Below are positions 1 through 64,000 of a DNA stretch of 64,000 nt, in pieces. A program made the position numbers and the translations under genes. Location of the stretch: positions 124,001-188,000 of the forward strand of contig NZ_JAAMOW010000005.1 of NCBI RefSeq assembly GCF_011067135.1, in the 5' to 3' direction. A model generated the notes under the pieces. The model saw only the letters and a program-made list of their open reading frames with translations. It was not told the DNA's origin and searched no databases. Numbering within the stretch: the stretch's first letter is position 1; the number at the start of each line of letters is the position of its first letter. This stretch comes from Solimonas terrae (GTDB lineage: Bacteria; Pseudomonadota; Gammaproteobacteria; Nevskiales; Nevskiaceae).

Positions 1-1420
1 TGTGCCCCCTGCGCGGCAGGCAGCAGCTTCTGCAGGGCGCCGAGAATTTCGACGCGCTTGATCGAGTCGATGCCGAGATCGGCCTCGAGGTCGGCATCCA
101 TGGCCAGCATTTCCGGCGGATAGCCGGTGCGCTCGGCGACGATGCCGATCAGGGTTGCCGCGAAATCGACCGGTGCAGCGACGACGACGGCCGCGCTCGG
201 CGCTGATGCGGCGACGCTGGTCGTGGGCGTTGCGGCCGGCGCCAGCTTCTGCAGCTCGGCGACGATCGCGCCCAGCGACTTGGCTTTGGTGAAGCGCTCC
301 ATGCCGGCCTGCATCTGCGCGGCGAGCTCGCCGGGCAGGGCCTTCTGGAACGCACCGAGGATTTCGACGCGCTTGATCGAGTCGATGCCGAGATCGGCTT
401 CAAGGTCGGCCTCGAACCCGAGCATCTCGACCGGATAACCGGTGCGCTCGGCGACCAGCGTCGTCAGCGTGCCGGCGTAATCGATCGCGACGGCGGCAAC
501 CGCCACGGCTGCGGCCGGCGCTGCGGTGGCAGCCGGCGCGGCCGCCGGTGCGATGTGCCGCAATTCGGCAAGGATCGCGCTCAGCGACCTGGCCTTGGTG
601 AAACGTTCCATGCCGGCCTGCATCTGCGCAGCGGCAGTGGCCGGCATTGCCTTCTGCACCGCGCCGAGGATTTCGACCCGTTTGATCGAATCGATGCCGA
701 GATCGGCTTCGAGATCGGCGTCGAGGCCGAGCATTTCCGGCGGATAGCCGGTGCGCTCGGCGACGATGCCGGTCAGCAGCGCCTGATGATCGACGGCCGG
801 GGCGCTGCCCGCGAGCGCGACGGCGCTCGCAGCCGGCGCGGCGGCCGGCATCGCGGCCTGGAAGCCGGACGATTGCGCCAGGATCGCGCTCAGCGACTTG
901 GCCTTGGTGAAGCGCTCCATGCCGGCCTGCATCTGCGCCGCGGCATCCGCCGGCAGGGCTTTCTGGAACGCGCCGAGGATTTCGACCCGCTTGATCGAAT
1001 CGATCCCCAGGTCGGCTTCCAGATCCGCTTCGAGACCGAGCATGTCACTCGGATAGCCGGTGCGCTCGGCGACGATGCCGATCAGCAGCGCCTGCAGGTC
1101 GACGGCGGGTGCGGCGGCCGGCGCCATCGCCGGCATCGCGGCCGCTGCCGGCGCCGATCCCAGCGGCAGGGTGCGGGTCTGCGCGAGGATCGCGTTCAGC
1201 GACTTGGCCTTGGTGAATCCCTCCATCTGCGCCTGCATCTGCGTCGCGGCAGCAGCCGGCAGGGCTTTCTGGAAGGCGCCGAGAATTTCGACGCGCTTGA
1301 TCGAATCGATCCCCAGATCCGCTTCGAGATCGGCGTCGAGGCCGAGCATCTCGCCGGGATAGCCGGTGCGTTCGGCGACGATGCCGAGCAGCGTCTGCTG
1401 CGCATCGAACGCCGGCACGG
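1..1420 (-). repeat. Tandem ACP-coding repeats, period about 306-315 bp, five units
   Basis: Five similar DNA units encode the acyl carrier domains. The codon for the modified serine recurs at 1302-1304, 996-998, 687-689, 378-380 and 63-65, giving spacings of 306, 309, 309 and 315 bp. The ACP cores are nearly identical at DNA level, while the Ala/Pro-rich linkers vary. This is a coding repeat within the megasynthase, not a mobile or CRISPR repeat. The array may continue to the left of the window. Confidence 0.9.
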
Positions 1421-4400
1421 CCGCGACGGCGACCGCAGCCACCGGCGTCGGCGTCGGCGCGGGCGCCGCGACAACCGCTGCCGGCGGCGTGAATGCGTGT
1501 ACCGCCGGCATGGCCGGCATTGACGCGGATGCGGTACTGCCGCCGCCGAGGTACTGCTGGAGCACGCGTTCCTGCAGCGAGAGGAACTGCCGCATCGTCT
1601 GCTGATAGGCGACCAGCGCATCGCCGGCCATCGCCGGCAGGGCGGGCATCGCAGCGGGCATGGCCGGCGACGGTATCACCTGGCCGGCTGCGGCAGGCGC
1701 CGCTGCGGCGACCCCGGAAACCGGTGTGCGTGCGGAGAGGGCGGCGCGCGCGCGCTCGGCGCTGGCCGCCGTCAGCGGCGGCAGGCTGCCGCTGCGCAGC
1801 AGCGGGTCGGCAATCGGCCGTGCGCAGCCACCGCTGAGCAGCCACATGTGCTTGGGGACGACCAGCGGCTTGGACAGCTCATCGAACTGGGCGTCATCGA
1901 GCAGCGCCAGATCGCGTCGCGCAAACAGGGCCGACGGCTGCCACGCGGCACCGGCGACGAACAGTTCCGCCAGGCCCATCAGCAGGCCGCGCATGCCACC
2001 GCCGTTGGCGTCCAGCGAAATCGCCGTCGCCTCCTTGCCGGCCAGGGTCTGGCGCGCCATGTTCGAGACGATGCCCTTGGGGCCGAGTTCGAGGAACAGG
2101 CGGCTGCCGGACGCATGCATCGCCTCGATTTCGGCGACGAATTCGACGGGGCTCAGCATGTGCTGATCGAGCAGCGAACGGATGGCCGTGGCCGTGGCGG
2201 GATAGCGCTGCGCGGTCTGGTTGGAGTAGACGGCGCAACGGCCCTCGCCGAACTGTGCGGCCTTGATCGCGGTCGTCAGCGCGGCCTTGGCCGGCGCAAC
2301 CAGCTGCGTATGGAAGGCGCCGGACACCGGCAGCATGACGGTGCGCATGCCGGCCGCCGACAGCTTCTGTGCAGCCTGTTCGATCTGCGCCTTCGGCCCG
2401 GACACCACGCATTGTTCGGGCGCGTTGTGATTGGCGATGCTGATGCCGGCAAAGCCGGCGATCTGCGCGGCGACGACCTCGCGACGCGCCTGCACGGCGA
2501 CCATCGCGCCGGCTTCGCTGGTCTGCGAGGCGTCCGCCATCGCCGCGCCGCGCACGGCGGACAGCTGCATGAAGGTTTCGGCATCGATCACGCCGGCGGC
2601 GAGCAGGGCGGTGTATTCGCCATAGCTGTGCCCGGCGGTCGCCACCGGTTCGAGTCCGAGCCGCCGCGCGAACTGCAGGTAGCCCATCGACAGCGCACCG
2701 ATCGCCGGCTGGGCGACGCGGGTATTGGTCAGGGCATGGGTCTGCGCGGTTTCGCTTGCGTCGTCGAAGGCGGCAGCGGGCATCATCAGGGTCGACAGGC
2801 GCCGCGGCAGGGCATCGCCGAGCTGACGGTCGGCGAATTCCAGGGCCTCGCGCACTTCGTCGATGAACAGGCCGACTTCACGACCCATGTTCAGGTGCTG
2901 TGCGCCCTGGCCGGGGAACAGGAAGGCAATCGCCGGCGCCGTTGCCGGCACGGCAGTCGACAGGCGGACATGCGGCGGCAAGGGCTTGTCACCACCGGCC
3001 TGCAGATGCGCCAGCGCGGCATCGAGATCGCGCGCCAGGGCCTTGGTATCGCTGCAGACGATCGCCAGCGCCACCGGCTTGCCGACCTGGGCTTCAGCCT
3101 TGCGCGCGAGCGCGCAGGCCAGCTCCGCGAGGGGCACACGATGGCCGTCGCCGAGCTTGCCGCGCAGTGCCTGCAACTCGCGGCCGAGCGCCGCCTTGTC
3201 GGCGGCGCGGAACAGGCACAACTCGTGTGGCCAGCGCTGCGCACCGGACGCGCCATTGCTGGCAGCGTGCTCTTCGAGCACGACATGGAAATTGGTGCCG
3301 CCAAAGCCGAACGCCGAAGCGCCGGCGCGGCGCGGATACTGCGGGTGCGCCAGCCACGGACGCGGTTCCTTCAACAGATATGCGGCGGACTTCGGGTCGG
3401 CGAGCGTGTCGATCGGCTTTTCGACGCCGGCGTGCGCCGGCAGCACGCGGTGATAGAGCGCGAGCGCGACTTTGGCCATGCCGGCAACACCGGCCGCGGC
3501 CTTGGTGTGGCCGAGCAGCGTCTTGACCGAGCCGAGCGCAACGCTGGCGGGTTCGGCGTTCTCGGCGGCCAGTGCACGCGTGATGGTCTGCGCCTCGGCA
3601 CGATCGCCGACCGCGGTACCGGTGCCATGCGCTTCGACCAGGCCCAGCGTCGCCGGCGAGAAGCCGGCCTTTCCGTAGGCGCGGTTCAGTGCGCGCACCT
3701 GGCCTTCGCTGCGCGGCGCGGTGAGGCCCAGGGCCTTGCCGTCACTGGAACCGGCGGCGGACTTGATCACCGCATAGATGCGATCACCGTCGCGTTCGGC
3801 ATCGGCCAGCCGTTTGAGCACGACGATCGCCGTGCCCTCGGAAATCGCGATACCGTCGGCGCCCTGATCGAAGGTCTTGGGCTTGCCGCTCGGCGACAAT
3901 GCCTGGGTCTTGGCGAATGTCGTGAAGCCGTAGATCGACTGCGTGGTGTCGAAGCCGCCGGCCAGCACCATCGAACTGCGCCCGGACTCCAGCTCGTTGA
4001 CGGCCATGCTGATCGCGGCCAGCGACGAGGCACAGGCGGCATCGATCGTCAGATTGATGCCGCCGAAATCGAGACGGTTGGAAATGCGTCCGGCGGCGAC
4101 ATTGGGCAGCACGCCGGCGAACGATTCCTCGGTCCACTCCGGCAGGCGCTCCCAGACTTCCTCGTTGATGTTTTCGACGAAGCGCGGCAGTTCGGCGCGC
4201 AGGCCGTATTGCAGGCCCAGTTCGCCGGCGCCGCCGCTGGCGCCGAGGATCACGGAGGTCGTCTCGCGATCGAATCCGCCCTTGGCGTAGCCGGCATCGT
4301 CGAGGGCGCGGCTCGCGCCCTCCAGCGCCAGCAACTGCATCGGGTCGATCGATTTCATCGACTTCGGCGGAATGCCGAAGCGCGTCGGATCGAAATGAAT

Positions 4401-6644
4401 CTCTTCGAGGAAGCCGCCCCAGCGCGAATACACCTTGTCGCGCACCTTGCGGTTCTGGTCGAAGAACAGCTTCCAGTCCCAGCGCGATTCCGGCACTTCG
4501 CGGATCACGCTGACCTTGTTGAGCAGGTTGTTCCAGTAGTCCTCGGCGGTATCCGCCTTCGGCAGCACCACGCCGATGCCGACGATCGCCACATCGCTCG
4601 GCGTTTCCGCGCGCGGTTCGACCGTGGCCGGGGCGAGCATCTGCTGCGCGCCGTGGCAGACATCGCCGTGCAGCGTTTCGATCGAGACGCGCGCGTCGCG
4701 CAGGGTCGCGACCTGGCCGATCATGTACATGCCGTCGCTGAGCTGGGTCCTGGCGTCGATCTCGACGATCTTGCCTTCGCCGTCGCGGTTGACGCCCTTC
4801 GACGCGACACGCAGGCGGCCCAGATTGAGATCTTCCAGCTCGTCGCGGATTTCCTCGGCGCTGCGGCCGGCGCGTATCAACTCGCGGCGCTTGTCGAAGA
4901 ACTCGGCGGCAAAGCCGGTGTCGGCACAGCGCGTCGCGTGGCCGGGACCGGTTTCCAGATTCTTGGTGCGTGCGCAGGCGATGGCCTGCTCCTGAAAGCC
5001 ATTGACGATCGCGCCCGTCGACACGATCTCTTCGGTGAACAGATAGGCCGTACCCATCAGCGCGCCGACCTTCATGCCGCGCGCGGCCAGCGGTGCCGTC
5101 ATCGCCGCGACCATCGCACCGGAGCGGGCGTCATGGACGCCGCCGGCGAACAGCACGTGGATGTCCTTTTCGTCGCCCGGCTTCACGTGCTCGAGCAGCA
5201 CGTCGATCATTTCTTCCCACAGCGTGAAGCTCGCCAGTGGCCCGATGTGGCCGCCGCACTCCCGGCCTTCGAACACGAAGCGGCGCGCACCCTGTTCGAG
5301 ATACATCTTCAGCAGCGCCGGCGCCGGCGCGTGGATATAGGTCTTGATGCCGCGCTTCTCGAATTCCGCGGCCTGGTCCGGCCGGCCGCCGGCGATCAGC
5401 GCGAACGGCGGCTGGCACTTCCAGATCTCGGCGCACTGTTCCTCTCGCAGCGAATGCGGGATGAAACCGAGCATGCCGACGCCCCAGGGGCGGTCGCCGA
5501 TGCGGTCGCGCGTCTGTTCGAGCATCTCGCGGACCTGCGGCCCGCGCATCAGCGCCAGCGCCAGGAACGGCAGGGCGCCCCCCTTGGCGACTTCGACCGC
5601 GAAATCCGGCGAGTCGGACACACGCGTCATCGGCCCCTGCGCAAGCGGGAAGCGCGTGCCGTGCGAAGCGGCGAGAGCGCCGTTCTCGTCGATGAAGCGC
5701 AGGCTCGCGGCCTGTTCGATCTGCTGGCGGCTGGCGCGGCGGATCGCCTGCACAAGCCTGGCGACGCTGCCGTAGCGCTTGCGGAACGCCGCGGCCAGAC
5801 CGATGCCCTGACCGAGCGGGAACAGGCGCTCGCTGCCGCCCGCCCAGCTCATCATGCCGGCCACTTTGGCCTGCCAGTCGTCCAGCGCCAGCAGGCCGCC
5901 TTCGGCCTGACGGTTGTCTTCTTCGGCGGTCTTCAGCGCCGCGCTGCCCGGCCGGTTGTAGACCCGGCAGCTGTGGTCCAGCAGTTCGCCGAACAGGCGT
6001 GTTTCGGAACCGTTGAGGCGTGCGAATTCGTTCTGCAGCGCGAGCGGCAGCGGCGACTCGGCGAGCAGCAGCATCTGATCGTCGAGCATCACGCCGGCGG
6101 CGCCGGCGACGCGGCAGGCGGCGGTCGAATGCACGCCGACGCCGCCCTGCACGACGATCGGCAGCTCGGTCCGCCCGCTGAGTTTCTGCAGCAGGATATA
6201 GCTGGTGTATTCGCCGACCCAGCCACCGGACTCGTGGCCACGGGCGACGAGTCCGTCGCAGCTGGCAGCTGCCGTCAGCTGTGCCGGATCGGTGATCTCG
6301 GCCCAGGCGCTGTCGCCGGCGCGCAGGCCGACATCCTTGCGCAGCTTCTTGTAGTTGTCGGTGCCGGCGAGCACGACCGTCAGTTCTCGTGCACCCGCTG
6401 CGGCCAGCAGTTGCTTGCCGAGCTTGGTGCTGCCCGGTGTGACGCGCAGGCCCAATCGCGCATCGGCATTCGTGCACAGCTGGGCAAAGTTGCGAGCGGC
6501 CAGTTCGGCGTCGGCAACGAATTCGAGGTCCAGCAGGCCGAGCCCGCCGCTGCGCGCCAGCGCGGCAACGAGGCCGGCATGCGGGAGGTCGGCGGCCTGC
6601 AGGCCGATGACATCGAACGACGGCGAGGAATGACTGATTTTCAT
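1..6644 (-). CDS. PUFA-synthase-like megasynthase (NPD-NPD-KS-AT-ACPx5), 3' end outside window
   Basis: The frame runs from ATG at 6644 off the left edge (2214 whole codons). It holds two nitropropane-dioxygenase/PfaD-like regions (about residues 1-230, motif GHESGGWVGE; and 330-560, motif FEGRECGGHIG), a ketosynthase (about 681-1110; DAACASS with Cys871, His1006 in EAHGTGT, His1046 in GHTKAA), an acyltransferase (about 1240-1560; GHSYGE with Ser1340, His1445 in GAFHT) and five acyl carrier domains with phosphopantetheine serines at 1781, 1883, 1986, 2089 and 2194, all in LGIDSIK. That ACP motif and tandem ACPs after KS-AT are hallmarks of PfaA-type polyunsaturated or secondary-lipid synthases. 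Classical PfaD is a separate protein; here PfaD-like domains are N-terminal to the KS. More ACPs or ketoreductase/dehydratase domains may lie beyond the edge. The chemical product cannot be inferred. The Ala/Pro-rich linkers are typical of ACP arrays. Confidence 0.9.
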   Translation of the reverse strand, partial: MKISHSSPSFDVIGLQAADLPHAGLVAALARSGGLGLLDLEFVADAELAARNFAQLCTNADARLGLRVTPGSTKLGKQLLAAAGARELTVVLAGTDNYKKLRKDVGLRAGDSAWAEITDPAQLTAAASCDGLVARGHESGGWVGEYTSYILLQKLSGRTELPIVVQGGVGVHSTAACRVAGAAGVMLDDQMLLLAESPLPLALQNEFARLNGSETRLFGELLDHSCRVYNRPGSAALKTAEEDNRQAEGGLLALDDWQAKVAGMMSWAGGSERLFPLGQGIGLAAAFRKRYGSVARLVQAIRRASRQQIEQAASLRFIDENGALAASHGTRFPLAQGPMTRVSDSPDFAVEVAKGGALPFLALALMRGPQVREMLEQTRDRIGDRPWGVGMLGFIPHSLREEQCAEIWKCQPPFALIAGGRPDQAAEFEKRGIKTYIHAPAPALLKMYLEQGARRFVFEGRECGGHIGPLASFTLWEEMIDVLLEHVKPGDEKDIHVLFAGGVHDARSGAMVAAMTAPLAARGMKVGALMGTAYLFTEEIVSTGAIVNGFQEQAIACARTKNLETGPGHATRCADTGFAAEFFDKRRELIRAGRSAEEIRDELEDLNLGRLRVASKGVNRDGEGKIVEIDARTQLSDGMYMIGQVATLRDARVSIETLHGDVCHGAQQMLAPATVEPRAETPSDVAIVGIGVVLPKADTAEDYWNNLLNKVSVIREVPESRWDWKLFFDQNRKVRDKVYSRWGGFLEEIHFDPTRFGIPPKSMKSIDPMQLLALEGASRALDDAGYAKGGFDRETTSVILGASGGAGELGLQYGLRAELPRFVENINEEVWERLPEWTEESFAGVLPNVAAGRISNRLDFGGINLTIDAACASSLAAISMAVNELESGRSSMVLAGGFDTTQSIYGFTTFAKTQALSPSGKPKTFDQGADGIAISEGTAIVVLKRLADAERDGDRIYAVIKSAAGSSDGKALGLTAPRSEGQVRALNRAYGKAGFSPATLGLVEAHGTGTAVGDRAEAQTITRALAAENAEPASVALGSVKTLLGHTKAAAGVAGMAKVALALYHRVLPAHAGVEKPIDTLADPKSAAYLLKEPRPWLAHPQYPRRAGASAFGFGGTNFHVVLEEHAASNGASGAQRWPHELCLFRAADKAALGRELQALRGKLGDGHRVPLAELACALARKAEAQVGKPVALAIVCSDTKALARDLDAALAHLQAGGDKPLPPHVRLSTAVPATAPAIAFLFPGQGAQHLNMGREVGLFIDEVREALEFADRQLGDALPRRLSTLMMPAAAFDDASETAQTHALTNTRVAQPAIGALSMGYLQFARRLGLEPVATAGHSYGEYTALLAAGVIDAETFMQLSAVRGAAMADASQTSEAGAMVAVQARREVVAAQIAGFAGISIANHNAPEQCVVSGPKAQIEQAAQKLSAAGMRTVMLPVSGAFHTQLVAPAKAALTTAIKAAQFGEGRCAVYSNQTAQRYPATATAIRSLLDQHMLSPVEFVAEIEAMHASGSRLFLELGPKGIVSNMARQTLAGKEATAISLDANGGGMRGLLMGLAELFVAGAAWQPSALFARRDLALLDDAQFDELSKPLVVPKHMWLLSGGCARPIADPLLRSGSLPPLTAASAERARAALSARTPVSGVAAAAPAAAGQVIPSPAMPAAMPALPAMAGDALVAYQQTMRQFLSLQERVLQQYLGGGSTASASMPAMPAVHAFTPPAAVVAAPAPTPTPVAAVAVAAVPAFDAQQTLLGIVAERTGYPGEMLGLDADLEADLGIDSIKRVEILGAFQKALPAAAATQMQAQMEGFTKAKSLNAILAQTRTLPLGSAPAAAAMPAMAPAAAPAVDLQALLIGIVAERTGYPSDMLGLEADLEADLGIDSIKRVEILGAFQKALPADAAAQMQAGMERFTKAKSLSAILAQSSGFQAAMPAAAPAASAVALAGSAPAVDHQALLTGIVAERTGYPPEMLGLDADLEADLGIDSIKRVEILGAVQKAMPATAAAQMQAGMERFTKARSLSAILAELRHIAPAAAPAATAAPAAAVAVAAVAIDYAGTLTTLVAERTGYPVEMLGFEADLEADLGIDSIKRVEILGAFQKALPGELAAQMQAGMERFTKAKSLGAIVAELQKLAPAATPTTSVAASAPSAAVVVAAPVDFAATLIGIVAERTGYPPEMLAMDADLEADLGIDSIKRVEILGALQKLLPAAQGA

Positions 6645-6685
6645 GGGGGAGTACTCCAGCTTCAACGCAAGATCCGCGCCGGGAC

Positions 6686-7501
6686 CTATTTCTTCTTGCC
6701 TTCGAGGAACGGCACTTCGAGCACCTTGTCGTGGACGATCGGACCGTGCCCGAAATAGCCGTCCTCGCCGAAGCACTCGCCGTGATCGGCGGTGATGACG
6801 AAATGCGTGCCGACCGGCGCTTTCGACACGAGGGCATCGAGTACGCCGTCGACGTATTCGACGGTCTTGATCTGCTGCAGGTGCAGGTCCTTCATCTGCT
6901 TGTCGTCGAAGAACTGATCTTCGGTTTCCTGCCCCATCGAGTCGTCCATGCGCTTGAACACGCCATGTACGCCCGAGATATGCGGCAGCGAGCCCGGATC
7001 GAGCATGTACGGGTAGTGGGTTTCGCCGAGATTGAGGAAGTGGAAGCTCGGCTCGTCTTCGTCGAACTCGATCTCCTTGACCATGCCGGCGAAATCATTG
7101 TGGTTCGCCATCAGCTTGTAATCGTCGAAATGACGATTCAGATGGCTGAGCGGATTGAGCACCGGCATCGACACGCGGGCGACCGTGCGATAGCCCTGGT
7201 CCTGCAGGACCTTGGGCAGAGACAGCTGCGGAATGAAGCTCTTGAACGACAGGCCGTCGACGCCGAGCCGGTCGACCCACTTCGTGAAATCCTTCTTGTA
7301 GACCTCGGAGGCGAACACGTTCCGAGGGCTTTCATGCGGAATCATGCCCATCAGATAGGTGTAGTGCGACGGACTGGTCCAGGACGCGTACGCATAGCGA
7401 CGCGCTCCCTCACCGATACGGTCCATGGTCGGGGTCTTGGCGGCGCGATAGCTGTCGAAACGACAGCTGTCCATGATGATGAAGACGAGATCGTTGCTCA
7501 T
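6686..7501 (-). CDS. Alkaline-phosphatase-superfamily (sulfatase-like) hydrolase, Thr nucleophile position
   Basis: A 271-residue protein opening with FIIMDSCRFDSY, the first metal-binding strand of the sulfatase/alkaline-phosphatase fold, and ending with TADHGECFGEDGYFGHG, the second metal site. The segment that carries the formylglycine motif C-x-P-S-R in true sulfatases reads T-S-P-S-H (Thr42), so it is probably not a formylglycine sulfatase and may be a phosphatase, phosphodiesterase or phospho-group transferase. No signal peptide or membrane segment is visible, so it is likely cytoplasmic. I chose ATG 7501 because it starts exactly at the conserved first strand; an upstream in-frame extension to 7690 lacks family similarity. 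It lies 41 bp upstream of the megasynthase on the same strand, so the two are probably co-transcribed. Confidence 0.8.
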   Translation of the reverse strand: MSNDLVFIIMDSCRFDSYRAAKTPTMDRIGEGARRYAYASWTSPSHYTYLMGMIPHESPRNVFASEVYKKDFTKWVDRLGVDGLSFKSFIPQLSLPKVLQDQGYRTVARVSMPVLNPLSHLNRHFDDYKLMANHNDFAGMVKEIEFDEDEPSFHFLNLGETHYPYMLDPGSLPHISGVHGVFKRMDDSMGQETEDQFFDDKQMKDLHLQQIKTVEYVDGVLDALVSKAPVGTHFVITADHGECFGEDGYFGHGPIVHDKVLEVPFLEGKKK

Positions 7502-8005
7502 TGATTTGGGCAGTGGTGCATCGTTGTCTGTGTGGTTGGGGGATCGTCGGGCGACAGACATTCGCCCGACGGGAAAAAGCTTCAGAAGAAGGGGGTGCAG
7601 CGTCGCTCGTGCCGATACGATGGCATTGCCGACCGGCTGCGCACGGCAGCCGGTGATCGAGGTTGCCGTCTGCCGGGCAAACGGTTCCACGCGCGACGCT
7701 TGACCAAAACCCCTCTCCCTTTCTGCGCTGTCCGGAGGACAGTAAAACCCGGAGGACTGACGGCCTCAGCCGGCGCCTTCCTGTCGTTATTCGGTACCGC
7801 AACAAATTCAATGACTACTAGGTATCACATGCACCGCGGTCCGGCTGTAAGAGAATTCCGCTGCGTTGCACATTTTCCGGACTTTGCTGCAGATGCTGAC
7901 GCTAAGTGGCTGGTTCGCGTTAAAAATATGTCAATGAGTGACAGAATTACGTCGCCGTCCGGGCTCCGGATTGGCCGTGGGGACAGTGGTAAACGGGCCG
8001 GGCGA
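7502..8005. other. 504-bp intergenic region between apaH and the synthase operon
   Basis: No credible gene is visible. The part from about 7790 to 7955 is clearly more AT-rich than its surroundings, which fits a promoter region for the minus-strand hydrolase-synthase operon. A minus-strand TTGACA occurs at 7929-7934, but I see no good -10 box at the right distance, so no start site is called. No T-tailed hairpin is evident after apaH. Confidence 0.4.
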
Positions 8006-8854
8006 TCAGGCGGGCTGCCTCGGGATCGATCGCGTCGCCGTCGTCGCCGCGACGCTGAACAGACGCCGGTCATCCAGCCGCAGTGCGGTCAGATGCCCAC
8101 CCCAGAGATAGCCGGTGTCGAGCCCGTAGACCCGGTTTGCCGGCCAGTGCACGCGACCCAGCGCCGACCAGTGTCCGAAGATCACTGTACTGCGCGCCGA
8201 GCGCCGGTCCGGCGCGGCAAACCACGGCAGGAGCCCGGCCGGCGCGGTATCGATCGGGCCCTTGTAGCGGTAGTCGAAATGACCGTCGATGTCGCAGTAG
8301 CGTGCGCGCGTGAGGATGTTGACGATGCAGCGCATGCGCTCGGCGCCGCGCAGCCGGTCCGACCAGCGATTCGGCTCGTTGCCGTACATCCGGCTCATGA
8401 AGCGGCTGAAGCGACGCGGCTCGCGCAATTCGTGCTGCACTTCGGCAGCCAGCTGCAGCGTCTGTCGTTGCGTCCATTGCGGTGCCAGGCCGGCGTGGAT
8501 CAGCAGCACGGAATGCCGTGGATCGCGATAGGCGAGTCTCTGCCGGCGTAGCCAGTGCAACAGGCGATCGGCGTCCGGCGCCTGCAGCACGGCGTCGAGA
8601 TGATCGTCGGGGTCGCCGCGCTCGCCGCGCTCGGCGAGCGACAGCAGATGCAGGTCGTGATTGCCGAGCACGCTGACGACGGCCGGGCCGAGCCCGGACA
8701 CGAAGCGCAGGGTCTCCAGAGAATCGGGGCCACGCGCAACCAGGTCGCCGCAGAACAGGAGGCGGTCGCGGCCCTTGCGGAATCCGAGCTTGCTCAGCAA
8801 GGCGAGCAGGCCCTCGAAGCAACCTTGCAGATCGCCGATCACATAGCTGGCCAT
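8006..8854 (-). CDS. apaH: Bis(5'-nucleosyl)-tetraphosphatase, symmetrical
   Basis: 282 residues of the metallophosphoesterase family. It hydrolyses Ap4A to two ADP in the cytoplasm (and, from established work, can decap Np4-capped RNA). Metal-site motifs are in order: GDLQGC near the N-terminus, CGDLVARGP, LGNHDLH, then IHAGL and FGHW. Length matches ApaH of other gammaproteobacteria. In many relatives apaH follows rsmA-apaG; here it stands alone, about 16 kb from rsmA, beside the divergent phosphoethanolamine-transferase-like gene. Confidence 0.95.
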   Translation of the reverse strand: MASYVIGDLQGCFEGLLALLSKLGFRKGRDRLLFCGDLVARGPDSLETLRFVSGLGPAVVSVLGNHDLHLLSLAERGERGDPDDHLDAVLQAPDADRLLHWLRRQRLAYRDPRHSVLLIHAGLAPQWTQRQTLQLAAEVQHELREPRRFSRFMSRMYGNEPNRWSDRLRGAERMRCIVNILTRARYCDIDGHFDYRYKGPIDTAPAGLLPWFAAPDRRSARSTVIFGHWSALGRVHWPANRVYGLDTGYLWGGHLTALRLDDRRLFSVAATTATRSIPRQPA

Positions 8855-8955
8855 ACCCGGAGATTCCCTCGTCCCTTGTCCGTTCGGTGGTTTGCCGAGT
8901 CTAAAGTGAAGTGAGACGGGCGGTCGCCGGTGACGACCGGCTATGCTCCGGATCC

Positions 8956-10758
8956 ATGCGAGGCTTGTCGACGTTCCGGAACAAGAAGGCAGTCACCGTT
9001 GCCGGCTGGCTGCTGTGCCTGCTGTTGCTGATCGTGGAATTGCTGCCCAATGCATATCTTTTTCGGGCAGCTGGTCTGTCTCTCGCCGAAACGCACAATC
9101 CCCTGAGCGCCTTGCTGCTGGCGCTGGCGCGCGCTTCACCGTTTCCTGCGGTGCTGCTGGCCGAGCTGCTTGTACTGGCGCTGCTCGGGCGGCCCTGGCT
9201 CTGGCTGCTGCTGAATCTTCCCTTCCTGATCTGGTTGCCGGGTGAGCTTTCCTATCTCTGGCGCTACGGCACGCCGACCTCGGCGCACGTTTTCGCAATC
9301 ATCGGCGAGACCAATCGCGATGAAGTCACGGGCATGCTCGGTAGCGTCGTCTGGTTGTGCCTGCTCGGTCTTGCTTTGTGGACACTGGCACTGCTGGCGG
9401 TCCTGTACTTCTTTTTCAGGCTCGCACCATGGCGACACCGCACGCGGCTGTGGACCGCGCTGGCGCTCGGTTCGAGCCTGGCGATGACCCTGCTGGTTTA
9501 CAAGCGCGCCAGTGACGCCGCTGCCGCCGCGACGCAAGAATCGGCAGGCAGCTGTACCGGCGAATTCTGTGCGTACACGGCTTTGTCGCCGTTCTTCTAT
9601 GTCTTTGTCGATAGCTATCCGTTCGGGTTGCCGGTCCGGCTCTACGATTACGTCACGCAGCGGCGCATGCTGGCGCACTACGCAGCGGTGCTGAAGGATG
9701 CCAGCCTTGGCCTCGGTCGCGATCAGGCGCTCGCCGCACAAGCCGAGACCTATGTCGTCGTCATCGGCGAGTCGGCGCGAGCGGATCACTGGAGCTTGTT
9801 CGGATATGGCCGCCCGACCACGCCGCTGCTCGACCATCGAGATCATCTGCTGGCGTTCGGGGACGCGGTTTCGGTAACGCCAGCGACGCGCACTGCCGTG
9901 CCGATCCTGCTGAGCGGCGCGAGCGTCGAAGATGTCGACGCGTTCCGCTTCAAGCCGTCCTGGATCAACGCATTCAAGGCGGCAGGTTTCACGGTGTCCT
10001 GGCTGTCAGCACAACTGCCTGTCGGCCTGCACGACACCACGGTCGGCATCTACGCGCAGCTCGCCGATGACATCGAATTCCTCAATCCCGGCAGTTACGA
10101 GAGTCGTGGCAGCTATGACGATGTGCTGCTTGCCGCGCTCGATCGCCGTCTCCGTGCGCCGCAGCCGAAGAAGCTCATCATCCTGCATATGCTTGGCAGC
10201 CATGCTCCGTATCAGCATCGGTATCCGCCGGCCTACGAGGTATTCAAGCCGGCGCCCGGCACGCACGACGATGTCGGCATCAATGACAGGGACGAAGGCG
10301 ACAGGATCGACAATGCCTACGACAACAGCCTGCGTTACAGCGATCACGTACTCGATTCGGTAATCACGCGCCTGAACAGGACGGCCGCCGTGAGCGCGCT
10401 CTGGTACGTCTCCGATCACGGACAGACATTGCCGATGGATGGCTGCAAGAACAGTGGTAACGGTTTCTTTTCCGCTTACAACTTTCATGTGCCCCTGTTG
10501 TTCTGGCATTCCACCCGATACGACAAGCTGTTCGGAGACAGACTGCGCGCGGCAGCGACCAACGTGCAGCGACCGGTCTACATGGCGGACTTTGCATTCA
10601 GCCTGCTCGACTCCTTCGGCTTCGAGCTGCCGGCCGAACAATTGCAGCGGAGTTTCATGCGAGCCGACTACCGCGCGGGACCGCGTATCGTCACCATTGA
10701 CGGCAGCGAGCGCATGGACTACGACCGCGACTTCAAAGCCTCCATGTGCCGGAACTGA
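8956..10758 (+). CDS. Phosphoethanolamine-transferase-like inner-membrane enzyme (EptA/CptA family)
   Basis: About 600 residues: four to five hydrophobic helices in the first 200 residues, then a periplasmic sulfatase-fold domain. Motifs include VVVIGESARADHWSLFGYGR (first metal strand), TPATRTAVPILLSG containing the nucleophile threonine, LHMLGSHAPY and VSDHGQ. These proteins transfer phosphoethanolamine from phosphatidylethanolamine to lipid A, LPS core or other glycans; the exact acceptor cannot be told. The start is uncertain: ATG 8956 gives a short basic leader before the first helix, while an in-frame GTG at 8911 would add 15 residues with no homology. The gene is divergent from apaH and not obviously in an operon. 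Confidence 0.85.
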   Translation: MRGLSTFRNKKAVTVAGWLLCLLLLIVELLPNAYLFRAAGLSLAETHNPLSALLLALARASPFPAVLLAELLVLALLGRPWLWLLLNLPFLIWLPGELSYLWRYGTPTSAHVFAIIGETNRDEVTGMLGSVVWLCLLGLALWTLALLAVLYFFFRLAPWRHRTRLWTALALGSSLAMTLLVYKRASDAAAAATQESAGSCTGEFCAYTALSPFFYVFVDSYPFGLPVRLYDYVTQRRMLAHYAAVLKDASLGLGRDQALAAQAETYVVVIGESARADHWSLFGYGRPTTPLLDHRDHLLAFGDAVSVTPATRTAVPILLSGASVEDVDAFRFKPSWINAFKAAGFTVSWLSAQLPVGLHDTTVGIYAQLADDIEFLNPGSYESRGSYDDVLLAALDRRLRAPQPKKLIILHMLGSHAPYQHRYPPAYEVFKPAPGTHDDVGINDRDEGDRIDNAYDNSLRYSDHVLDSVITRLNRTAAVSALWYVSDHGQTLPMDGCKNSGNGFFSAYNFHVPLLFWHSTRYDKLFGDRLRAAATNVQRPVYMADFAFSLLDSFGFELPAEQLQRSFMRADYRAGPRIVTIDGSERMDYDRDFKASMCRN

Positions 10759-11082
10759 AAGCCCTTCATGTCTTCGGCCGCGCGTCACGCCCGGTCGGTG
10801 GTCGGAAGAAACGCGAGCTTGATGTCGGGGTTTGTCCGACTGCAAACTGCTTTCATCGGCAATCACCTGACAGGAATACCTGCAGGCGGACGGGCGGCCG
10901 GTCGTGGGCGATGGATGGTTGCAGGCCGATAAACGGTACAGATCAAGGCTTTGGCCAGCTTTGACGGTGGCAAGGCAGCAAACCCATAGTACGTCCCACG
11001 GTCAGGGTGATCGGACGGATCAGCCAGGAGGCTGTTTCCGCTGGGCTTCAATGCGGGGCGGTATTCTTTAAGGAGTGATGCC
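10759..11082 (+). promoter_or_regulatory. Upstream region of the Tad operon with candidate sigma70 promoter
   Basis: A 324-bp gene-free stretch before flp. The best promoter candidate is TTGACG at 10961-10966 and CATAGT at 10985-10990 with an 18-bp spacer, placing transcription start about 85 bp before the flp ATG. AAGGAG at 11070-11075 is a strong ribosome binding site 7 bp before the flp start. I looked for a c-di-GMP riboswitch and a sigma54 box in this leader and could not make a convincing match. Confidence 0.45.
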
Positions 11083-11259
11083 ATGTTGAACAAAGTGATG
11101 AATTTCCTGCGTGATGAAGAAGGTGCGAGCGCGGTTGAGTACGCGCTGATTGCCGGTTTGATTGCCGTTGTCCTGGTGGCCGCGATCACGGTCCTCAATG
11201 GTGGTTTCACGACGGTCTTCGGCAACATCGCGAACAAACTGACCACCAGCTCCACCTGA
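11083..11259 (+). CDS. flp: Flp-type IVb major pilin
   Basis: A 58-residue prepilin: short basic leader, then EEG/ASAVEYALIAG, where cleavage after Gly by the prepilin peptidase leaves the G/XXXXEY signature, followed by a continuous hydrophobic helix and the tail NKLTTSST. This is the subunit polymerised into the Tad pilus. AAGGAG lies 7 bp before the ATG. A nearby ATG at 11078 is out of frame. As first gene of the operon with a strong ribosome binding site, high expression is expected. Confidence 0.95.
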   Translation: MLNKVMNFLRDEEGASAVEYALIAGLIAVVLVAAITVLNGGFTTVFGNIANKLTTSST

Positions 11260-11280
11260 TCGCCGGGCTTCGCCGCGATC

Positions 11281-11730
11281 ATGGTCGTCGTCGCACTGCT
11301 GGCGGTGTGGGCGGCGGCGATCTCAACCTCGGACTGGATATCCAGACGGGTTCCGAATGCGGCCTTGCTCCTGATGATCGTTCCCGCAGTCCTGGCCCTG
11401 ATGATTCAGGGCCAGGGTTTGCTGGGGGAGTCGAGGCTGGGCAGCGCCGGCGGCATGCTGATCGGCTTCGCGCTGACTTTTCCCGGTTATCTGCTGCGCA
11501 GTCTCGGTGCGGGTGACGTGAAGTTCGCGGCCGTAGCGGGTCTGCTGCTGGGAGTGTCGCGTGCGTGCGAAATGATGCTGGGGGCGTCCTTGCTGATGGG
11601 CGCGCTCGCCGTGATCATGCTGTCGAGGCGACTGCCCCGGCAGACGCGCTTCCCGGCGGCACCGATGCTGGCGCTGGCGTTCGTGACCGAGATGTTGGCA
11701 GGGCCGCTGTTGCCGGTGTGGCGGAGATAG
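11281..11730 (+). CDS. cpaA: Tad prepilin peptidase (A24 family, CpaA/TadV)
   Basis: A 149-residue polytopic membrane protein. The two catalytic aspartates of family A24 peptidases sit in SDWISRRVPN (N-terminal) and GAGDVKF (middle). It is the short, methylase-free form that processes Flp and the pseudopilins TadE/TadF. It starts 21 bp after flp and ends directly before tadE, so it is part of the pilus operon. Confidence 0.92.
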   Translation: MVVVALLAVWAAAISTSDWISRRVPNAALLLMIVPAVLALMIQGQGLLGESRLGSAGGMLIGFALTFPGYLLRSLGAGDVKFAAVAGLLLGVSRACEMMLGASLLMGALAVIMLSRRLPRQTRFPAAPMLALAFVTEMLAGPLLPVWRR

Positions 11731-11732
11731 CA

Positions 11733-12230
11733 ATGAATCGCACGAGAAGGATCTTGCAAAAAAGGCAGAGCGGCGCCGCGGCGGTCGAATTCGCGTTCGT
11801 CCTGCCGCTGCTGCTGTTCATTGTTTACGCGATCTTCGTCTACGGCTATCTGTTCGTCGTCCGGGAATCGATTGAGTTCGCGGCACACAAGGGTGTCGAA
11901 GCGGCGATCGCCGTTGACTCGGGGGCGAGCAATGCCGATACCCAGCGGCAGACGCAGGCGGTCGCCGCCGCCAACTGTGCCCTGAAATGGTTGACCGGCG
12001 TCTGCACGTCGACGATCGCGGCCAGCAGTCGTGTCGTGCCGCAGTACACGCCGTGCACGGGGTCGGGGACCTCGGCCTGTCCGACAGGCTACGGAAAAGT
12101 CAGCGTCACCTACTATGTGCTGAATGGCGGAACCTGGGTGTTCCCCAAGCTCATCGGTCTGCCGTTTGTCGGCACGATTCCGCCGATGCCGGAAACCATG
12201 GTGGCAACCGCCATCGCGCGTGTGAGCTGA
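11733..12230 (+). CDS. tadE: TadE-like pseudopilin
   Basis: 165 residues with the TadE signature: basic leader, QSGAAAVEFAFVLPLLLFI (cleavage site and conserved Glu), one hydrophobic helix, then a periplasmic domain with Cys pairs (CALKW, GVCTS, YTPC, SACP). TadE-type pseudopilins are processed by the Tad prepilin peptidase and needed for pilus assembly. ATG 11733 lies 2 bp after the cpaA stop codon. No separate tadF or tadG gene is visible here. Confidence 0.9.
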   Translation: MNRTRRILQKRQSGAAAVEFAFVLPLLLFIVYAIFVYGYLFVVRESIEFAAHKGVEAAIAVDSGASNADTQRQTQAVAAANCALKWLTGVCTSTIAASSRVVPQYTPCTGSGTSACPTGYGKVSVTYYVLNGGTWVFPKLIGLPFVGTIPPMPETMVATAIARVS

Positions 12231-12320
12231 AGATCGGATTTGCACGCGCTGCCACCGGGCAGCCGTGTCGTTCAAAGCGTTCGGTGATGATCACCACGCC
12301 GTTCGGGAAAGGGGATAGCT

Positions 12321-13217
12321 ATGAGCAGCACCGCTTTGAAGATATTTGCCGCGGTCTCGGTACTCGCGGCGATCATTCTGGCCGCAGTCGGCTACAGGAT
12401 GAGTCGCGACTACGCGCAGAAGTCCGAGACGGCGCAGCAGCAGGTCAAGCAGAAGGAGGCGGAGCAGACGCTGGCGGTGGTCGCGGTGAAGCCGCTCGCC
12501 GCCTATCAGGCGATCGCTCGCGACGCGGTCGCGCTGGTACCCGTTTCGGTCAAGCCGACCGATCCGTTCACGACCATCGATGAAGTGGTCGGCAAGCAGC
12601 CGCTGGTTGACATCGATGCCGGTGCGCCGGTGACGCGTCGCTATTTCCGCGAAGGCAATCTGCTCGCCCGTGCGATTCCGGTCGGCTATCAGGCGGTGTC
12701 GATTTCGGTCACCGATGTGCTGGCCGTCGGCGGTTTCCTGCGGCCCGGGGATATCGTCGACGTTCTCATCTATCTGCGCGGCGCCGAAGGGATCGACAAG
12801 CCGCAGGCGCGCGTTCTGCTCGAGAATGTGCGCGTGCTGGCCTACCTGGAACAGGTCGTCGATCGGCCACAGGGTGTCGACGACAAGAACGACCAGCGCC
12901 AGCAGCAACAGTCGCAACGCACGGCGGTGCTGGCAATTGCCGACAAGGACACCACCAAATTGATGCTCGGCGCCAGCCTCGGCGATCTGCGTCTCGCCCT
13001 GCATGGCCAGGCTGAGGAAGATGCAGCTGCCAACGGCACGCTCGCCAGTGCGGATGCGGCTGCTCCCGAGGGCAAGCCTGCCGCCGACGGCGTACAGCCC
13101 GACAAGCCGATCACGTCCGAAGAACTGGGACGGATCAAGCCATTGCATCCACCGCCGCCACGCGCGCGCATCGAAATCATCCGCGGCAGCGACCGCAGTA
13201 CCGTGACCACCAAGTAA
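12321..13217 (+). CDS. cpaB: Flp pilus assembly protein CpaB/RcpC
   Basis: 298 residues: an N-terminal membrane anchor (about residues 8-25), a coiled Gln/Lys-rich stretch, a SAF-like domain around VVAVKPLAAYQAIARDAV, and the RcpC/CpaB domain with SVTDVLAVGGFLRPGDIVDV. It is a periplasmic partner of the Tad secretin. It lies 90 bp after tadE and 13 bp before cpaC. The C-terminal third is Ala/Asp/Pro-rich and poorly conserved. Confidence 0.9.
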   Translation: MSSTALKIFAAVSVLAAIILAAVGYRMSRDYAQKSETAQQQVKQKEAEQTLAVVAVKPLAAYQAIARDAVALVPVSVKPTDPFTTIDEVVGKQPLVDIDAGAPVTRRYFREGNLLARAIPVGYQAVSISVTDVLAVGGFLRPGDIVDVLIYLRGAEGIDKPQARVLLENVRVLAYLEQVVDRPQGVDDKNDQRQQQQSQRTAVLAIADKDTTKLMLGASLGDLRLALHGQAEEDAAANGTLASADAAAPEGKPAADGVQPDKPITSEELGRIKPLHPPPPRARIEIIRGSDRSTVTTK

Positions 13218-13230
13218 GGACGATCGCGCC

Positions 13231-14586
13231 ATGCCTATCAAGATCAAGTCGCAGGTGCTGAACGTGCTGCTCGGGGCTTTGCTGACGGGCGTCGCCGTGC
13301 TCGGTGCCGGCCCGGTCGCGGCGGACACGCCCGCCGCCGAACGTCCGGTACTCATCGTCGAGCAGGGGGAACACAAGCTGATGCGGTCGAATGCCGATGT
13401 CACGCGCGTCGCGGTCGGAAATCCGGCGACGGCCGACGTGTCGGTTGTCAATCGTCGCGATCTGCTGCTCGCCGGCAAGTCGCTGGGCATCACCAGCCTG
13501 ATCGTCTGGGTCAAGGGTTCCGGCACACCGCGCCAGTACATCGTTCGCGTGCAGTTGCCGAAGGATCCGCTGAAGACCAGCGTGCCGGATCCCGAACTCG
13601 ACAATGCAGTCGTCGATCCGGGCCGCGGCGTCGAAGGCAGGTTGCCGAACCTGCTGGCCCATCGTCGCGCGACGCTGGCGGCGGCAGCGCAGAAGCAGGG
13701 CGAAATCAGTGATCGCAGCTCCATCGATCTCGAGTCGCAGGTGCTGACCGACGTGAAGATCGCCGAGGTCTCGCGCAAGACCATGCAGCGCTACGGCTTC
13801 AACTTCATTCTCAACAATCCCGGCTCGTCGCAGACCTCGGGTGGCATTCTCGGGCCCGGACAGACCAGCACCGCGACGGTGTCCGGCGGCGTGCTGACCA
13901 GCACGCTGGCCGACGCATTCGGCATTGTGGTGTCGGACGCCAGCAGCCACGTCACCGCACTGCTGAGCATGCTGGAGGGCAACGGCCTGTCGCACACGCT
14001 TGCCGAGCCCAGCCTGTTGGCGACCAGCGGTCAGACCGCCACCTATCTTGCCGGCGGCGAATTTCCGGTGCCGGTCAGTCAAGGTGGCACGAGCAACGGC
14101 AGCATCACGGTCGAGTACAAGGAATTCGGCGTGCGGCTGTCATTGACGCCGACGGTCCTGTCGCGCGATCGCATCGCCTTGAAAGTCGCGCCCGAAGTCA
14201 GCGATCTCGATTTCTCCAACGGCATCCAGATCGGCGGTGTCGCCGTCCCGTCGCTGACGGTGCGCCGCACGGACACCTCGATCGAACTCGGCGATGGTGA
14301 GACCTTCGTGATTTCGGGCCTCGTCAGCACCAGCCTCAACGACAGTGTCAACAAGCTGCCGTGGCTCGGAGATGTGCCGGTGCTCGGTGCGTTCTTCAAG
14401 TCGACGACGCTGGATCGCAACGACAAGGAATTGATCATGGTCGTCACGCCGCACCTGGTGCGGCCGGTAGCCAAGGGTGTCGCGCTGCCGAAACTGCCGG
14501 GCGATCAGTTCAACAACAAGACGCCGAATGCGGCCTACAACGTGTTCCTCGAACGCGGCAAGTTCGATTCGGGTTTCAGTCGCTGA
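13231..14586 (+). CDS. cpaC: Tad outer-membrane secretin CpaC/RcpA
   Basis: 451 residues: signal peptide ending near GPVAADT, an N-terminal pilus-assembly N1-like domain (VLIVEQGEHKLMR, then GKSLGITSLIVW), and a C-terminal secretin domain ending in VVTPHLVRPV. It forms the outer-membrane channel through which the Flp pilus leaves the cell. Length fits CpaC proteins. It is closely spaced between cpaB and tadZ in the operon. Confidence 0.93.
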   Translation: MPIKIKSQVLNVLLGALLTGVAVLGAGPVAADTPAAERPVLIVEQGEHKLMRSNADVTRVAVGNPATADVSVVNRRDLLLAGKSLGITSLIVWVKGSGTPRQYIVRVQLPKDPLKTSVPDPELDNAVVDPGRGVEGRLPNLLAHRRATLAAAAQKQGEISDRSSIDLESQVLTDVKIAEVSRKTMQRYGFNFILNNPGSSQTSGGILGPGQTSTATVSGGVLTSTLADAFGIVVSDASSHVTALLSMLEGNGLSHTLAEPSLLATSGQTATYLAGGEFPVPVSQGGTSNGSITVEYKEFGVRLSLTPTVLSRDRIALKVAPEVSDLDFSNGIQIGGVAVPSLTVRRTDTSIELGDGETFVISGLVSTSLNDSVNKLPWLGDVPVLGAFFKSTTLDRNDKELIMVVTPHLVRPVAKGVALPKLPGDQFNNKTPNAAYNVFLERGKFDSGFSR

Positions 14587-14638
14587 TGCGGGGACGGCCG
14601 CTAGAATTGCCGGTCCAGAACTTGCCACGGAAGCATTC

Positions 14639-15826
14639 ATGAAAACGCAGGCAGTCGTCGTTGCTGATGATCCGGTGTATCTGAGCTGGCTGGAGAATGC
14701 GGCTGGCAGCAATGCCGACTTCTCGCTGATCCGGCCGCTGGACGCCGAGGATCTGATCGAGCGCGTGCAGATGATGGGCCGCGTCGACGCCGTTTTCTTC
14801 CAGTTCGAGCGTGCCAATCTCGACGTCCGCCTGTCGATGATGGAACGTCTCGTCGAACGAGCTCCGGACATTGCGGTGGCCGGTCTGGGCGCCGACAGCA
14901 ATCCGGACGTGGTGCTCGCCGCAATGCGGGCCGGCGCCCGCGACTTCTTCGTGCTGCGGCGTGACGAGGCCGACGTGGCGGCGCTGCTGTCCAAACTCTT
15001 GCGGCGCAGTCAGACCGTGCCGCGCCCGCAGCAGCGGCAGGGCCATCTTTACGGGGTGTTTGCCAGCCAACCGCTCGATGCCATCGCCTTTGTCGCCGGC
15101 CACCTGGCACTGTCCTGCGTCGAGCAATTGCCGAAGTCGGAGCCGACGCTGCTGATCGATGTCGCAACGCCGCCTGGCGCGGCTGCGGTGTTCCTGAACA
15201 TCAGCCAGACCTACAGCGTGCTCGATGCGATCAACGACGTGTACCGCTGCGACCAGACGCTGGTCGACACCGCGTTTTCACGGCACGCGAGCGGCTTGTA
15301 CCTGCTGAGCCTGCCGGAAGACCTGATCGGTCGGCCGCAATTCGTCTTCGATGATTTCGTCAAGCTGCTGCAGGTGGTGCGCGGGCTGTTCGGCTGCGTC
15401 GTCGTGGCGTTCGACGCGCACTGGCCGGTGGACTGCATCTCGGCCGTGCTGGCGCAGGCGGAACGGGCGCTGCTGCTCAGCGACCAGTCGATCATCAAGT
15501 CGCGCCACAGCAAATACCTGCTGCGCGCGCTGCGTCTCGACGACTGTCCGCTCGACCGTACCTCGCTGCTGGTCGACGGTTACCGCAAGCGTATCGGTCT
15601 GGAGCCCGAGAATCTCGCCGAGATTCTCGACCTGCCGCTGTTCGGGCGTCTGTCGAGCAGCACCAATCACGGCCGCATCCAGGCAATGAACGCCGGCGAG
15701 CCGATGTTCAGCATCGCGCCCAAGGAACCGTTCTGCGCCGACATCCGGGCGCTCGCCAGCGCACTGCTGGCCGGTCAGACGCAGATGGACGTCAGCAAGG
15801 GCGGGCTTTCCCGCCTGTTCGGTTGA
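14639..15826 (+). CDS. tadZ: TadZ/CpaE-like localisation protein, Walker A lost
   Basis: 395 residues: an N-terminal atypical receiver-like domain (VVVADDPVYLSWLENA...) and a C-terminal MinD/ParA-fold region with LLIDVATPPGAAAVFLNISQ. TadZ/CpaE positions the pilus machine, often at a pole. The usual deviant Walker A (KGGxGxS/T) is replaced by GVFASQPLDAIAFVAGH, so ATP binding is doubtful; the fold alone may serve as adaptor. ATG 14639 was chosen because homology begins there; upstream codons overlap the end of cpaC. It lies between cpaC and tadA, the normal place for tadZ. Confidence 0.85.
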   Translation: MKTQAVVVADDPVYLSWLENAAGSNADFSLIRPLDAEDLIERVQMMGRVDAVFFQFERANLDVRLSMMERLVERAPDIAVAGLGADSNPDVVLAAMRAGARDFFVLRRDEADVAALLSKLLRRSQTVPRPQQRQGHLYGVFASQPLDAIAFVAGHLALSCVEQLPKSEPTLLIDVATPPGAAAVFLNISQTYSVLDAINDVYRCDQTLVDTAFSRHASGLYLLSLPEDLIGRPQFVFDDFVKLLQVVRGLFGCVVVAFDAHWPVDCISAVLAQAERALLLSDQSIIKSRHSKYLLRALRLDDCPLDRTSLLVDGYRKRIGLEPENLAEILDLPLFGRLSSSTNHGRIQAMNAGEPMFSIAPKEPFCADIRALASALLAGQTQMDVSKGGLSRLFG

Positions 15827-15838
15827 CGGACTGATGAA

Positions 15839-17089
15839 ATGGGCCAATCGGACCGTACCAGCATGAGTACCGCCCCGGACGCGCAGCTCGCCCGCTTCCG
15901 GCTGTCCGATCAGTACCTGCAGCTGAAGAACAGCTTTCACCGGCACCTGATCCAGCAGATCGACGAACGCAATCTCGATATCGATCGCTGGGACAACGAG
16001 CAGACCGATCGGTTCGTGCTCGACCAGATCCGTCGCTATGTCGTCGACCAGCGGCTGCCGATCAATCAGCGCGAGTCCGAAGCACTGGCACGCGATGCCA
16101 AGGACGAGCTGATGGGCTACGGCCCGATCCAGATGCTGATCGACGACGATACTGTCAACGATATCGTCGTCAACGGTCCGGATCGCGTGTTTGTCGAGCG
16201 CGAAGGGCGCCTTTCCAGCGTGCCGATCCGTTTCTTCAACAACGCTCATGTGCTGCGCGTGATCCAGCGCATCCTGGCGCCGATCGGCCGGCGTGTCGAC
16301 GAGTCGACGCCGATGGTCGACGCCCGGCTGCCGGACGGCTCGCGCGTCAATGCGATCGTGCCGCCGATTGCGTTGGACGGTCCCTGCCTGTCGATCCGCA
16401 AGTTTCGCAAGCATGCACTGACGTCCGACGACCTCTTGCGTTTCGGGACCATCAGCCGTCCGGCGCTCGATTATCTGCAGGAGCGCGTGACCAATCGCAC
16501 CAACCTGATCGTGGTGGGCGGCACGGGCTCGGGCAAGACCACGTTTCTCAATCTGCTGTCGCAGTGGATACCGTCCAGCGAGCGACTGGTAACGGTGGAA
16601 GATGCGGCGGAACTTCGCTTCGATCATGGCCACGTCGTGCGTCTCGAGTCGCGACCGCCGAATCTTGAGGGCGAGCGCGCTGTCACCGCGCGCGATCTGG
16701 TCCGCAACGCGCTGCGCATGCGACCGGACCGCATCATCGTCGGCGAAGTGCGCGGCGACGAAGTGCTCGACATGCTGCAGGCAATGAACACCGGGCACGA
16801 CGGTTCCATGACCACCTTGCATGCCAATTCCACGCGCGACGCGATTCATCGACTCGAACTGCTGGCCGGCTTCGCGGGCTACACCGGCAGCGAAAGCACG
16901 TTCCGAGGCCAGGTCGCGGCAGCGATCCAGATGCTCGTGCACGTCAGCCGGCTGAAGGGCGGGCAGCGGCGTGTGATGTCGATCACCGAAGTCGCGGGCC
17001 TGGCCGGCGGCGAGTTGGTCCTGCGTGACAGCTTCCGCTACGACATTCAGCGTGGCGAGCATCTCGATCTGAGGGAGGCGGCACCATGA
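15839..17089 (+). CDS. tadA: Tad pilus assembly ATPase TadA/CpaF
   Basis: 416 residues of the secretion-superfamily ATPases. Walker A is GGTGSGKT (227-234), the Asp box VEDAAEL follows near 253, and Walker B lies in [11 protein letters not shown] (298-308). The hexamer powers pilus assembly and probably retraction. It starts 12 bp after tadZ and its last bases overlap tadB (ATGA). An alternative start at 15863 would remove eight residues. Confidence 0.95.
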
Positions 17090-18018
17090 CCTTGCTGGCC
17101 GTCATGCTCGTGGCTCTGCTGCTGCTCGGTTCCGCCGTCGCGCTGATCCTGCGCGCGGCCGCTCGCGAACGGCAGGAGGAAGTGGGTCTGCGTCTGCGTG
17201 TTCTCGGCGGCAGCAACGAGGAGGCCGCGGCGGCGCTGCTGAGTCTCGACAACGATCGCCAGATCCGCAATCCGGTGCTGCGCTGGCTCTGTCATCTGAT
17301 CTGGCGTACCGGCGTCGAACTGCAGCCGACCACCGTATTGCGCATCGTCGTTGTCGCGGCCCTGATCATTCCCGTGCTGCTGCTTGTATTCGGGGCGTTC
17401 GCGGGTCTCGCGCTGGCCGTGTTCGCGATCATCATCGGCTGGTTCGTGCTGTCTCAGCGCGCGGCCCGCCGCCGCATGAAGATCATCGAGCAGTTTCCGT
17501 CGTTCCTGGAAAGCACGATCCGTGTGCTGGCCGCCGGCAATACCCTCGACGAGGCCTTGTTGTCCGCCAGCCGCGAGGCGCCGGACCCGATCAAACCGCT
17601 GTTCGTCAGTGTCGGCCGCCAGGTTCGCCTCGGCGCGCCGCTGGAGGCGGTACTGATGCAGATGGCCGAGATCCACCAGCTGCGCGATCTCAAGGTCATG
17701 GCGCTGGCGGCCGCGATCAATCGCAAGTTCGGTGGCTCCCTGCGCAATGTGCTGCGCAGCCTGATCAGCGGCATCCGCTCGCGTGAGAGCGCCGCGCGCG
17801 AACTGCGCGCACTCACCGCGGAAACCCGCTTTTCGGCCCTGGTGCTGGCGATCATTCCAATCCTGCTCATGGTCTACATCGTCTGGCAGAACCCAGGCTA
17901 CTACACGCAGATGTGGGCCGATCACAAGGGCCGCATCCTGTTGTGCGGCGCACTGGGTCTGCAGGTCGCCGGCATGCTGGTGATCTGGCGGATGATGAAA
18001 TCGACGGAGGCAGATTGA
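17086..18018 (+). CDS. tadB: Tad inner-membrane platform protein TadB
   Basis: 310 residues with an N-terminal helix, a middle helix pair (about 80-125) and a C-terminal pair, the GspF/TadB layout. The cytoplasmic T2SSF domain contains FLESTIRVLAAGNTLDEAL. TadB and TadC form the platform that couples TadA to pilin assembly. Start overlaps the tadA stop by four bases and its stop overlaps the tadC start by one base, showing translational coupling. Confidence 0.93.
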   Translation: MTLLAVMLVALLLLGSAVALILRAAARERQEEVGLRLRVLGGSNEEAAAALLSLDNDRQIRNPVLRWLCHLIWRTGVELQPTTVLRIVVVAALIIPVLLLVFGAFAGLALAVFAIIIGWFVLSQRAARRRMKIIEQFPSFLESTIRVLAAGNTLDEALLSASREAPDPIKPLFVSVGRQVRLGAPLEAVLMQMAEIHQLRDLKVMALAAAINRKFGGSLRNVLRSLISGIRSRESAARELRALTAETRFSALVLAIIPILLMVYIVWQNPGYYTQMWADHKGRILLCGALGLQVAGMLVIWRMMKSTEAD

Positions 18019-18956
18019 TGAGTCCGACCCTGTTCGCGTCGATCGTTGCGGCCGCCATCATCGTTTGCGTGCTGGCGATCCTGACGCTGGTCTATTTGCT
18101 GCTGCGAGTCCGTCACGAGAGCCTGCTGCAGCGGCGTGTCGATCCGCAGGCCAGCACCGTGGCCCGCGATTTCGGCGTCGTCGGTACGGCCCCGGTCATC
18201 GAAACGATGGCGCGCAGCGGCAAGGCCATCGAGAAGATGATCGACACGGAGGGCGAGAGCGGCCGATTGATGGTCCAGGCGGGCTGGCGCACCGCCAAGG
18301 CGCGCCTGTTCTGGTATGCCTTCCAGGCGGTTATGCCGGTCCTGCTGTTTGCCGGCGTCGCGGCGTTCTGGACGTTCAGCGAGTCGCCGAAGCGCGGCAT
18401 CCTGGGGCTGCTGTTGCTGATCATCGCGGCCATCCTCAGCTTTCTGGCACCGCGCTGGGTGTTGCGCGCCGCGGCGTCACGGCGTCGTCTGCGGGCGCAA
18501 CACGAGGTGCCGCTTTTCATTCACCTGCTGGTGCTGCTGTTCGAGTCCGGCCTGTCGACACGTCAGGCGCTGGCGAGCATCGTGCGTGAAAGCGGCGGCG
18601 TGCTGCCGGAACTCGGTCACGAGTTCGATATCGTGCTGCGTCAGGTCGACGCCGGTGGCGAACTGGGCGAAGCCCTGAAAACCATGGCCGACATGCTCGA
18701 AGTCGAAGACCTGACGACCGTGCTCGGCGTGCTGCGTCAGGTCGAACGCTACGGCGGCGAACTGCGTGAACCCCTGCTGGAGACGCTGCAGGTCATCGAG
18801 GAACGGCGCGGCTTTGAGCTGCGCGAGAAGGTCAATCAGTTGTCGGGGCGCATGACGGTCGTGATGGTCATGTTCTTCTTTCCGGGGCTGCTGATCTTCG
18901 TTGCCGGGCCGGCGTTTCTCGCCATCATCACCGCGCTGAAGGGAATGAGTGGATAA
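18018..18956 (+). CDS. tadC: Tad inner-membrane platform protein TadC
   Basis: 312 residues, again a T2SSF protein with N-terminal, middle and C-terminal membrane helices and the segment FIHLLVLLFESGLSTRQAL. ATG 18018 follows a GGAGG at 18006-18010 and overlaps the tadB stop, which decides it over an in-frame start at 17913 that lies inside tadB. The 3' end overlaps the tadD GTG start. Confidence 0.92.
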   Translation: MSPTLFASIVAAAIIVCVLAILTLVYLLLRVRHESLLQRRVDPQASTVARDFGVVGTAPVIETMARSGKAIEKMIDTEGESGRLMVQAGWRTAKARLFWYAFQAVMPVLLFAGVAAFWTFSESPKRGILGLLLLIIAAILSFLAPRWVLRAAASRRRLRAQHEVPLFIHLLVLLFESGLSTRQALASIVRESGGVLPELGHEFDIVLRQVDAGGELGEALKTMADMLEVEDLTTVLGVLRQVERYGGELREPLLETLQVIEERRGFELREKVNQLSGRMTVVMVMFFFPGLLIFVAGPAFLAIITALKGMSG

Positions 18957-19650
18957 CAAACGACAAAGCCTGCACCGTAGCGGCGCCGTGCTGATCACGG
19001 TCGCGCTTCTGGCCGGCTGCGCCGGCAGCGGTGGTCGTGGTGACGGCTCCGTCTCGCCGGCGGATCTTGCCGCGACCGACGAGTCGGTTCACGTCGATCT
19101 GATTCGCAAGATGCTCGATCAGCAGCAGTACTACGCGGCGCTCGCGCACATCCAGCAGCAGCAGCGGCTGACGGGCAACAGCGATGACCTGCGCTATCTC
19201 GAAGCGGAGGCGCGTCGTGATCTCGGCCAGTCGGCTGCCGCCGAAGCGCTTTATCGGGGGCTGCTCAATGGTCGTCTGGCCGGTGACGCCTATCACGGCC
19301 TGGGCCTGTTGTACGCGAGCCGCAATCTCAATACGTCCGTGCAGTATCTGCGCGAGGCGACACGGCGCGATCCGACCGACGCCGGTGCCCGCAACGATCT
19401 CGGATACGCGCTGTTGCGTGCGGGACGCTATGCGGAAGCCATGCCGGAATTGTCGACGGCGGTCGAACTCGAACCGAATGACGACAAGTCGCGCAACAAT
19501 CTGTTGCTGCTGTTGATGCTCACCGGTGACGAGGCCGGTGTGAAGCGTGTCGTCGACGAGGCGGGCATCACCCCGGACGTGGTCGCCCGCATGCGCAGCG
19601 ACGCCCGAAATTTGCAGGCCCGCAACGCGGGCTCAGGAGTGAAGAAATGA
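18949..19650 (+). CDS. tadD: TadD-like TPR lipoprotein
   Basis: 233 residues starting with GTG, overlapping the tadC stop. A lipobox LLAGC places the lipidated cysteine at residue 24, and three or so TPR units follow (DAYHGLGLLYASR, DAGARNDLGYALLRAGRYAEA, NDDKSRNNLLLLLML). TadD lipoproteins help secretin assembly in Tad systems. The stop overlaps the start of the next gene by four bases. Confidence 0.9.
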   Translation: MDNKRQSLHRSGAVLITVALLAGCAGSGGRGDGSVSPADLAATDESVHVDLIRKMLDQQQYYAALAHIQQQQRLTGNSDDLRYLEAEARRDLGQSAAAEALYRGLLNGRLAGDAYHGLGLLYASRNLNTSVQYLREATRRDPTDAGARNDLGYALLRAGRYAEAMPELSTAVELEPNDDKSRNNLLLLLMLTGDEAGVKRVVDEAGITPDVVARMRSDARNLQARNAGSGVKK

Positions 19651-19943
19651 AAAAGCTCGTCGTGGTTGTTGCGTGCCTGTTGGCGTCGTCGCCGCTGCTG
19701 GCTCTGGCACAGGCGCAGGGTGCAGCCGATCCCTTGCCGCTGCTTGGTGGCGACACGCGCGCCTGGCTCGATCTGCAGACCAGCCCCGCAGCGCAGGCCG
19801 CCGACGTGCGCCCGGTGCCCGGCGAGGTTGCCGAGCAGGTCTACCAGCGCTACATCAACAGCTTCAAGTATCCGATTCCGGAAACCTTCAAGCGCGACAG
19901 CTTCGTCCAGAATGGCGGCAGCGGTAGCGGCGGCGGCCAGTAA
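19647..19943 (+). CDS. DUF3613 small secreted protein of the Tad operon
   Basis: 98 residues with a signal peptide (cut near LALAQAQG) and the DUF3613 core, including AWLDLQ and PGEVAEQVYQRYINSFKYPI. It ends in a Gly/Ser tail. DUF3613 proteins are found almost only at the end of tad loci; their job is unknown, presumably periplasmic. The ATGA overlap with tadD shows it belongs to the operon. Confidence 0.85.
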   Translation: MKKLVVVVACLLASSPLLALAQAQGAADPLPLLGGDTRAWLDLQTSPAAQAADVRPVPGEVAEQVYQRYINSFKYPIPETFKRDSFVQNGGSGSGGGQ

Positions 19944-19989
19944 GCAGGTGCCCTGGCGACCGGCCGCGGTGCGCATGCTGATCTGAGCA

Positions 19990-22900
19990 ATGTCTGCGGC
20001 CAGCGCAAGGACGCGTTGGAACCGGTCGCGACTGGCGGTCGGACTGCTCGGCTTGCAGGCGGTGCTGTTGCTGGGGCTGGGTATCGCGAGCCTGCTCGGC
20101 GCCAGCAACCTGCAGAGGCGTGCCGCTCAAGGCTTTGTCGAGCAACAGTTGGGGCCGGTCCTGGCGCCGGCATTGCGGCGCCCCCTGCTGGTCCCCGAAA
20201 TCGCAGCGACCGCGCGCGCGCTCCTGCAGCGGCCCTGGGGCCTGCGCCGCGTCGTGCTGACCGATACCGACGGGCTGCTGCTGGCGCGTGCCGGCGACTA
20301 CGATGGCCTCGGTTTGAGTGGCAGCGGTCCGGGTCAGATCATCGAGAACGCCCTGTATGCGCTCGACAGCGTCAGGTTGTCCACGCTGATCCGTGCGCCG
20401 GATGGGCGTGTATTGGGTCGCGCCGCGGTCGACGTGAATACGGTGGCGATTGCCGATATCCATGATCGTGCGCTTGCGCAACTGCGCATCACCGGTTTTG
20501 CGCTGCTGATCCTGGCCTTGCTGGCGGTCGTTGCCGCTGCCTGGCTGTTGCGCCGCACGACGCGACCCGCCGACTGGCGGCAGCGTGCCGACCCGGCCGC
20601 GCCGGCTTCGCGTCCCGAATCGGCCCCCGATCTCAGCGAACTGTTTTTCCGCGAGCGTGCCGGTGGTTTCATGGACGCGCTGGAGACCGGCATCGTCAGC
20701 GCCGATCGCGATGGCCGCGTTCGCTATCTCAACGCCACTGCCGAGCGTTTGACCGGCTGGCCGTTGGCGGCCGCGCGTGGTCGCATGGCGTATTCGGTGG
20801 TGCATCTCGGTGATGCCCAGGGCGCGCCGATGCAGAGTGCGCTCGAGCTTGCCTTGGAGAAGCACGGCGAAGTCCCGGTGCAGAGTGCCTGGTTGCGCGC
20901 ACGCGACGGCAGCCGGCGGCCGGTCGAACTGCAGGCCTGCCTGCTGCGCGACGCGGCCGGCGCCGTCGACGGCGCCGCGATGCTGTGTCGCGACATCACG
21001 CGGTACAACGCGGAACTCGATGGTCTGAAGCGCGAGGCGCGCTTGTCGCAGGCGATCGTCAATCACCTGGAAGAAGGTGTGCTGATGACCGATGCGTCGG
21101 GCGTCGTGCGTTTTGCCAACGCGCGCGCGACGCACATGTTCGGCTACGTGCGCGACGAACTGCAGGGCTTCACGGTCACCAAGCTGATGCCGGTGCCGTT
21201 TCTCAATACGCCCGGGGTCCGTCTCGCGGACTACGTCGGCACGGTCGCCGATCGCGGCGCCATGTCGCTGCCGAAAGTGGTCGGCTGGCGCCGCGATGCC
21301 ACGACGTTTCCGGTGGAGCTGTGGGTGCAGACCCTCAACTTCGATCAATCGACCGGACTGGTCGTGATCGTCCGCGACATCACCGAGCGCCTGCGTGGTG
21401 AAAACCTGGCCAGTCGACTCGGTCGCCTGCTCGATGCATCGGCAGAAGAGGTCTACATCTTCGATGCGCAGAATCTCGCGCTGCTCGAAGTCAATCGCGG
21501 TGCACGCCGCAATCTCGGATTCCGCGCCGAAGCCCTGCTGCGGATGACGCCGCTCGACATCAGTGGCGATCTCGAGGAGAGCGTGTTCCGGCAGTACCTG
21601 CAGCAGCTGCGTGCCGGCGAGCAGGACAGCGTCATGTACCGTTGCCGGCACCGCCGCGGCGACGGCAGCAGCTATCCGGTCGAAGTGCGCCTGAACTTCT
21701 CGCGCGACGAGGTGCCGCCGGTGTTCATGGCGATCGCCGTCGACATCAGCGAACGCCTTGAAGGCGAGGCGCGCCTGGAACAGCTGGCGCACTACGACGC
21801 CCTGACCGGCCTGCCGAATCGCGTGATGCTGCAGGACCGCCTGCAGCAGGCCTGGCTCGCGCAGCAGCGGGGTGGCCGTCTGCTCGGCGTGCTGTTCCTC
21901 GATCTGGATCGTTTCAAGGACATCAACGACCGGCACGGACACGAGGTTGGCGATCTGGTCTTGAAGGCGACCGCCGAGCGCCTGAAGTCGGTGATGCGCG
22001 AATCCGACACGGTCGCGCGCCTGGCCGGCGACGAGTTCGTGATTCTCGCGCCCGGACTGCGATCGCTCGAGGACGCGGCACAGCTGGCGCAGAAGCTCAT
22101 CGACCGCTTCGCGCATCCGCTCGCGATTCCGGGGCTGCATATCGTGTCCCGTCTCAGCGTCGGTGTGACCCTGTATCCGCTCGACGAAAGCGACGGCGAG
22201 ACGCTGCTGCGACACGCCGACATGGCCATGTACGACGCCAAGCAGGCCGGCCGCGGCTGCTACCGGATCTTCACGACCGAGATCGACGCCGACCGCCGCC
22301 GGCGCTTCGATCTCGAACGCGAGATCCACGCGGCCGTCGCACTCAACCAGTTTCACCTGCTGATGGCGCCGATCGTCGATCTCGGCGGTGGTGCGGTCCG
22401 CGCGATTCGCGCCTGCCTGTACTGGGAACATCCCCGCTTCGGTCGCATCGACGAGGACGAACTGCTGCGCGCCGGTGCCCGCGCCGGGCTGATCGGCGAT
22501 CTCGAGCTGTGGCAGATCACGCACGTGTGCGAGCATCATCTGAGTGCCCGGCAACGCGGCTTGCCGGTGCTGCCGTTCATCATCGAGATTTCCGGCTGGC
22601 AGCTGCGCAGCGGCGAATTCGGTCGGCATGTGGAGGAACTGCTGCGGCGCTACGAGGTGCCGGGCGATCGTCTGATACTCGCGCTCAGCCCGGACGGACT
22701 GAGCGAAACCGAGCCGCTGCACGCCGCCAGCGTCGGGCTGCTGGCGCAGGGTGTGCGTCTGGCATTGCGCGATTTCAATCTGCCGCTGCCCGACGCCGGC
22801 GACAAGCCGCTGCAGTTGCTGCTCGCGTCAGCCGAGCTGCTTGCCGACCGGAACGGGATGGCGGAACTGCTGGCCGCCGCTGCCGCGTGTGGTGCGGCGC

Positions 22901-23040
22901 TCGTTGCTGCGCCGGATGACGAGACGGCGCTGCAAAGCTGGCAGGCCGCCGGCGGTCAGTACGCGATCGCGCCGACCGCGGCGATCGAGGCCCACGGCAT
23001 GATCGACTGGCTGGTTGGACGCGAACTGCGGCCTTTGTAG
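19990..23040 (+). CDS. Membrane PAS-GGDEF protein with degenerate EAL domain
   Basis: 1016 residues: membrane helix near 15-35, a periplasmic sensor region to about 155, a second helix near 160-180, three PAS-like domains (about 215-590), a GGDEF domain and an EAL-derived tail. The active loop reads LAGDEF (Ala in place of the first Gly), with an intact inhibitory site RESD five residues upstream, so diguanylate cyclase activity with product inhibition is plausible. The EAL motif is lost (RACLYW at that place), and the later metal motifs read IEISGW and RDFNLP, so no phosphodiesterase activity is expected. It starts 46 bp after the DUF3613 gene and probably links c-di-GMP to pilus use. Confidence 0.88.
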   Translation: MSAASARTRWNRSRLAVGLLGLQAVLLLGLGIASLLGASNLQRRAAQGFVEQQLGPVLAPALRRPLLVPEIAATARALLQRPWGLRRVVLTDTDGLLLARAGDYDGLGLSGSGPGQIIENALYALDSVRLSTLIRAPDGRVLGRAAVDVNTVAIADIHDRALAQLRITGFALLILALLAVVAAAWLLRRTTRPADWRQRADPAAPASRPESAPDLSELFFRERAGGFMDALETGIVSADRDGRVRYLNATAERLTGWPLAAARGRMAYSVVHLGDAQGAPMQSALELALEKHGEVPVQSAWLRARDGSRRPVELQACLLRDAAGAVDGAAMLCRDITRYNAELDGLKREARLSQAIVNHLEEGVLMTDASGVVRFANARATHMFGYVRDELQGFTVTKLMPVPFLNTPGVRLADYVGTVADRGAMSLPKVVGWRRDATTFPVELWVQTLNFDQSTGLVVIVRDITERLRGENLASRLGRLLDASAEEVYIFDAQNLALLEVNRGARRNLGFRAEALLRMTPLDISGDLEESVFRQYLQQLRAGEQDSVMYRCRHRRGDGSSYPVEVRLNFSRDEVPPVFMAIAVDISERLEGEARLEQLAHYDALTGLPNRVMLQDRLQQAWLAQQRGGRLLGVLFLDLDRFKDINDRHGHEVGDLVLKATAERLKSVMRESDTVARLAGDEFVILAPGLRSLEDAAQLAQKLIDRFAHPLAIPGLHIVSRLSVGVTLYPLDESDGETLLRHADMAMYDAKQAGRGCYRIFTTEIDADRRRRFDLEREIHAAVALNQFHLLMAPIVDLGGGAVRAIRACLYWEHPRFGRIDEDELLRAGARAGLIGDLELWQITHVCEHHLSARQRGLPVLPFIIEISGWQLRSGEFGRHVEELLRRYEVPGDRLILALSPDGLSETEPLHAASVGLLAQGVRLALRDFNLPLPDAGDKPLQLLLASAELLADRNGMAELLAAAAACGAALVAAPDDETALQSWQAAGGQYAIAPTAAIEAHGMIDWLVGRELRPL

Positions 23041-23249
23041 GTCCTGCCTCTGCGCCGTGGGGTCGCAGCGGCCCCGCACATGGTTTTGACGGCGAATTGC
23101 CGTATATTGGCGACCGTAGAGGAAATCCCCGACTCGACGCGAGGCGTATTGCCGCCGTTTGCGCCATGGACAGGGTGTTCCGCGACTGTCAGTCCGTTGT
23201 CGCGCAGCCGGGCGCGGTGTCTCCGGCCATTGCATAGGCGTTTCAGAAC
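23041..23249 (+). promoter_or_regulatory. Leader of the desaturase gene with an inverted repeat
   Basis: 209 bp without a gene. ACGGC-GAATT-GCCGT at 23089-23103 is an inverted repeat with 5-bp arms, directly followed by TATATT (23103-23108), a good -10 box. TTGACG at 23086-23091 is too close to be its -35. The palindrome overlapping the presumed core promoter suggests an operator. A short GC hairpin near 23056-23080 could end the upstream transcript. Confidence 0.35.
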
Positions 23250-24239
23250 ATGACCAGACTCCGCCCTCAGGTTCCCCGCGAAGATTTGATGCGCCTGATG
23301 CAGTTCCGGCCGGTCTATACGCACGCCAAGATCCTGCTGTTCATCGCGATCATGGTAATGCTCGGCTACATCGTCTGGACCACCGACTCCACCTGGCTGC
23401 GCTGGACCGCGTATGTCGGTCTGGGCTACATGCAGATGAGCATGGTGACGTTCATGCATGACGCCACGCACAACGTGCTGTTCGAGCCACGCTGGGAGAA
23501 CTGGGCGTTCGGCATCATCGCGATGACACCGCTGCTGGCCTCGTTCGTGGCCTTCAAGGAAGATCATCTCGAACATCACCGTTACAACCGCTCGTATCAG
23601 GATCCGGACGCGTTCACGATGGGCAAGCGGGGTCCGCTCGATTTCCTGCTGTTCTACGGATACATCGCAGCCAGCGCGCTGCTCAGCTTCCTGCATTTCA
23701 ATCTGCTGTACCCGATCGGCAAGTTCGACCGCCGCAACTGGGCGATCCACATCGGCGAGACGCTGTTCAAGGTCGTCGTCTACGCCATCCTCCTGACCTG
23801 GGCCGCGCACAATGGTGTGCTCGACAAGACCCTCGGACTGGTGCTGTATCCGATCCTGTTCTTCTCGTTCTTCAACGCGATGCGCTTCATTTCCGAGCAC
23901 TACGAGACGCCGTGGAACGAGGGCAAGCTGACCGGCACTCGCACGGTCATTTCCAACCCGGTGCACTCGTGGTTCTGGAACAACATCAACTGGCATATCG
24001 GCCATCACGTGTTTCCGCGCGTGCCGTATTACAACCTGGTGGAACTGCACAAGCTGATCGAACCCGACATCGACGGCCTTGGCGCGCTGGTCGACAAGAG
24101 CTATATCGCCGTGTTTCTCAGTGCGCTCTGGCGTGGTCCCGAATCGGAGCCGCGACTCGCGCACTTCCTGCAGCAGCGCGGGCGTGTGCGCAAGCGTGCC
24201 GAGGTGCTGGCACGGCTGCCGAGGGTGTCGAGTACCTGA
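23250..24239 (+). CDS. Membrane fatty-acid desaturase-family enzyme
   Basis: 329 residues with the di-iron histidine boxes of membrane desaturases: HDATH (70-74), HLEHH (106-110) and HIGHH (249-253), plus another His at 217, between hydrophobic helix pairs (about 25-60, 83-103, 133-155, 172-212). Such enzymes use O2 and electrons to desaturate or hydroxylate acyl chains or carotenoids; the substrate cannot be fixed from sequence. It stands alone with its own leader, convergent with the stress-protein gene. It is separate from, but could modify lipids alongside, the anaerobic-type synthase at the left edge. Confidence 0.85.
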   Translation: MTRLRPQVPREDLMRLMQFRPVYTHAKILLFIAIMVMLGYIVWTTDSTWLRWTAYVGLGYMQMSMVTFMHDATHNVLFEPRWENWAFGIIAMTPLLASFVAFKEDHLEHHRYNRSYQDPDAFTMGKRGPLDFLLFYGYIAASALLSFLHFNLLYPIGKFDRRNWAIHIGETLFKVVVYAILLTWAAHNGVLDKTLGLVLYPILFFSFFNAMRFISEHYETPWNEGKLTGTRTVISNPVHSWFWNNINWHIGHHVFPRVPYYNLVELHKLIEPDIDGLGALVDKSYIAVFLSALWRGPESEPRLAHFLQQRGRVRKRAEVLARLPRVSST

Positions 24240-24308
24240 GACTGCCGGGAAGCCGTAACGCGACAGCACGCAGGCTATGCCGGCGCGCCGGTCGATGCCG
24301 ACAGCGGC

Positions 24309-24740
24309 CTAGCCGACGTGTACCGCGAGCACGTCGCAGCGTGCCCGGGTGATGACGTTTTCCTCGGTGTGGTTGAACCACGCGGCGAGGCCGTGACGCG
24401 GCTGATGGCCCAGCACGATGAGGTCGATCTGCAGGGCTTCGGCCAGTTGCTGGATCTGCGGCGTCACAGGGCCGGTTGCGGTGTGCACGTTTTCGGCGGC
24501 GATCGAGCATTCGGCACAGATCGCCTCCAGCTGCTGGCGCGACTGCTGTTCGAGTTGCTGGGTCAGATCGACCGGCGCGGTCATCAGCAGTTCACCGCTT
24601 TCGATCGGGATGTACTCGACCACGTGCAGCACCGACAATCGCGCGCCGAACAGTTCGGCAAGCGCACAGGCGCGCTTCAAGACCAGGCGTCCGCTCTGGT
24701 CCAACGCCAATGCGACGAGAATATGGTTGTAGGTCGCCAT
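24309..24740 (-). CDS. Universal stress protein, UspA family
   Basis: 143 residues, a single Usp domain. The N-terminus YNHILVALALDQSG and the C-terminal part DLIVLGHQPRHG...ARCDVLAVHV match UspA; the nucleotide-binding loop G-2x-G-9x-G(S/T) is only partly kept, so it may be of the non-ATP-binding type. Cytoplasmic, role in stress survival. It lies next to rsmA on the same strand, where apaG-apaH sit in many relatives. Confidence 0.9.
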   Translation of the reverse strand: MATYNHILVALALDQSGRLVLKRACALAELFGARLSVLHVVEYIPIESGELLMTAPVDLTQQLEQQSRQQLEAICAECSIAAENVHTATGPVTPQIQQLAEALQIDLIVLGHQPRHGLAAWFNHTEENVITRARCDVLAVHVG

Positions 24741-24793
24741 CCGCTGCCTCCCGCCTGAGCCCTGGGCTCATTGTCGGCTGCTGCCGCCGAACG

Positions 24794-25585
24794 TCAACCG
24801 GCGGCACCCAGGCGGTTGGCGAGACGTGCGAAATCGCGGGCCTGCAGGCGCTCGGCACGCAGCCCCGGATCGATGTCGGCGGCGCGGATCTGCTCGACGC
24901 TGCAGAGCCCCTTGAGCGCGTTCGACAGAGTCTTGCGGCGTTGCGAAAACGCCTGTGCGACGACCCGGTCGAACAGCGTCAGATCGTCGATCGCGAAGTC
25001 AGGTGCGCGCGGCTTCAGGCGGACGATCGCCGAATCGACCTTCGGTGCCGGGCTGAAGGCACCGGGGCCGACATTGAACAGATGCGCGACTTCGCAGCGC
25101 GCTGCAAGCGCGACGCTGAGCCGGCCGTAGGCTTCCTCGCCAGCGCTCGCCGACATGCGCTCGACGACTTCCTTCTGCAGCATGAAGTGCATGTCGGTCA
25201 CCGCTTCGCTCTGCGCCAGCAGATGGAACAGCAGTGGCGTCGAGATGTTGTACGGCAGGTTGCCGACCAGCCGCAGCTTGTGGCCCGCGACCGCGAACTG
25301 GCGGTAATCGACGCCGAGCGCGTCGGCCTGGGTGATCATCAGGCCCGGTGCGTTGCCGCAGATCGCGAGCAGTCGCGGAATCACGTCCCGGTCGATTTCG
25401 ACAACGTGCAGCTGCCCGAGCTTTTCCAGCAGGGGCACGGTCAGTGCGCCGAGGCCGGGGCCGATCTCGACCACGGTTTCGCCGCCCTGCGGATGGATCG
25501 CCCGAATGATGCGGGCGATGACCTGCGGATCATGCAGGAAATTCTGGCCGAAGCGCTTCTTGGCCTGATGCGCGGATTCGCTCAT
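24794..25585 (-). CDS. rsmA: 16S rRNA (adenine-N6)-dimethyltransferase RsmA/KsgA
   Basis: 263 residues. It dimethylates A1518 and A1519 of 16S rRNA in late 30S assembly. Family motifs: [11 protein letters not shown] at the start, the SAM site [12 protein letters not shown], and the catalytic NLPYNIST. The start overlaps the pdxA stop (25582-25585), the usual pdxA-rsmA coupling. Confidence 0.97.
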
Positions 25586-26565
25586 GGCGATGCCAGCTCG
25601 ATCGCCAGCAGCAGCGCGGCATGCAGGCTGCCGGCGTCGGCCTTGCCGCTCCCGGCGAGATCGAGTGCGGTGCCGTGATCGACCGACGTACGGATGATCG
25701 GCAGACCGAGCGTGACGTTGACGGCTTCGCCGAAACCGGCGTACTTGAGCACCGGCAGGCCCTGATCGTGGTACATCGCCAGCACGGCATCGGCATGCGC
25801 GAGATGCCTGGCGGTGAACAGGGTGTCGGCGGGCAACGGGCCGATCGCATCGATTCCGGCCGCCCGCGCCGCCGCCAGCGCCGGTTGCATGATGTCGATT
25901 TCCTCGCGGCCGAGGTGGCCGGATTCGCCGGCATGCGGATTGAGTCCGCAGACCAGAATGCGTGGCCTCGCGATGCCGAAGCGGCGACGCAGATCGGTAT
26001 CGAGGATCGCCAGCGTGGCCTGCAGCCGCTCGCGGTCGAGCGCATCGGCGACCGCGCGCAACGGCAGGTGCGTGGTCAGCAGCGCGACACGCAGCGTGCC
26101 CGCCACCAGCATCATCACCGGCAGCGCCGCACCGGTACGCTCGGCCAGGAATTCGGTGTGACCGGAGAACGCGATGCCGGCGTCGTTGATCACGCTTTTC
26201 TGCACGGGACCGGTTACCAGCGCCTGCGCGAGGCCGTGCCGACAGGCGTCGGCGGCCTGCCGCAGCGTCTCGAGCACATAGCCGGCGTTGCGCACATCGA
26301 GCCTGCCGGCGCTGGCCGGCGCGGCGAGCGGTACCGGCAGCAGGCGCAACTCGCCGCCCGCGCCGGGCTGCGCGGTGGCCTGCAGATCGGCGGGCAGGAT
26401 GCGCAGCGGCAGTCCGAGACGGGCGGCGCGTTCCTGCAGGAGGCCAGCGTCGGCGACCGCCACCAGCTCGACCGGCCAGGCCCGCTGCGCCATCGCGCAG
26501 ACCAGATCCGGGCCGACGCCGGCCGGCTCGCCCGGCGTGACGACGATGCGTATGGTCGTGCTCAC
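25582..26565 (-). CDS. pdxA: 4-hydroxythreonine-4-phosphate dehydrogenase PdxA
   Basis: About 327 residues. It oxidises 4-phosphohydroxy-L-threonine in de novo pyridoxal phosphate synthesis. Visible family segments are [13 protein letters not shown] at the start, [33 protein letters not shown] (metal and substrate site) and [15 protein letters not shown] 26565 places the conserved N-terminus correctly; a TTG at 26583 would add six residues. It lies between surA and rsmA, as in most gammaproteobacteria. Confidence 0.95.
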
Positions 26566-26595
26566 CGCGCGGATCGCACGCAAACCGGCGAGTGG

Positions 26596-27933
26596 CTACT
26601 GCAGCTGTTTGGCCGCTTCGGCATCCGACGGAATGCGATATTCGATATAGGCTTCGTTGCGCAGGCGACGCAGCCAGATGTCGTATTCCTCGGCCGATTT
26701 GCGGGTGCCGATTGCAGTCCGTGCGCGGGCACGCTTCTGCTCGTCGGTGACATCACGTTCGCGGCGTTCCAGCAGCTGCGCGACGTGCCAGCCGAACTGC
26801 GTGCGGAACGGCTCGGAAATCTCGTTCGGCTGCAGCTGGTCGAGGCGCGACTGGAATTCCGGCACGAACACGCCCGGCGGCTGGAAGCCGAGGTCGCCAC
26901 CGCTGTTCTTGGAGCCCGGATCGTCGGAAAACTCCTTCGCCAGTTTGGCGAAGTCTTCGCCCGCCTTGAGGCGGTTGTAGATGTCGCGCGCCTGCGCCCG
27001 CGCCTGATCGTCATCGCGGATCGCGTTGGTCTGGATCAGGATGTGGCGGGCATGGGTCTCGGTGACGGTCTTGCGCTCGTCGCCGCCGCGTACATCGGTG
27101 AGCTTGATGATGTGATAGCCACTGCCGGTCTCGAAGACGTCGCTGACCTGACCCTTGTCGAGCTTGGCGGCGATGTTGGCGAACACCGCCGGCAGATCGG
27201 CGCCCTTGCGCCAGTCGAGATCACCACCCTGCAGGGCCTGCTGGCCGTTCGAATTGGCGATCGCCAGCTGCGCGAAGTCCTCGCCGTTCTTGATGCGCTT
27301 GAGCAGCTCGTCGGCCTTGCTGCGTGCCTGGTCACGGACTTTCTGACTGGCGCCGTCGGGGACGATGATGAGGATGTCGGAAAGACGGTATTCCTTGTCG
27401 CTGTTGGCGCCGGCGCTGCTCAGGAAGGCGTCGATGTCCGGTTCGGTGACGACGACGCGGCTGTCGACTTCCTTGTTGCGCAGGCGCTGGATCGTGACTT
27501 CGTTGCGGATCTGTTCGCGCAGTGCCAGGTAGTCGAGACCGTCGCCGCGCACTGCTTCGGCAAACGCCGACAGCGTCATGCCGTTCTGCTTGGCGATGTT
27601 GGTCATGACGTCATTGAGCTCGCGGTCGTCGACGCGGATGCCTTCCTGCTCGGCGCGCTGGGTCTGCACGCGAGTCAGGATCAGCCGCTCCAGTACCTGT
27701 GCACGCAGCACGTCTTCCGGCGGCGCGGCAAGCTGGCGTTTGGCGATTTGCGAGCGTGCGTCGTCCATCGCCTGTTCGAGTTCGCTCTGCAGGATGGTGC
27801 CGTCGTTGACCACGACGATGATGCGATCGAGCGTCTGCGGCTCGGCCTGCGCGCTCTGCGCCAGACCGAGGCCGGCGCTCAGCGCGAGCATGAATGAAAA
27901 CACGGGGCGCAGCAGATGCGGACGCAGCGACAT
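26596..27933 (-). CDS. surA: Periplasmic chaperone/peptidyl-prolyl isomerase SurA
   Basis: 445 residues: signal peptide cut near QSAQAEP, an N-terminal chaperone domain (LDRIIVVVNDGTILQSELE), two parvulin domains (about 185-280 with ALQGGDLDWRKGADLP, and 295-390 with SGGDLGFQPPGVFVPEF) and a C-terminal helix. SurA escorts outer-membrane proteins, including LptD, to the BAM complex. It lies 87 bp downstream of lptD on the same strand. Confidence 0.96.
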   Translation of the reverse strand: MSLRPHLLRPVFSFMLALSAGLGLAQSAQAEPQTLDRIIVVVNDGTILQSELEQAMDDARSQIAKRQLAAPPEDVLRAQVLERLILTRVQTQRAEQEGIRVDDRELNDVMTNIAKQNGMTLSAFAEAVRGDGLDYLALREQIRNEVTIQRLRNKEVDSRVVVTEPDIDAFLSSAGANSDKEYRLSDILIIVPDGASQKVRDQARSKADELLKRIKNGEDFAQLAIANSNGQQALQGGDLDWRKGADLPAVFANIAAKLDKGQVSDVFETGSGYHIIKLTDVRGGDERKTVTETHARHILIQTNAIRDDDQARAQARDIYNRLKAGEDFAKLAKEFSDDPGSKNSGGDLGFQPPGVFVPEFQSRLDQLQPNEISEPFRTQFGWHVAQLLERRERDVTDEQKRARARTAIGTRKSAEEYDIWLRRLRNEAYIEYRIPSDAEAAKQLQ

Positions 27934-28020
27934 GGCGGAAACCGGAAGAAATGTAGGGAATGCAGTGGCGGATTATCGCTCAGGCCGCCGGTAAACGGGG
28001 CTCAGGCGGTTCGCGACCGC

Positions 28021-30243
28021 TCAGTAGACATCGTCGTCGACGTGAAGGTTCGGGAATCCGGAGCCGATCTGGCCGAGGCCCTTGAGTTCGAGCTGGAAGT
28101 AGATGCCGTTGTTCATCGTGCCTTTCGAGTCCGAGATATAGCGGCGGAACGCGGCATCGGCGGCCCAGCAGCAGGTGTCGTAGCGCAGACCGACATAGGT
28201 ATCGAGTGACTGCTTGTCGCGCACGGAGTAGCGCCAGCGGCCGGCGAGGCTGATGGCGTGATAGATCGGCGTCATCGCGGTCAGATCGGTCTGTTCGAGC
28301 AGGCCGCGGCGATAGCGATAGGCGGTCTCGAACAGATGCCGGTTGTCGTCCCGATAGCGCACGGCGACGCCGGCGCGGCTGATTTCCGACTCCGCCGGCG
28401 ACCACTGCGCGAGCAGCCGTGTGCCCCAGTGGGTCGACAGGTTGTACTCGAATTCGCCGATCAGATCGGTGACGCCGCTGTCCGGCGGCGTTTCGCCGGG
28501 CAGTGCGACGCGTGGCGCTTCCAGCCGGTACAGCTGGCCGATCGATGCGGAGGCCTTCACGGCGCCGGTATCGGGATCGAGCTGGCGGCCGGTCAATGCC
28601 AGCGTCAGCTCGTTGGCATCGGAAATGCGGTCGATCCCCGAGAAACGGTTGCGTGCGAACAGCTGCGTGAAATCGAAGTCCGGCTCGCCGCTGTCGAACA
28701 CCGGCAGATCGTCCTGATTCCGGTACGGCACGTACAGATAGAACAGCCGTGGCTCGAGCAGCTGCGGCGTGCCGTCGTCGAGCAGTCGTTCAAAGCGCAG
28801 GCCGTATTCGGTGCTGAGCATCGGCAGCCCGCGGCTCGGGTTGCTGGCGTCACCAGGCGCGGTGCCGGTGAGGCGGTAATCGGTGTAGCGATAGTCGAGC
28901 AGCGCCTTCGAATACCAGGCAATCGTGTCGCGCTCGACCTTGATGTACGGGTCGACGTCGATGCGCTGGCCCTCGACCGAATCGGCACGCACGAAGTTGC
29001 TGTATTCGCCGTTCAGGCCAAGCCGGCTGTAGAGGAAGCTGTTGCGCGTCTGCGTGTTGAACAGGATCTGCGGCAGACGCTTGTACGGCTGCTCGACCTG
29101 GGTGAGATTGCTGGTGATTTCCTGGTAGTCCTGCACCAGCATCTGCACCGAATACGATGCCGGCGACTGGTACATGAAGCGGGCGCTGCGATCGAGGAAC
29201 GAATTCGCGCTCAGATCGATGCCGTTGTTGCCGAGATCCTCGAAGTAGCCCGGATCGCTGACGTCGGCGTAGTGCAGGTCCATCGACAGGCGCGGCGTCA
29301 GCAGGCTGCGGTCGTTGTAGTACAGGTAACTGCGTTCCTGGTCCGTAACGCGATCGCGATTCAGATACTGGTAGCCGAGATCGCCTTCCGACTGCGACAG
29401 CAGGTAGCGGCCGCTCAGTTCCAGCTGGGTGCCGCGCTCCGACATGTAGCGCGGCGTGAATGTCATGTCGTAGTTCGGCGCGAGATTGATGTAAAGCGGT
29501 TCGCGGAGATCAAAGCCGGTCTTGTTGGTATTGGCGAGCAGCGGATACAGCAGGCCAGTGCGGCGACGGTCGTCGATCGGAAACTGGATCCACGGCGAAT
29601 AGAAGATCGGCACGTCGAGGAAGCGCAGGCGTGCATTGCGCGCGGTACCGATGCCGGCGTCGTAATCGAGGTCGATCTTGCTGGCTTCCAGATACCAGCT
29701 GTTGTTGCCCGGCGCACAGGTCGTGTAGTCCGCGCCCTTGAGGGTTGCCGTCTTGTCGGCATTGACCTGCAGCTGATCGGCGTGGCCGCGCGCACCGCGC
29801 ATCAGCACGACGAAGCTGTCGTCATTGAACAGGCCGGATTTGTCGTCGAGATCGAACTGCGAGCTTTGCGAGTCGACCACGATCTTGCTGCTGCGGAACA
29901 AGGACTCGTGGTCTATGGTGATCCGCTGCTGCAGTTCGTCGTAGTCGAGCTGCTCGGCGGTGATTTCCTGGTCGTCGCGCTTGAGCTTGACCGAACCGGA
30001 CAGCGTCGACAGGCCGTTGTGGAGCAGATCGGCATGATCGGCCCTGACGCGGACCTTGTCATCGGGCGCCGCTTCGATCGGCGGCAGCGTATCGGTGATC
30101 TGCGCGCACGACGAGCCGTTGTAGATCTGCGAGTGTTTGTCGTACTCGCGCTCGGTCGGCAGCGTGCTCTGGGCGAACGACGGCGCCGCCGCGCACAGGC
30201 TCAGACCGAACAGCAGGGGAAACGGACGGCGAAAGCGGGGCAA
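28021..30243 (-). CDS. lptD: LPS assembly outer-membrane protein LptD
   Basis: About 740 residues: signal peptide (FPLLFGLSLCAAAPSFAQ), an OstA jelly-roll domain (VRVRADHADLLHNGLSTLSG...) and a long LptD beta-barrel domain with a PIFYSPWIQFPIDDRRRTG segment. With LptE it inserts LPS into the outer leaflet. The start is uncertain: TTG 30243 gives a standard signal peptide, while ATG 30360 adds 39 residues without signal character and leaves almost no room for a promoter before divergent amgK. Two cysteines (CAQITD, TTCAPG) sit in the N-terminal domain and a CC pair near the C-terminus, fitting the disulfides needed for function. Confidence 0.93.
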   Translation of the reverse strand: MPRFRRPFPLLFGLSLCAAAPSFAQSTLPTEREYDKHSQIYNGSSCAQITDTLPPIEAAPDDKVRVRADHADLLHNGLSTLSGSVKLKRDDQEITAEQLDYDELQQRITIDHESLFRSSKIVVDSQSSQFDLDDKSGLFNDDSFVVLMRGARGHADQLQVNADKTATLKGADYTTCAPGNNSWYLEASKIDLDYDAGIGTARNARLRFLDVPIFYSPWIQFPIDDRRRTGLLYPLLANTNKTGFDLREPLYINLAPNYDMTFTPRYMSERGTQLELSGRYLLSQSEGDLGYQYLNRDRVTDQERSYLYYNDRSLLTPRLSMDLHYADVSDPGYFEDLGNNGIDLSANSFLDRSARFMYQSPASYSVQMLVQDYQEITSNLTQVEQPYKRLPQILFNTQTRNSFLYSRLGLNGEYSNFVRADSVEGQRIDVDPYIKVERDTIAWYSKALLDYRYTDYRLTGTAPGDASNPSRGLPMLSTEYGLRFERLLDDGTPQLLEPRLFYLYVPYRNQDDLPVFDSGEPDFDFTQLFARNRFSGIDRISDANELTLALTGRQLDPDTGAVKASASIGQLYRLEAPRVALPGETPPDSGVTDLIGEFEYNLSTHWGTRLLAQWSPAESEISRAGVAVRYRDDNRHLFETAYRYRRGLLEQTDLTAMTPIYHAISLAGRWRYSVRDKQSLDTYVGLRYDTCCWAADAAFRRYISDSKGTMNNGIYFQLELKGLGQIGSGFPNLHVDDDVY

Positions 30244-30368
30244 GGTCGCGCGATTCCGGGACGGACGGGCGGCAAGTATCGGCGGGAGCTCCCGCCCGGT
30301 GCAATGATCGAAGCGCCTGCCGGCTTCGGGTAAGCTGCGCGGGCCAGGTCCGATCCGCATCCCACATC

Positions 30369-31358
30369 TTGAAATCCACCGACGATCTCGACGCCCGCGC
30401 CGTCGCTGCGCGCGACTGGGCCCTGCGGCAGCTCGATCTTGCCGCCGCCGCTTTCGCGCCGGCTTCGGCCGACGCCAGTTTCCGTCGCTACTTCCGCATC
30501 GAGGACGGGCAGCGCAGCTGGGTGCTGATGGATGCGCCACCGGAACGCGAGGATTGCCGGCCGTTCCTGCAGGTCGCGCAGCTCTTGCATGATGCGGGCC
30601 TGCATGCGCCGCGCGTCATTGCGCAGGATCTGGCGTGCGGTTTCCTGCTGCTCGGCGATCTTGGCCGGCACACCTACCTGCACGTCATCAACGATGCGAA
30701 TGCCGATGCGCTGATGTCCGATGCGATCGATGCGCTCATCCGCTGGCAGCTGGCCAGCCGGCCCGGCGTGCTGCCGCGCTATGACGAGGCGCTGCTGCAG
30801 CGCGAGCTGGCGCTGTTTCCGGACTGGTACGTCGGCCGTCATCTCGAGCGCGCACTGAGCGCGACGCAGGCCGCCACGCTATCGGCGATCGACGCGACGC
30901 TGATCGCCTCGGCGCTGGAGCAGCCGCGCGTCTACGTGCATCGCGACTACATGCCGCGCAACCTGATGCTGTCGACGCCCAACCCCGGCATTCTCGACTT
31001 TCAGGACGCGGTCGAAGGCCCCCTGGCCTATGACGTCGTTTCGCTGTTCAAGGATGCGTTTCTCAGCTGGCCGAGCGAGCGTATCGAGGTCTGGCGGCGG
31101 CAGTATGCCGATCGTGCGCGGCGTGCCGGTCTGCCGCTGCCCGACGAGGCGACGTTTGTCCGCCAGTTCGACTGGATGGGCGTGCAGCGCCATCTCAAGG
31201 TTATCGGCATCTTCGCCCGCATCAACTATCGCGACGGCAAACCGCACTATCTCGGCGACGTGCCCCGTTTCATCGGCTACGTGCGCGAGGTCGTATCCTG
31301 CTACCGCGAACTGACGCCCCTGCTGCGGCTGTTCGACGAACTCGGCATGGTGGCGTGA
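30369..31358 (+). CDS. amgK: N-acetylmuramate/N-acetylglucosamine kinase AmgK
   Basis: 329 residues of the aminoglycoside-phosphotransferase fold. It phosphorylates MurNAc at the anomeric carbon in the peptidoglycan recycling route that bypasses de novo MurA and causes intrinsic fosfomycin tolerance in pseudomonads. Motifs: SFRRYFR (N-lobe), VHRDYMPRNLML (catalytic loop) and ILDFQDAVEGP (metal Asp). It begins with TTG at 30369; its stop overlaps the murU start. Divergence from lptD is the arrangement known in Pseudomonas. Confidence 0.92.
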   Translation: MKSTDDLDARAVAARDWALRQLDLAAAAFAPASADASFRRYFRIEDGQRSWVLMDAPPEREDCRPFLQVAQLLHDAGLHAPRVIAQDLACGFLLLGDLGRHTYLHVINDANADALMSDAIDALIRWQLASRPGVLPRYDEALLQRELALFPDWYVGRHLERALSATQAATLSAIDATLIASALEQPRVYVHRDYMPRNLMLSTPNPGILDFQDAVEGPLAYDVVSLFKDAFLSWPSERIEVWRRQYADRARRAGLPLPDEATFVRQFDWMGVQRHLKVIGIFARINYRDGKPHYLGDVPRFIGYVREVVSCYRELTPLLRLFDELGMVA

Positions 31359-32065
31359 ACAAGGCCTTCATTCTCGCCGCCGGCCGCGGCGACCGCATGC
31401 GGCCGCTGACCGACCACACTCCCAAGCCGCTGATCGAGGTCGGCGGCCGGCCGCTGATCGAGCATCATCTTCTGGGCCTGCAGGCGGCCGGTGTCGAGGC
31501 GGTGATCGTCAATCTCGGCTGGCTCGGTCCGCGCCTGCGTGAGCGGCTGGGCGATGGCGAACGCTACGGTCTGAGCATCGCGTATTCAGATGAAGGCTGG
31601 CCGGCGCTCGAGACCGGCGGCGCGCTGCAGCGTGCGCTGCCCCTGCTCGGCGAGGCGCCGTTCCTGCTGGTCAATGCCGACGTCTACACCGACTATCCGT
31701 TTTCAAAGCTCGTGACGCGAGCGCACAACTGGCCGGTCGACACGCTTGCACATCTGGTGCTGGTCGACAATCCGCCGCATCACCCGCAGGGCGATTTCAC
31801 GTTGCGCGATCAGCATGTCATCGAGCCACCGTCGTCGCTGCGGCTGACCTTCGCGGGTCTGTCGATCATCGATCCACGCCTGCTCGACAATGCCCCGGGC
31901 GGGACCTTCTCGGTCGTGCCGCTGCTGCGTGCCGCCGCGCGTCAGGGGCGCCTCACGGCAGAGCGGCACGCCGGCCTGTGGTCCGACGTCGGAACCCCGG
32001 AGCGCTTGCTGCAGTTGCAGGCGCACTTGCATTCGTCCTCTTCCGTCCCCAGTGCTTCGCCATGA
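31355..32065 (+). CDS. murU: N-acetylmuramate alpha-1-phosphate uridylyltransferase MurU
   Basis: 236 residues of the nucleotidyltransferase (RfbA-like) fold. It makes UDP-MurNAc from MurNAc-1-phosphate, the step after AmgK. Motifs: LAAGRGDRMRPLTDHTPKPL at the start, the GGALQRALP loop and LVNADVYTD (metal Asp). GTG start overlaps the amgK stop, and its own stop overlaps the pmbA start, so all three are translationally coupled. Confidence 0.93.
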   Translation: MNKAFILAAGRGDRMRPLTDHTPKPLIEVGGRPLIEHHLLGLQAAGVEAVIVNLGWLGPRLRERLGDGERYGLSIAYSDEGWPALETGGALQRALPLLGEAPFLLVNADVYTDYPFSKLVTRAHNWPVDTLAHLVLVDNPPHHPQGDFTLRDQHVIEPPSSLRLTFAGLSIIDPRLLDNAPGGTFSVVPLLRAAARQGRLTAERHAGLWSDVGTPERLLQLQAHLHSSSSVPSASP

Positions 32066-33423
32066 CCTTGCCTGCCAGCCGCTCCCCGACCGCCGCCGAA
32101 TTGCCAAGCGCCGAGGCACTGAAGGACCGGCTTGATCTGGTCTTTCGACATGCGCAGCGTCATGGCGCGTCTGCTGCGGAAGCCAGCGTGTCGGCGAGCC
32201 GCGGCCTCAGCGTCAATGTCCGCCAGGACGCGATCGAAAGCCTGGAGTTCCAGCAGGACCGGGAGCTCGGCCTAACCGTTTATCTGCGGCAGCGCAAGGG
32301 CCACGCGACGACGGGCGACTGGAGCGATGCCGGCATCGCCGAAGCGGTCGACGCGGCCCTGGCGATCGCCGCTGCGACCGGCGAGGACCCGTGCAACGGT
32401 CTCGCCGACGCTGCGCTGATGGCGTTGCCCGCGCCGGACCTCGATCTGGACCATCCCTGGCATCTCGACGCCGATGCCGCCGTCGACCTTGCGCGCACCT
32501 GCGAAGCGGCGGCGTTTGCAGCCGATTCACGGATTACCGGCAGCGAAGGCGCGGGGGTGTCCAGCCATCGTGGCATTTCCGCCTACGCGAATACGCATGG
32601 CTTCTTTTCGGCCCGTCTCGGCACGCGGCACAGCCTCAGTTGCGCGGTAGTCGCCAGTGCCGGCGACGACATGCAGCGCGATTACTGGTACAGCAATTCG
32701 CGCGTGCCGGCCGAGCTGATGGCCCCGGATGAGATCGGGCGGATGGCCGGGCATCGTGCGGCAGCGCGCCTCGGTGCCCGCAAGCTCGACACGCGCCGCG
32801 CGCCGGTACTGTTTCCGCCGGAGCTGGCGCGCGGCATCTGGGGTCATTTCGTCGGCGCGATTTCCGGCAGCGCCCTGTACCGCAAGGCCACGTTCCTGCT
32901 CGATCAGCTCGGCAAGGACGTGTTCTCCAGTGCGGTCAGCCTGCGCCAGTCGCCGCATCTGCTGCGCGCTTCCGGCAGCGCTTTTCACGACAGTGAAGGC
33001 GTGGCGACGCAGGATCGTGTCCTGGTCGATCGTGGCCGCCTGGACGGTTGGCTGCTCGGCAGCTATTCGGCGCGCAAGCTCGGGCTGGTGACGACCGGCA
33101 ATGCCGGCGGTGTGTTCAATCTTGTGGTCGAACCGGGCCCGTTCGATTTCGAAGCATTGCTGCGCCAGATGGGACGAGGTTTGCTGGTGACCGAGCTGCT
33201 GGGTCACGGCGTCAATGCCGTGACCGGCGATTATTCACGCGGCGCCGCCGGGTTCTGGGTGGAAAACGGCGAGATCGCCTATCCGGTCGACGAGCTGACG
33301 ATCGCCGGCAATCTCGCCGAGATGTTCAAGGCAATCGTCGCCGTCGGCAGCGACGTCGACATCCATGCCAACACCCATACCGGCTCGCTGCTGATCGACG
33401 GCATGACCATCGCCGGCCACTGA
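32062..33423 (+). CDS. pmbA: Metalloprotease PmbA/TldE
   Basis: 453 residues of the TldD/TldE family. PmbA pairs with TldD to digest unfolded peptides and to mature some ribosomally made peptides. Family features: SVNVRQDAIESLEFQQDRELG near the N-terminus, GSAFHDSEGVATQD, GNAGGVFNLVVEPG and HANTHTGSLLIDG near the end. PmbA lacks the HExxxH site of TldD, and none is seen here. ATG 32062 overlaps the murU stop; the longer in-frame start lies inside murU. Confidence 0.93.
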   Translation: MTLPASRSPTAAELPSAEALKDRLDLVFRHAQRHGASAAEASVSASRGLSVNVRQDAIESLEFQQDRELGLTVYLRQRKGHATTGDWSDAGIAEAVDAALAIAAATGEDPCNGLADAALMALPAPDLDLDHPWHLDADAAVDLARTCEAAAFAADSRITGSEGAGVSSHRGISAYANTHGFFSARLGTRHSLSCAVVASAGDDMQRDYWYSNSRVPAELMAPDEIGRMAGHRAAARLGARKLDTRRAPVLFPPELARGIWGHFVGAISGSALYRKATFLLDQLGKDVFSSAVSLRQSPHLLRASGSAFHDSEGVATQDRVLVDRGRLDGWLLGSYSARKLGLVTTGNAGGVFNLVVEPGPFDFEALLRQMGRGLLVTELLGHGVNAVTGDYSRGAAGFWVENGEIAYPVDELTIAGNLAEMFKAIVAVGSDVDIHANTHTGSLLIDGMTIAGH

Positions 33424-33435
33424 GCCGGCATCCCG

Positions 33436-34263
33436 CTAGGCGGATCTTTCGACGTCGGTGGCCGGCGCGCCTCCGGCCCGACGGGTCCGCATCGGCGTGA
33501 CCTTCGGAGAATTCTGCTCGCCCTCGTGCAGTTCCGCCCAGCGCAGGATTTCGAAGCGACCGTTCATGTCCTCGGCGAGCGAGGTGCAGCTTTCCATCCA
33601 GTCGCCGCAGTTGTAGTAGGTCACGCCATGAACGTCGCGGATTTCGGCGTGATGGATATGTCCGCAGACCACGCCATCGAGCCCGCGCCGGCGGCAGTCG
33701 CGCGCCACCGCATCTTCGAACGCCGACACGAAGTTGACCGCACGCTTGACCTGGTGCTTGGCATACGCCGACAGCGACCATTGCGGCTTGTCGAAGCGTG
33801 CACGGACCTGGTTGATGACGACGTTGGCGCGCAGCAGGGTCTGATAGGCGCTGTCGCCGGCGATCGCGATGCGCCGGAAGTAGCGGGTGATCATGTCGAA
33901 GGCATCGCCGTGCAGCACCAGCAGGCGGCGGCCGTCGGCGGTGTGGTGGACGGCCTCGTTGGCGATCGAGATGTTGCCGAAGTGTAGGGCGTGATCGACG
34001 TAGCGACGCAGGAATTCGTCGTGATTGCCGGTGATGTAGTGAACCGCCGTGCCCTGTTCGGCCTTGCTCAGGATTTCGCGGACGACGTTGGCGTGCGCTT
34101 GCGGCCAGTACCAGTGCTGTCGCAGTTTCCAGCCGTCGATGATGTCGCCCACCAGATACAGGCGCTCGCAGTCGTGACGGCGCAGGAAGTCCGCCAGCAA
34201 TTCGGCCTGACAGCCGGGGCGACCGAGGTGGACGTCGGAAATCCAGAGTGTGCGGTAGCGCAT
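33436..34263 (-). CDS. LpxH-like UDP-2,3-diacylglucosamine diphosphatase-family phosphoesterase (copy 2)
   Basis: 275 residues of the metallophosphoesterase fold: DVHLG, GDIIDGW, GNHDE, VLHGD and GHIHHAE are the metal motifs in order. It belongs to the LpxH2-like branch often annotated as UDP-2,3-diacylglucosamine diphosphatase, although not every member has shown that activity. It is a close paralogue of the next gene upstream (34391-35239), 127 bp away, and looks like a tandem duplication. The C-terminal tail is extended and basic. Convergent with pmbA with only 12 bp between. Confidence 0.85.
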   Translation of the reverse strand: MRYRTLWISDVHLGRPGCQAELLADFLRRHDCERLYLVGDIIDGWKLRQHWYWPQAHANVVREILSKAEQGTAVHYITGNHDEFLRRYVDHALHFGNISIANEAVHHTADGRRLLVLHGDAFDMITRYFRRIAIAGDSAYQTLLRANVVINQVRARFDKPQWSLSAYAKHQVKRAVNFVSAFEDAVARDCRRRGLDGVVCGHIHHAEIRDVHGVTYYNCGDWMESCTSLAEDMNGRFEILRWAELHEGEQNSPKVTPMRTRRAGGAPATDVERSA

Positions 34264-34390
34264 CTTCTCTCCGCTCGACCGCGGCGGGAGGGGGATGCCG
34301 CGATCAAATTCTGATCAGCAAGTTTCCTGCCAGCATCGCGAGGCGATGGGCGGGGAGGGAACGAAGCGGAAGGAGCCGCATCGGCCGGTC

Positions 34391-35239
34391 TCAGGCGGCC
34401 TTGCGTAGTTTCGGGATCGCGATCGCGGCGCTCGACTGGTTGAGATGATCGAGTTCGACCCAGCGAATGACGTGAATCCTGCCGTCGAAGTCTTCGGCCA
34501 GCGCGGTGCAGCTCTCGACCCAGTCGCCGCAGTTGTAGTAGGTGACGCCGTCGATGTCGCGCGCATCCGCATGATGGATGTGACCACAGACCACGCCATC
34601 AAGTTCACGCCGCTGGCATTCGCGCGCCAGCGACTCCTCGAATGTCGAGACGATGTTGACGGCGGTCTTGACGTGCTGCTTGGCAAACGCCGACAGCGAC
34701 CAGTAGCGCATGCCGAGCAGGGCGCGGCCACGATTGAACCAGTGGTTGAAGCGCATCGTGCCGCCGTAGATCGCATCGCCGGCCAGCGCAATCCACTTGT
34801 GGTAACGAGTGATCACGTCGAAGAAATCGCCATGCACGACCAGCAGCCGGCGACCGTCCGCGGTTTCGTGAATGTGTTCGTTGACCAGCCGGATGTTGCC
34901 GATCTCCAGTTCGTAGCCGACGAATTTGCGCAGGAACTCGTCGTGGTTGCCGGTGACGTACAGCACCTGCGTGTCGCGCTTCGCCTTGGTCAGGATCTTG
35001 CGGACGACATTGGTGTGTTCCTGCGGCCAGAACCAGCCGCTGCGCAGACGCCAGCCGTCGATGATGTCGCCGACCAGATACAGGGTTTCGCAGTCGTTCT
35101 GCTTGAGGAAATCGACCAGGTGGCTGGCCTTGCAGTCCGGCGTGCCGAGATGGACGTCGGAAATCCAGATCGTGCGGTAACGCGGCTTGCCGGTGCTGCT
35201 GCGCGGGCGGGCTTTCTTGGGCGGATTCGTCGCTTTCAT
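34391..35239 (-). CDS. LpxH-like UDP-2,3-diacylglucosamine diphosphatase-family phosphoesterase (copy 1)
   Basis: 282 residues with the same metal motifs as its neighbour: DVHLG, GDIIDGW, GNHDE, VVHGD and GHIHHAD. It starts with a basic Lys/Pro leader absent from the other copy. Shared segments such as YRT-WISDVHLG, LYLVGDIIDGW and TGNHDEFLR show recent common origin. The product may remove UMP from UDP-diacylglucosamine in lipid A synthesis or act on another lipid or sugar nucleotide. Which copy, if either, is the essential LpxH cannot be told here. Confidence 0.85.
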   Translation of the reverse strand: MKATNPPKKARPRSSTGKPRYRTIWISDVHLGTPDCKASHLVDFLKQNDCETLYLVGDIIDGWRLRSGWFWPQEHTNVVRKILTKAKRDTQVLYVTGNHDEFLRKFVGYELEIGNIRLVNEHIHETADGRRLLVVHGDFFDVITRYHKWIALAGDAIYGGTMRFNHWFNRGRALLGMRYWSLSAFAKQHVKTAVNIVSTFEESLARECQRRELDGVVCGHIHHADARDIDGVTYYNCGDWVESCTALAEDFDGRIHVIRWVELDHLNQSSAAIAIPKLRKAA

Positions 35240-35311
35240 GACGTGTCCGATGATCGTCAGGGACGGTGATCCGCAGGTGACGCTGCGATGACGTTTTTGT
35301 GAAGCCGGGGC

Positions 35312-35343
35312 AAGAAAAAGGGCGCGGTGTTGTCACCGCGCCC
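35312..35343 (-). terminator. Intrinsic terminator after the lipoprotein gene
   Basis: On the minus strand a perfect 10-bp stem (GGGCGCGGTG / CACCGCGCCC) with a 4-base loop is followed by TTTTTCTT. It lies 23 bp beyond the stop codon of the lipoprotein gene and before the phosphoesterase pair. Confidence 0.9.
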
Positions 35344-35365
35344 TCAACAGCGACTGCGACGAAGC

Positions 35366-36190
35366 TTACGGCGTCGGCGGCGTGACGAATTTGCCGTCCG
35401 TGCAGAGCTCGTGCACGCGCATTGCGTCGCCGACGTCTGCTGCAACCAGTAGCGCCGAGATGCTGATCACGGCCGAGTCGTACTTTTTCCGAGCTTTCAG
35501 ACCGATGAAGCCAGCTTCGTCGCCGACCGCATTGAGCCCAAGCAGCTGAATCTGGGCTTCGTCCACCGAGATCGTTTCCTGTTGGGTATCTCCGAGGTAG
35601 GTCGTGACCGTCACCGTGCGGGTCAGGCCAAGATTTACGGTCGCGGCCGGGAAGGTGACGCCAAAGACGGCGTAGTTTCCAGCCGGCACCGCCGATGGAA
35701 ACACAACCGCTTCGCCGACGGAATCAACCAGATTGAGCGGGCCGAGCAAGCCGACCGGCAGCGTGAACGTGGCGAACGTGCTCAGCTTCCCGTCGATAAC
35801 GTTGTCCGGTTCGCTGACGCTGTTCGTCAGCGTGGTGACGGGGGCGCCGCCCAAGCTATTGAGCAGGTTGCTGAGGGCGCCACCAACCAGACCATTTGCG
35901 ACGACTTCGGTCGTGGCACCGCCGAAAGCATTGGCTCCCTTGGTGCAGACAAAACCCTTGCCGCCATCGACCGGCGTCTCGGCGGTTCCGTCACCGTTGT
36001 CGTCCTCGTTGACAGTGGTCGGTGTCGAGCCGTCGTTGTTGAGCGGTGGTGTGGTGTTGCCGCCGTCGCTGACAATGTCGCCGCTTTCGAGACCGTCGCC
36101 ATTGGCCTGACAGCCTGCGAGACCGAAAGCCGCAACCACCATGCCGGCGATCAGCGCCTTGTTGAAGCTACTGAGAGTTTTGGTTTTCAT
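35366..36190 (-). CDS. Hypothetical lipoprotein
   Basis: 274 residues. A signal peptide with lipobox FGLAGC marks a lipidated cysteine, followed by a Gly/Asp/Asn/Thr-rich linker, then a Val/Thr/Leu-rich domain of unknown fold with two cysteines (FVCTKG, HELCTDG) that may form a disulfide. I recognise no family. Its start is 9 bp beyond the stop of the OmpA-family gene and it ends in a strong terminator, so the pair is probably one transcript and the protein is likely at the outer membrane. Confidence 0.75.
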   Translation of the reverse strand: MKTKTLSSFNKALIAGMVVAAFGLAGCQANGDGLESGDIVSDGGNTTPPLNNDGSTPTTVNEDDNGDGTAETPVDGGKGFVCTKGANAFGGATTEVVANGLVGGALSNLLNSLGGAPVTTLTNSVSEPDNVIDGKLSTFATFTLPVGLLGPLNLVDSVGEAVVFPSAVPAGNYAVFGVTFPAATVNLGLTRTVTVTTYLGDTQQETISVDEAQIQLLGLNAVGDEAGFIGLKARKKYDSAVISISALLVAADVGDAMRVHELCTDGKFVTPPTP

Positions 36191-36199
36191 GAGGATTCC

Positions 36200-37507
36200 T
36201 TAGTTCAGGATGCGCAGCTCGACGCGGCGGTTGAGCTCGCGGCCGTCGGCGGTCTTGTTGTCGGCAATCGGCTGGGTTTCGCCATAGCCCTTGGCGGTCA
36301 GCTGATCGGCCGGAACACCGTGATCGACGAAGTACTGCATCACCGCCTGGGCACGGCCTTCAGACAGCTTCTGGTTGTAGGCATCCGAACCGATGCTGTC
36401 GGTGTGGCCGGCGATCTCGACCTTCATGTCCGGATACTTCTTCAGCACGCCGACCGCCCAATCCAGGATGGTCTGTGCGTCCGGACGCAGGCGCGTCTTG
36501 TTGAACTCGAAGGTCACGCCCTTGAGATTGATGACCTTGTCGAACGGGCAGCCGTCGCCATCGACGCGCGAACCGGCCGGCGTATCCGGGCACTTGTCGG
36601 CGCTGTCGACGACACCGTCACCGTCGCTGTCGGTCAGGCCGGTCGGCACTTCGACGATCTTGGTGTTGTCGGCCGCCGCTGCCACCTCGACTTTCTTTTC
36701 CTCGAACAGCGGAATTTCGATGCCGAGTGCGGCGCGAATGTCGCCGTACTTGTCGCCGAAGAAGTCGTACACGTAGCGTACGTCGGCACGCAGGCGGATC
36801 TGACCGACCTTGGTAATCGGACCGGTGACGATGCCGACGCCGCCATTGACGAAGCCGCTGAAGCCGTCGTCCTGGGCGCCATTCGGGTAGATGTCGTTGT
36901 AGTCGCCGCCGCCGCCGACGAGCACGTACGGCGTCAGATGCGTACGGTCGCCGAAGGCGTAGAACAGGTCGCCGCCCAGTGCGTAGTTGTAGAAGTCGGT
37001 ACGCAGCTGCTTGCCGGTCTCGATGGTTTCGACGGAGCCATGCAGTTCGTAGCCGAAACGGTTCTCACCCTGATGGCCGAACAGCACATCGAAGCCGCCG
37101 CCGTTCTTGGTGTCGGCCAGACCGAAGCCGCGGTCCTTGTCGGGCCGCAGGTAGAAGCCCTGGATGCCGATGTAACTCGGCGCGGCGAGCGTCGTGCTTT
37201 CGGTCGTCGTCGACTCACTGCCGGAAGTGTCGGTCGCGGTATCGCTGGCGCTTTCGCTGGAAGACGAGTCCGAGGCAGCGGCGCTCGAGTCGGCGGGCGC
37301 CGCAGCGCTGTCGTCGGTCGGTGCGGCTGCGGCGTTGTCGTCCGTGGGGGCCGCACTGTCGCCAGCGGGCGCCGCTGCGGTGTCGTCGGCCGGTGCGGTG
37401 CTCGCATCAGCCGGTGCCGCCGATTGATCCGTGGTCGCGTCCTGTGCGTAGCTGGTGGCGGCGGCGAGCATCATTGCTGCGCCGAAGATGCCAAATGCAG
37501 TTTTCAT
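36200..37507 (-). CDS. OmpA-family outer-membrane protein with TSP3 calcium repeat
   Basis: 435 residues: signal peptide, a long Ala/Asp/Ser-rich low-complexity linker (about 20-105), an eight-strand-type beta-barrel region, a thrombospondin type-3 Ca-binding stretch (DSDGDGVVDSADKCPDTPAG) and a C-terminal OmpA peptidoglycan-binding domain with FEFNKTRLRPDAQ and HTDSIGSDAYNQKLSEGRAQ. It ties the outer membrane to the cell wall. A GGAG lies about 8 bp before the ATG. The acidic linker at the N-terminus, before the barrel, is unusual for OmpA. Confidence 0.9.
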   Translation of the reverse strand: MKTAFGIFGAAMMLAAATSYAQDATTDQSAAPADASTAPADDTAAAPAGDSAAPTDDNAAAAPTDDSAAAPADSSAAASDSSSSESASDTATDTSGSESTTTESTTLAAPSYIGIQGFYLRPDKDRGFGLADTKNGGGFDVLFGHQGENRFGYELHGSVETIETGKQLRTDFYNYALGGDLFYAFGDRTHLTPYVLVGGGGDYNDIYPNGAQDDGFSGFVNGGVGIVTGPITKVGQIRLRADVRYVYDFFGDKYGDIRAALGIEIPLFEEKKVEVAAAADNTKIVEVPTGLTDSDGDGVVDSADKCPDTPAGSRVDGDGCPFDKVINLKGVTFEFNKTRLRPDAQTILDWAVGVLKKYPDMKVEIAGHTDSIGSDAYNQKLSEGRAQAVMQYFVDHGVPADQLTAKGYGETQPIADNKTADGRELNRRVELRILN

Positions 37508-37799
37508 GAGAACTCCAATGTTCCTAGGGGTGCCGGTTCGACGTTTTTATCAGGGCGTTTCGCACCGGCGCATCACGTCCATTGCCGCGACCACAGGGCC
37601 TTGTCCGGCGATTTCTTGCACGTTCGCCGGGTACAGAACAGCCCGCTGTTATTCCATGGGAGTGCCACACAATGCCAGCGGTTTACGATGACTCGTTGCC
37701 CGTACGATGAATCTAATTAAAAGCCCGGAAAAAGAAAGTAGGTAAATGCTGACAGCGTTGCGGCTGTTTCAAGCGACTGAATCAGTTCGGCTGTGCCCC
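37508..37799 (-). promoter_or_regulatory. Upstream region of the OmpA-family gene
   Basis: Together with the adjoining terminator this fills the 346-bp gap between the OmpA-family and DUF1302 genes. No gene is visible. A ribosome binding site (TTGGAG on the minus strand) precedes the OmpA-family ATG. AT-rich stretches near 37540 and 37710-37740 could hold promoters, but I cannot pick a convincing -35/-10 pair. Confidence 0.35.
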
Positions 37800-37831
37800 A
37801 AAAAAAACGCGCCACCCGAACGGGTGGCGCG
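37800..37831 (-). terminator. Intrinsic terminator after the DUF1302 gene
   Basis: On the minus strand a perfect 10-bp stem (CGCGCCACCC / GGGTGGCGCG) with a 4-base loop is followed by seven to eight T. It lies 22 bp after the DUF1302 stop codon. Confidence 0.92.
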
Positions 37832-37853
37832 TCTGTTCGATCAGCCGTTTCGG

Positions 37854-40418
37854 CTAGAACTGAACGCGGACGAAGGCCTGTGCGAAATCGCGATCGCGCA
37901 GCAGGTTGTTTTCGCCGCCGCCGAAGTACCAGGTATAACCCAGCGTCAGCGACAGGAAGCTCTTGTAGCGCGTTTCGAAATTCGCGACGACCGACTTGCG
38001 GCCGGCGACGAAGTTCTCGGCCGGGCCGGGTGAGGTGCCTGCCACATCCTGCGACCAGACCAGGAATGGCTCGATGCTGATGGCCGGCAGCACGCTTTCG
38101 TACTTGATGATGCTGATCAGGCGATAGCCCCACGAGAATTTGTCGACGAACTCGCTGAGATTGGCCTGATGCGGATTGAAGCGCAGACCGTCAGCGCCGA
38201 CATTGCACGCCGGGTTGGTGGAGCAGGCCTGCTTCGAGCCGTCCGCACCGCTGCCATCAGCGCCGGCAGAGGCATGCAGGTAGACGCCGGGGGCGTCGAT
38301 CTGCAGCTGATCGAGCGGCGGCAGGCCCGGAATCCAGGTCGCTCCGAACTCGCCGACCAGCTGGATCTGGTCCGCGCCGATGAAGTTGTCGGTCGCGCCG
38401 AGCACGCGCGTGAAGCCCAGATTGAACTGGTAGACGTCGAAGCGCTCGTAGCCGCGGATGTAGCCCGGATTGTGCTTGTCCAGCGGCATGCTGTAGTCGG
38501 TCCCCGGATTCTCGCCGACGACACCGCCGCGATACGGAATCACGAAGCTCGGGTAGGCGCGGGCCGAGCCGGGCAGATGGCCGACCAGCAGGTTGACGGT
38601 GTCCGGATAAGGGTTGTTGCCGTTGATGTCCTGGAAGTCGCTGCTGCCGTAGGTGCCGCGGGTTCCGTCGCCATCGACATAACCGGCGCCGAAGTGCGTG
38701 CCCGCGCAACCGCCGTTCGGCGAATTGCCGCAGCTCTGCAGCGTCGGGCCGAGAGCCGCGAAGCCGAGATCGGCGATCGAAATCTGCAGAGGCAGGTTCG
38801 GACGGTATGCAACTTCGCCCTGGAACGAATAGTCGCCAATGGTGGTGTTGAAGCTGAGCCCGAACATGTGGATGTTTTCGGGGTATTCGAAGACGATGCG
38901 CGGGTTGTCGAGTTCCGCCGAATCGTTGAGCGGCGCGTTCGGATCGCCACCGGAAATCAGCAGGCCGTTCAGGGTCGCCAGCGTTGCCGGCAGCTCGGCG
39001 AGGTTCAGCGCGCCGGTGTCGTTGGCCAGCGCCAGCGGGTTGGTCAGCAACTCGCGGGCGATCAGCGCCGTCGAGTCCTTCTGCAACGCGGCGCGCGCGT
39101 TCGGGTCGGCGACTGCGGGAATGTTGCCGCAAGCCTGGAAGAAGGTGACCGTGTCCTTGACCTTCGGATTGTGGCTGCACGAGGTCGGGGCAGAGAAGAA
39201 GCTGATGTACGGCAGCTTCGAGTGATAGTTCATGAAGTAGGCGCCGAACTCGGTGCCGGCGCCGAGGTCTTCGGCGTAGTACTTCATGGCGATGCCGTAT
39301 TGCCCCTGATTGCTGGCATCCCAGTCCTTTTCGCGCAGGATCGTGCCGGTCGTCGGCGTGATCAGCGTCAGCGGATTGTCGAGATAGCCCTTGCGGGTAT
39401 TGGCAGTGTCGCCGTCGAAGGCGCGTTCAGGATCGTCGGCTGCCGAGCCGAAGCTGAAATTGACGCTCTTGCCGGCGTTGTTGGTGCCCAGATCGTTGGT
39501 GGCGAAATAGCTGCCCGGCGGCGGCGCATCCAGCGGCTGCCACTCGAACTGGTAGAAAGCTTCAACGGTGGCATTGTCGAACGGTTCGACGCTGGCGAAG
39601 GCCATGCCGACCGGCGTGAACACTTCCTCCACCTGGGTGCCGACACGGTACAGATTGTTGGCGTTGACCGGGTTCGCCTGGTTGATGCTGTTGATCGCCA
39701 GCAGCGTGGATTCGCCCCAGTTCACGGTCTGGCGGCCGAGCTTGAAGGTCAGGTCATGACCGTCCCAGAACGGCAGCGCGACGTGGCCGAAGATGTTGGC
39801 GTCGAGCATCTGGAACGCCGTGCCGATCGAGCGCAATGACGAGCCGTCGTTGCGCTTGATCCTTTCGCGCGCGCCCGGACCGTAGACGTGCGTGAAGTAG
39901 CGGTTCGAGATCGGGTCGTTGGTGATGCCGACCTGGTCGACGTTCTGCGGCGTGATGATGTTGGGATGGGTTTCGTTGAAATCGTTGTTGACGAAATCGT
40001 AGAAGTACAGCCACTTCGCGTAGAGGCCGTAATCGCCCCAGTTCACGGTCAGATCCTGCGTGACCTTGGCGACGGCCTGCGTCAGATCGTTCTTGTTGTA
40101 GTTGAGATCGCCGTCGTCGCCACGCATCGCATAGGCGCCGGGCAGGCTGGCGAGCCGCTGGGACGGGTAGACCTGATCGCGAAACAGGCCCTGGCAGGTC
40201 TGGTAGGCGCCGCTGCAACCGGTCGGCGACAGGTCCGCCTTGCCGATCAGGTTCTTCGACTGCGACTCCATGCGCATCGCCGCACCGAAGCTGGCGGTGG
40301 TGTTCAGATTGCCGGTGACGTCACCGTCGAACAGATCGAAGCCGAGCGCGAACGCCGACGTGCTCGCGCAAGCGAGCAACACGCCGGATGCACCGACCGC
40401 CGCTTTCCATACCTTCAT
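37854..40418 (-). CDS. DUF1302 family outer-membrane protein
   Basis: 854 residues with a signal peptide (cut near TSAFALG) and the DUF1302 layout: GDVTGNLNTTASFGAAMR at the start, LGRQTVNWGESTL in the first third, and a C-terminal LTLGYTWYFGGGENNLLRDRDF...VRVQF with terminal Phe typical of beta-barrels. Such proteins are common in hydrocarbon- and steroid-degrading proteobacteria, usually beside a DUF1329 lipoprotein gene; none is seen here. Role is unproven, probably outer-membrane transport of hydrophobic compounds. ATG 40418 was chosen because the signal peptide begins there. Confidence 0.9.
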   Translation of the reverse strand: MKVWKAAVGASGVLLACASTSAFALGFDLFDGDVTGNLNTTASFGAAMRMESQSKNLIGKADLSPTGCSGAYQTCQGLFRDQVYPSQRLASLPGAYAMRGDDGDLNYNKNDLTQAVAKVTQDLTVNWGDYGLYAKWLYFYDFVNNDFNETHPNIITPQNVDQVGITNDPISNRYFTHVYGPGARERIKRNDGSSLRSIGTAFQMLDANIFGHVALPFWDGHDLTFKLGRQTVNWGESTLLAINSINQANPVNANNLYRVGTQVEEVFTPVGMAFASVEPFDNATVEAFYQFEWQPLDAPPPGSYFATNDLGTNNAGKSVNFSFGSAADDPERAFDGDTANTRKGYLDNPLTLITPTTGTILREKDWDASNQGQYGIAMKYYAEDLGAGTEFGAYFMNYHSKLPYISFFSAPTSCSHNPKVKDTVTFFQACGNIPAVADPNARAALQKDSTALIARELLTNPLALANDTGALNLAELPATLATLNGLLISGGDPNAPLNDSAELDNPRIVFEYPENIHMFGLSFNTTIGDYSFQGEVAYRPNLPLQISIADLGFAALGPTLQSCGNSPNGGCAGTHFGAGYVDGDGTRGTYGSSDFQDINGNNPYPDTVNLLVGHLPGSARAYPSFVIPYRGGVVGENPGTDYSMPLDKHNPGYIRGYERFDVYQFNLGFTRVLGATDNFIGADQIQLVGEFGATWIPGLPPLDQLQIDAPGVYLHASAGADGSGADGSKQACSTNPACNVGADGLRFNPHQANLSEFVDKFSWGYRLISIIKYESVLPAISIEPFLVWSQDVAGTSPGPAENFVAGRKSVVANFETRYKSFLSLTLGYTWYFGGGENNLLRDRDFAQAFVRVQF

Positions 40419-40565
40419 CTTGTGTCTCCCCGATGTCCCAGATTCTGCGTGCACCGTGGCGTAGCGGGACTGCACCACGATTGATGCGCGGAAACCTATC
40501 ACGGACGCGACGCAAAAAAAATGGCTGTACCGATCGTGTTGCCGGCACCTGCCGCGAAGTCGCGC

Positions 40566-41468
40566 TCAAAGCCCATGCGTCGTCAGGAACTCGCGGATCG
40601 TTGCCGCCGTCCGTTGCGGGTCTTCCTGCATGAAACAGTGACCTCCCGGCTGTGTGCGGACGTCGATGCCCGCCACCAGCCTGCCGGCCTTGCGTGCGGC
40701 CGGCGCGATGAACGGATAGGTCTGCGTGCCGTAGACGAACAGCACCGGACACCGCAGTTGTCGCAAGGCCTGCCACGGATACAAGGGATGATCGAAGATC
40801 GCCGCTTCCAGCCAGGTCGGACAGGCCAAGGTGCGTTCGCCATCGTCGTCACGGGTAGCATGTTCGATGAAGCAGTTGAATGCCTCGTCGCGCCAGCCGC
40901 GGTAGATGCCGCGATCATGAAGGCGAGCCCAGGCCTGTGCGCGCGTCGGCCAGCGATCGCGCCGCCGCAGTGCGCCGCGCGCGATCGGATTGCGGCCGAC
41001 CGCGGCGAGCAGGCGCGTCGCCAGGAATACCGGTGTCGGCATCAGGATCGGGTCGAGCAGCACGAGCGCGCCGAACAACTGCGGATTTTCTGCCGCGGCG
41101 CGCACGGTCAGCGCCGCGCCGTAGCTGTGCCCCATGCCGACCAGCGTCTGTCCGCCCGGTTTCTGCTCGGCGATTACCGGCGCAATGCGACGGGCAATGG
41201 CGACGGAGCCGGCGAAGTGGTCCGGGCGATCACTGTCGCCGTGCCCCTCGATGTCATGGCAGAACAGCCCGTAGCAGGGCATGAGCTGCTGCAGCAGCGG
41301 CCAGTAGACGCCTCCGCAGAAACCGTTGCCGTGCACGAAATGCAGGCAGGTCGCGTGGCCGTCGTGACGCCGGCCGCGCAGGGTCGGGCCGGCGCCGGCG
41401 GATGAGGTCCACGGCGAGGTCAGATCGCGATAGGCGGAGGCGGTCGAGAGCATGGGCGTTGCCGGCAA
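40566..41468 (-). CDS. Alpha/beta-hydrolase
   Basis: 300 residues of the alpha/beta-hydrolase fold. The oxyanion segment FVHGNGFCGGVYWPLL and the nucleophile elbow GMGHSYGAAL (Ser) are clear; the catalytic His lies in QPGGHCFMQED near the C-terminus. No signal peptide. Substrate unknown; esterase, lipase or dehalogenase-like members share this pattern. It is divergent from the PAPS-reductase-family gene and 147 bp from the DUF1302 gene on the same strand. Confidence 0.85.
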   Translation of the reverse strand: MPATPMLSTASAYRDLTSPWTSSAGAGPTLRGRRHDGHATCLHFVHGNGFCGGVYWPLLQQLMPCYGLFCHDIEGHGDSDRPDHFAGSVAIARRIAPVIAEQKPGGQTLVGMGHSYGAALTVRAAAENPQLFGALVLLDPILMPTPVFLATRLLAAVGRNPIARGALRRRDRWPTRAQAWARLHDRGIYRGWRDEAFNCFIEHATRDDDGERTLACPTWLEAAIFDHPLYPWQALRQLRCPVLFVYGTQTYPFIAPAARKAGRLVAGIDVRTQPGGHCFMQEDPQRTAATIREFLTTHGL

Positions 41469-41682
41469 AAAGGAAGGAAGCCTAGCCCAGCGTCGCGACC
41501 AGATTCCAGCGGCCGTACCCGTCTCGCGCCGCCCGAGCGACGGATCGGGGCAAACGTGCCGCCGGCCGCCGTGCCGGCGTCATCACCGGCTGCTGTTCAC
41601 GATCTGCACGCCATCATGGGACGCGCCATCATGGGAAAAGCCGGCGTCGTCCCCATATCGATGGCGGTCCGGCAATCGGAGA

Positions 41683-42330
41683 ATGGAAATGATGTCTGAA
41701 GTCCCGTTACTGGAGCAACAGGCCCGCGCCTTCATCCGGCAAGAGCTTGCTTCGACTGGGACGTCGATCGTGACCAGCAACTTCCGGCCGTTCGCAGCGG
41801 TGATGCTGCATCTGATGACGCGCGAACAGGCCGACATCCCGGTGGTGTGGATGGACAGCGGCTACAACACGGCCGAAACCTATCGTTACGCCGAGCAGTT
41901 GCGCCAGCGTCTGTCGCTCAATCTGCAGGTCTACACGCCGCGGCGCACGCGGGCGCAGCGCGAAGCGCTGGACGGGCCGCCGCCGGGCCGCGACAGCCCA
42001 CGCTTCGAAGACTTCGTGCGCGAGATCAAGCTGGAGCCGTTCGATCGCGCGCTGGCGGCGCTCAGGCCGAAACGCTGGTTCACCGGGGTGCGCGCGCAGG
42101 ACAGTGCCGAGCGCGCGCAGATGAGCGCGATCTCGCAGGACGCGCGCGGGGTACTGAAGATCGCGCCGCTGCTGGCCTGGACTTCGCGCGATCTGCATCA
42201 GTATCTGCAGCGCTACGACTTGCCGAACAACTGGGAGTACGTCGATCCGAGCAAGCCGGTCGCGAACCAGGAGTGCGGGCTGCACCTGACGCCCGTCGAC
42301 GCGGCCGTCAGTCGCGCAGAAACGCCCTGA
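41683..42330 (+). CDS. PAPS/APS reductase-family protein (CysH-like)
   Basis: 215 residues. It has the substrate-binding start IVTSNFRPFAAVMLHLM, the segment IPVVWMDSGYNTAETYRYAEQL and the catalytic C-terminal ECGLH (Cys198). The two Cys pairs that bind the 4Fe-4S cluster of APS reductases are absent, so it resembles the thioredoxin-dependent PAPS type. It would reduce PAPS to sulfite, linking to the sulfate uptake operon 11 kb away, but it is not next to other cys genes. Start chosen at ATG 41683 after a purine-rich GGAGAA; ATGs at 41689 and 41692 are alternatives. Its end overlaps the next, convergent gene by 23 bp. Confidence 0.85.
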   Translation: MEMMSEVPLLEQQARAFIRQELASTGTSIVTSNFRPFAAVMLHLMTREQADIPVVWMDSGYNTAETYRYAEQLRQRLSLNLQVYTPRRTRAQREALDGPPPGRDSPRFEDFVREIKLEPFDRALAALRPKRWFTGVRAQDSAERAQMSAISQDARGVLKIAPLLAWTSRDLHQYLQRYDLPNNWEYVDPSKPVANQECGLHLTPVDAAVSRAETP

Positions 42331-43171
42331 TCGCCGCAGCGGTGGCCTGCGGCGCATCGAAATGCAGCATGTGACCGGCGCCGGCGATCACGACGTGTCG
42401 ATGATCGCGGAAGCAGGCGCGCCTCGCCGGCATTTCGTGTGCGCCGACCGCGCTGGCGCCGAACGAGCGCTCGGCATCGACAAACAGTGTCGCGGCGCTG
42501 ACTTCGCGCCAGATCGCCATCGATTCCTCGACGCGATACAGGCCCGGCATGTTGAGGCGGTGGCGGGGATCGGCGAGCAGGCGCACGCGGCCTTTGCCGT
42601 CTTCGGCGCCCCAGCCGCGCGCGACGAACATCGCGCGTTGCTCGCCGAGCTGCGGATGCTGGACGCGTATGCGTTCGGCAAGCGCGGAAAACGACGCGTA
42701 GGTCTTGGCGCGCATCGGCATGCGCAGCTGTGCCAGCCAGCGACGATAGCGGCTTACCGCCTGGTCCGGGCGCGTATCGGGCGTGAACAGCCCGTCCAGC
42801 AGGATCAGCCTGGAAACGCGGCTCGGGCACAGACCGGCGTAGAGACTGGCGACCTGGGCGCCCATGCTGTGGCCGGCGAGCCAGATCGGCGACGTGTCGC
42901 CGGCGTAGTGGCGTACCAGTGCGTCGAGATCGGCGACGTAATCGGCAAACCAGTAGCCGTCGGCCGGCCACTCCGTATAACCGAGCCCGCGCCAGTCCGG
43001 CGCCACGATCTGGCAACTTGTCAGCAGCTCCTGTGCGATGTCCTCGAAGGTCGCGGAGGCGTCGAGGAAGCCGTGGCCGAGCACCAGCAGCGGCTGGTCC
43101 GGACGTCCCCAGCGGCGGACGTGATAACGCAGGCCGCGAACGCGGATGAATTCGGAGCGGCTGGTCGTCAC
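42308..43171 (-). CDS. Alpha/beta-hydrolase
   Basis: 287 residues: VLGHGFLDASATFEDI (oxyanion), the nucleophile elbow AGHSMGAQVASLYA, an acid residue region LLDGLFTPDTRPD, and the terminal IAGAGHMLHFDAP with the catalytic His. It resembles epoxide-hydrolase/haloalkane or MhpC-like hydrolases without clear substrate. No signal peptide. The 3' end overlaps the convergent PAPS-reductase-family gene. Confidence 0.87.
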   Translation of the reverse strand: MTTSRSEFIRVRGLRYHVRRWGRPDQPLLVLGHGFLDASATFEDIAQELLTSCQIVAPDWRGLGYTEWPADGYWFADYVADLDALVRHYAGDTSPIWLAGHSMGAQVASLYAGLCPSRVSRLILLDGLFTPDTRPDQAVSRYRRWLAQLRMPMRAKTYASFSALAERIRVQHPQLGEQRAMFVARGWGAEDGKGRVRLLADPRHRLNMPGLYRVEESMAIWREVSAATLFVDAERSFGASAVGAHEMPARRACFRDHRHVVIAGAGHMLHFDAPQATAAAIRAFLRD

Positions 43172-43234
43172 GAGCGGCAGGAACGGGGATGAGCCCGCAG
43201 TATAAAGCCGCGCCGATATCGCTCGGCGACGCTG

Positions 43235-43738
43235 TCAGGCGACCGGCAGCGAGCTCGTGAAAGCGCCGTGCGGCATGGGAAAGCCGAGCGCCGTCATCGG
43301 CGTGACGTGGGACTTGGCGATCTTCCAGACACCGTCCTCGATGACATAGGTATCGCGGTATTCCATCGACACCTGCGTCACGGTCTTGTCCTTGTTGTTG
43401 ACCTGCATGAACCACAGCGTCCACTCGCCGGTGGCGGTGCGGTCGTCGACAAACGTGATCGAAGGATGCTTGCCGTGGTGGACGTCGTGCACGAGCCAAT
43501 TGCCCCCCTCCTTGGCGAGCGCGATCTGCATGAAGACCTGGACCAGCGGTTCGCGATCGTCGAACTTGCCGACGACGCCGTAGTCGATATCGGCGCCCTG
43601 TTTGACGAAGCAGTCGCGGAACGTCTCCGGATCCTTGCGGTCACAGGCACGCCAGTAGCGGTACTTGAGTTGTTCGATCGCGTTGATCGCTTCAAGTCGC
43701 GCGACGCGGCGCAGCAGATCGGCGTTGGTATCGCTCAT
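43235..43738 (-). CDS. SnoaL/NTF2-like protein
   Basis: 167 residues with the cone-shaped SnoaL_4/NTF2 fold signature: EAINAIEQLKYRYWRACDRKD near the start, then DDREPLVQVFM, HHGKHPSITFVDDRTATGEW and EYRDTYVIEDGVWKIAKSH. Members include steroid isomerases, dehydratases and small ligand-binding proteins. The substrate is unknown, but the neighbourhood (DUF1302, hydrolases, CoA ligase) suggests catabolism of hydrophobic compounds. Confidence 0.82.
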   Translation of the reverse strand: MSDTNADLLRRVARLEAINAIEQLKYRYWRACDRKDPETFRDCFVKQGADIDYGVVGKFDDREPLVQVFMQIALAKEGGNWLVHDVHHGKHPSITFVDDRTATGEWTLWFMQVNNKDKTVTQVSMEYRDTYVIEDGVWKIAKSHVTPMTALGFPMPHGAFTSSLPVA

Positions 43739-43872
43739 GAGCAGATTCTCCCCGGGGTGGATTTGCCATTGACCTTAATGACCCGGGTGCTCGGCGGCCA
43801 AGTCCGAACGGATGAAAGCTGAGCAAGCTTCATAAATTAGTTTTTCTAAGCAAAAGCCCGAGAAAAGATCAA

Positions 43873-43902
43873 TTGCTGCGGCGCAACAAGATCGGCTTTA
43901 AT
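43873..43902 (+). promoter_or_regulatory. Candidate sigma70 promoter of the orphan RNA
   Basis: TTGCTG at 43873-43878 and TTTAAT at 43897-43902 are separated by 18 bp (four and five matches to consensus). It lies in an AT-rich patch and points toward the hairpins and T-run at 43958-44009, with no gene between. Confidence 0.5.
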
Positions 43903-43909
43903 ACACCTG

Positions 43910-44009
43910 TCGCAACGCCAACGGTCTGTCCGGCCAGCGTTGCAAACGATCTCCTCCAGATCCCCACATGGGATCTCTTAAGGCTACCCTCACCGGTAGC
44001 CTTTTTTTT
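43910..44009 (+). ncRNA. Candidate small RNA, about 100 nt, ending in an intrinsic terminator
   Basis: The plus strand carries two consecutive perfect hairpins: a 7-bp stem with 5-base loop at 43958-43976 and an 8-bp stem with 6-base loop at 43981-44002, followed by eight T (44002-44009). All genes on both sides are on the minus strand (SnoaL-like gene starts at 43738; alcohol dehydrogenase ends at 44047), so the terminator serves no known gene. Read from the minus strand the hairpin has no T-run. With the promoter-like element just upstream this fits a free-standing small RNA. I do not recognise an Rfam family. No good small ORF is seen inside. Confidence 0.5.
43981..44009 (+). terminator. 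Orphan plus-strand intrinsic terminator
   Basis: AGGCTACC / GGTAGCCT stem with a 6-base loop, followed by eight T on the plus strand. There is no plus-strand gene upstream within several hundred bases, which is why a small RNA is proposed. Confidence 0.88.
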
Positions 44010-44046
44010 GTCCTGCGGTCGCCGGGCCATGTTCGGCGCCGTTCCC

Positions 44047-45189
44047 TCACTCGAACACGATCACCTGGCGAACCGCTTCGCCGCGTGCCAGCCGATCGAA
44101 GCCGAGATTGATCTCGTCCAGTTTCAACCGATGGGTCAGCAGCCTGTCGACCGGCAGCTTGCCGGCACGATAAAGGGCGACGAAGCGCGGCAGGTCGCGC
44201 GCCGGAACCGCGGAACCCATGTATGAACCCTTGACCGTCCGTTCTTCGGCGACGAGGCTCACGGCCGGCACGCTGAAACGCCTGTCCGGGTGCGGCAGGC
44301 CGGCGGTGATCGTCGTGCCGCCACGACGGGTTGCCGCATAGGCCGCGGCCAGCGCCAGCTCGGAGCCGGCGGTCTCGATGCTGTGCTGCGCACCGCCGCC
44401 GGTCGCGTCGCGAATCCGGGCGACCGCATCGGCTTCGGTCGCCAGGACGGTATGGGTGGCGCCGAGTTGGCGGGCGAGCTCGAGCTTGGCCGGCAGCACA
44501 TCGACTGCGACGACCGGATCGGCGCCCGAGGCCAGTGCGCCGAGCAGCGCTGCCAGACCGACGCCGCCAAGACCGAAAATGGCGACGCTGTCGCCGGGCG
44601 CGACGCGGGCGGTGTTGACGACCGCGCCGACGCCGGTCAGTACCGCACAGCCGAACAGGGCGGCGATCGTCCAGTCCAGCGGGCGACCGTCGTCCGACGG
44701 CGCGATGCGTACGGCCGAGCGCGCCGACACGACGGTGGCTTCGGCGAAGGCGGAAACTCCGAGATGATGGTGCAATTCCGGGGCATCGCCCCGCCAGCGC
44801 CTGGCGCCGGACAGCAGGGTGCCGGCGGTATTGGCGCGCGCGCCGGGTTCGCACAGCGCCGCGCGCCCTTCCGCGCAGTATGCGCAGTGACCGCAGGCCG
44901 GCACAAAGGCGAACACCACCTGATCGCCGACCGCGAAGTCGTGCACGTCGCGGCCGATCGCCAGTACTTCGCCGGCTGCTTCGTGGCCCAGCACCATCGG
45001 CATCACGCGCGGCCGCGAACCATCGATTACCGACAGGTCGGAATGGCAGAGACCGGCGGCGCGCAGCTTGACCAGCAGTTCGTCGGGTCCGGGTGGATCA
45101 AGCTGCACGGTCTCGATCACGAGCGGTCTGGATTGCGCGAACGGTGCGCTGCGGCCCATTTCGCGCAGCACGGCGGCGCGGACTTTCAT
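44047..45189 (-). CDS. Zinc-dependent alcohol dehydrogenase (MDR, class III-like)
   Basis: 380 residues. Catalytic zinc ligands are Cys48 (GLCHSD) and His69-Glu70 (GHEAAG); the structural zinc cysteines are 99, 102, 105 and 113 (CGHCAYC...LC). The NAD site is FGLGGVGLAAL. It would oxidise alcohols or reduce aldehydes in the cytoplasm. Its start overlaps the thioesterase stop (ATGA), so the two form an operon, divergent from the CoA ligase; together they suggest alcohol-to-acyl-CoA metabolism. Confidence 0.93.
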   Translation of the reverse strand: MKVRAAVLREMGRSAPFAQSRPLVIETVQLDPPGPDELLVKLRAAGLCHSDLSVIDGSRPRVMPMVLGHEAAGEVLAIGRDVHDFAVGDQVVFAFVPACGHCAYCAEGRAALCEPGARANTAGTLLSGARRWRGDAPELHHHLGVSAFAEATVVSARSAVRIAPSDDGRPLDWTIAALFGCAVLTGVGAVVNTARVAPGDSVAIFGLGGVGLAALLGALASGADPVVAVDVLPAKLELARQLGATHTVLATEADAVARIRDATGGGAQHSIETAGSELALAAAYAATRRGGTTITAGLPHPDRRFSVPAVSLVAEERTVKGSYMGSAVPARDLPRFVALYRAGKLPVDRLLTHRLKLDEINLGFDRLARGEAVRQVIVFE

Positions 45190-45644
45190 GACGGCGTCCG
45201 CTCGCTGACGACCAGCGCTTCAAGCGCATCGCGCAAGCTGCCGCGCAGTGCCGACGGACGGCGCGACGCACGATCAACGAACACATGCACGAACCAGCCC
45301 TCGGCGGCAGGTGTCGCGCAGTTCTCGCGAAACAGCGCGATTTCGTAGCGCACGCTCGAGCGCCCCAGATGCGCGACGCGCAGCCCCGCATCGACCGCGT
45401 CCGGAAATGCCAGCGAATCGGCGAAGCGGCAATGCGATTCGGCGCACAGGCCGATCTGCTCGCCGCCATGAATATCGAGTCCGCCGCTGCGAATCAGATA
45501 ACTGTTGATGACGGTGTCGAAGTAGCTGTAGTACTCGACGTTATTGACGTGACCATAGACGTCGTTATCTTTCCAGCGCGTGCTGATGCGCGCGAAGTGC
45601 GGATAGTGTTCACGGCCGCTGGCGGCCGGGGCGCTGCTGTTCAC
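45186..45644 (-). CDS. Acyl-CoA thioesterase, 4HBT hotdog fold
   Basis: 152 residues. The catalytic loop RWKDNDVYGHVNNVEYYSYFD is the YbgC/4HBT signature (Asp and the HVNN turn). It hydrolyses acyl-CoA thioesters, chain length unknown. It overlaps the alcohol dehydrogenase by four bases and is divergent from the acyl-CoA ligase 142 bp away, so the intergenic region probably holds shared control. Confidence 0.9.
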   Translation of the reverse strand: MNSSAPAASGREHYPHFARISTRWKDNDVYGHVNNVEYYSYFDTVINSYLIRSGGLDIHGGEQIGLCAESHCRFADSLAFPDAVDAGLRVAHLGRSSVRYEIALFRENCATPAAEGWFVHVFVDRASRRPSALRGSLRDALEALVVSERTPS

Positions 45645-45786
45645 GTGCTGCTCCTGAAGACGCGGTGCCGGATTGCCGAGTTTACGATTTCATCCGCGCG
45701 CACGGTTCCCAGATTCGGGCAAATGGTCAAGAATCGCCATCCACAACGACAAGCGGGCCGCCGGCCGCACGCAGGAGAGCGCACCT

Positions 45787-47409
45787 ATGCTGAAGGGCCA
45801 GATGATGGAGCAGCCGCTGTTGTTGTCATCGCTGCTGCAGCACGCCGAGCGTTATCACGGCGACACGGAAATCGTCTCGCGGACGATCGAAGGCGGCTTT
45901 CATCGCTATGGCTACGCCGACGCTGCGCGCCGTTCGCGGCAGGCGGCAAACGCCTTGTCGCGGCTCGGTGTCCAGCCGGGTGAGCGGGTGGCAACGCTGG
46001 CCTGGAACGGTTATCGCCATTTCGAGTTGTACTACGCGATCTCCGGCAGCGGCGCGGTCCTGCACACGGTCAATCCGCGTCTGTTCGCCGAACAGATCGC
46101 GTGGATCATCAACGATGCCGAAGATCAGCTGATGTTCTTCGATCTGACGTTCGCGCCGCTGGTCGAGAAACTCGCCGCGCAATGTCCGACGGTCAGGCAT
46201 TGGGTGGCGATGACCGACCCGGCGCACATGCCCGACATCAAGGTCGGGAACCTGCTGTGTTACGAGACGCTGCTGGAAGCCGAGCGCGACGACTTTGCAT
46301 GGCCGGTGTTCGATGAGCGCGCGGCCTGCGCCCTCTGCTACACCTCCGGCACGACCGGCAATCCCAAGGGCGTGCTGTACTCACACCGATCGATGATGCT
46401 GCACTGCTACGCGAGCTGTCTGCCCGACGTGTTCAACTTCTCGGCGCGCGACTGCATCCTGCCGGTGGTGCCGATGTTTCACGTCAACGCGTGGACGATT
46501 CCGTATTCGGCGCCGATGGTCGGCGCCAAGCTGGTGCTGCCGGGCTCTGCGCTGGATGGCGCCAGCCTCTACGAGCTGTTCGAACGCGAAGGTGTGACGT
46601 TCTCGGGCGGTGTGCCGACCGTCTGGCAGGCACTGCTGCAGCATCTGCGGGCCGGCAAGCTGAAACTGACGACGCTCAAGCGCGGCGTGATGGGCGGCTC
46701 GGCCGCGCCGATGGCCTTGATCGAGGCGTTCGCCAACGACTACGGCGTGATGATCGATCACGCCTGGGGCATGACCGAGATCTCGCCGCTCGGCACCTAC
46801 AACCGGCCGAAGGGCAAGCATCTGAGCTGGTCGGTCGAGGGCCGGCGCGCGGTGGCGATGAAGCAGGGGCGACCGCCTTTCGGGGTCGAGATGAAGATTG
46901 TCGACGCCGACGGTCGCGCCCTGCCGCACGATGGTCTCGCGGTCGGTGAGTTGCTGGTCCGTGGCCCCTGGGTCGTCAGCCAGTATTTTCATGTCGACAA
47001 GCCGACCCTGCGTGATGGCTGGTTTCCGACCGGCGACGTCGGCAGCATCGACGCCGACGGCTATCTGCTGATCACCGATCGCGCAAAGGACGTCATCAAG
47101 TCCGGCGGCGAATGGATCGGTTCCATCGAACTGGAGAATCTCGCCTGCGCGCATCCGGACGTGGCGCAGGCGGCGGTGATCGGGATCGCGCATCCGAAGT
47201 GGGATGAGCGGCCCCTGCTGATCGTCGTGCGAAAGCCCGGCACGCAGGCGGGTCGCGAAGATCTGCTGGCCTGGTATGAAGGCAAGATCGCAAAGTGGTG
47301 GACGCCGGACGACGTGGTGTTCGTCGAGCAGCTGCCGCTTACCGCAACCGGCAAGATCTCCAAGCTGCAACTGCGCGAACAGTTTCGCCAGCACCGCCTG
47401 CCGGGCTGA
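45787..47409 (+). CDS. AlkK-like medium/long-chain acyl-CoA ligase
   Basis: 540 residues of the adenylate-forming superfamily. P-loop [17 protein letters not shown], the A5 motif [13 protein letters not shown], the hinge [18 protein letters not shown] and the C-terminal catalytic Lys in [11 protein letters not shown] are all present. The N-terminus [20 protein letters not shown] resembles AlkK-type fatty acyl-CoA ligases. It activates fatty or related acids to CoA esters. ATG 45787 follows an AGGA; the longer frame upstream lacks similarity. It ends in a bidirectional terminator. Confidence 0.92.
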
Positions 47410-47421
47410 ACGACGGACCAC

Positions 47422-47455
47422 AAAAAACCCGCCGCGTTGTCGCGGCGGGTTTTTT
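47422..47455. terminator. Bidirectional intrinsic terminator
   Basis: CCCGCCGCG / CGCGGCGGG stem with a TTGT loop, flanked by six A on the left and six T on the right, so it works in both directions. It separates the convergent acyl-CoA ligase and TSP3 barrel genes. Confidence 0.95.
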
Positions 47456-47471
47456 GTCAGCCTGGTTCGAA

Positions 47472-48398
47472 TTACTGGGGCGGCGCCGCGCCATCGACGG
47501 CGCAACCGTTCTCGTCGACCTGTTCGCCCGCGTCCGGCGTACGGCAAGGGGTCGCGCTGCCGCTGTCGCCGCTGCTGTCGGTCGGCGCGGCGCCGTCGTC
47601 GGCCGCCGGTGCTGCTGAATCACCATCGGTGGCCGCGCTGCTGTCGCCGGTCGGGCAGCCGTTTTCGTCAACGGCACCTGCCGGCGAACCCGGGCACTGG
47701 TCCTTGTCGTTGCTCACGCCGTCGTTGTCGTCGTCAGCCGATTCGGTGTCGACAACCGCGGTCGCGGCTTCGTCGGCTGATCCCGCCTGCGTGGCGCCGC
47801 CGCCGAACGGAAACAGCAGGCCGACGCTGTAAACACCTTCGGCAAAGTTGCTGGTGGTGCTCTTTGCGCCGGTCGGCGTGGCGCCCTTGTCGTCGGTGCG
47901 ATAACGCGCTTCGGCGCGCAGGAGCATGTGCGTGGTGATCGGCTGCAGATAGCCGACGCCGACGTCGAACACCGTCGAGGCGAAGCTGTCGCGCGGTCCG
48001 GGCAGGTTGCTGGTATGGCCCTTCATCAGCGAGACGACGCCGTAGGCGTTCGGAATGGTCTTCGACGGGAAGAACAGCGCGCTCGCGCCATATGCGTACA
48101 GGTCGGCACTGCCGCCGTCGTGCTTGGCGTCGGCGACCGAATAGTAGCCGGTCAATTCCAGGGTCAGCCCCCAGGTGACTTTCTTGCCGACCGAGACGAT
48201 GCCGCCCAGGCCACCCTTGGTGCCGCGATCGCTGTCGGAATCGACATACGAAAACATGCCCGACACGTACCACGGCCGGCCGCTGAGCGCGTGCGTGACG
48301 TCGGCAGCCCCGGCCTCGTCGCCGTCGTCCTGCGCCCACACCGCGCCGGTGGCAAACATCGCACACAGCAATCCCACAACCTTGAGCCCGTGCTTCAT
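47472..48398 (-). CDS. Outer-membrane beta-barrel protein with TSP3-like C-terminal tail
   Basis: 308 residues: signal peptide (cut near GAVWAQDD), a barrel-like region of alternating strands (about 25-200), and an acidic tail with two TSP3-like Ca-binding segments (DDDNDGVSNDKDQCPGSPAG; DENGCP) ending in a Cys-containing DENGCAVDG. It resembles the barrel-plus-TSP3 part of the OmpA-family protein at 36.2-37.5 kb but lacks the C-terminal OmpA peptidoglycan domain. ATG 48398 fits the signal peptide. Role unknown. Confidence 0.8.
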   Translation of the reverse strand: MKHGLKVVGLLCAMFATGAVWAQDDGDEAGAADVTHALSGRPWYVSGMFSYVDSDSDRGTKGGLGGIVSVGKKVTWGLTLELTGYYSVADAKHDGGSADLYAYGASALFFPSKTIPNAYGVVSLMKGHTSNLPGPRDSFASTVFDVGVGYLQPITTHMLLRAEARYRTDDKGATPTGAKSTTSNFAEGVYSVGLLFPFGGGATQAGSADEAATAVVDTESADDDNDGVSNDKDQCPGSPAGAVDENGCPTGDSSAATDGDSAAPAADDGAAPTDSSGDSGSATPCRTPDAGEQVDENGCAVDGAAPPQ

Positions 48399-48713
48399 TG
48401 CGTCTCCCCTGTGTCCGTTGTCGTCGATCCGGCCATCATGACCTTGAACGCCATGTCGACCACGGCCGGGCGATTGCATTCGTCGCAAAACCCGTGTTCT
48501 GTGGTGCTTCCGGTGGCGTTCCCGTACCTGGCAGCGGGCGCCCATGTCGGAACGCGCCGCGCTCCGTTCAAGTTCATGGTGTCGCCTCTCTGGCTGGCCG
48601 CGGACGAATATAGCAGTGCGATTGCGCGCATGGTGCGGCCCGAGCGGATCACGCCATTGTCCCGGCGGCAACGTATAATCGCCGACCTTTTTCAGGACAA
48701 GCCGCCTTTCGCA
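48399..48713 (+). promoter_or_regulatory. Divergent promoter region before prfB
   Basis: 315 bp without a gene between the barrel-protein gene and prfB. A perfect TATAAT lies at 48674-48679, about 35 bp before the prfB ATG; no strong -35 is found at the right spacing (TTGTCC at 48657 is too close). The rest holds nothing I can name and should include the minus-strand promoter of the barrel gene. Confidence 0.45.
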
Positions 48714-49809
<1,096 letters not shown>

Positions 49810-49812
49810 GGA

Positions 49813-51304
<1,492 letters not shown>

Positions 51305-51330
<26 letters not shown>

Positions 51331-51585
51331 AGTATCGAATCGACGGCGGAAAAAGTCGGCGGGGCCCCAGCCCCGCCGGTTCGTCCGGCAAGCCTTGCCG
51401 CCGGCAAGGCCTGAAAGCCCGGTCTCACTTCCGCAGATGCGGCCTGAATCCTGGAGCCTCGATTCTCGGCAGCGGAAAATGTCGGCAGGGCCCCAGCCCC
51501 GCCGGTTCGTCCCGCAGGACTTGCCACCCGGCACGATCTGAAAGCCCGGACTCGCTTCCGCAGATGCGTCCCGAAGCCCGGGCGG
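51305..51585. repeat. Tandem repeat copying the 3' end of lysS (two full units plus a partial third)
   Basis: TTCCGCAGATGCG, the lysS codons for the C-terminal PQMR, recurs at 51305, 51429 and 51556 (spacings 124 and 127 bp). Unit 1 includes the last 26 bp of lysS; unit 2 repeats this and the following about 100 bp with scattered changes; unit 3 keeps only about 25-30 bp. Each full unit carries a GC hairpin with GGGCCCCAGCCCCGCC at its core (51363-51378; 51488-51503) and the shared words CCGGTTCGTCC and TGAAAGCCCGG. Read on the minus strand, the first hairpin is followed by GACTTTTT and may terminate the acyltransferase transcript. The rest of the 324-bp gap to 51654 holds no gene. Confidence 0.85.
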
Positions 51586-51654
51586 CCGATGCGTGCGGCA
51601 GCACGGGTGCCGGACGCGGACGAGGCGACTCGCGATCCCGCGGCGCGCAGCGAA

Positions 51655-52602
51655 TCAGCTCGCCGACGGGACGCTGGTGTCGGGCCGCGGGTCCGGTTTG
51701 GGCAACTGCTGCGTACCCTTGTAAAAGCAATACTCGCCGAAGGGGCGGCGCTTGAAGCGCTCGTAGGCCCACCAGTTCTGTTCCGGACAGGCACGCACGC
51801 AGGCTTCGATACCGCGATTGAGCGCTTCGGCGGCAATGCCCAGATCATCGCTGTCGTAACCGGCCGGCGGTTCGGACAGGCGGATGATGAAGCCGCGGCC
51901 CTTGGGCAGTCGCTCGCCGGTACAGATCAGCATGCGGGCACCGGTCGCCTGGATCAGGCGCGCGCTCAGGATCGGCGAGTGGGCGTTGATCCCGAAGTAC
52001 GGTGCGAACACGCCCTGGCCACGTGGCGGGTCGCGGTCCGGAAGGGCGTAGACGATTTCGCCGCGCTTGAGCGCGCGCAGCAGTTCGCTGCCGACGGCGC
52101 GTTTGCCGTGACGCTTGACGATCGCCACCAGCTTGGCGCCGAAGCGCATCCGGCCTTCGCGCGACAGGCGGTCGAGTTCCGGATTGGTGACCGGCTTGTA
52201 CATGCCGGTGATCGGATAGTGTGCCGACAGCGGAATGATGGCCGCCTCGAACGAGCCCAGATGCAGCGCCGCGATGATCAGGCCCTTGCCTTGCGCGAGT
52301 GCATGATCGATCAGTTCGCGGCCATGGGTTTCGACTGCCAGAGCGTGCACGCGCCCGGCGTCGCCGGTCCAGATCAGCGGATATTCGAGCAGCGATTTGT
52401 AGTAGTGCTGCGAGGCGCGATACGCCATCCGCCGCTGCTCCCTCGGCGTCCGTTCGGGGAAGCACAGTTCGATGTTGCGCAGCGCGAGCCGGCGCCGTCG
52501 TGCATCGAAGCACCAGGCCAGGCCGCCAATCAGATCACCGAGGAAGTGGAGCACGCGCAGCGGCAGATGCCGGCCGAGCGCGAAAAGCAGACGCACGATC
52601 AA
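51655..52602 (-). CDS. LpxL/HtrB-family lipid A acyltransferase-like protein
   Basis: About 315 residues of the LpxL/MsbB acyltransferase family. It has an N-terminal membrane stretch (LLFALGRHLPLRVLHFLGDL), the catalytic HLGSFE (H-x4-E), and RDPPRGQGVFAPYFG and WWAYERFKRRP blocks typical of the family. It adds a secondary acyl chain to lipid A or a related lipid at the inner membrane. The start is uncertain: TTG 52602 follows GAGGG at a 10-bp gap and fits the membrane segment; the open frame runs to 52710 without family similarity. Confidence 0.85.
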   Translation of the reverse strand: MIVRLLFALGRHLPLRVLHFLGDLIGGLAWCFDARRRRLALRNIELCFPERTPREQRRMAYRASQHYYKSLLEYPLIWTGDAGRVHALAVETHGRELIDHALAQGKGLIIAALHLGSFEAAIIPLSAHYPITGMYKPVTNPELDRLSREGRMRFGAKLVAIVKRHGKRAVGSELLRALKRGEIVYALPDRDPPRGQGVFAPYFGINAHSPILSARLIQATGARMLICTGERLPKGRGFIIRLSEPPAGYDSDDLGIAAEALNRGIEACVRACPEQNWWAYERFKRRPFGEYCFYKGTQQLPKPDPRPDTSVPSAS

Positions 52603-52764
52603 TGGACGAATACCCTCGACTGGACCCGGGCCCCTGCAAGCTGGAAATGGTCGCGCCTGGCGCCGGGAAGACGGCAAGTTTGGACGAGCCCTTCTGTCCT
52701 CGCAAACCACGGCTTCCGCTGCTTGCGGTCAGGCGATGAACGTTCGCGCGACCCGCGGCGGATT

Positions 52765-53079
52765 TCAGTAACGCGGTACGCCGGCGTCGATCTCGGACGA
52801 CCAGGCCTCGATGCCGCCGGCGACACTGGCGACATCACCAAAGCCGTGCTTCTCGAGAAAGCGCGCGGCCATTTCCGAGCGGACACCGTGATGACAGAGG
52901 ACGGCGATTGCCCCCGCGCGGTCCAGCTCCGCCAGCCGATTCGGCAATTCATGCATCGGCAGATGCAGGGCACCGTCGATGCTGGCCAGCGCGAGTTCGT
53001 CGTCGCCACGAACGTCGATCAGCGTGATGGCGCCATCGGCCAGCAGATCGCGCAGCTGGGTAACCGTGAGAGTTTTCAT
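52765..53079 (-). CDS. Single-domain rhodanese-like protein
   Basis: 104 residues with the rhodanese fold; the active-site loop CHHGVRS carries Cys62. Such GlpE-like proteins move sulfane sulfur from thiosulfate or persulfides to acceptors in the cytoplasm. It follows cysA by 69 bp on the same strand, so it may be expressed with the sulfate transporter, which would suit a sulfur role. Confidence 0.9.
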   Translation of the reverse strand: MKTLTVTQLRDLLADGAITLIDVRGDDELALASIDGALHLPMHELPNRLAELDRAGAIAVLCHHGVRSEMAARFLEKHGFGDVASVAGGIEAWSSEIDAGVPRY

Positions 53080-53148
53080 GCGCGGCAGTGTACGCGGCCG
53101 ACCCCCGGTTCGGCAGCCGTGACACGGTCCGGCGAACGCGTCGCCGCT

Positions 53149-54279
53149 TCACCCGAGCCGGCTGCGCTGTCGCTCGCTGCCGATCAGCAGCGGCGCGTCG
53201 CGAGGTGTGGCGCCGGCCACCGCGTCGCTGCGCGCAAACACGCTGAACTGGCCGAGCCGCAGGCGCACGGACTGGCCGGCGCGCAGTGCCTGCGTGTCGT
53301 AGTGCAGATGCGGAACCTCGATTTCGATTGCCCGACCGGTGCCGGCCGTGACTGCCGTGCAGCGCAGGATCGGTCCGGTCCGCTGCGTGCCATGAATGGT
53401 CGCGTCGAAGCCCGGCGTCGCGGCGTCGGCGATGCGCAGATCACCGGGACGGACATAGACGTCGACCGGACCGGCAGCGTGAATCGTGTCGGTCACGATC
53501 GGCACCGTCTGACCATCGACGAACAGCTCGCGACCGCGAACTTCACCGGACAGGACATTGGTGTTGCCGAGAAAGTCGAAGACGAATGGCGTCGCCGGCT
53601 GCTCGTAGACTTCGTCGGTGGTGCCGAACTGTTCGATGCGCCCGCGGTTCATGACGACCACCCGATCGGCCAGCTCCAGCGCCTCTTCCTGATCGTGCGT
53701 GACGAAGATCGTCGTGTAACCAGTCTTGTCGTGCAGCTGTCGCAGCCAGCGGCGCAGGTCCTTGCGAACCTTGGCGTCGAGTGCGCCGAACGGCTCGTCG
53801 AGCAACAGCACGCGCGGCTCGATCGCCAGGGCGCGAGCCAGTGCGACACGCTGGCGCTGGCCGCCGGACAATTGCGAGGGATAGCGTGTTTCGAGGCCGC
53901 CGAGCTGCACCAGATCGATCAGCTCGCGTGCGCGTTCGCGAATCAGCGGCTCCGGCGGGCGCTCGCCGCGTTCCCGCACCCGCAGGCCGAAAGCGACGTT
54001 GTCGAGCACGTTCATGTGCTTGAACAGGGCGTAATGCTGGAACACGAAGCCGACACGCCGTTCGCGGATCGGCCGGCCGGCGATGTTTTCCTCTCCGAAG
54101 AAGATCGCGCCGGCGTCCGGAAATTCGAGGCCGGCGATGCTGCGCAGCAAGGTGGTCTTTCCGGAACCCGAAGGTCCGAGCAAGGCAATCAGTTCCCCCG
54201 AGTGGATGTCGAGATCGACGCCGGCGAGTGCAGCGAAACTGCCGAACGACTTGTGGATGCCGCGAATCCTGATGTCCAT
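53149..54279 (-). CDS. cysA: Sulfate/thiosulfate ABC transporter ATP-binding protein
   Basis: 376 residues. Walker [14 protein letters not shown], signature [15 protein letters not shown] and Walker [14 protein letters not shown] are intact, and a C-terminal TOBE-type domain follows ([14 protein letters not shown]). It powers import of sulfate through CysT/CysW. It sits last among the transport genes, 61 bp after cysW. Confidence 0.94.
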
Positions 54280-54340
54280 GTGAAACGCCTGTTGGTATTC
54301 GTTGACCGCACCGGGAGCGGTGCGATGCCTGCCGGGTTCG

Positions 54341-55261
54341 TCAATGTCGGCGTGTCGCCGCGAGTTCGTCGCCGTGTCGCCATTCGAGATAGCTCTTCAG
54401 CGCCAGGGTCACGAGCGCGAAGATCGCCAGCAGCGAGGCGACCGCGAACGCGCCGGCGAACTGGTATTCGTTGTAGAGAATCTCGACGTGCAGCGGCATG
54501 GTGTCGGTCTGGCCGCGGATGTGTCCGGACACCACGCTGACCGCGCCGAACTCGCCCATCGCCCGCGCAGTGCACAGCAGCACGCCGTACAGCAGCGCCC
54601 ATTTGATGTTCGGCAGCGTGACCCGCCTGAAGGTCTGCCAGCCCGACGCCCCCAGCGACAGCGCCGCCTGTTCGTGATCGGTGCCCTGTTCCTGCATCAA
54701 CGGAATCAGCTCGCGCGCGATGAACGGGAAGGTCACGAACATCGTCGCGATGACGATGCCGGGGATTGCGAACACGATCCGGATGTCGTGATCGAACAGC
54801 CACGGGCCGAACCAGCCGTTGCGTCCGAAGACCAGGATATAGATCAGGCCCGCGACGACCGGCGACACCGAGAACGGCAGATCGATCAGCGACACCAGCA
54901 GGGTCTTGCCGCGGAATTCGAACTTGGTGATCGCCCACGCTGCCGCAAGCCCGAAAGCCACGTTGAACGGTACCGCGATCGCCGCGGTCAGCAAGGTCAT
55001 GCCGATCGCCGAGCGCGCATCCGGTTCGCTGATGGCGTCGAGATAGACTTTCCAGCCGTGGCGCAGCGCTTCGGTGAACACGGACACCAGCGGCAGCAGG
55101 AGAAAGCCGAGCAGGAACAGCAGCGCCGTGGCGACCAGCAGCCACTGCACCCAGGCCGATTCCGTGACGGCGCTGTTGCGGCGGATCAGCGGCCCTTGCG
55201 GGCGGAATTCCGGCGGCAGCGACGGCGGGTCCTGTAACGGTACGGTGGACAGCGTGCTCAT
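54341..55261 (-). CDS. cysW: Sulfate ABC transporter permease CysW
   Basis: 306 residues with six membrane helices and the EAA loop ([21 protein letters not shown]) that contacts CysA. Segments [21 protein letters not shown] and [19 protein letters not shown] are typical of CysW. A 132-bp gap separates it from cysT. Confidence 0.94.
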
Positions 55262-55393
55262 GTCAGCGCTCCCTGCGCGTGAAGGGTTTGGCCGCGTGAC
55301 GAGGCCGGCCGCGACGTCCGGCGCGCGGGCCGTGGCCCGATGCCGCCCGGCGAACGGGTGCCTTGCGATGCCGATGCGCGGTGCCCCGGATTT

Positions 55394-56242
55394 TCAGCGG
55401 ACATTCGCAGTCCTCCGCCGGGCCCAGACCTGCAGGCCGTTGATGAGCAGCAGCAGCGCCAGCGACAGGCTCAGCATGGCCATCGCCACGGCGCTGGCCC
55501 CCGCGTAATCGAATTCCTCGAGCTTGATGATGATCAGCAGCGGCGCGATCTCGCTCACCATCGGCATGTTGCCGGCGATGAAGATGATCGAACCGTATTC
55601 GCCGGCAGCACGTGCGAATGCGAGGGCAAAGCCGGTGAGGACTGCCGGCAGTACCGCGGGCAGGATCACGCGCGTGACCGTCTGCAGGCGGCTGGCGCCC
55701 AGCGAGGCGGCCGCTTCTTCGAGTTCTTTCTCGGCGTCTTCGAGCACCGGTTGTACCGTGCGCACCACGAACGGCAGGCCGATGAAGGTGCATGCGACGA
55801 TCACGCCCAGCGGCGTATACGCGACCTTGACGCCGAGCGCATCGAGGTATTGGCCGATCCAGCCATTGGTCGAATACAGCGCGGTCAGCGCGATGCCGGC
55901 GACGGCGGTCGGCAGCGCGAACGGCAGATCGATCAGGGCATCAAACAGGCGCTTGCCGGGAAAGCGATAGCGCACGAACACCCACGCCACCAGCGTGCCG
56001 AACACGGCATTGATCAGCGCGCCGACCAGCGCCGCGCCGAAGCTCAGCCGCAGTGCGGCCAGTACACGCGGCGCGAAGATCACATCGAGCAGTCCATGCC
56101 AGCCGAGTTGCGCGGACTTGAAGAACACGCCGGACAGCGGGATCAGGACGATCAGACTGAGGTACAGGATGCTGAAGCCGAGCGACAGGCCAAAGCCGGG
56201 AATGACCGAGTGGGGCGATCGGCGTTTGATGGAGCGGGCCAT
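55394..56242 (-). CDS. cysT: Sulfate ABC transporter permease CysT/CysU
   Basis: 282 residues, six helices, with PGFGLSLGFSILYLSLIVLI at the start, LIDLPFALPTAVAGIALTAL, the EAA loop EAAASLGASRLQTVTRVILP and ARAAGEYGSIIFIAGNMP. It pairs with CysW as the sulfate channel. ATG 56242 fits the conserved N-terminus; the longer frame upstream overlaps the amidotransferase gene. Confidence 0.95.
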   Translation of the reverse strand: MARSIKRRSPHSVIPGFGLSLGFSILYLSLIVLIPLSGVFFKSAQLGWHGLLDVIFAPRVLAALRLSFGAALVGALINAVFGTLVAWVFVRYRFPGKRLFDALIDLPFALPTAVAGIALTALYSTNGWIGQYLDALGVKVAYTPLGVIVACTFIGLPFVVRTVQPVLEDAEKELEEAAASLGASRLQTVTRVILPAVLPAVLTGFALAFARAAGEYGSIIFIAGNMPMVSEIAPLLIIIKLEEFDYAGASAVAMAMLSLSLALLLLINGLQVWARRRTANVR

Positions 56243-56276
56243 GGAGCGTTCCGTGAAGCGATGTCCGAGCGTCAGC

Positions 56277-56900
56277 TCAGACGAAGCGCAGCTCGCGAAC
56301 GCCGACGCGGCGTTCCTGCGGCTGCAGGGTGTGGGCGAGCGGATACAGCTCGCGATCGAGCCAGCGCGTGTTGCTGAGCCATAGACCGTCGACTTCGGCA
56401 CCGCAGGCGCGATTGACGATGACGATGCGCCCCAGGCGCTGATCGACGAGTGCGAGTTTGTTGTCGGCGCGCAGTCCGAATTCGACGATCTGCACGAAGG
56501 CACGGTCGCTGAGCAGGCCGCGGTGCCGTTGCGCAAGCGGACGCAGCACATCGGTGACGAAGTGCCAAGTGTCCGATTTTCCCGGAACACGCAGCTTGAG
56601 CTTCAGGGTGCCGTTGTGCATCAGCCAGATGCCGTCGATGACCTTGAACGGGTGCACGTTGTCGAGCCCGCTGCCGCCCCTGGTCTGGCGGCGCAGGTGC
56701 AGGACGTACTCGCTGTCGCGCAGGGCATGTTCGACATCGATCAGCTCGGCCACGTCGACGGTCGCACGGCGCTGGATCAGCAGCCGGCCGTCCGGGTCGA
56801 AACCCATCAGGCCCCAGCCGTCCGGGTTGTGCGCCGCTGCGGCCGCCAGCATTTCCTCGGCGATCTCGACGCCGGCCGGCTTGTGGATGATCAGGCACAT
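56277..56900 (-). CDS. Class II glutamine amidotransferase-like protein
   Basis: 207 residues starting Met-Cys-Leu-Ile, where Cys2 after Met removal is the N-terminal nucleophile of class II amidotransferases (YafJ/EgtC-like). NPDGWGLMGFD and RRQTRGGSG-DNVHPF (Arg and the glutamine-binding segment) and WLMHNGTL support this. It takes ammonia or acts on a gamma-glutamyl amide; no synthetase domain is attached, so the acceptor is unknown. It lies inside the sulfate operon, 34 bp before cysT and 10 bp after the Mop gene. Confidence 0.8.
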   Translation of the reverse strand: MCLIIHKPAGVEIAEEMLAAAAAHNPDGWGLMGFDPDGRLLIQRRATVDVAELIDVEHALRDSEYVLHLRRQTRGGSGLDNVHPFKVIDGIWLMHNGTLKLKLRVPGKSDTWHFVTDVLRPLAQRHRGLLSDRAFVQIVEFGLRADNKLALVDQRLGRIVIVNRACGAEVDGLWLSNTRWLDRELYPLAHTLQPQERRVGVRELRFV

Positions 56901-56910
56901 GGCGCCGGTC

Positions 56911-57129
56911 TCAACCGAGCTTGGCGACCAGCACTTCGGTCGCCTTGAACACCGCCAGCACCTCGTCGCCGAGACGCAGCGGCAGTCGTTCGACCGAGCT
57001 GGTGGTGACGACCGCACTGACGATGCCGGCTGGTGTCTCGACTTCGATCTCGGATACCACCGGTGCGCGATGGATCGCGACGATGCTGCCCTTGAACTGG
57101 TTGCGCGAATTGATGGCTGCGATGCTCAT
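56911..57129 (-). CDS. Mop/TOBE-domain molbindin-like protein
   Basis: 72 residues, a single Mop (TOBE) domain: SIAAINSRNQFKGSIVAIHR, then EIEVETPAGIVSAVVTTSSVERLPL and GDEVLAVFKATEVLVAK. Free Mop proteins bind molybdate or tungstate as oligomers. Location between the sulfate-binding protein and amidotransferase suggests oxyanion sensing or storage tied to sulfate uptake (inference). The open frame extends upstream to 57396, but the domain starts at 57129. Confidence 0.85.
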   Translation of the reverse strand: MSIAAINSRNQFKGSIVAIHRAPVVSEIEVETPAGIVSAVVTTSSVERLPLRLGDEVLAVFKATEVLVAKLG

Positions 57130-57229
57130 GAGATTCTCGACGGCATGGGGAAGCGGGACGGGCTTGCGTTGATGAAAGAGGGGCGGCAACGACAGTGGAT
57201 GCCGACGCCCGCCATTCACGGGGGGGCGT

Positions 57230-58225
57230 TTACTTTCGGTAGATCTGATCGAACACGCCGCCGTCGCCGAAGTACTCCGGCTGTGCCTTGGCCCAGCCGC
57301 CGAAGTCGCGGATCGTGACGAGATCGAGCTTCGGGAACTGATCGGCGTACTTCGCCGCGATCTGTGGGTTCGAAGGGCGGTAGTGGTTCTGCGCAATGAT
57401 GTTCTGCGCCTCGTCGGTGTACAGGTAGTTCAGATAGGCTTCCGCCACCTTGCGCGTGCCCTTGCGGTCGACCACCTTGTCGACCACGGCGACCTGCGGT
57501 TCGGCAAGGATCGAGATCGACGGCACGACGATCTCGAACTGGTCGTTGCCGAACTCCTCGCGGGCGAGGAAGGCCTCGTTTTCCCAGGCCAGCAGCACAT
57601 CGCCGAGACCGCGCTGCACGAACGTCGTCGTCGAGCCGCGCGCGCCGGTGTCGAGCACCGGCACGTTCCTGAACAGCGTGCTCATGAAGGCCAGTGCTTT
57701 GTCCTTGTCGTTATTGTTGGCCTTCAACGCATACGCGTAGGCGGCAAGGAAATTCCAGCGTGCGCCACCCGAGGTCTTCGGGTTCGGCGTGATGACGCCG
57801 ACGCCCGGTTTGACCAGATCGTTCCAGTCCCTGATGTGCCTGGGATTGCCCTTGCGGACGAGAAACACGATCGTCGACAGGTACGGGGACGCGTGGTCCG
57901 GCAGCCGCGTCTCCCAGTCCTTCCTGATCAGGTGGCCGGGATCGACCAGCGGCAGGATGTCGCCACCCAGCGCCAGCGTCACGACGTCGGCGTCGAGGCC
58001 GTCGAAGACCGCGCGTGCCTGCTTGCCGGAGCCGCCGTGCGACTGCTGGATCGTCACGCTGTCGCCGGTCCTGGCCTTGTACTCGGCGGCGAATTTCTCG
58101 TTGATCGCGCGATACAGCTCGCGCGTCGGGTCGTAGGAGACGTTGAGCAGCTGGTAGGACGCCGCGTGGGCGGCGAGCGGCAGGGCGAGGGCGCCGAGCA
58201 GCACGGACAGCGTTTTCTTGATCAT
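57230..58225 (-). CDS. sbp: Periplasmic sulfate/thiosulfate-binding protein
   Basis: 331 residues with a signal peptide (cut near AAHAASY) and the sulfate-binding family blocks [39 protein letters not shown], and [13 protein letters not shown]. It captures sulfate for CysTWA. The HGGSGKQ loop indicates sulfate/thiosulfate rather than molybdate. It is 34 bp after the porin gene. Confidence 0.95.
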
Positions 58226-58259
58226 GACGGAAGTCTCTTCGAGCAGATGTGGAGGCGCG

Positions 58260-59600
58260 TCAGAACGCAACCTGAAAACGGGTGAACAGCAGTTTTTCGT
58301 CCTCGCGATCGCCGCTCGCGGCGCCGCCGTCGAAGCCGGTCTGCGAGTAATCGAGGCCGATCTTGAGATTGGCGAGCGGATACCAGTTGATGCCCGCCGC
58401 CCAATTCCTGGCCTTGTTTGCCGAGGCGGTCGGACTGGCATAGATCGGGAACGCGTCCTTGTCGATCTCGAGTTCGCCGTAGCGGGCGATCAGCTCGACT
58501 GCGCCGTAGCCGTCCTTGCCGAGCGCGCGCTTCGGCTTGACGATGCCGGCATAGCTCGCGTCCTCGCCGGTCAGCACCACGTTGCCGAGCACCTGCCAGG
58601 CCTTGTTGCTGAGCGTTGCACTGTCGCTGGCGAGGCTGACTTTCTGCCGCGAAACGATGTATTCGCCGAACAATCCGTAGCGGTTGCGGTAGAAGTACGC
58701 CTGCGGGCTGATGCGTGTCTCGGCGCCGTCATAGGCGACGGTCCCGCCGCTGCCGGCGAGATAGCTGAAGAAGGTGTTCTGGCCGGGCGTGCGGTACTTG
58801 ACCTGTGATGAATCGCCGCTGCCGTTCTTGTCTCCGCAGGAGCCACCGACGCCGAAGCCGAGTCCCTGCAACAGGCCCGGATCGTTCTTGAACGGTTCGA
58901 CGAACAGGCGGCCGGCGACTTCCTTGCGGTTGTCGGTGTCCGGCTGCTGCTTGCCGTCGCGTCCGTCCGGGGCGCCGTTGAAGACGCCGATCGCGTAGCT
59001 CAGCGTGCTGCCGAGCAGATCGCCGCCAACCTGCACGCCATAGTCCCGATTCGGCCCGATCTCGTTGGGCAGGCCGCGTTCGTTGAACTTGATGCCGGCG
59101 CTCGCCTGCAGGTTCTCGAGCACGATCGGCTCCTTGAATTTGCCGGCGCGCAGGTAGAACGCCGGGTCGAGGCGCAATTCGCCGTAGACGTCGGAGACCG
59201 TGGCGCTGTCCGGTGCGAAGTTCGGCTGGATGCGCAGGAACAGAATCCTGCTGAACGTCAGTTCGAAGGTCGGTTCGACGCGACGCAGCAGGAAGCCGTC
59301 GTTGGTGCGCGGCGCCTTGTCGTCGAGGAACCAGCGACCATCGGCCTGCATGAGGCCGCGAAAGCGGAACTGGAAGGCATTGTCGGCCGACTGGATCGTG
59401 AAGCCCTTGTCCGATGCCGAGACGGTTGCGGTCTTCCTGGCGTTGGTGTCGGCATCTTCCTGCTGAAGCTCGAGCTGGCGTTCGAGCACGCGGATGCGTT
59501 GGTCGAGCTGGTCTACGGTCGGTGCGTCCTCGGCGACGGCGGTGCCTGCGACGGCGAGCAGTGGCAGCAGCCACAGCGACTTGATGAGTTGCGACGACAT
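58260..59600 (-). CDS. OprP/OprO-like anion-selective porin
   Basis: 446 residues: signal peptide (cut near GTAVAED), a coiled-coil trimer segment ([18 protein letters not shown]), and a phosphate-selective-porin-family barrel ending in Phe. First gene of the sulfate operon, so it probably admits sulfate across the outer membrane rather than phosphate. The start has a GGGGGGA about 9 bp upstream. Confidence 0.9.
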
Positions 59601-59764
59601 GAACAGGATTCCCCCCGGCTGACGTTGAAAGTCGGGCTATCCTGCGGATCGGCAGATCTCATGTAAAAGAATAATAAGAGATTTTAATATTCCTTTTAGT
59701 TTTATATCGAGGCATGCGCTTCCACTCATGCGGCGTTTCGGGTGAGCCGGACGGGAAGCCGGTT
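59601..59764 (-). promoter_or_regulatory. AT-rich control region of the sulfate operon
   Basis: 164 bp upstream of the porin gene. About 59660-59710 is strikingly AT-rich against the GC-rich background, with runs such as AATATTAAAA and TTATTATTC on the minus strand. CysB-type activators bind AT-rich sites like this at cys promoters; I cannot define a unique CysB box. Confidence 0.5.
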
Positions 59765-60775
59765 CTAGCGGACGGTGAAGCGGACGATGCCGATCAGCTG
59801 ATCGCTCTGCGTGACGACGCGCACCTGCCAGTCGCCGCGCGGATCGGCCGGGAAGCTGCTCTTGTGTGTCCAGGTCCGATAGCCCGCTTCGCGACTGCCG
59901 CGAATTTCGATCGGGATGCTGTCGACCAGCTGGCCGTCATGCCACCACTGATGAACGATCTGCTCCGACAGCCCGCGCGGGGCATGGATCGGCGTCCAGG
60001 CATAGAGGCCGTGCGCGTTCAGTTCGTCGACGCTCACGCTCGACACGCTGGGGCCCGGCGTACGCTGCTCGGCGTCGATCTGTTCGACGGCGTGTGCGTT
60101 GTGGACGCGCAGGGTGGCCGGCGGAATGGCAAAGCGCAGCAGGCTGAGCGTGGCGGCCAGCAGCAGGCTGGCCGTGATGGCCGCCGGCCAGCGCAGCCAG
60201 CGCCGACCGGGCAGGGCCGCGGCAAAGGCCGGCACGGCGAGCACGGCGCCGGCCGCGATCGACAGCCACAGACTTGTTGCAGTGGTGATCTGCCAGAGCA
60301 TCGGCGCCGCCGCGAGCACGGTGGCAAAACCTGCGGCCGCATGGAAGCTCCACAAGCGGCCGCGATGCACGACGACATGATCGAAATACAGCGGATCGAT
60401 CATCGACACCAGCGCGAAGATGCCCATTGCAAACAGGAACAGTGGCTGGGCACTGCTCCAGGTGGTCGTCGCCAGAAAGAACGGCAGCGTGAAAAAGAAG
60501 GATTCCTGATGCAGGGCCTGCATCAGATAACGCACCAGCAGTGGCGAGTGGCGCAGCCAGCGGGCACGCTCGGCAAGCTTCAGCCACTGCGGCTCGAAGG
60601 CCGCGATCAGCCACGACAGCGGCAGCAGGACGACCAGCGTCTGGGCGACTTTTTCCTGACGCTGGATCAGCACCAGACTCGCTGCGCCGGCGATGAAACT
60701 GCACAGCGCAACCAGATGCTTGTAGCGGGCCCAGAGCTGCAGCAGTCGCCCGGGCGACGCTGCCGCTTCAGTCAT
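59765..60775 (-). CDS. DUF5924/DUF2914 membrane protein
   Basis: 336 residues: about six to seven hydrophobic helices in the first 200 residues (DUF5924-like, with SFIAGAASLVLIQRQEK and MIDPLYFDHVVVHRGR), then a periplasmic DUF2914-type domain holding QIVHQWWHDGQLVDSI and EAGYRTWTHKSSFP, ending RFTVR. Function unknown; DUF2914 domains are often beside sugar or redox enzymes. It overlaps the LuxR-type gene by eight bases, so they form an operon. Confidence 0.78.
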   Translation of the reverse strand: MTEAAASPGRLLQLWARYKHLVALCSFIAGAASLVLIQRQEKVAQTLVVLLPLSWLIAAFEPQWLKLAERARWLRHSPLLVRYLMQALHQESFFFTLPFFLATTTWSSAQPLFLFAMGIFALVSMIDPLYFDHVVVHRGRLWSFHAAAGFATVLAAAPMLWQITTATSLWLSIAAGAVLAVPAFAAALPGRRWLRWPAAITASLLLAATLSLLRFAIPPATLRVHNAHAVEQIDAEQRTPGPSVSSVSVDELNAHGLYAWTPIHAPRGLSEQIVHQWWHDGQLVDSIPIEIRGSREAGYRTWTHKSSFPADPRGDWQVRVVTQSDQLIGIVRFTVR

Positions 60776-61841
60776 TGTTGACCGTCTGCGGATGGACCAG
60801 ACCGGCGAGTTCCGTGCGACTGTAGACGCCCAGCTTGCGGTAGACGCGATACAGGTGATTGGCGACCGTCGATGGCGCGACGCCGATCTTCTTGGCCGCT
60901 TGCTTGAACGACAGGCCCTGCGCGACGCAGTAGACGATCTCGCGCTCGCGGACGGTCAGGCGATCGAGCGGACCGCTTGGCCAGACGATGATCAGGTACA
61001 GCTCGCCGAGCTGTTCGCAGCGCACCATCAGTTCGCCATGCGTGACGATCGTGCCCGGTGCCGGAATCGGGAAGGGCAGGCGTTGCACTTCGCGATCCGG
61101 CATCTGTTGATCGAGCATGTCGAGGAAGCGCGGCTGTGCTTCATGGAACAGGCCCTCGGCGTCGACAACTGCACCAGCCGCATCCGGCGGCCGGTCGGCA
61201 TAGGTGCGCGCCAGATGCAGGAAGAACGAATGCGAGGCAGCGTTGAACAAGTGATAGCTGGCGCGTTGCTGGCGCTGCTTGTCGCTCTCCGTGAAAACCG
61301 CGGTGCGGTCCTTGCGATAAAGGCTCAACAGCGAATACAGGCCGCTGCGACGATCGAGATGGCCGGTCGACAGAATGCGACTGATGCCGAACGGCGCGAA
61401 CGTGCTGCGGTACAGCTCCGACGCGAAGAAGGTTTCATCCGGGAAGACGTCGCGCATGTCGACCGGCTTGTCGAGGTTGCCGAGGATGTACGGCAGGATC
61501 GGATTGGTCGCCGATGTGGCCTGCAGCTGTGCCGGGTAACTCGCCGGAAGACCATGCACGGTGACGGTGTGAAAGCGAAGCTCGGATGCCAGGCCGCTGC
61601 CCCACAGCACGCCGTCGCAGCGCACGACGCGTGCCAGTTCCGCCAGTGCCCAGCCGCGGAACTGCGAAGCGCCGACCTGCAGGCCGGAGCGATAAAGATA
61701 GGCGATCAGGCGATCGACGGGGTCGACTGCATCGGCGGGAGAGGCTGTGGACATGCCGCTGGCGCGAGCTCCTGTGGCGACGGGCGCCGCCCGGATGCCG
61801 GGGCGGTTTTTACTATCGGGCGGACGCGATGGCTGACTCAT
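60768..61841 (-). CDS. LuxR-type helix-turn-helix regulator
   Basis: 357 residues. A C-terminal GerE/LuxR HTH is clear: LTVREREIVYCVAQGLSFKQ then GVAPSTVANHLYRVYRKLGV. The N-terminal 270 residues have no receiver or autoinducer signature I recognise; they might be a GAF/PAS-like sensor. The start is uncertain; ATG 61754 (MSTASPADAVDPVDR) is an alternative 29 residues shorter. Overlap with the downstream DUF5924 gene suggests it regulates or is coexpressed with it. Confidence 0.85.
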   Translation of the reverse strand: MSQPSRPPDSKNRPGIRAAPVATGARASGMSTASPADAVDPVDRLIAYLYRSGLQVGASQFRGWALAELARVVRCDGVLWGSGLASELRFHTVTVHGLPASYPAQLQATSATNPILPYILGNLDKPVDMRDVFPDETFFASELYRSTFAPFGISRILSTGHLDRRSGLYSLLSLYRKDRTAVFTESDKQRQQRASYHLFNAASHSFFLHLARTYADRPPDAAGAVVDAEGLFHEAQPRFLDMLDQQMPDREVQRLPFPIPAPGTIVTHGELMVRCEQLGELYLIIVWPSGPLDRLTVREREIVYCVAQGLSFKQAAKKIGVAPSTVANHLYRVYRKLGVYSRTELAGLVHPQTVNND

Positions 61842-61880
61842 ACTATCAGCATGGGCTGAATGACCGGCAAGGAGACGCCG

Positions 61881-62354
61881 ATGACAAACCTCTCACAGTG
61901 GCTGGACGAATACAGCGCCAGCCATCGCAATCCCACCAACAAGCTGCTGCACTGGATCTGCGTGCCGCTGATCGCGTTTTCGATCGGGGCAGCCTTGAAG
62001 GTCGCGCCGATCGGCTATGGGCACATCAATCTCGCGACGATCGTCGGCGCGTGCGCACTGTTGTACTACTTCCGCCTGTCCTGGCGCCTCGCGCTGGGCA
62101 TGACGGTGATCTTCCTGCTCGCGTACTGGCTGATCGCAGCGTTGCATGCTGCTCTGGGTGTGGAACTCCTGTGGCTGTCGGTCGCCGTGTTCGTGCTCGC
62201 CTGGGTCGGCCAGTTCATCGGCCATCATCTCGAGCGCGCACGCCCGTCGTTCTTCAAAGACCTGCAGTTCCTGCTGATCGGTCCGCTGTGGTTGCTCGAC
62301 GCGGCCTATCGCAGCATGTCGATACCCACCGGGCGCAGCGTCGCAGCGCACTGA
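61881..62354 (+). CDS. DUF962/Mpo1-family membrane protein
   Basis: 157 residues with the Mpo1/YGL010w layout: WLDEYSASHRNPTNKLLHWICVPLI (the conserved H-x3-N and following His) then several membrane helices and FIGHHLERARPSFFKDL (HH motif). Yeast Mpo1 is an Fe(II)-dependent dioxygenase that shortens 2-hydroxy fatty acids; the bacterial role is unproven. AAGGAG lies 6 bp before ATG 61881, deciding that start over 61860. Confidence 0.88.
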   Translation: MTNLSQWLDEYSASHRNPTNKLLHWICVPLIAFSIGAALKVAPIGYGHINLATIVGACALLYYFRLSWRLALGMTVIFLLAYWLIAALHAALGVELLWLSVAVFVLAWVGQFIGHHLERARPSFFKDLQFLLIGPLWLLDAAYRSMSIPTGRSVAAH

Positions 62355-62366
62355 GGCGGCGCAAGC

Positions 62367-62402
62367 ACAAAAAAGGCCCGCGGATCGCGGGCCTTTTTTG
62401 TG
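62367..62402. terminator. Bidirectional intrinsic terminator
   Basis: GGCCCGCG / CGCGGGCC stem with a 3-base loop, flanked by six A and six T, between the convergent DUF962 and DsbA-fold genes. Works in both directions. Confidence 0.95.
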
Positions 62403-62423
62403 GGCGATACGTGTGCTTTCCAT

Positions 62424-63014
62424 TCAGCGCTGCGCGTAGTCCAGCGCGTCTTCCAGGCGGTCGTTGCCCCAGAACAGCTCGCCGTCGACGACGAAGCTCG
62501 GTGCGCCGAACAGGCCACGCTGCGCTGCCTGCTCGCCCTGTTCGCGCAGACGGGGCTTCTCGGCCGCGCTCGTGACATGGGCGAGCACCGCATCCGCGTC
62601 GAGTCCGAGCGCGATCAGGCAATCGCGAACGACGGCGTCGTCGCCGATGTCGCGATCCTGCGCGAAGTTGGCGTGATAGATCGCGCGCACGAAGGCCGGC
62701 AGCCAGGCCGCGTCGCCGTAACTGCAGGCGATGCGTGCGGCCGTGACGCTGGTGCGCGGGAAGCGGGTCGGCTGCCGCCAGTCGAGACCGTACTTCGCAC
62801 TGAGGCGTTCGATGTCGCGCCACATGTAACGGCCCTTGACCGGAAATGCGACGAACGGCGAGCTCTCGTAGCCCTGCGCCTTGAAGATCGGTCCGAGCAG
62901 GAAGGCCTTCCACTGCACCGTCACACCGACCGCGCGGGCCGCCGCTTCGACGCGCATCGCCGCCGGATAGGAATAGGTGCTGGCGAACTCGAACCAGAAT
63001 TCCATCGTCTTCAT
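62424..63014 (-). CDS. 2-hydroxychromene-2-carboxylate isomerase / DsbA-fold protein
   Basis: 196 residues of the DsbA-like kappa-GST group. The start FWFEFASTYSYPAAMRV holds the catalytic Ser12 of HCCA isomerases (no CxxC), and LFGAPSFVVDGELFWGNDRL is the family C-terminal block. HCCA isomerases act in naphthalene breakdown, but many members are glutathione-dependent isomerases of unknown substrate. ATG 63014 overlaps the mutarotase stop by four bases. Confidence 0.88.
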   Translation of the reverse strand: MKTMEFWFEFASTYSYPAAMRVEAAARAVGVTVQWKAFLLGPIFKAQGYESSPFVAFPVKGRYMWRDIERLSAKYGLDWRQPTRFPRTSVTAARIACSYGDAAWLPAFVRAIYHANFAQDRDIGDDAVVRDCLIALGLDADAVLAHVTSAAEKPRLREQGEQAAQRGLFGAPSFVVDGELFWGNDRLEDALDYAQR

Positions 63015-63838
63015 CGTGCCTCCAGGGTTTGCGTGCCGCTCCATGCCTGTCCGGGCTGCAGCTCGACCGGTTCGCCGATGGCGGCGGCTTCGATGCAGAG
63101 CATCCGTTGCCAGCCGCCGTCGTCGAGGTCGTGCAGTTCGGCTGCCTTGTCCACGCCCGGATTCCAGACCACGGTGTCGGCGAAGCCCTCATGGCGAATG
63201 TCGAGTCCGTGCATGCCGTCGCGCATCGTCAAGGGCGACGTCGCATCGAAGTAGATGCGATCGACCTCACCGTCGATGCCGAGTTCTGCCCGTGATTCGA
63301 CGTGGTCAGAATCGCCGCGAACCTTGTCGCGATAGCGCAGCCCTTGCAGGCCGGCGATGCGCGCGCGGCCGATGTCCTCGACCCGCAGATAGCTGTGCAG
63401 GGCAGCCGTGAAGCGGAACGCGCGATCGCCGGTATTGCGGATCTTCAGGCCGATGCGGAGCGTGTCGCCGTGTACCTCCACCGACAGCTCGGCGGCGAAA
63501 GCATGCGGCCACAGCGCCAGCGTCCGCGCGTCTTCATGCAGGCCGTAGCGAACATGACCGTCGCCGTGCGCCAGCAGCGACCACGGTACATTGCGCACGA
63601 ATCCGTGCTTCGGCAGCTCGCCTTCGAACGCGAACTGCGGAAACACCACCGGCACGCCGCCGCGGATGGTCTGGCCGGGACCGGCCTGCGCCTTGCCGCT
63701 CAGGTAGAGACGTTCGCCGCCGCGTCGGGGCCTCCACGAGACTACCTGCGCGCCGTGCGCACTGATCTCGGCGCGAGCGCCGTCGGCGGAAACGAGCTCA
63801 AGTGTGGGCCAGGCCCGATGGGCGTCGATGGTGTTCAT
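63011..63838 (-). CDS. D-hexose-6-phosphate mutarotase (YeaD-like)
   Basis: 275 residues of the aldose-epimerase fold, YeaD branch. Seen are GGVPVVFPQFAFEGELPKHG with the catalytic His, TAALHSYLRVEDI and the Glu region near LCIEAAAIGEPVELQPGQ. It interconverts alpha and beta anomers of hexose 6-phosphates. It is translationally coupled to the isomerase gene downstream. Confidence 0.92.
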   Translation of the reverse strand: MNTIDAHRAWPTLELVSADGARAEISAHGAQVVSWRPRRGGERLYLSGKAQAGPGQTIRGGVPVVFPQFAFEGELPKHGFVRNVPWSLLAHGDGHVRYGLHEDARTLALWPHAFAAELSVEVHGDTLRIGLKIRNTGDRAFRFTAALHSYLRVEDIGRARIAGLQGLRYRDKVRGDSDHVESRAELGIDGEVDRIYFDATSPLTMRDGMHGLDIRHEGFADTVVWNPGVDKAAELHDLDDGGWQRMLCIEAAAIGEPVELQPGQAWSGTQTLEAR

Positions 63839-63883
63839 TTCGGCTCCGGAGCATAAACCGCCAGCATGATGATCGCCGCCTGT

Positions 63884-63898
63884 CTGTACGCGGTACAG
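63884..63898. promoter_or_regulatory. Perfect inverted repeat, candidate operator
   Basis: CTGTAC-GCG-GTACAG, a 6+3+6 perfect palindrome, lies 46 bp before the mutarotase start on one side and just before a possible plus-strand gene on the other. Suits a dimeric regulator, identity unknown. Confidence 0.4.
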
Positions 63899-63906
63899 TG
63901 GTTCGC

Positions 63907-64000
63907 ATGCCTGCGGAATTGCCTGCCCGGCGGGTCACTCAGGCCAATGGCGGCGCCGTGCGGCAGAGGCACAATCCCCCTGTTCAACTATCGTGGTTAC
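63907..64000 (+). CDS. Possible 5' fragment of an unidentified gene
   Basis: An open frame from ATG 63907 runs to the window edge (31 codons, MPAELPARRVTQANGG at the start). No clear ribosome binding site and too short to identify. It would be divergent from the mutarotase gene with the palindrome between them. Confidence 0.3.
   Translation, partial: MPAELPARRVTQANGGAVRQRHNPPVQLSWL

Follow-up and report, generated by a model that had tools for sequence, protein, structure and literature searches.

A probable Type O/ArsA-lineage lipid synthase of Solimonas terrae with an apparently inactive first reductase domain

The locus described here raises the question of what kind of synthase is encoded by a gene in which two reductase-type domains precede a ketosynthase (KS) in one chain, and what the two domains do there. 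The window (the whole stretch of DNA analyzed, 64,000 nucleotides) is C16:124001-188000 of the 4.42-Mb genome of Solimonas terrae. Gene 1 lies on the minus strand, with an ATG at window position 6644 and an unbroken frame to C16:121381 that encodes 3087 aa; about 72% of the gene is inside the window, and the remaining 2.6 kb lies beyond the left edge. The leftward extension that the first-pass annotation had called for was run and closes the gene with KR and DH domains. The domain order, from Pfam and NCBIfam models and from FabK matches for the two enoyl reductase (ER) domains, is ER1-ER2-KS-AT-5xACP-KR-DH, the single chain carrying KS, AT, PP-binding (five stretches), KR, and two DH models. 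The motifs GHESGGWVGE and FEGRECGGHIG, which had been reported in front of the KS, were found at aa 136-145 and 458-468, and the "five or more" LGIDSIK carriers reported in one chain are exactly five (aa 1777, 1879, 1982, 2085, and 2190), all within the window. Motif inspection found that signature residues are kept in the KS, AT, KR, DH, ER2, and five ACP domains, where we take the KS, AT, KR, DH, and PPTase motifs to have their usual meaning. The features of gene 1 are as follows.

1..6644, continuing to C16:121381, minus strand: gene 1, N-terminal part of the 3087-aa synthase (open reading frame and domain models)
5699..6644, minus strand: ER1, FabK-like domain of TIM-barrel type, apparently degenerate (FabK model and PDB matches, alignments)
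4632..5698, minus strand: ER2, FabK-like enoyl reductase domain with motifs intact (H466, QGPM, GT; models and alignments)
3255..4607, minus strand: KSa (aa 680-1130), Cys-His-His present (domain model and motif inspection)
1935..2930, minus strand: AT (aa ~1239-1570), GHSYG (domain model and motif inspection)
1296..1316, minus strand: ACP1, LGIDSIK attachment motif (motif inspection)
990..1010, minus strand: ACP2, LGIDSIK (motif inspection)
681..701, minus strand: ACP3, LGIDSIK (motif inspection)
372..392, minus strand: ACP4, LGIDSIK (motif inspection)
57..77, minus strand: ACP5, LGIDSIK (motif inspection)
aa ~2493-2720, left of the window, minus strand: KR of gene 1 (domain models)
aa ~2797-3066, left of the window, minus strand: DH of gene 1 (domain models)

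In one relative, the gene 1 frame (L080:2537-10774) has several hundred additional residues before ER1; these could reflect an added domain or an artefact of the chosen start site.

The next gene, gene 2 (C16:116424-121325), encodes a 1633-aa protein with the Pfam order KS-AT-DH-PPTase. Its KS and AT keep their signature residues, the KS having ACATT and both His residues. Because this is the only KS stretch that Pfam identified in gene 2 and its Cys is retained, we conclude that gene 2 has no CLF. The activity of the gene 2 DH is unsure, since HTLG was found without a clean HxxxGxxxxP. The PPTase contains WAAKEA. A motif search found no P0 motif, which is the motif of Types A-L, in this PPTase, and RGKP (P1a) and VSIAH (P1b') were read by eye. 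PPTases of Types M-T have no P0 and are described by P1a x(G/D)xP and P1b' hShxH (PMC3098273). The PPTase motifs therefore support a Type O assignment in that they are compatible with it, but being common to other M-T types they are not O-specific.

The distribution of this architecture was evaluated in two ways. When the 671-aa front of gene 1 was used as a protein query, matches at E<=1e-100 were found in 54/85 genomes of the order (paralogues counted), and 48 of the 58 genomes of the family contain the synthase or its paralogue; in no fewer than three of the latter (G029, G056, and G058), the match is only a paralogue-like one of 43-46%. Across the phylum sample, 10/398 genomes matched, the window genome included; the latter has a single match, and the paralogue was not found there. 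A scan of public genomes with two ER2 peptide patterns gave 516 stretches encoding a relative, and the best 80 were fetched. ER1, ER2, and KS are in a single frame in 78 of these best 80 of 516 loci, the exceptions being L146, which begins within the gene at a contig end, and L152, which ends before the KS at a contig end; ER1 is present in 79 of the 80, and the remaining locus is cut inside the gene by the contig end. By NCBI rank, the best 80 represent 12 phyla (46 Pseudomonadota, 8 Cyanobacteriota, 7 Planctomycetota, and others, with 2 unplaced). Because the ER1-ER2-KS frame is shared so widely among the best 80 of 516, the order is not rare, and the earlier description of it as "unusual" is not supported. 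The same counts bear on whether an assembly or frameshift error joined two adjacent genes, as the first-pass annotation had allowed: the junction recurs in the relatives, including chromosome-length contigs of Dinoroseobacter shibae and Gloeobacter, and we therefore exclude such an error, the chance of which we regard as negligible.

Several observations were made in the course of these searches. A paralogous clade of tandem-ER synthases, ~44% identical, occurs in relatives (L068, L069, L070, L071, L080, and L196), where it is flanked by ABC transporter genes and by ACP, glycosyltransferase, alpha/beta hydrolase, and condensation-like genes; this gene content suggests an exported glycolipid. 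Tandem-ER synthases were also seen on contigs labelled anammox (Candidatus Brocadia and Scalindua; L131 and L157); to our knowledge, the pathway to the ladderane lipids of anammox bacteria is still open. The Streptomyces plasmids NZ_CP108492.1 and NZ_CP108735.1 encode proteins ~46% identical to the ER1-ER2 region over 81% of its length.

The class of the synthase was evaluated by KS phylogeny. The KS rows were hand-picked for spread and include 37 gene-1 KS; three long-branched rows (L193, L194, and the second-gene KS of L183) were dropped by hand before the final 73-row tree, and four intended PfaA loci (L185, L186, L191, and L192) had no KS long enough for it. It was found that the window, Type O, paralogous clade, and ArsA sequences fall together (48 rows, 100/98), and that another clade (13 rows, 100/99) consists of PfaA KS, so called through linkage to a PfaD-model match, and heterocyst-type KS, a term that we, and not the annotation, apply to the Fischerella and Westiellopsis rows. 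The window KSa grouped with D. shibae and Gloeobacter at 95/89 (35 rows) and with Gloeobacter at 100/99 (14 rows). In an earlier tree, which lacked ArsA and still contained the three long-branched rows, the tandem-ER clade had lower support (84/50 with the paralogues and 93/71 without them), and the "other Pfa" KS were not one clade (2 changes).

Type O was named in 2011 for synthases of D. shibae, Gloeobacter violaceus, and Parvularcula, with product unknown (PMC3098273). D. shibae has eight PfaA-model matches; of the five listed, four lie in the tandem-ER cluster and the remaining one is a frame of 318 aa, so that the tandem-ER cluster must be its Type O cluster. The Gloeobacter assignment follows from placement in the KS clade. 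In Gloeobacter, L181 and L182, two further PfaA-like genes with KS of the PfaA/heterocyst-type clade were observed besides the tandem-ER cluster. The Type O loci of D. shibae and Gloeobacter share with the window not only the KS clade but also the ER1-ER2-KS-AT-ACPn-KR front, a second gene of KS-AT-DH-PPTase order, PPTase motifs of the M-T group as in gene 2, and a next gene homologous by BLAST to the PF01663 phosphodiesterase of the window's locus. The D. shibae gene differs in having no DH match after the KR, whereas gene 1 has five ACP motifs and a DH.

The second group that is close to the window synthase is ArsA. An ER1-ER2-KS-AT-ACP-KR protein was found on Beijerinckia indica pBIND02, on a Methylosinus plasmid, and at four loci of one Pseudomonadaceae genus (Azotobacter salinestris included), and these six proteins adjoin type III PKS and DH-PPTase genes (two of each by Pfam). 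Because B. indica and Azotobacter vinelandii are Type P (PMC3098273), we read the six loci as the ars operon. All six ArsA-type proteins have the ER-ER-KS-AT-ACP-KR order, to which gene 1 adds a DH, and they resemble the window locus in their dead ER1 and intact ER2, in their KS clade, and in having PPTase and DH on a second protein. In contrast to the five ACPs and the DH of gene 1, their ACP motifs number one or two and no DH was matched; the ArsD-type proteins lack the KS and AT that gene 2 has; and type III PKS genes belong to the ars operon, whereas none was matched in the window genome (no PF02797 match) or, by Pfam, among the scanned neighbours of the cluster.

The suggestion that this is a secondary-lipid type of synthase, distinct from the five-gene Pfa systems, is thus borne out by the KS clade with Type O and ArsA. 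By the criterion that the first-pass annotation itself had set, its reading is largely refuted, because that clade unites the window KS with catalogued Type O and characterised ArsA proteins of the same ER-ER-KS-AT-ACP-KR order. We take the locus to encode, probably, an iterative type I synthase of the Type O/ArsA (Type P) secondary-lipid lineage, a class that is already known.

The two domains in front of the KS had been called PfaD-like. The part of this claim that stands is that there are two fused reductase-type domains, but models and tree identify them as FabK-like. Each region searched separately matched the FabK model TIGR03151 (ER1, E=1e-9, 38.1 bits; ER2, E=1.1e-18, 67.5 bits), below the curated cut-off of 453 bits, and PDB FabK chains gave E values of 1e-14 with the ER1 part and of 6e-10 with ER2 by itself. 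FabK is thus the closest model and supplies the closest solved chains for both. With the PfaD model, ER2 scored 13.7 bits against a cut-off of 449, and ER1 was unlisted at E<=10. In a tree that took in six of the nine PfaD loci and 10 of the 14 FabK/NMO loci chosen for it, ER1, ER2, and PfaD formed separate clades (100/100 each); this tree warns of long-branch meeting, and therefore we use only the separateness of the clades and not their deep order. Because of the separate clades, the "PfaD-like" label should be dropped, and we reject membership in PfaD on these together with the model scores. By sequence, ER1 and ER2 are homologous to FabK and lie outside the FabK equivalog. FabK (enoyl-ACP reductase II) is a stand-alone enzyme, whereas ER1 and ER2 are fused in tandem and ER1 appears inactive. 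Weak NMO-model matches on contigs C1 and C20 were set aside; judging by eye from the N-termini of adjacent frames, they fall on barrels resembling hisA/hisF and on a frame antisense to its surroundings next to a purine gene.

The active sites of the two domains were compared in three sets: alignment A2 (the window and 73 of the 80 fetched loci, leaving out L087, L103, L114, L115, L118, L119, and L146), alignment A1 (from a protein search with no pattern, window included, sharing some genomes with A2), and the six ArsA-type sequences. The correspondence between ER1 and ER2 was taken from FabK alignments and the spacing to the GG motif, as a global ER1-ER2 self-alignment is not sensible; motif patterns, which miss variants, were not the basis for ER counts. 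We presume that the glycine of the G-T/S stretch binds the FMN phosphate. In the window protein, ER2 has all three motifs (catalytic His, QGxM, and G-T/S), and ER1 has W142 at the catalytic His position and has lost QGxM and G-T/S, a change that had escaped the first-pass annotation. The catalytic His is present in ER2 in 74/74 sequences of A2, 23/23 of A1, and 6/6 of the ArsA type, and in no ER1 of any set; the A2 count for ER2 is biased because one search pattern contained the ER2 His, a bias from which the A1 and ArsA rows are free. The motif I Met is in ER2 and missing from ER1 across all three sets. The G of G-T/S is missing from ER1 in 73/74 (A2), 22/23 (A1), and 6/6 (ArsA type), the position being D or E in A2 and A1 and A, S, or C in the six ArsA-type sequences; one ER1 per alignment (A1 and A2) retains the FMN glycine. 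The catalytic His belongs to motif III, and the motif I Met is reported to contact FMN (PMC13311796). A reading with two working reductases was considered and rejected.

The ER1 sequence is less conserved than that of ER2, with a mean pairwise identity of 36% vs 59% and a lower value in 2701/2701 (non-independent) pairs, and its His position varies freely, with 11 residue types among 74 sequences. Nevertheless, some polar ER1 residues are near-invariant (Q153 in 74/74, E138 and R227 in 73/74, and E196 and E214 in 71/74). Omega values from three pairs were 0.195, 0.420, and 0.425 for ER1 vs 0.191, 0.237, and 0.216 for ER2, a fourth pair, L052/L053, having been left out for a wrong-strand frame. 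ER1 thus looks degenerate and inactive, yet is kept in frame under purifying selection. FabK and PfaD enzymes are dimers (PMC13311796), and for this reason ER1 is probably a structural domain, the built-in inactive partner of ER2. The thraustochytrid PUFA synthase likewise has two homologous flavin ER domains, ERb and ERc, which form a heterodimer in one synthase, but these are on two proteins, are PfaD-like, and have the catalytic His in both (PMC13311796). We found no mention of a double ER or a dead ER1 in the literature covered, which is that other than the figures and supplements of the 2011 paper and the ArsA paper.

The genes around the cluster bear on the fate of the chain. Downstream in the window genome, Pfam identified a PF01663 AP-superfamily phosphodiesterase, a hexapeptide acyltransferase, an alpha/beta hydrolase, a CoA transferase III protein, and a PHB-esterase-like protein, and a small ACP-like protein is just under the Pfam cut-off. 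By BLAST at >=45 bits, a phosphodiesterase homologue follows the two genes in 14/17 order-level loci (L052-L067 and L081), in 5/5 of L171-L175, and in 12/18 further loci (L197-L216 minus L206 and L207, where gene 1 was not found), the matches of two loci being weak (23-30% identity). Upstream of gene 1 are the following.

6686..7690, minus strand: AP-superfamily hydrolase (Sulfatase model; weak STM4013-family match below cut-off), which adjoins gene 1 in 14/17 order-level loci by BLAST
8006..8854, minus strand: calcineurin-like phosphoesterase, which adjoins the cluster in some close relatives (5/17 order-level loci)

Near the cluster on the opposite strand, window 8911-10758 has a CptA/EptA-type phosphoethanolamine transferase match below cut-offs. 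PF13469 sulfotransferase genes occur near Type O-like synthases at L074, L085-L088, L097, L108, L109, L111, L117, and L171 (Pfam on three of these loci and BLAST matches on the others), and such neighbours in several lineages hint at a sulfated product. A 492-aa protein (L009:2954-4432) has no match in Pfam or NCBIfam, and its BLAST homologues lie close to Type O-like clusters of several lineages.

Two other readings of the product were weighed against a secondary lipid. If pfaD had simply been fused to pfaA, the locus would encode a Pfa-type PUFA synthase, and gene 1 does pass the PfaA model TIGR02813 with 1419 bits against a cut-off of 1010; a PfaD-PfaA fusion, with reductase and PfaA homologue in one gene and a second gene without a KS-CLF pair, has been described in Ottowia thiooxydans (PMC13291983). 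The Ottowia fusion, whose likeness to gene 1 is taken from its published description, is part of a PKS-NRPS hybrid cluster, and the passages covered make no mention of a double ER (PMC13291983). In Pfa systems (Types A/B), the KS is in the PfaA clade, the ER is of the PfaD family, and PfaC has a KS-CLF pair, whereas the window KSa is outside the PfaA/heterocyst-type clade, ER1 and ER2 fail the PfaD model and lie outside its clade, gene 2 lacks a CLF, its PPTase lacks P0, and the window genome has no PfaD-model match at E<=1e-3. A PUFA product is accordingly unlikely. We give equally little credence to the reading that the chain enters an assembly line for polyketides or peptides, so that the locus would yield a secreted natural product. 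The paralogous clade does sit with ABC transporter, glycosyltransferase, and condensation-like genes, and PKS-NRPS clusters that contain PUFA-like synthases have been described (PMC13291983), but no PKS/NRPS module was present among those neighbours of the cluster that were scanned with Pfam, and the one match to the front in the window genome is not the paralogue.

A further alternative concerns ER1 itself, which might not be a structural partner but a second working domain of altered activity, such as a flavin-free isomerase, a substrate- or ACP-binding domain, or a nucleotide site. The near-invariant polar residues and the retention of ER1 in nearly all of the best 80 of 516 loci, the one exception being truncated, would be consistent with such a role; against it are the free variation at the His position and the uniformly lower similarity relative to ER2. 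We regard a working ER1 as unlikely, and a pseudo-reductase forming the permanent dimer partner of ER2 is most likely.

Our overall explanation, which we consider probable, is that a Type O/ArsA-lineage synthase with ER1 as a pseudo-reductase makes a very long, mostly saturated chain. The two KS domains (KSa and KSb) would lengthen a malonyl-derived chain carried by the tandem ACPs, which the fused PPTase would activate, and KR, DH, and the FMN enzyme ER2 would reduce each step; it is from this stepwise reduction that we infer a mostly saturated, very long acyl chain of C20 or more. With less assurance, the chain may then go by way of the discrete ACP and the tailoring enzymes of the operon (AP-superfamily phosphodiesterase, alpha/beta hydrolase, hexapeptide acyltransferase, and CoA transferase) into an envelope lipid, and would not be handed to a type III PKS, unlike in Azotobacter. 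The fatty acyl part of the ArsA product is C22-C26, e.g., behenic acid (PMC3098273), its chains being given as C23-C25 elsewhere (PMC4824345). Chain length and saturation are not simply transferable from ArsA, because the KS and AT of gene 2 and the five ACPs and DH of gene 1 differ from it; by analogy, a very long, probably saturated chain is our best guess for the window synthase, and a synthase with two KS and two DH could also leave the chain partly unsaturated. The earlier statement that the product is not predictable was therefore too pessimistic for the chain and is fair for the final lipid.

A wider proposal, which we offer tentatively as possible rather than probable, is that a family in at least 12 phyla, ArsA included, has a conserved pseudo-reductase that pairs obligately and asymmetrically with the one active reductase of the same chain, the pair fixing assembly or determining which chains are reduced, and that the Type O product would be a very-long-chain envelope lipid with a head group set by the recurring AP-superfamily and hydrolase genes, joined in some lineages by genes for sulfotransferases.

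Of the 58 family genomes searched, 48 have the synthase or its paralogue, and the architecture occurs in 12 phyla, in a class that was described in 2011 without an assigned product. The tie to ArsA provides a first testable guess at the chain, which could be tried in culture with D. shibae and with Pseudomonas relatives. The apparently dead ER1, seen in the ArsA-type proteins as well, raises the question of how these synthases use a single reductase.
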